12,063 nucleotides of DNA from Burkholderiaceae bacterium (GTDB taxonomy: Bacteria > Pseudomonadota > Gammaproteobacteria > Burkholderiales > Burkholderiaceae_D), in contig JAISIS010000028.1 of the NCBI GenBank assembly GCA_031261905.1, forward strand, positions 1 through 12,063. The letters are read 5' to 3'. The translations under genes and the position numbers were made by a program. Numbering within the stretch: the first letter of the stretch is position 1; every line of letters begins with the position of its first letter. Under the pieces are notes generated by a model, which worked only from the letters and a program-made list of their open reading frames with translations, made no database searches and was not told where the DNA came from. This document shows positions 1 to 12,063 of this stretch, in pieces.

Positions 1-275
1 TTTCCAGCCACCTGGCGCAACCCGGCAACGGAAGTCGCCACAAACAGCACGGATTCCTCTCCCTGCACGTGATTAAGCGCCTCTTCCAGTGAGGAACTGA
101 CCGTAAGCTGCTCCGGGAAATTCAGGCCGGGCAAGGCCGCCTTGTTCTCGCGCGCCTGCTTCGCCGCCAGCATATGGGCCTCATCCCGTCCCCAAAGGAG
201 GACCGGATGGCGTTGCGCCAGAACAACAGCCAGTGCAGTGCCCCAGGCGCCTGCGCCAAGGATGGTGATTTTCAT
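1..275 (-). CDS. gpsA: Glycerol-3-phosphate dehydrogenase [NAD(P)+], N-terminal part
   Basis: Cytosolic enzyme that reduces dihydroxyacetone phosphate to sn-glycerol 3-phosphate, the backbone for phospholipid synthesis. The reading frame starts at ATG 275-273 with MKITILGAGAWGTALA. This is the Rossmann nucleotide-binding loop GxGxWGTAL (residues 8-16) that marks the GpsA N-terminus. A later stretch with FVATSV fits the usual second strand of the fold. The gene is cut by the window edge after about 91 codons, so the substrate-binding domain is not visible. The start lies 1 bp after the TAG of the upstream SH3-like gene with no clear Shine-Dalgarno, so translation is probably coupled. It is the last visible gene of the rhodanese-grxC-secB-SH3 run, a placement after secB that is common in proteobacteria. 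Confidence 0.95.
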   Translation of the reverse strand, partial: MKITILGAGAWGTALAVVLAQRHPVLLWGRDEAHMLAAKQARENKAALPGLNFPEQLTVSSSLEEALNHVQGEESVLFVATSVAGLRQVAG

Positions 276-276
276 T

Positions 277-723
277 CTAGCTGCCCCAGACTTCATCGGC
301 GCGCGCAAAACCGGTTTCGCCATCCGGATGGGATACGCCAATCCAGCCGGGAACGGCGGACGGCTGTTTTTCCAGGATGACATGCCGCTTCGCCCTGAAT
401 ACTACTGGTGAAGCGGCATCCGGCGAAGCGTGTATCTGCGCCAGCTCTGTTTTTACCATGACAAAATGCTTTTGCCCCAGCGCCCTGGATTCAATCCACG
501 CCATGTCTCCAGCCATATCCCGTACTTTGGTCCAGTCCTGGTAGGAAAACAGCACCTCCACCGGCATATGCGCGGGCGCAATAAAGCGCTTGACGCCATT
601 ATAGCTTGGCGCATCATACAAGATGGCAGGCTCGTCACCTACCGCAGAAAAGCTGAATGCATAAACTGTCCCTGCCGCCAGCGCCAACGCCAGCGCAAGA
701 ATCGGCAAGCGGAGGAATTTCAT
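277..723 (-). CDS. Exported SH3-like domain protein
   Basis: A 148-residue protein with a textbook Sec signal peptide: MKFLRLP, then an Ala/Leu-rich core, ending around TVYA with cleavage near residue 22. The mature part looks like two consecutive bacterial SH3-like repeats (about residues 26-85 and 86-148). Each has the pattern 'ILYDAPS...VLFSYQDWTKVRD...AWIESR' and 'IHASPDA...ILEKQ...WIGVSHPDGETGFARADEVWG'. Such domains bind peptides or peptidoglycan in the periplasm. No catalytic residues are seen and the exact partner is unknown. I chose ATG 723. An in-frame ATG at 735 would add only MACP and also gives a usable signal peptide. Neither start has a good Shine-Dalgarno, and both sit within 15 bp of the secB stop, so coupling to secB is likely. 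The signal peptide and the neighbouring secB suggest an exported envelope protein, but a functional link between them is only inferred. Confidence 0.85.
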   Translation of the reverse strand: MKFLRLPILALALALAAGTVYAFSFSAVGDEPAILYDAPSYNGVKRFIAPAHMPVEVLFSYQDWTKVRDMAGDMAWIESRALGQKHFVMVKTELAQIHASPDAASPVVFRAKRHVILEKQPSAVPGWIGVSHPDGETGFARADEVWGS

Positions 724-736
724 GGGGCAGGCCATG

Positions 737-1237
737 TTATCGGGCGGGTTGCGCTCCGGCGGCACTGCCATTGCCGACGACTTCCTGCGCAGTCTCTCCG
801 CCCTGAACGCGCTCGCGGTAATAGGCTTCAAAATTAATTTCAGCCAGATGAACCGGAGGGAAACCGGAACGCAGCACGATATCGGCAATATTGGCGCGCA
901 GGTACGGGTACACAATGCTTGCGCAGGTAATGAAAAGCACCTGGTCAAGCGTTTCCTTCGGCAGATTGCGCACTTCAAAGATACCGGCCTGCTTGCCTTC
1001 AATCAGATAGGCGGTCTTTTCCCCGATCTTCGCCGTCAGCGTAACGGTAACCGTTGTTTCATAAGTGGTTTCCGCCAGCGCATCCACTCCCACATTGATG
1101 GTGATCTGCAAGTCCGGCATTTTCTGTTCCAGAAAAATGGCCGGCGAATTGGGCTGTTCCAGTGACAAATCCTTCAGATAAATGGTTTGGAGCTGAAAAA
1201 CTGGCCGTGAGGCGTCAGCGGTTGTTTCAGAAGACAT
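737..1237 (-). CDS. secB: Protein-export chaperone SecB
   Basis: A 166-residue tetrameric cytosolic chaperone that holds preproteins unfolded and passes them to SecA for Sec-dependent export. Family hallmarks are visible: the N-terminal strand 'FQLQTIYLKDLSLEQPNSP' (residues 14-32), the central beta sheet with 'VTVTLTAKIGEKTAYLIEGKQAGIFEV' (about 64-89), and the helix 'YPYLRANIADIVLRSGFPPVHLAEINF' (110-136). The C-terminal tail after residue 145 is Gly/Ala-rich and longer than in the E. coli protein (155 aa), as in many betaproteobacterial SecBs. The start ATG 1237 is supported by CCGGAG 7 bases upstream. It is the third gene of its operon, 31 bp after grxC. The grxC-secB-gpsA neighbourhood is classical for proteobacteria. 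Confidence 0.97.
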   Translation of the reverse strand: MSSETTADASRPVFQLQTIYLKDLSLEQPNSPAIFLEQKMPDLQITINVGVDALAETTYETTVTVTLTAKIGEKTAYLIEGKQAGIFEVRNLPKETLDQVLFITCASIVYPYLRANIADIVLRSGFPPVHLAEINFEAYYRERVQGGETAQEVVGNGSAAGAQPAR

Positions 1238-1268
1238 GGATGAACTCCGGTTGATGATGAAATAAAAA

Positions 1269-1532
1269 TCAGGCTTTTTGCAACAGCGGCAGCAGCAGGC
1301 CCTGCCTGTCCAGGGCCGCCAGATCGTCATAGCCGCCGACATGCGTTTCGCCTATGTATATCTGGGGAACCGTGCGGCGTCCGGTTCTCTGCATCATTTC
1401 ATCCCGCAGGCTGTCGTCTTCGTCAATACACTTCTTCTCGATATCCCGGACGCCTTTCATCTGAAGGAGCTTTTCCGCCATGGTGCAGTAAGGGCACACC
1501 GCCTTTGCATACATGAAAACAGTGGAGGACAT
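1269..1532 (-). CDS. grxC: Glutaredoxin 3 (class I, dithiol)
   Basis: A small (87 aa) glutathione-dependent thiol-disulfide oxidoreductase. It shows the dithiol active site CPYC (Cys13, Cys16), the cis-proline motif TVPQI (residues 54-58) and the glutathione-binding GGYDD (67-71) of the GrxC family. Length matches the family (about 83-90 aa). An ATG two codons upstream (1538) lies 1 bp after the rhodanese stop and is also possible. I prefer ATG 1532 because a GAG-containing purine stretch sits 7-9 bases before it. Together with the preceding rhodanese it forms a redox/sulfur pair in front of secB. Confidence 0.95.
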   Translation of the reverse strand: MSSTVFMYAKAVCPYCTMAEKLLQMKGVRDIEKKCIDEDDSLRDEMMQRTGRRTVPQIYIGETHVGGYDDLAALDRQGLLLPLLQKA

Positions 1533-1539
1533 TATCATC

Positions 1540-1938
1540 TCACAATGTAACAGGCAGACCGTTTGTTTTCCACTCGGCCATACCGCCTTTCAGGTTGAAC
1601 ACCTGTGAAAAGCCGGATTTTCTCAAAAACTCGGCCGCCTTTTGTGAATTCCTGCCGTCTTCGCAAATTACAATCACCGGTTGCGATTTCAGTTTTTCAA
1701 TGCGCGCCAGACGCGACTCAAGCGAGTCGTAAGGAATGTGGATGGCGTTGAGCAAGTGCCCGGTTTTGTATGCATCCTGACCACGGACATCAATAATGGC
1801 GGCCTTGCCTTTGTTGATCAGTTGCGTCGCTTCCGTATGGCTGATGCGGGAGCCGCGCCGGATTCTGGGCCACAGCAAAGCGCCTATACAATACAGCACC
1901 ACACAGACCAGAAAAATGTTATCCCAAATAAAATTCAC
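1540..1938 (-). CDS. Membrane-anchored rhodanese-domain sulfurtransferase
   Basis: A single-domain rhodanese of 132 residues with an N-terminal membrane anchor. Residues 6-24 (DNIFLVCVVLYCIGALLWP) form one transmembrane segment followed by a basic RIRRGSR stretch, so the catalytic domain should face the cytosol. The rhodanese fold shows 'IIDVRGQDAYKTGHLLNAIHIPY' (48-70), the active-site loop beginning at Cys92 (CEDGRNS), and the C-terminal 'LKGGMAEWKTNGLPV'. The cysteine is expected to carry a persulfide. The physiological sulfur acceptor is unknown. I chose GTG 1938, which has GGGA about 7 bases upstream. The upstream TTG at 1962 would add an unlikely tail and lies only about 8 bases from the predicted transcription start. 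It is the first gene of the operon leading to gpsA. Confidence 0.88.
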   Translation of the reverse strand: MNFIWDNIFLVCVVLYCIGALLWPRIRRGSRISHTEATQLINKGKAAIIDVRGQDAYKTGHLLNAIHIPYDSLESRLARIEKLKSQPVIVICEDGRNSQKAAEFLRKSGFSQVFNLKGGMAEWKTNGLPVTL

Positions 1939-1976
1939 AATATTTCCCGTAAGGATCGTCAATTACAAACGGCTAC

Positions 1977-1982
1977 ATTATA
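1977..1982 (-). promoter_or_regulatory. Likely -10 box for the rhodanese-grxC-secB-SH3-gpsA operon
   Basis: On the minus strand this is a perfect TATAAT in the AT-rich gap between the divergent rhodanese and gpmA genes. It would place the transcript start near 1970, about 30 bases before the GTG start codon. No recognisable -35 hexamer lies at the usual distance, so it may need an activator. The same AT-rich stretch probably also holds the gpmA promoter on the plus strand, but I cannot pick convincing boxes there. Confidence 0.5.
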
Positions 1983-2031
1983 AAATAGAAATATGCAGGG
2001 CATTCGTGATACTTAAAATTCATACTCGACT

Positions 2032-2763
2032 ATGCATAAAATTGTATTCATGCGGCACGGACAATCCGTCTGGAATTCTGAAAACCGTTTCACAGGATGG
2101 TCTGATGTTGACCTGAGCGAAAGAGGAAAAGCCGAAGCCAGGGAGGCTGGCAGGCTTTTGCGGGAATCCGGTTTTGAGTTTGATCTTGCTTATACCTCCG
2201 TCCTGAAACGCGCCATCCGCACACTCTGGATTGCGCTGGACGAAATGAACCGCATGTGGCTGCCTGTTTCCTGCCACTGGCAACTGAATGAAAAACATTA
2301 TGGCGCGTTGCAGGGATTGAACAAAGCGGAAACCGCCAACAAATTCGGTACCGAACAGGTCCATCTATGGCGGCGAAGCTATTCTGTCGCGCCTGATCCG
2401 CTCAGTCTGGACGATGCGCGCACTTCTTTTGCCGAGCCTGCGTACCGGCATCTCAAGCGTGACCAGATTCCCCTGACGGAAAGTCTCAAGGACACTATCG
2501 CACGGGCCATGCCGTTATGGAATAACGTCATCGCACCGCAGATACGGCAGGGCAAGCGTATTCTGATCGCTGCGCACGGCAACAGCCTGCGTGCGCTGAT
2601 CAAGGAACTGGACCAGATCAGCGATGACGCTATTGCCGATCTGAACATCCCCACAGGGCAGCCGCTGGTTTATGAACTGGACGACAATTTGCGCCCGATC
2701 CGTCATTACTACCTGGGCAAAGTGCCTGAAATGCGCAACAAGGAGGCGTTGACAACACGCTGA
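2032..2763 (+). CDS. gpmA: 2,3-bisphosphoglycerate-dependent phosphoglycerate mutase
   Basis: Cytosolic glycolytic and gluconeogenic enzyme interconverting 3- and 2-phosphoglycerate through a phosphohistidine. At 243 aa it has the length of the dPGM family (about 230-250). Signatures: the RHG motif at residues 8-10 with His9 as phosphate acceptor, '[15 protein letters not shown]' (18-32), Arg60 in SVLKRAIRT, Glu87 in LNEKHYG, and the second catalytic histidine His182 in AHGNS. The C-terminal tail '[15 protein letters not shown]' is typical of proteobacterial GpmA. The start ATG 2032 is the first in frame and matches family N-termini, but no Shine-Dalgarno is visible before it. It is divergent from the rhodanese operon and lies 26 bp before envC. 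The order gpmA-envC-ctpA recurs in Burkholderiales. Confidence 0.97.
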
Positions 2764-2789
2764 AGATCATGAGGTAACGCGACATCCAT

Positions 2790-4220
2790 ATGACTGTTTG
2801 CACCACTGCGCTTTCTTTTTGTGAACGCGCAAAAAAAGAAAGCCTTCATGATGTTTTTTGTTTCCTGCTGACATTGCTGTTGTCGGTTGTGCTGGCTGCA
2901 CCCTGTATGGCGGCACAGCCAGCTAAAAAAACCGCGAAGACCCAGCAGAAAACCGGCAAGACCACCCCCAAAACCTCCACAAATAAAACCACCCCAAAGA
3001 AAACTACCACAAAAAAGGCCTCCGCAAAAACACCGGACAAATCCGCCAAAGCCGACAGCACAAAACAAAAACGGGCGGCTGAAAGCGAACGTGGCAAGGT
3101 GCGGCAGCAACTGACCAGACTCAAACGCGAAATCGGCAAAACGGAAACCGAAAAGGACAAGGCCGCCAATACCCTGGCCAAATCGGAAGAAGCCATTAAT
3201 AAAACAAACCGTTCCATCCAGGATCTGGAGAAAAAACAAAGCTTTACCGAGAATCGCCTGGAACAACTGACGGCGGAACAGTCACGGCTGGAAACCACCG
3301 TCGCGGAGCAGCAGAACCAGCTCGCCAGCCTCCTGCAGGAACAATATATTTCCGGGAGCGAGAACCGGATGAAGCTGTTTTTGTCTGGCGACAACCCCAA
3401 CCGCGTCAACCGGGAATTGCAATATATGTCGTATATTTCGGAAGCGCAGGCAACGCTGACCAGTTCGCTTCAGTCCAATCTGCTCGCGGTTGACAACAAA
3501 CGTACGCAAACAGCTTCCACCAAACAGGAGCTGGAAAGCATTTCCCGGCAAAAGCAAACGCAAAAAAAGCAACTTGAAAAAGAAAAGGCCGAGCGTGCCG
3601 TGTTGCTGGCCCAGCTTTCTTCCAAACTGGAACAGCAGCGCAAACAGGCCGAGAAGCTGGAGCAGGATGAAAAGCGGCTTTCATCTCTCGTTGACAAGCT
3701 GGCCCGCAAGATCGAGGAACAACGAAAAGCCGCCGCAAAAAGGGCTGCCGCCAAAAAACGCAAGGGCAAGGGAGAACAACCACAAAAAGTGGAAGCAGTT
3801 GCTGACGCGTCATCATCCAAAAGCGCGTTCGGCAAGATGCGGGGACGTCTGAAACTGCCGGTAAAAGGCACCATCACGGCGCACTATGGCTCAAAACGCG
3901 CGGATGGCCCAAGCTGGAAAGGCATTTTCATCGAAACGCCAGCCGGTGCGGAAATCCGCTGCGTTGCCAATGGTGAAGTGGTCTTTGCCGACTGGTTGCG
4001 CGGCTTTGGCAATCTGATTATTGTTGATCACGGCGCGCAATACATGACCATTTACGCCAACGCGCAAACCTTGCGCAAAAAAACGGGAGAACGCGTAAAA
4101 GGTGGTGATGTTATAGCCAACGCAGGCAATAGCAGCGATAATACGCAAACCGGTTTATATTTCGAGATGCGTCATAACGGGCAGGCATTCAACCCCATGG
4201 ACTGGGTAACTACTAGGTGA
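2790..4220 (+). CDS. envC: Murein hydrolase activator, EnvC-like (M23/LytM family)
   Basis: Periplasmic factor expected to switch on N-acetylmuramyl-L-alanine amidases at the division septum. The 476-aa product has a hydrophobic signal segment (about 23-41) ending near Ala42, a Lys/Thr-rich low-complexity stretch (43-95), a long charged coiled coil (about 97-335) and a C-terminal LytM domain (about 356-470). The LytM catalytic histidines are replaced: the first motif reads SWKGIFI and the last reads GLYFEMRH rather than HLHFE. This is the pattern of the non-catalytic activator EnvC in E. coli, so I infer an amidase activator rather than an endopeptidase. The ATG at 2790 opens the frame but its best purine run, GAGGT, is 14 bases upstream, so the exact N-terminus is uncertain. 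It follows gpmA and is coupled to ctpA. Confidence 0.92.
   Translation: MTVCTTALSFCERAKKESLHDVFCFLLTLLLSVVLAAPCMAAQPAKKTAKTQQKTGKTTPKTSTNKTTPKKTTTKKASAKTPDKSAKADSTKQKRAAESERGKVRQQLTRLKREIGKTETEKDKAANTLAKSEEAINKTNRSIQDLEKKQSFTENRLEQLTAEQSRLETTVAEQQNQLASLLQEQYISGSENRMKLFLSGDNPNRVNRELQYMSYISEAQATLTSSLQSNLLAVDNKRTQTASTKQELESISRQKQTQKKQLEKEKAERAVLLAQLSSKLEQQRKQAEKLEQDEKRLSSLVDKLARKIEEQRKAAAKRAAAKKRKGKGEQPQKVEAVADASSSKSAFGKMRGRLKLPVKGTITAHYGSKRADGPSWKGIFIETPAGAEIRCVANGEVVFADWLRGFGNLIIVDHGAQYMTIYANAQTLRKKTGERVKGGDVIANAGNSSDNTQTGLYFEMRHNGQAFNPMDWVTTR
4215..4220 (+). promoter_or_regulatory. Ribosome binding site of ctpA inside the envC stop region
   Basis: AGGTGA is a near-ideal Shine-Dalgarno, 7 bases before the ATG of ctpA. 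It overlaps the last codon and the TGA of envC, so translation of the two envelope proteins is probably coupled. It also fixes the ctpA start. Confidence 0.8.
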
Positions 4221-4227
4221 TTGATAT

Positions 4228-5799
4228 ATGGGCGGAAAATTTCGCAACATCATACTTATAGGTCTTGGCATGCTGGCAGGCATTGCAGCTTCCATGCAAT
4301 TCTCCGCGATGGCGCAAAAGCCTGTCGCCCCGCTTCCCCTTGATGAACTCAGACAGTTGGCTGACGTTTTTGGCCTTATCAAGACAGACTATGTGGAATC
4401 GGTTGACGATAAAAAGCTGCTGACTGAAGCCATTTCCGGCATGGTATCCTCGCTGGACCCGCATTCGGCCTATCTGGATAAAAAAGCGCTGAAAGAACTG
4501 AAGGAAGGCACACAGGGGCGCTTTGGCGGCCTCGGCATTGAAGTCGGGACGGAAGATGGCTTCATCAAGGTCATTTCGCCTATCGAGGATACCCCGGCCT
4601 ACCGCGCGGGCATCAAGCCGGGCGACCTGATTACCCGTCTGGATGGCGTATCCGTCAAGGATATGACGCTGGACGAGGCTGTTAAAAGGATGCGCGGAGA
4701 ACCCAATACAAAAATTACCCTGACCATCGTACGCAAAAACGAGAACAAGCCTCTGACAGTAACCATCGTCCGTGAGGAAATCCGCATCAGGAGCGTCAAA
4801 TCCAAAATGATCGAACCGGGTTACGGCTGGCTCCGGATCGCGCAGTTCCAGGAACCCACCGTGGAAGATTTAGTCAAACGAATCAATGCGCTCTATGCCC
4901 AATCCCCCAATATGAAGGGGCTGGTCCTGGACCTGCGCAATGATCCTGGCGGCATTCTGCCTGGCGCTATCGGTGTGGCATCCATTTTCCTGCCGAAGGA
5001 TCTTGTTGTCGTTTCCACCAACGGGCAGCTCCCGGAATCCAAGGCGACTTTCTACTCCCGCCCCGAATTTTATGCCGGGCGTCATCTGGGCGATCCGTTG
5101 GCAAAACTGCCTCCACAGGTTAAAACCGTTCCTGTTGTCGTGCTGGTCAACGTCGGCTCCGCTTCCGCATCTGAAATCGTGGCGGGAGCCTTGCAGGATC
5201 ACAAGCGGGCCACTCTTCTCGGCACCAAGACATTTGGTAAAGGTTCCGTACAAACCGTACGGCAGATTTCACAGGATACCGCCGTCAAGCTGACAACCGC
5301 CCGCTATTACACGCCAAGTGGCCGTTCCATCCAGGCAAAAGGCATTGTGCCCGATCTTATGGTAGATGAAACGCCCGAAGGAGATGGTTACAACAGTATG
5401 CGCCTGCGGGAAGCCGATCTGTTCAAACACCTTTCCGATGATCCTGCTCATGCGAATGACGAAGCGCAACGCGCCAGTGAAGAAGAGGAGCAGCGCCTTT
5501 TGAGCGGTGCGAAGAAATACAAGCCGCTTGAATACGGCAGCAAGGATGATTTCCAGTTGATGCAGGCCCTCAATTACCTGAAAGGGCAGCCGGTTAAATT
5601 ATCCAGGGCAGCCACCGATGAAAAGAAGAATAGCGCCTCATCCGCTAAATCAGGTACCGATAAGGAGCACGGCATGAAAGGTACGGAGAAAAACTCCGGC
5701 AAGGAAAATGAATGCCCGCAAATCCCGGGATGGCAATGCTCCGACAAACCCGCCCCGGGCAAAGATACCGGCAAAAAAACCGGGAAAAGCAAACCCTGA
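4228..5799 (+). CDS. ctpA: Carboxyl-terminal processing protease (S41 family, PDZ domain)
   Basis: A 523-aa serine protease anchored in or exported across the inner membrane that trims or degrades periplasmic proteins. The N-terminus (about residues 7-29) is a signal peptide or anchor. It is followed by the CtpA cap with 'DYVESVDDKKLLTEAISGM', a PDZ domain (about 96-180, with GRFGGLGIEV and AGIKPGD) and the S41 core. The catalytic dyad is visible: Ser313 in GSASASEI and Lys338 in TFGKGSVQ, with Gln342 at the conserved position, in the same spacing as known CtpA/Prc enzymes. In related systems, CtpA-type proteases control peptidoglycan hydrolases, which fits its coupling to envC. After about residue 455 the sequence becomes a Lys/Ser/Gly-rich tail with two cysteines (CPQIPGWQC) that is not part of the usual core. 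Confidence 0.96.
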   Translation: MGGKFRNIILIGLGMLAGIAASMQFSAMAQKPVAPLPLDELRQLADVFGLIKTDYVESVDDKKLLTEAISGMVSSLDPHSAYLDKKALKELKEGTQGRFGGLGIEVGTEDGFIKVISPIEDTPAYRAGIKPGDLITRLDGVSVKDMTLDEAVKRMRGEPNTKITLTIVRKNENKPLTVTIVREEIRIRSVKSKMIEPGYGWLRIAQFQEPTVEDLVKRINALYAQSPNMKGLVLDLRNDPGGILPGAIGVASIFLPKDLVVVSTNGQLPESKATFYSRPEFYAGRHLGDPLAKLPPQVKTVPVVVLVNVGSASASEIVAGALQDHKRATLLGTKTFGKGSVQTVRQISQDTAVKLTTARYYTPSGRSIQAKGIVPDLMVDETPEGDGYNSMRLREADLFKHLSDDPAHANDEAQRASEEEEQRLLSGAKKYKPLEYGSKDDFQLMQALNYLKGQPVKLSRAATDEKKNSASSAKSGTDKEHGMKGTEKNSGKENECPQIPGWQCSDKPAPGKDTGKKTGKSKP

Positions 5800-5813
5800 T
5801 GAAAGGATCCGGC

Positions 5814-6581
5814 ATGACTCCGCAGCAATCCGAACGCTATTCCCGCCATACTCTGCTGAAAGAGCTGGGCGAAGTCGGCCAGGAAAAAATCCTGGCGGCT
5901 CATGCCCTTGTTATCGGTGCAGGCGGTCTTGGCTCACCGGTCTGTTATTACCTGGCCTCCAGCGGCATTGGAAAAATCACGCTGGTGGATGACGATGTGG
6001 TTGACCGAACCAATCTTCACCGCCAGATCCTGCATACGGATGACCGCGTGGGTGAACTGAAGGCACTTTCCGGCAAAAAAACCCTGGGGAAAATAAACCC
6101 CGATGTCACGGTACTTGCGCTGACGGAACGGCCTGACGAATCCCGCCTGCATACGCTTGCCGCCGATGCCACGGTAGTGCTGGATTGTACGGACAACTTC
6201 GCTTCCCGCCATGCCATCAACCGCGTTTGCGTCGCCAACAAGCTGCCGCTGGTTTCTGGCGCTACCCTGCGTTTTGACGGGCAGGTTTCGGTTTACGACA
6301 TGCGCCGTGATGACGCGCCCTGCTATTCCTGCCTTTTTTCGGCTGACCAGCCTTTTCAGGACAGGAAAGCTGCCGAGTTCGGGGTATTCGCGCCGGTTGT
6401 CGGCATTATCGGAACAATCCAGGCAGCCGAAGCCTTGAAGCTGGTGGCAGGAATAGGCGAATCCCTGGCCGGTTCCCTGTTGCTTCTGGACGGACTGAAA
6501 ATGGAGTGGTCCAGGATGCAACTGGATCGCAACCCGGATTGCCCGGTATGCGGCAATAATGCCGCGCACCGTGCGAAGTAA
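5814..6581 (+). CDS. moeB: MoeB/ThiF-type sulfur-carrier adenylyltransferase (HesA/MoeB/ThiF family)
   Basis: E1-like enzyme expected to adenylate the C-terminal glycine of a ubiquitin-like sulfur carrier (MoaD or ThiS). The 255-aa protein matches the family length. Visible elements: 'RYSRHTLL' (8-15), the ATP loop GAGGLGS (35-41), 'NLHRQILH' (67-74), DCTDN (124-128), and a structural zinc site from CYSC (Cys170, Cys173) and CPVC (Cys243, Cys246). The cysteine normally found just before the 'GVF/GVM-P' segment is absent: the site reads KAAEFGVF with Ala186/Ala187. ATG 5814 is chosen because AAAGGA lies 6 bases upstream. An in-frame ATG at 5799 overlaps the ctpA TGA and would add five residues. 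No molybdopterin or thiamine genes are adjacent, so MoaD versus ThiS as partner cannot be decided here. The moeB symbol is a family label. Confidence 0.85.
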   Translation: MTPQQSERYSRHTLLKELGEVGQEKILAAHALVIGAGGLGSPVCYYLASSGIGKITLVDDDVVDRTNLHRQILHTDDRVGELKALSGKKTLGKINPDVTVLALTERPDESRLHTLAADATVVLDCTDNFASRHAINRVCVANKLPLVSGATLRFDGQVSVYDMRRDDAPCYSCLFSADQPFQDRKAAEFGVFAPVVGIIGTIQAAEALKLVAGIGESLAGSLLLLDGLKMEWSRMQLDRNPDCPVCGNNAAHRAK

Positions 6582-6583
6582 TC

Positions 6584-7249
6584 TCAGGCAGCGCCGTAGC
6601 GCACGCGATAAGCGTTAACCGCGTCACGATGCGCGGCCAGTTCGCCATTGGCGCCTTCCCGTGAAAGATACGCCATCAGATCATCCAGGTTGGCAATGGA
6701 CAATACAGGCATGTGGTAGGCCTTCTCAACCTCCTGTACTGCCGACAGCGGCGATAGCGCGCCATCCTTGCCGGAGCGTTCCATCCGGTCCAGTGCGATA
6801 AGCACCACTGCCGGTTCGGCATGGGCTGCACGGATAATGTCAACCGACTCCCCAACGGAAGTGCCAGCGGAAATCACATCATCCACAATCACTACCCGCC
6901 CTTTGACCGGGGCGCCAACCAGCGTCCCGCCTTCGCCGTGATCCTTCGCTTCCTTGCGGTTGAAAGCAAACGGAGTATTACGTCCCCTGCCCGCCAAGGC
7001 TACGGCAACCGCCGACACCAGCGGGATGCCCTTGTATGCCGGGCCATACAGCATATCGAAAGCCACCCCGGAATCCAGCAGGGTTTGCGCATAAAAATCC
7101 GCCAGCCTTCCCAGTGATTGCCCATCATTGAACAGGCCCGCATTGAAAAAATAGGGTGACATCCGTCCCGCCTTGGTCACAAATTGCCCAAAGCGCAATA
7201 CCCCTGCCTCAACGGCAAACCGTATAAAGTCCTGTCGTAAATTACTCAC
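6584..7249 (-). CDS. pyrE: Orotate phosphoribosyltransferase
   Basis: Cytosolic enzyme of de novo pyrimidine synthesis, joining orotate to PRPP to give OMP. The 221-aa product carries the PRPP-binding signature [13 protein letters not shown] (119-131), '[10 protein letters not shown]' (68-77) and the mobile catalytic loop '[11 protein letters not shown]' (98-108), with lysines and His105 as in the PyrE family. The start is GTG 7249, with AGGT a few bases upstream. It lies 23 bp downstream of trpB, so it is read from the trpB transcript unless a promoter lies inside trpB. Its stop codon is 2 bp from that of the convergent moeB-like gene, leaving no room for a separate terminator. Confidence 0.97.
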
Positions 7250-7272
7250 CGTAAACCTCGTTTGCCTCGCTG

Positions 7273-8472
7273 TTACAGCGCCAATTTACCGGCGACAAAA
7301 TCCGCGTCCTTGTCCCCCCTGCCGGACAAATTGACCAGGATAGCCTTGTCCGGATCCATTTCCTTTGCCACCTTCATCGCATACGCCACCGCATGAGCAC
7401 TTTCCAGCGCCGGGATAATCCCCTCAACGCGTGAAAGGGTTAAAAATGCATCAAGGCATTCATCATCCGTGACAGCCTCATACTGCACGCGACCAATATC
7501 CCTGAGGTAGCAGTGCTGCGGGCCGACACCCGGATAATCCAGGCCGGAAGCAATGGAATATACCGGCAGGGTATTGCCGTTCTCGTCCTGCAGGGCATAG
7601 CAACGGTAACCGTGCAGCACGCCTTTGCGCCCGAGCGACATGGTTGCGGCATTATCCGGCGTATCCAGGCCTTTCCCTGCCGGTTCAACACCCACCAGCC
7701 TGACCGCCTCGTCCGGCAAAAATTCCGTAAACATGCCGATGGCATTGGAGCCACCGCCCACGCAGGCCACCACCATATCCGGCAAGCGCTTTTCGCGGGC
7801 AAGGAATTGCTCTCTCGCTTCCTTGCCGATAATTGACTGGAAATCACGCACCATCTTCGGGAAAGGGTGCGGGCCAACGGCTGAACCTATGGCATACAGG
7901 AAATTGACCGGGTCCTTGATATATTCGTCAAAAGCACTGTCTACCGCGTCTTTAAGCGTTTGTGTCCCGCGCGTTACAGGCACCATCGTCGCGCCGAGGA
8001 TCTGCATCTTGGTCACGTTCGGACGCTCTTTTTTCATATCCACCACGCCCATGTGGATTTCACAGGGAATCCCGACCAGCGCACAGGCGGTTGCCAGCGC
8101 CACGCCATGCTGGCCTGCGCCGGTTTCCGCCAGCACCTTGGTCTTGCCCATAAAACGGGCCAGCAGCGCCTGTCCCAGACAATGATTGATTTTATGCGCG
8201 CCGGTATGATTCAGGTCTTCACGCTTTAAGAAGATGCGCGCCCCACCCTGGCGTTCGGTAAGCCGCCGGGCATAATACACCGGGCTGGGACGACCCACAT
8301 AATACGCGTACAATTCCTGCAACTCATCCTGAAAAGCCTGCGTCTTGCGGACTTCCTCATAGGCGTCGCTGATCTTATCCATAACGGCCTTGAGTTCCGG
8401 CGGGATGATCTGCCCGCCATACTCGCCAAAATATCCCGCCTTGTCAGGCATTTCCGGAAGGGATTGCACCAT
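7273..8472 (-). CDS. trpB: Tryptophan synthase beta subunit
   Basis: PLP enzyme condensing indole with serine to give tryptophan, normally in complex with TrpA. The 399-aa product spans the full TrpB1 fold: '[12 protein letters not shown]' (13-24), the PLP lysine Lys94 in HTGAHKIN, catalytic Glu116 in AETGAGQHG, the phosphate-binding loop GGGSN (239-243), and '[13 protein letters not shown]'-like and '[11 protein letters not shown]' segments near the C-terminus. ATG 8472 has AAAGGA about 8-10 bases upstream. No trpA or other trp gene is adjacent: upstream is ampG and downstream is pyrE. Wording such as '[16 protein letters not shown]' and '[18 protein letters not shown]' differs from the TrpB I would expect from the standard Burkholderiales trpFBA cluster, so it could be transferred or a second copy (inference). 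It has its own promoter. Confidence 0.94.
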
Positions 8473-8516
8473 ACTTGATTTCCTTTAATTGTTTTTGATA
8501 AACCAGACAGGCGAAA

Positions 8517-8545
8517 ATCATAACCTTGATGCCGCTTCCTGTCTA
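8517..8545 (-). promoter_or_regulatory. Sigma-70-type promoter of trpB-pyrE
   Basis: On the minus strand, TAGACA (8545-8540) and TATGAT (8522-8517) are separated by exactly 17 bases. Each box matches five of six consensus positions. The -35 box overlaps the TAG stop codon of ampG. Transcription would begin near 8510, giving a leader of roughly 38 bases with no room for a trp attenuator, and I see no Trp-rich leader peptide. An imperfectly explained inverted repeat (AGACAGG / CCTGTCT at 8538-8544 and 8505-8511) brackets the -10 region and could be an operator, though this is weak. Confidence 0.7.
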
Positions 8546-9787
8546 ATCATTGATTTCGGCATTCCATGGCGCAACTTTGGGCAACAGCAGCATACCGGGC
8601 AAGGCCAGCAGGAAACACAGGTTAAAAAACAGGAACCATCCCGTTTGATCCACAATAAAACCTGCGGAGGCATTGATGAAGGTACGCGGCACCGCAGCGA
8701 GACTGGTAAACAGCGCGTACTGCGTGGCGCTGTAACGTTTGTCCGTTGTCCGTGCAATATAGGCGACAAACGCAGCCGTACCCAGGCCAACGCCCAGGGC
8801 CTCAAAACCGATCACAAAGGCCAGCAGGTAGGGGTCGGCTCCCCGCAGGGATATCCACGAAAAACCGAGGATGGAAAGGGCCTGCACCACCCCATACAGC
8901 CACAGGGCGCGATTGATGCCCAGACGGATCATCCATATGCCACCCAGCATCCCGCCCACCAGGCTGGCCCAGAAGCCGGTTGTTTTGGCGATGACGCCTA
9001 TCTGGGTCATGGAAAAACCCAGGTCAAGGTAAAATTTGGTCGCCAGCGCCGTTGCCAGGCTGTCCCCCAGCTTGTACAGAAAAATGAAGCTCAACACCAA
9101 CAGCGCGTTTTTCCAGCCGGAACGGGCGATAAATTCCTGAAAAGGCAAAATCACCGCCTCGCGCAAATTGGCGGGTGGCTGACCGTATATTTCCGGCTCC
9201 TTGACGAGCAGCGTACAAATAAATCCCGGAATCATGAAGGCGGCGGTAATCCAGAAAACCCATTGCCAGCTCATCTGGTCGGCCAGTATCAGGGAAAGCG
9301 CCCCCGGCACCATCCCCGCAACCCGGTAGGCGTTCACATGGATGGCGCTGCCAAGCCCCTGCTCGTTATCCGGCAGCAATTCCCGGCGGTAAGCATCCAC
9401 CGCAATATCCTGGCTGGAAGACAAAAAAGCTACCAGCGCGCACAGCAGGCCAACCAGCGGAAGCTGGCGCAACGGGTCAAGCATTCCCATCACACCAATG
9501 GAAAGAAAGAGCGCAAGTTGCGTCACGGCCATCCAGCCCCGGCGGCGGCCCATCACGCCCAGGCTGAAGCGATCCATCAGCGGCGACCATAAAAATTTCC
9601 AGGTATAAGGAAACATCACCAGCGCAAACAGGCCCAGCGATTTGACATTCAGCCCGGATTTCGCCAGCCAGGCCTGAAGCAGGTTCAGCAAAATGAAAAG
9701 CGGAAGCCCTGAGGAAAAGCCGATAAAAACACAAATCAGCATGCGCCGCTGAAACGCACTGGGCCAGGTGCGTTCGGGCATGGTCAT
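8543..9787 (-). CDS. ampG: AmpG-family muropeptide permease (MFS/PAT family)
   Basis: Inner-membrane permease of the major facilitator superfamily, likely importing GlcNAc-anhydroMurNAc muropeptides for cell-wall recycling. The 414-aa protein is hydrophobic throughout, with about 12 membrane segments. Family markers include 'FSSGLPLFILLNLLQAWL' (24-41), 'GVMGRRRGWM' after the second segment (77-86), and SSQDIAVDAYRRE (124-136), the characteristic AmpG motif. ATG 9787 overlaps the metW stop as ATGA, so translation is probably coupled. An alternative ATG at 9781 is two codons later. Neither has a Shine-Dalgarno. It is the third gene of the metX-metW transcript. The exact substrate is inferred from family membership. 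No ampC/ampR is nearby. Confidence 0.92.
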   Translation of the reverse strand: MTMPERTWPSAFQRRMLICVFIGFSSGLPLFILLNLLQAWLAKSGLNVKSLGLFALVMFPYTWKFLWSPLMDRFSLGVMGRRRGWMAVTQLALFLSIGVMGMLDPLRQLPLVGLLCALVAFLSSSQDIAVDAYRRELLPDNEQGLGSAIHVNAYRVAGMVPGALSLILADQMSWQWVFWITAAFMIPGFICTLLVKEPEIYGQPPANLREAVILPFQEFIARSGWKNALLVLSFIFLYKLGDSLATALATKFYLDLGFSMTQIGVIAKTTGFWASLVGGMLGGIWMIRLGINRALWLYGVVQALSILGFSWISLRGADPYLLAFVIGFEALGVGLGTAAFVAYIARTTDKRYSATQYALFTSLAAVPRTFINASAGFIVDQTGWFLFFNLCFLLALPGMLLLPKVAPWNAEIND

Positions 9788-10398
9788 CTGCCGGAAAGAG
9801 GAGAACGCTTTTTCAGACGGAAAACCGCCAGCGTGCCGCGCCAGTTCCGCAAAAAGCTGACCGGTTCGCCATAGCGCAGCGCCACGCAATCGGTAACCAT
9901 CAGGCCAACCTGGTTGGCCAGTTCTTCAAAATCGCTAATGGTGGCGCAACGCAAATTGGGCGTGTCATACCATGCATAGGGCAACTCCCGCGTCACCGGC
10001 ATCCGCCCGGTCAGTAAGGTCAGGCGGTTTTGCCAGTAGGCAAAGTTGGGAAAAGAAACTATTGCCTCATTACCAACCCTGGCAATATCACGCAGCAAAT
10101 CTTCCACATTTCTCATCATCTGCAGGGCGGAAAGGAAAAGCACCGTATCAAACGCGTTGTCCGCAAACAGATGCAGGCCTTTTTCCAGATCATGCTGAAT
10201 CACTGCAACGCCCCGGCTAACGCAACCGGGAATCTTGTCGTCATCAATATCAACACCATAACCGGTACACCCTTTTGTCAGCCATAGATGTTCCAGCATC
10301 GCGCCATCGCCACACCCCAGATCCAGCACATGCGCCTTTTCCGGCACCCAGTTGGCAATGAATGCCAGATCAGCCCGGAGTTCCCGTAATTTCTGCAT
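9784..10398 (-). CDS. metW: Methionine biosynthesis protein MetW (SAM-dependent methyltransferase fold)
   Basis: A 204-aa MetW, the usual partner of MetX in proteobacteria. It has a class I methyltransferase fold with the SAM-binding motif VLDLGCGDG (24-32), the acidic strand end 'GYGVDID' (46-52), and 'ISDFEELANQVG' and 'NWRGTLAVFRL' near the C-terminus as in the family. The known role is to support MetX activity in methionine synthesis; a methyl acceptor is not established to my knowledge. ATG 10398 has a strong GGAGGA Shine-Dalgarno about 9 bases upstream, within the metX 3' end. It starts 2 bp after the metX TAA and overlaps ampG by 4 bp. Confidence 0.95.
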   Translation of the reverse strand: MQKLRELRADLAFIANWVPEKAHVLDLGCGDGAMLEHLWLTKGCTGYGVDIDDDKIPGCVSRGVAVIQHDLEKGLHLFADNAFDTVLFLSALQMMRNVEDLLRDIARVGNEAIVSFPNFAYWQNRLTLLTGRMPVTRELPYAWYDTPNLRCATISDFEELANQVGLMVTDCVALRYGEPVSFLRNWRGTLAVFRLKKRSPLSGR

Positions 10399-10400
10399 GC

Positions 10401-11543
10401 TTACTGTCCTCCCTGCGCTTTTATTTCAACCCAGATCCTGTCGAAATAAGCGCGAACCAGATCATGGTAACGCTCGTCTGTCAGCAAAAAGGCGTCATGC
10501 CCATGCGGTGCGTCTATATCGGCATAGGTTACCTGCCGCCGGTTATCCACCAGCGCCTGAACGATCGCCTGGCTGGCTTCGGACGAGAAACGCCAGTCTG
10601 TCGTAAACGAAACCAGCAGGAATTTAGCCTGTGTCCCGGCCAACGCACGGGTCAGGTCGCCATCATAGGGCGCAGCCGGATCAAAATAATCCAGCGCTCG
10701 CGTAATCAACAGATACGTATTGGCGTCAAAATAAGATGAAAATTTGTCCCCTTGGTAATGCAGGTAGGATTCAATCTCGAACTCTACGCCAAACCCGAAA
10801 AGATATTGCCCCTGGCGCAGTTCCCGGCCAAATTTTTCCGACATGTCCGCATTGGAAAGGTAGGTGATATGCCCGATCATCCGCGCGACGCGCAAGCCAT
10901 TCTTTGGTACCACATCATGGGAATAAAAATCCCCGCCATGGAAATTCGGGTCGGAAAGGATCGCCTGGCGCGCCACATCATTGAACGCGATATTCTGCGC
11001 GGTCAGTTTGGCGGTAGAGGCAATGGCGACGCAATGTTCCAGCCTGTCGGGAAACATCATGCTCCACGCCAGCGCCTGCATACCGCCCAGAGAGCCTCCC
11101 ATGACAGCGGCAAATTTCCCAATCCCCAGGGCATCAGCCAAGCGCGCCTGGGCGCGCACCCAGTCTTCTACCGTGACGACCGGAAAGCGGTTCCCGTATG
11201 GCTTATTGGTTTCCGGGTTAATGTGCATCGGCCCGGTGGAGCCAAAACACGATCCCAGGTTATTGATGCCGATGACAAAGAAACGATTGGTATCAACCGG
11301 TTTGCCAGGGCCGACCATATTGTCCCACCAGCCGATGTTCCTGGGCTGGTCAGCATAATAGCCCGCCACATGGTGTGAGGCATTCAGCGCGTGGCAAATC
11401 AACACCGCGTTGGATTTGTCCGCGTTCAGTTCCCCGTATGTTTCATAAACCAGCGTGTAATCGGCAATCAGCGCACCGCTTTGCAAACGCAGTGGCTCAT
11501 CAAAATGGATTGAGCGGGCCGTTACCGTTCCAACAGAAGTCAT
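10401..11543 (-). CDS. metX: Homoserine O-acyltransferase MetX
   Basis: Cytosolic alpha/beta-hydrolase-fold enzyme that acylates homoserine, the first committed step of methionine synthesis. The 380-aa product has the nucleophile elbow GGSLGGMQ with Ser151, Asp316 in TTDWRFS, and His349 in HGHDAFL as the expected catalytic triad. It also has the MetX signature '[12 protein letters not shown]' (94-105). MetX enzymes paired with MetW are often succinyltransferases rather than acetyltransferases. The acyl donor cannot be read securely from this sequence. ATG 11543 has a GGGA-type site about 9 bases upstream. The gene opens the metX-metW-ampG transcript and is preceded by a SAM-II-type riboswitch and terminator, which implies repression by S-adenosylmethionine. 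Confidence 0.96.
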
Positions 11544-11560
11544 TTACTTATCCCGTGTCC

Positions 11561-11585
11561 TGAAAGCGTTGATCTTTCGCTTTCA
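11561..11585 (-). other. Second stem-loop in the metX leader
   Basis: On the minus strand, TGAAAGCG (11585-11578) and CGCTTTCA (11568-11561) form a perfect 8-bp stem with a 9-base A-rich loop, between the terminator and the metX ribosome site. There is no U-run after it, so it is not a terminator. It could affect translation or mRNA stability. A 12-codon frame starting at ATG 11586 runs through the stem and stops 4 bases before metX, but its AAGG is too close to the ATG for a good ribosome site. Confidence 0.4.
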
Positions 11586-11592
11586 TTACCTT

Positions 11593-11635
11593 AAAAAAAC
11601 AAGCCCGAAAGCAGCAGATCTGCCGGGCTTGTTTT
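11593..11635 (-). terminator. Intrinsic terminator in the metX leader (riboswitch expression platform)
   Basis: A perfect 12-bp stem (arms 11635-11624 and 11607-11596) encloses a 16-base loop containing the palindrome GCAGATCTGC. The stem is GC-rich in its inner half and is followed on the minus strand by a run of seven T. It lies directly after the SAM-II-like aptamer and 50 bases before metX, so it should decide whether metX-metW-ampG is transcribed. It also ends read-through from ptsI. The plus-strand reading ends in only four T after the stem, so it is weaker that way. Confidence 0.88.
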
Positions 11636-11638
11636 CAA

Positions 11639-11710
11639 GCTCGCTTTAGCCGCATTTATTTCGGGTTACTCCCCTGCGCCCGCAAGCTGAATCATTCAAA
11701 TCGGCGCAAT
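11639..11710 (-). ncRNA. SAM-II-type (SAM_alpha) riboswitch aptamer upstream of metX
   Basis: Cis-acting RNA expected to bind S-adenosylmethionine. On the minus strand, stem P1 is TGCGCC (11708-11703) paired with GGCGCA (11680-11675). Loop 1 contains the conserved GATTTGA, and GCTTGC (11687-11682) in this loop pairs as a pseudoknot with GCGAGC (11644-11639), including one G-U pair. Between them is AATAAATGCGGCTAAAGCG, which resembles the conserved 3' part (AUAAAUG..GCUAAA) of SAM-II aptamers. An extra small hairpin (GGG-AGTAA-CCC, about 11673-11663) is inserted after P1. The position before metX is a classical SAM-II location. The identification rests on remembered consensus, not on a covariance-model search. 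Confidence 0.85.
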
Positions 11711-11716
11711 ATCACA

Positions 11717-11745
11717 AGCATAACGAAGTCGTTCGTCAGCGTCAA
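11717..11745 (-). promoter_or_regulatory. Sigma-70-type promoter of metX-metW-ampG
   Basis: On the minus strand, TTGACG (11745-11740; five of six) and TATGCT (11722-11717; four of six) are 17 bases apart. The predicted transcript start is around 11710-11712, which is exactly where the riboswitch aptamer begins. The aptamer is therefore the first thing transcribed. The promoter lies entirely in the ptsI-metX gap. Confidence 0.78.
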
Positions 11746-11766
11746 ACGGCGACCATCAAACCCTCC

Positions 11767-12063
11767 TTATCCCACCGGAGGCAACTTCCTGATTTTCTCC
11801 ACCGCCCGCGTAATGGCCTCCTGTTCGTAAAGACCCAGCAGCCTTTTCACTTTCGGCACCAATTGTTTCACATTGGCGTTGAGAATCTCCTGCTTGATGG
11901 TCAGCATCTGCGTGGAATGCATGGAAAACTCCCGCAACCCCATTCCCAGAAGCAAGCGGGTCATGGCAGGGTCTCCAGCCAGCTCGCCGCAAACGGATAC
12001 CGGCAATCCCGCCTTTGCGCCAGCCCGGATCGCCATGGAAATCATAGTCAACACCGCAGGGTG
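11767..12063 (-). CDS. ptsI: PTS enzyme I (phosphoenolpyruvate-protein phosphotransferase), C-terminal end
   Basis: The last 98 residues of enzyme I, which takes phosphate from phosphoenolpyruvate and passes it to HPr. The segment 'HPAVL' at the window edge, then 'GLPVSVCGELAGDPAMTRLLLGMGLREFSM', matches the PEP-binding domain. It includes the conserved active-site cysteine in VCGELAGD, followed by the C-terminal helices. The gene runs off the window edge, so the phosphohistidine domain is not seen. The paralogue PtsP would carry a GAF domain upstream and cannot be fully excluded from this end alone. The gene ends 22 bp before the -35 box of the metX promoter, with no terminator of its own before that. 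Confidence 0.9.
   Translation of the reverse strand, partial: HPAVLTMISMAIRAGAKAGLPVSVCGELAGDPAMTRLLLGMGLREFSMHSTQMLTIKQEILNANVKQLVPKVKRLLGLYEQEAITRAVEKIRKLPPVG

Follow-up and report, generated by a model that had tools for sequence, protein, structure and literature searches.

Does the leader in front of metX on the minus strand of the window, the whole 12,063-nt stretch of Burkholderiaceae DNA analysed here, belong to the SAM-II class of riboswitches, and does it act through the hairpin that follows it? An earlier note on this DNA had pointed to yes in both cases.

The metX leader and its genes

All three genes behind the leader matched NCBIfam models above their cut-offs, in the order metX-metW-ampG that the earlier note had given (Table 1). 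The start codon of ampG is uncertain, the listed open reading frame (8543..9889) overlapping metW, and the metX transcript is probably common to metW and ampG. Upstream of the promoter, an open reading frame at the edge of the window (11756-12061, minus strand) resembles by eye the C-terminus of a PEP-utilising phosphotransferase. The nearest named relatives by MetX identity are Oxalobacteraceae (Undibacterium 79%, Noviherbaspirillum 77%), in agreement with the note's view of the source as a beta-proteobacterium, and suggest that the window's family is Oxalobacteraceae-like. A MAG titled Alistipes senegalensis (L088) gave an 89% MetX match; it carries a beta-proteobacterial metX and leader, and its title looks wrong. 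Elsewhere in the window, 5097-5293 on the minus strand gave a sub-threshold match to Rickettsia sRNA47 (RF02800; 35 bits, cut-off 60, E 4.7e-6), which lies opposite an S41 peptidase gene (4228-5799) and perhaps reflects common coding sequence rather than an sRNA.

A sigma-70-type promoter (TTGACG-N17-TATGCT, 11745-11717, minus strand) is located upstream of the metX leader. The promoter pattern TTGAC-N16-18-(T/G)AnnnT was present in 27 of 32 leaders and lay 13-15 nt upstream of GATTTG in 22 of these. Because of this spacing, and because the window promoter ends 8 nt before P1, the note was fair in placing the start of the aptamer at the predicted +1. The P1 stem, GATTTGA and the pseudoknot partners were likewise all present as the note had described them for the minus strand. 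The folding energy of the window leader had a z of -2.7, with 3/200 shuffles folding equally well.

Table 1. Positions of the leader elements and genes in the window
Feature	Position	Strand	Remarks
Promoter -35 hexamer TTGACG	11740..11745	-	Basis: leader sequence and TTGAC-N16-18-(T/G)AnnnT in relatives
Promoter -10 hexamer TATGCT	11717..11722	-	17-nt spacer; 8 nt to P1
SAM-II-type aptamer by model R1	11638..11711	-	64 bits; window copy part of model
P1 5' strand TGCGCC	11703..11708	-	
Third strand GATTTGA	11696..11702	-	GATTTG invariant in alignment A1, 50/50
P2 5' strand CAGCTTGC	11682..11689	-	Includes CTTGC 11686-11682, pseudoknot partner
P1 3' strand GGCGCA	11675..11680	-	Pairs with TGCGCC
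P3 hairpin GGG-GAGTAA-CCC, insert in L3	11663..11674	-	-5.4 kcal/mol; 0/200 mononucleotide shuffles equally stable
3' core AAATAAATGCGGCTAAAGCG	11642..11661	-	P2 3' strand GCTAA 11650-11646; GCTAAAG 11650-11644
Linker GCGAGCTTG-AAAA-CAAGC	11627..11644	-	Can pair with CAGCTTGC or with terminator 5' arm
Terminator hairpin	11596..11635	-	12-bp basal stem, -21.9 kcal/mol
Seven T	11593..11599	-	First four are the last four bases of the terminator stem
metX, homoserine O-succinyltransferase-type	10401..11543	-	NCBIfam NF047916, 665.6 bits, cut-off 560
metW	9784..10398	-	NCBIfam TIGR02081, 234.1 bits, cut-off 189.5
ampG-family transporter	8543..9889	-	NCBIfam TIGR00901, 494.3 bits, cut-off 350

Relation to the SAM-II class

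The pocket sequence of SAM-II (GAUUU / UUGC / GCUAA) is present in the window. An alignment (A1) was made of 50 of 62 elements, in all 50 of which GATTTG, TTGC and GCTAA are invariant, the sequences having been selected with patterns that contain parts of these motifs. A model (R1) was built from the 50 leaders, window copy included, and scored 64 bits on the window (E 6.9e-17), which is itself among the 50 sequences. Of 57 metX leader loci, 34 have the core according to R1, counting the window's own and a weak match of 22.4 bits in L052, and the other 23 gave no match; by regular expression, 31-32 of the 57 leaders carry it. A search of genome contigs gave at least 588 relatives; among the top 80 of these, 57 had an R1 match. 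Across the phylum, 64 of 398 genomes matched, 24 of them from the window's order, its own genome counted, 25 from the rest of the class and 15 from other classes.

P1 is paired in 97.3% of the cells of A1 and shows changes on both sides in two of its six pairs (20/50 sequences at one pair, 3/50 at another). The P2 pseudoknot core is 100% paired and never varies, so covariation there is neutral. For the whole structure we counted 41 double-changed cells compared to 25.5 in shuffles, and 0/500 shuffles reached 41; neither the count of double-change pairs (5; reached in 93/500 shuffles) nor that of extra pair types (19; 139/500) stood out. Sliding the partners gave less pairing and a lower covariation score, a slide of +1 keeping 5 double-change pairs and 22 pair types.

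We take the pocket residues of SAM-V to be transferable to SAM-II numbering, in which the third strand GATTTGA (11696..11702, minus strand) presumably contains U10-U12. With this assumed mapping, all SAM-contacting pocket residues described for SAM-V and SAM-II are represented in the window core, and SAM is the probable ligand of the window element. According to the pocket description in PMC6061858, U47 and U8 of SAM-V contact the adenine, U20:A48.U9 the sulfonium and A50 the amino-acid end, contacts that its authors extend to SAM-II.

Two features bear on the fit to the standard SAM-II layout. P2a, taken as four pairs, looks weak, with 60% of its cells paired and chiefly at C36-G94 and U35-A95; a passage in PMC6061858 gives a 5-bp P2a extension for 60% of SAM-II. 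Furthermore, the region from P1 to the AAAT of L3 contains a P3-type hairpin in 19 of the 26 leaders from the window's family, a hairpin being counted if no more than 5% of 200 mononucleotide shuffles matched it. Among the remaining seven, L007 and L008 have a weaker hairpin, L010, L019, L026 and L027 have none, and L004 was misparsed. SAM-V has a P3 after P1 and SAM-II is described without one in PMC6061858; the P3-type hairpin of the window's family resembles that of SAM-V. A second hairpin, between the third strand and P2, was seen in L011, L012, L014, L015, L020, L021, L031 and L037.

A covariance search with RF00521 (SAM_alpha), which the earlier note had put forward as a check, did not give a significant match: the window returned a partial hit of 12.2 bits (E 1.8, positions 10-42 of 79, cut-off 36), and its whole own genome gave 0 matches at E 0.001. 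This failure alone would count against SAM-II, but P3-less relatives match RF00521 over its full length. A search of 10 relatives' loci (E up to 1) gave four full-length matches, none over the cut-off, at L019 (30.1 bits), L026 (27.5), L010 (23.8) and L027 (22.9), all without a P3-type hairpin. The window plausibly fails because P3 is inserted in the loop and P2a is weak. Among 250 genomes of the order, RF00521 matched 116, with 47 over the cut-off; its 14 control genomes gave no match. For SAM-V and the SAM-II long-loops families, no match was listed for the window in Rfam at E up to 10. Rfam matches to Thr_leader, Trp_leader and McaS at the leader were rejected, since all scored under the cut-offs and were due to the terminator. 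Together with the core in 34 of the 57 metX leader loci, the RF00521 matches in relatives support the SAM-II-type aptamer that had been proposed. Judged by its sequence, the leader is most likely an ordinary, slightly unusual SAM-II-class riboswitch with a terminator, missed by the standard model and carrying family-specific insertions. RF00521 would then under-report SAM-II in this beta-proteobacterial order, apparently via loop insertions.

Could the leader instead be an element outside SAM-II that reads another ligand? The obvious candidate is the 'metXZ' terminator-antiterminator element, presented as new and beta-proteobacterial by Leyn et al. 2014 in their account of it (PMC4239095), which places it before metXW/metZ and describes six conserved regions, a pseudoknot and a terminator; SAM_alpha is there found only in Rhizobiales and Rhodobacterales. 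However, RF00521 finds the element widely in the order and the pocket residues are conserved. Moreover, metXZ is very probably the window element itself, with the same genes, group and layout when likened to its text description. We therefore regard a non-SAM-II element as improbable.

The other strand has a claimant in Rfam, since RF02424 (Bp2_287 sRNA) matches the window at 11598-11734 on the plus strand with 20.1 bits, implying a plus-strand RNA. This match is under the cut-off of 70, the U run becomes an A run on the plus strand, and the promoter and pocket both lie on the minus strand. RF02424 gave 52 listed matches in 250 genomes, of which one exceeded the cut-off; 29 lie opposite an RF00521 match and 0 on the same strand as one. 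Of the other matches, 19 of 20 fetched lie opposite an R1 match, the exception (G210) having no R1 match, and the match in G016 lies opposite a metX leader. In total, 49 of the 52 are thus opposite a SAM-II-type element (G065 and G224 are outside the count), and a plus-strand RNA is very improbable. RF02424 is named after Bp2_Cand287 of PMC3521395, where that candidate is located upstream of methionine genes and a cis-acting element is suggested. Both metXZ and RF02424 look like SAM-II-type riboswitches, the latter modelled on the wrong strand; a statement to this effect for either was not found in the open-access papers searched. If so, three separately used names (SAM-II, 'metXZ' and RF02424) are united and a strand error in RF02424 is indicated.

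The terminator and the direction of control

In the window, AAAACAAGCCCG (11635-11624) and CGGGCTTGTTTT (11607-11596) pair at 12/12 positions around a 16-nt loop, and the metX start codon lies 49 nt past the U run. The earlier note had described a 12-bp hairpin with seven T. The twelve pairs and the seven T are both there, but four T were counted twice: they belong to the stem, which leaves either 12 bp and three T or 8 bp and seven T. This hairpin, with its 16-nt loop, was missing from the output of a simple terminator scan. Of 122 parsed stretches from window and relatives, six that were misparsed or false were removed manually (L004, L005, L009, L049, L064 and L078, the first two from the window's own genus) and two failed to parse, leaving 114. 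Within 120 nt of the core, 98 of 111 of these leaders have a hairpin directly before TTTT (all hairpin lengths, -11 kcal/mol or better), compared to 12.4 expected from dinucleotide shuffles; a stricter count (even hairpin lengths only, -12 kcal/mol) gave 51/111 against 3.9 expected. The 12-pair stem with its U run and its counterparts among the relatives bear out an intrinsic terminator before metX.

We examined whether the aptamer can pair with the terminator in the 103 of the 114 stretches that have a hairpin (L088, L094 and L137 among them misparsed); the sequences are related, so the tests are not independent. Pairing between the aptamer strand around CAGCUUGCGGGC and the whole terminator hairpin, with stem-preserving shuffles as controls, reached p <=0.05 in 46/103 leaders and 0.01 in 20/103. 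When only the terminator 5' arm and loop were used in the duplex test, the mean z was -0.95 and 28/103 leaders had values under -1.645; in 61/103, the aptamer strand ranked first among the tiled windows. In L020, L021 and L026, the 5' arm and loop are by eye near complements of the aptamer strand. With the whole hairpin, p <=0.05 was reached by only 8 of the 24 leaders assigned to the window's family, and pairing in the window is weak (p 0.067). As a background check, 18 of 86 terminators of the sister genome G001 pair as well with the window aptamer, and 11 of 86 pair equally well with G001's own leader. These results suggest an antiterminator across the wider leader set, not convincingly in the window.

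In the unconstrained fold of the window, CAGCUUGC pairs with GCGAGCUUG just behind the core and the terminator is still formed. As the terminator persists while CAGCTTGC pairs with the linker GCGAGCTTG, equilibrium folding alone fails to explain a switch, and control in the window may be kinetic. The same minimum-energy fold would suit a real aptamer followed by a constitutive attenuator or a leader-sRNA terminator that SAM does not govern, with control at RNA stability or translation. Such control has been proposed for S. meliloti metA, where the section on this gene in PMC9373788 describes a terminator behind the SAM-II riboswitch for which no effect of SAM was predicted. The strong conservation of the terminator in the 111 leaders and the above-shuffle complementarity between aptamer and terminator across the wider set argue against this reading, which we consider unlikely. 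Direct occlusion by P2 is also unlikely because of the distance to the start codon, and a translational switch was set aside given that distance and the terminator.

We favour, with a probability of roughly 0.8, a SAM-II-class riboswitch with a transcription-termination platform in the metX-metW(-ampG) leader, by which SAM switches the genes off. Transcription would begin at or beside P1. When SAM is plentiful, it would be bound in the triplex of GAUUUGA, CUUGC and GCUAAAG, locking P1 and the pseudoknot P2; the GC-rich hairpin with its U run could then form, and RNA polymerase would halt before metX. When SAM is scarce, the strands of P1 and P2 would be free to pair with the linker or the terminator hairpin, allowing readthrough. 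The probable OFF direction is that expected of a biosynthetic gene behind a SAM-II-class element. The earlier note had set the terminator layout against a SAM-II class that it described as mainly translational; this contrast was not borne out, the majority of SAM-II being transcriptional according to a statement in Huang and Lilley 2018 (PMC6061858). The leader offers a compact transcriptional SAM-II system for in vitro work.

A metK variant and comparison with known systems

The window element precedes metX-metW, in keeping with the methionine/SAM genes expected behind SAM-II. Behind ten such elements that were scanned, we found metK (3), MetN-like genes (2), metX, metH (truncated by the locus end and under its cut-off), two sulfhydrylase types (O-succinylhomoserine sulfhydrylase and a PRK05939-type sulfhydrylase relative) and one gene without assignment. 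Among 40 relatives searched, R1 located a second element, before metK, in 11 genomes, all from the window's family, and all 11 copies read GAGTTAA where SAM-II has GATTT. A pattern search requiring GAGTTAA matched 6 of 8 genomes of the family and none of the remaining 242 in the order. Since one of these six had already been counted with the 11, the total is 16 genomes, in all of which the element lies before metK. The metK start codon is 52-65 nt downstream, and the element (for example L198:301-375, plus strand; G001:C1:1758695-1758754) is followed by a GTCGCAG...CTGCGAC-type hairpin. Four loci scanned (L198, L204, L207 and L209) gave no Rfam match to the element at E up to 1. The outgroup L217 retains GATTTAA before metK.

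In the assumed numbering, the change is U10 to G in 16/16 copies, and the SAM-V equivalent is U8. The pocket description in PMC6061858 has U8 touching the adenine-reading U47. A tentative and rather doubtful proposal is that the family carries two paralogous SAM-II-type switches, at metX and at metK, of which the G10 form may respond to a different ligand or recognise SAM with a changed specificity. If true, the family would be a natural experiment in SAM-II pocket evolution, and the pocket change in the metK element is directly testable.

Several further elements were noted. A SAH riboswitch (RF01057, over the cut-off) is present on the metK strand in L204, L209 and L217, downstream of metK in L204 and L217. 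Another family in the window's class (f55) has SAM-II-like elements (L218, L220-L222, L224-L228, L230, L231 and L234) that read GATTTAA or GATTTAG ... ACTTGCGGGGCGC ... CCGCTAAAGCGCTGG, one with AATTGC, and precede short frames of ~100-120 aa; the L218 frame, the sole one scanned, had no NCBIfam match. A third family of this class (f60) has SAM-II-like elements with a hairpin that looks by eye like a terminator (L219, L223, L229, L232 and L235), and in L235, the sole one scanned, the element precedes a MetN-like ABC ATPase gene. Tandem R1 matches occur in L278, L265 and L270, 37, 47 and 110 nt apart; tandem SAM-II elements are known from a report in PMC9481103.

SAM-II is commonest in Alpha-, Beta- and Gammaproteobacteria according to the summary by Meyer et al. 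2009 (PMC2704228). The window leader shares with SAM-II as modelled in RF00521 the P1 stem, the GATTTG third strand, the CTTGC/GCTAA pseudoknot core, the methionine genes and a downstream terminator, and differs in its P3 in L3, in having no clear P2a and in its score of 12.2 bits. With SAM-V, as portrayed in PMC6061858, it shares the H-type pseudoknot, the pocket and a P3 after P1 (GGG-GAGTAA-CCC in the window). In contrast, SAM-V is translational and comes from marine bacteria; in the window a terminator follows and the start codon lies well beyond it, instead of a Shine-Dalgarno sequence in or beside the pseudoknot. The metX switch of the window's family thus has a SAM-V-like P3 yet a transcription terminator. 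The metXZ element has the same beta-proteobacterial setting before metXW/metZ, with pseudoknot and terminator, and the account by Leyn et al. (PMC4239095) neither recognises it as SAM-II nor proposes a ligand. Bp2_287 (RF02424) shares the type of locus, whereas the complementary strand is modelled and filed as an sRNA. A further related system is S. meliloti metZ, for which Scheuer et al. 2022 (PMC9373788) describe a SAM-II riboswitch with a predicted SAM-dependent terminator; that system is alphaproteobacterial, and its description there mentions no P3.
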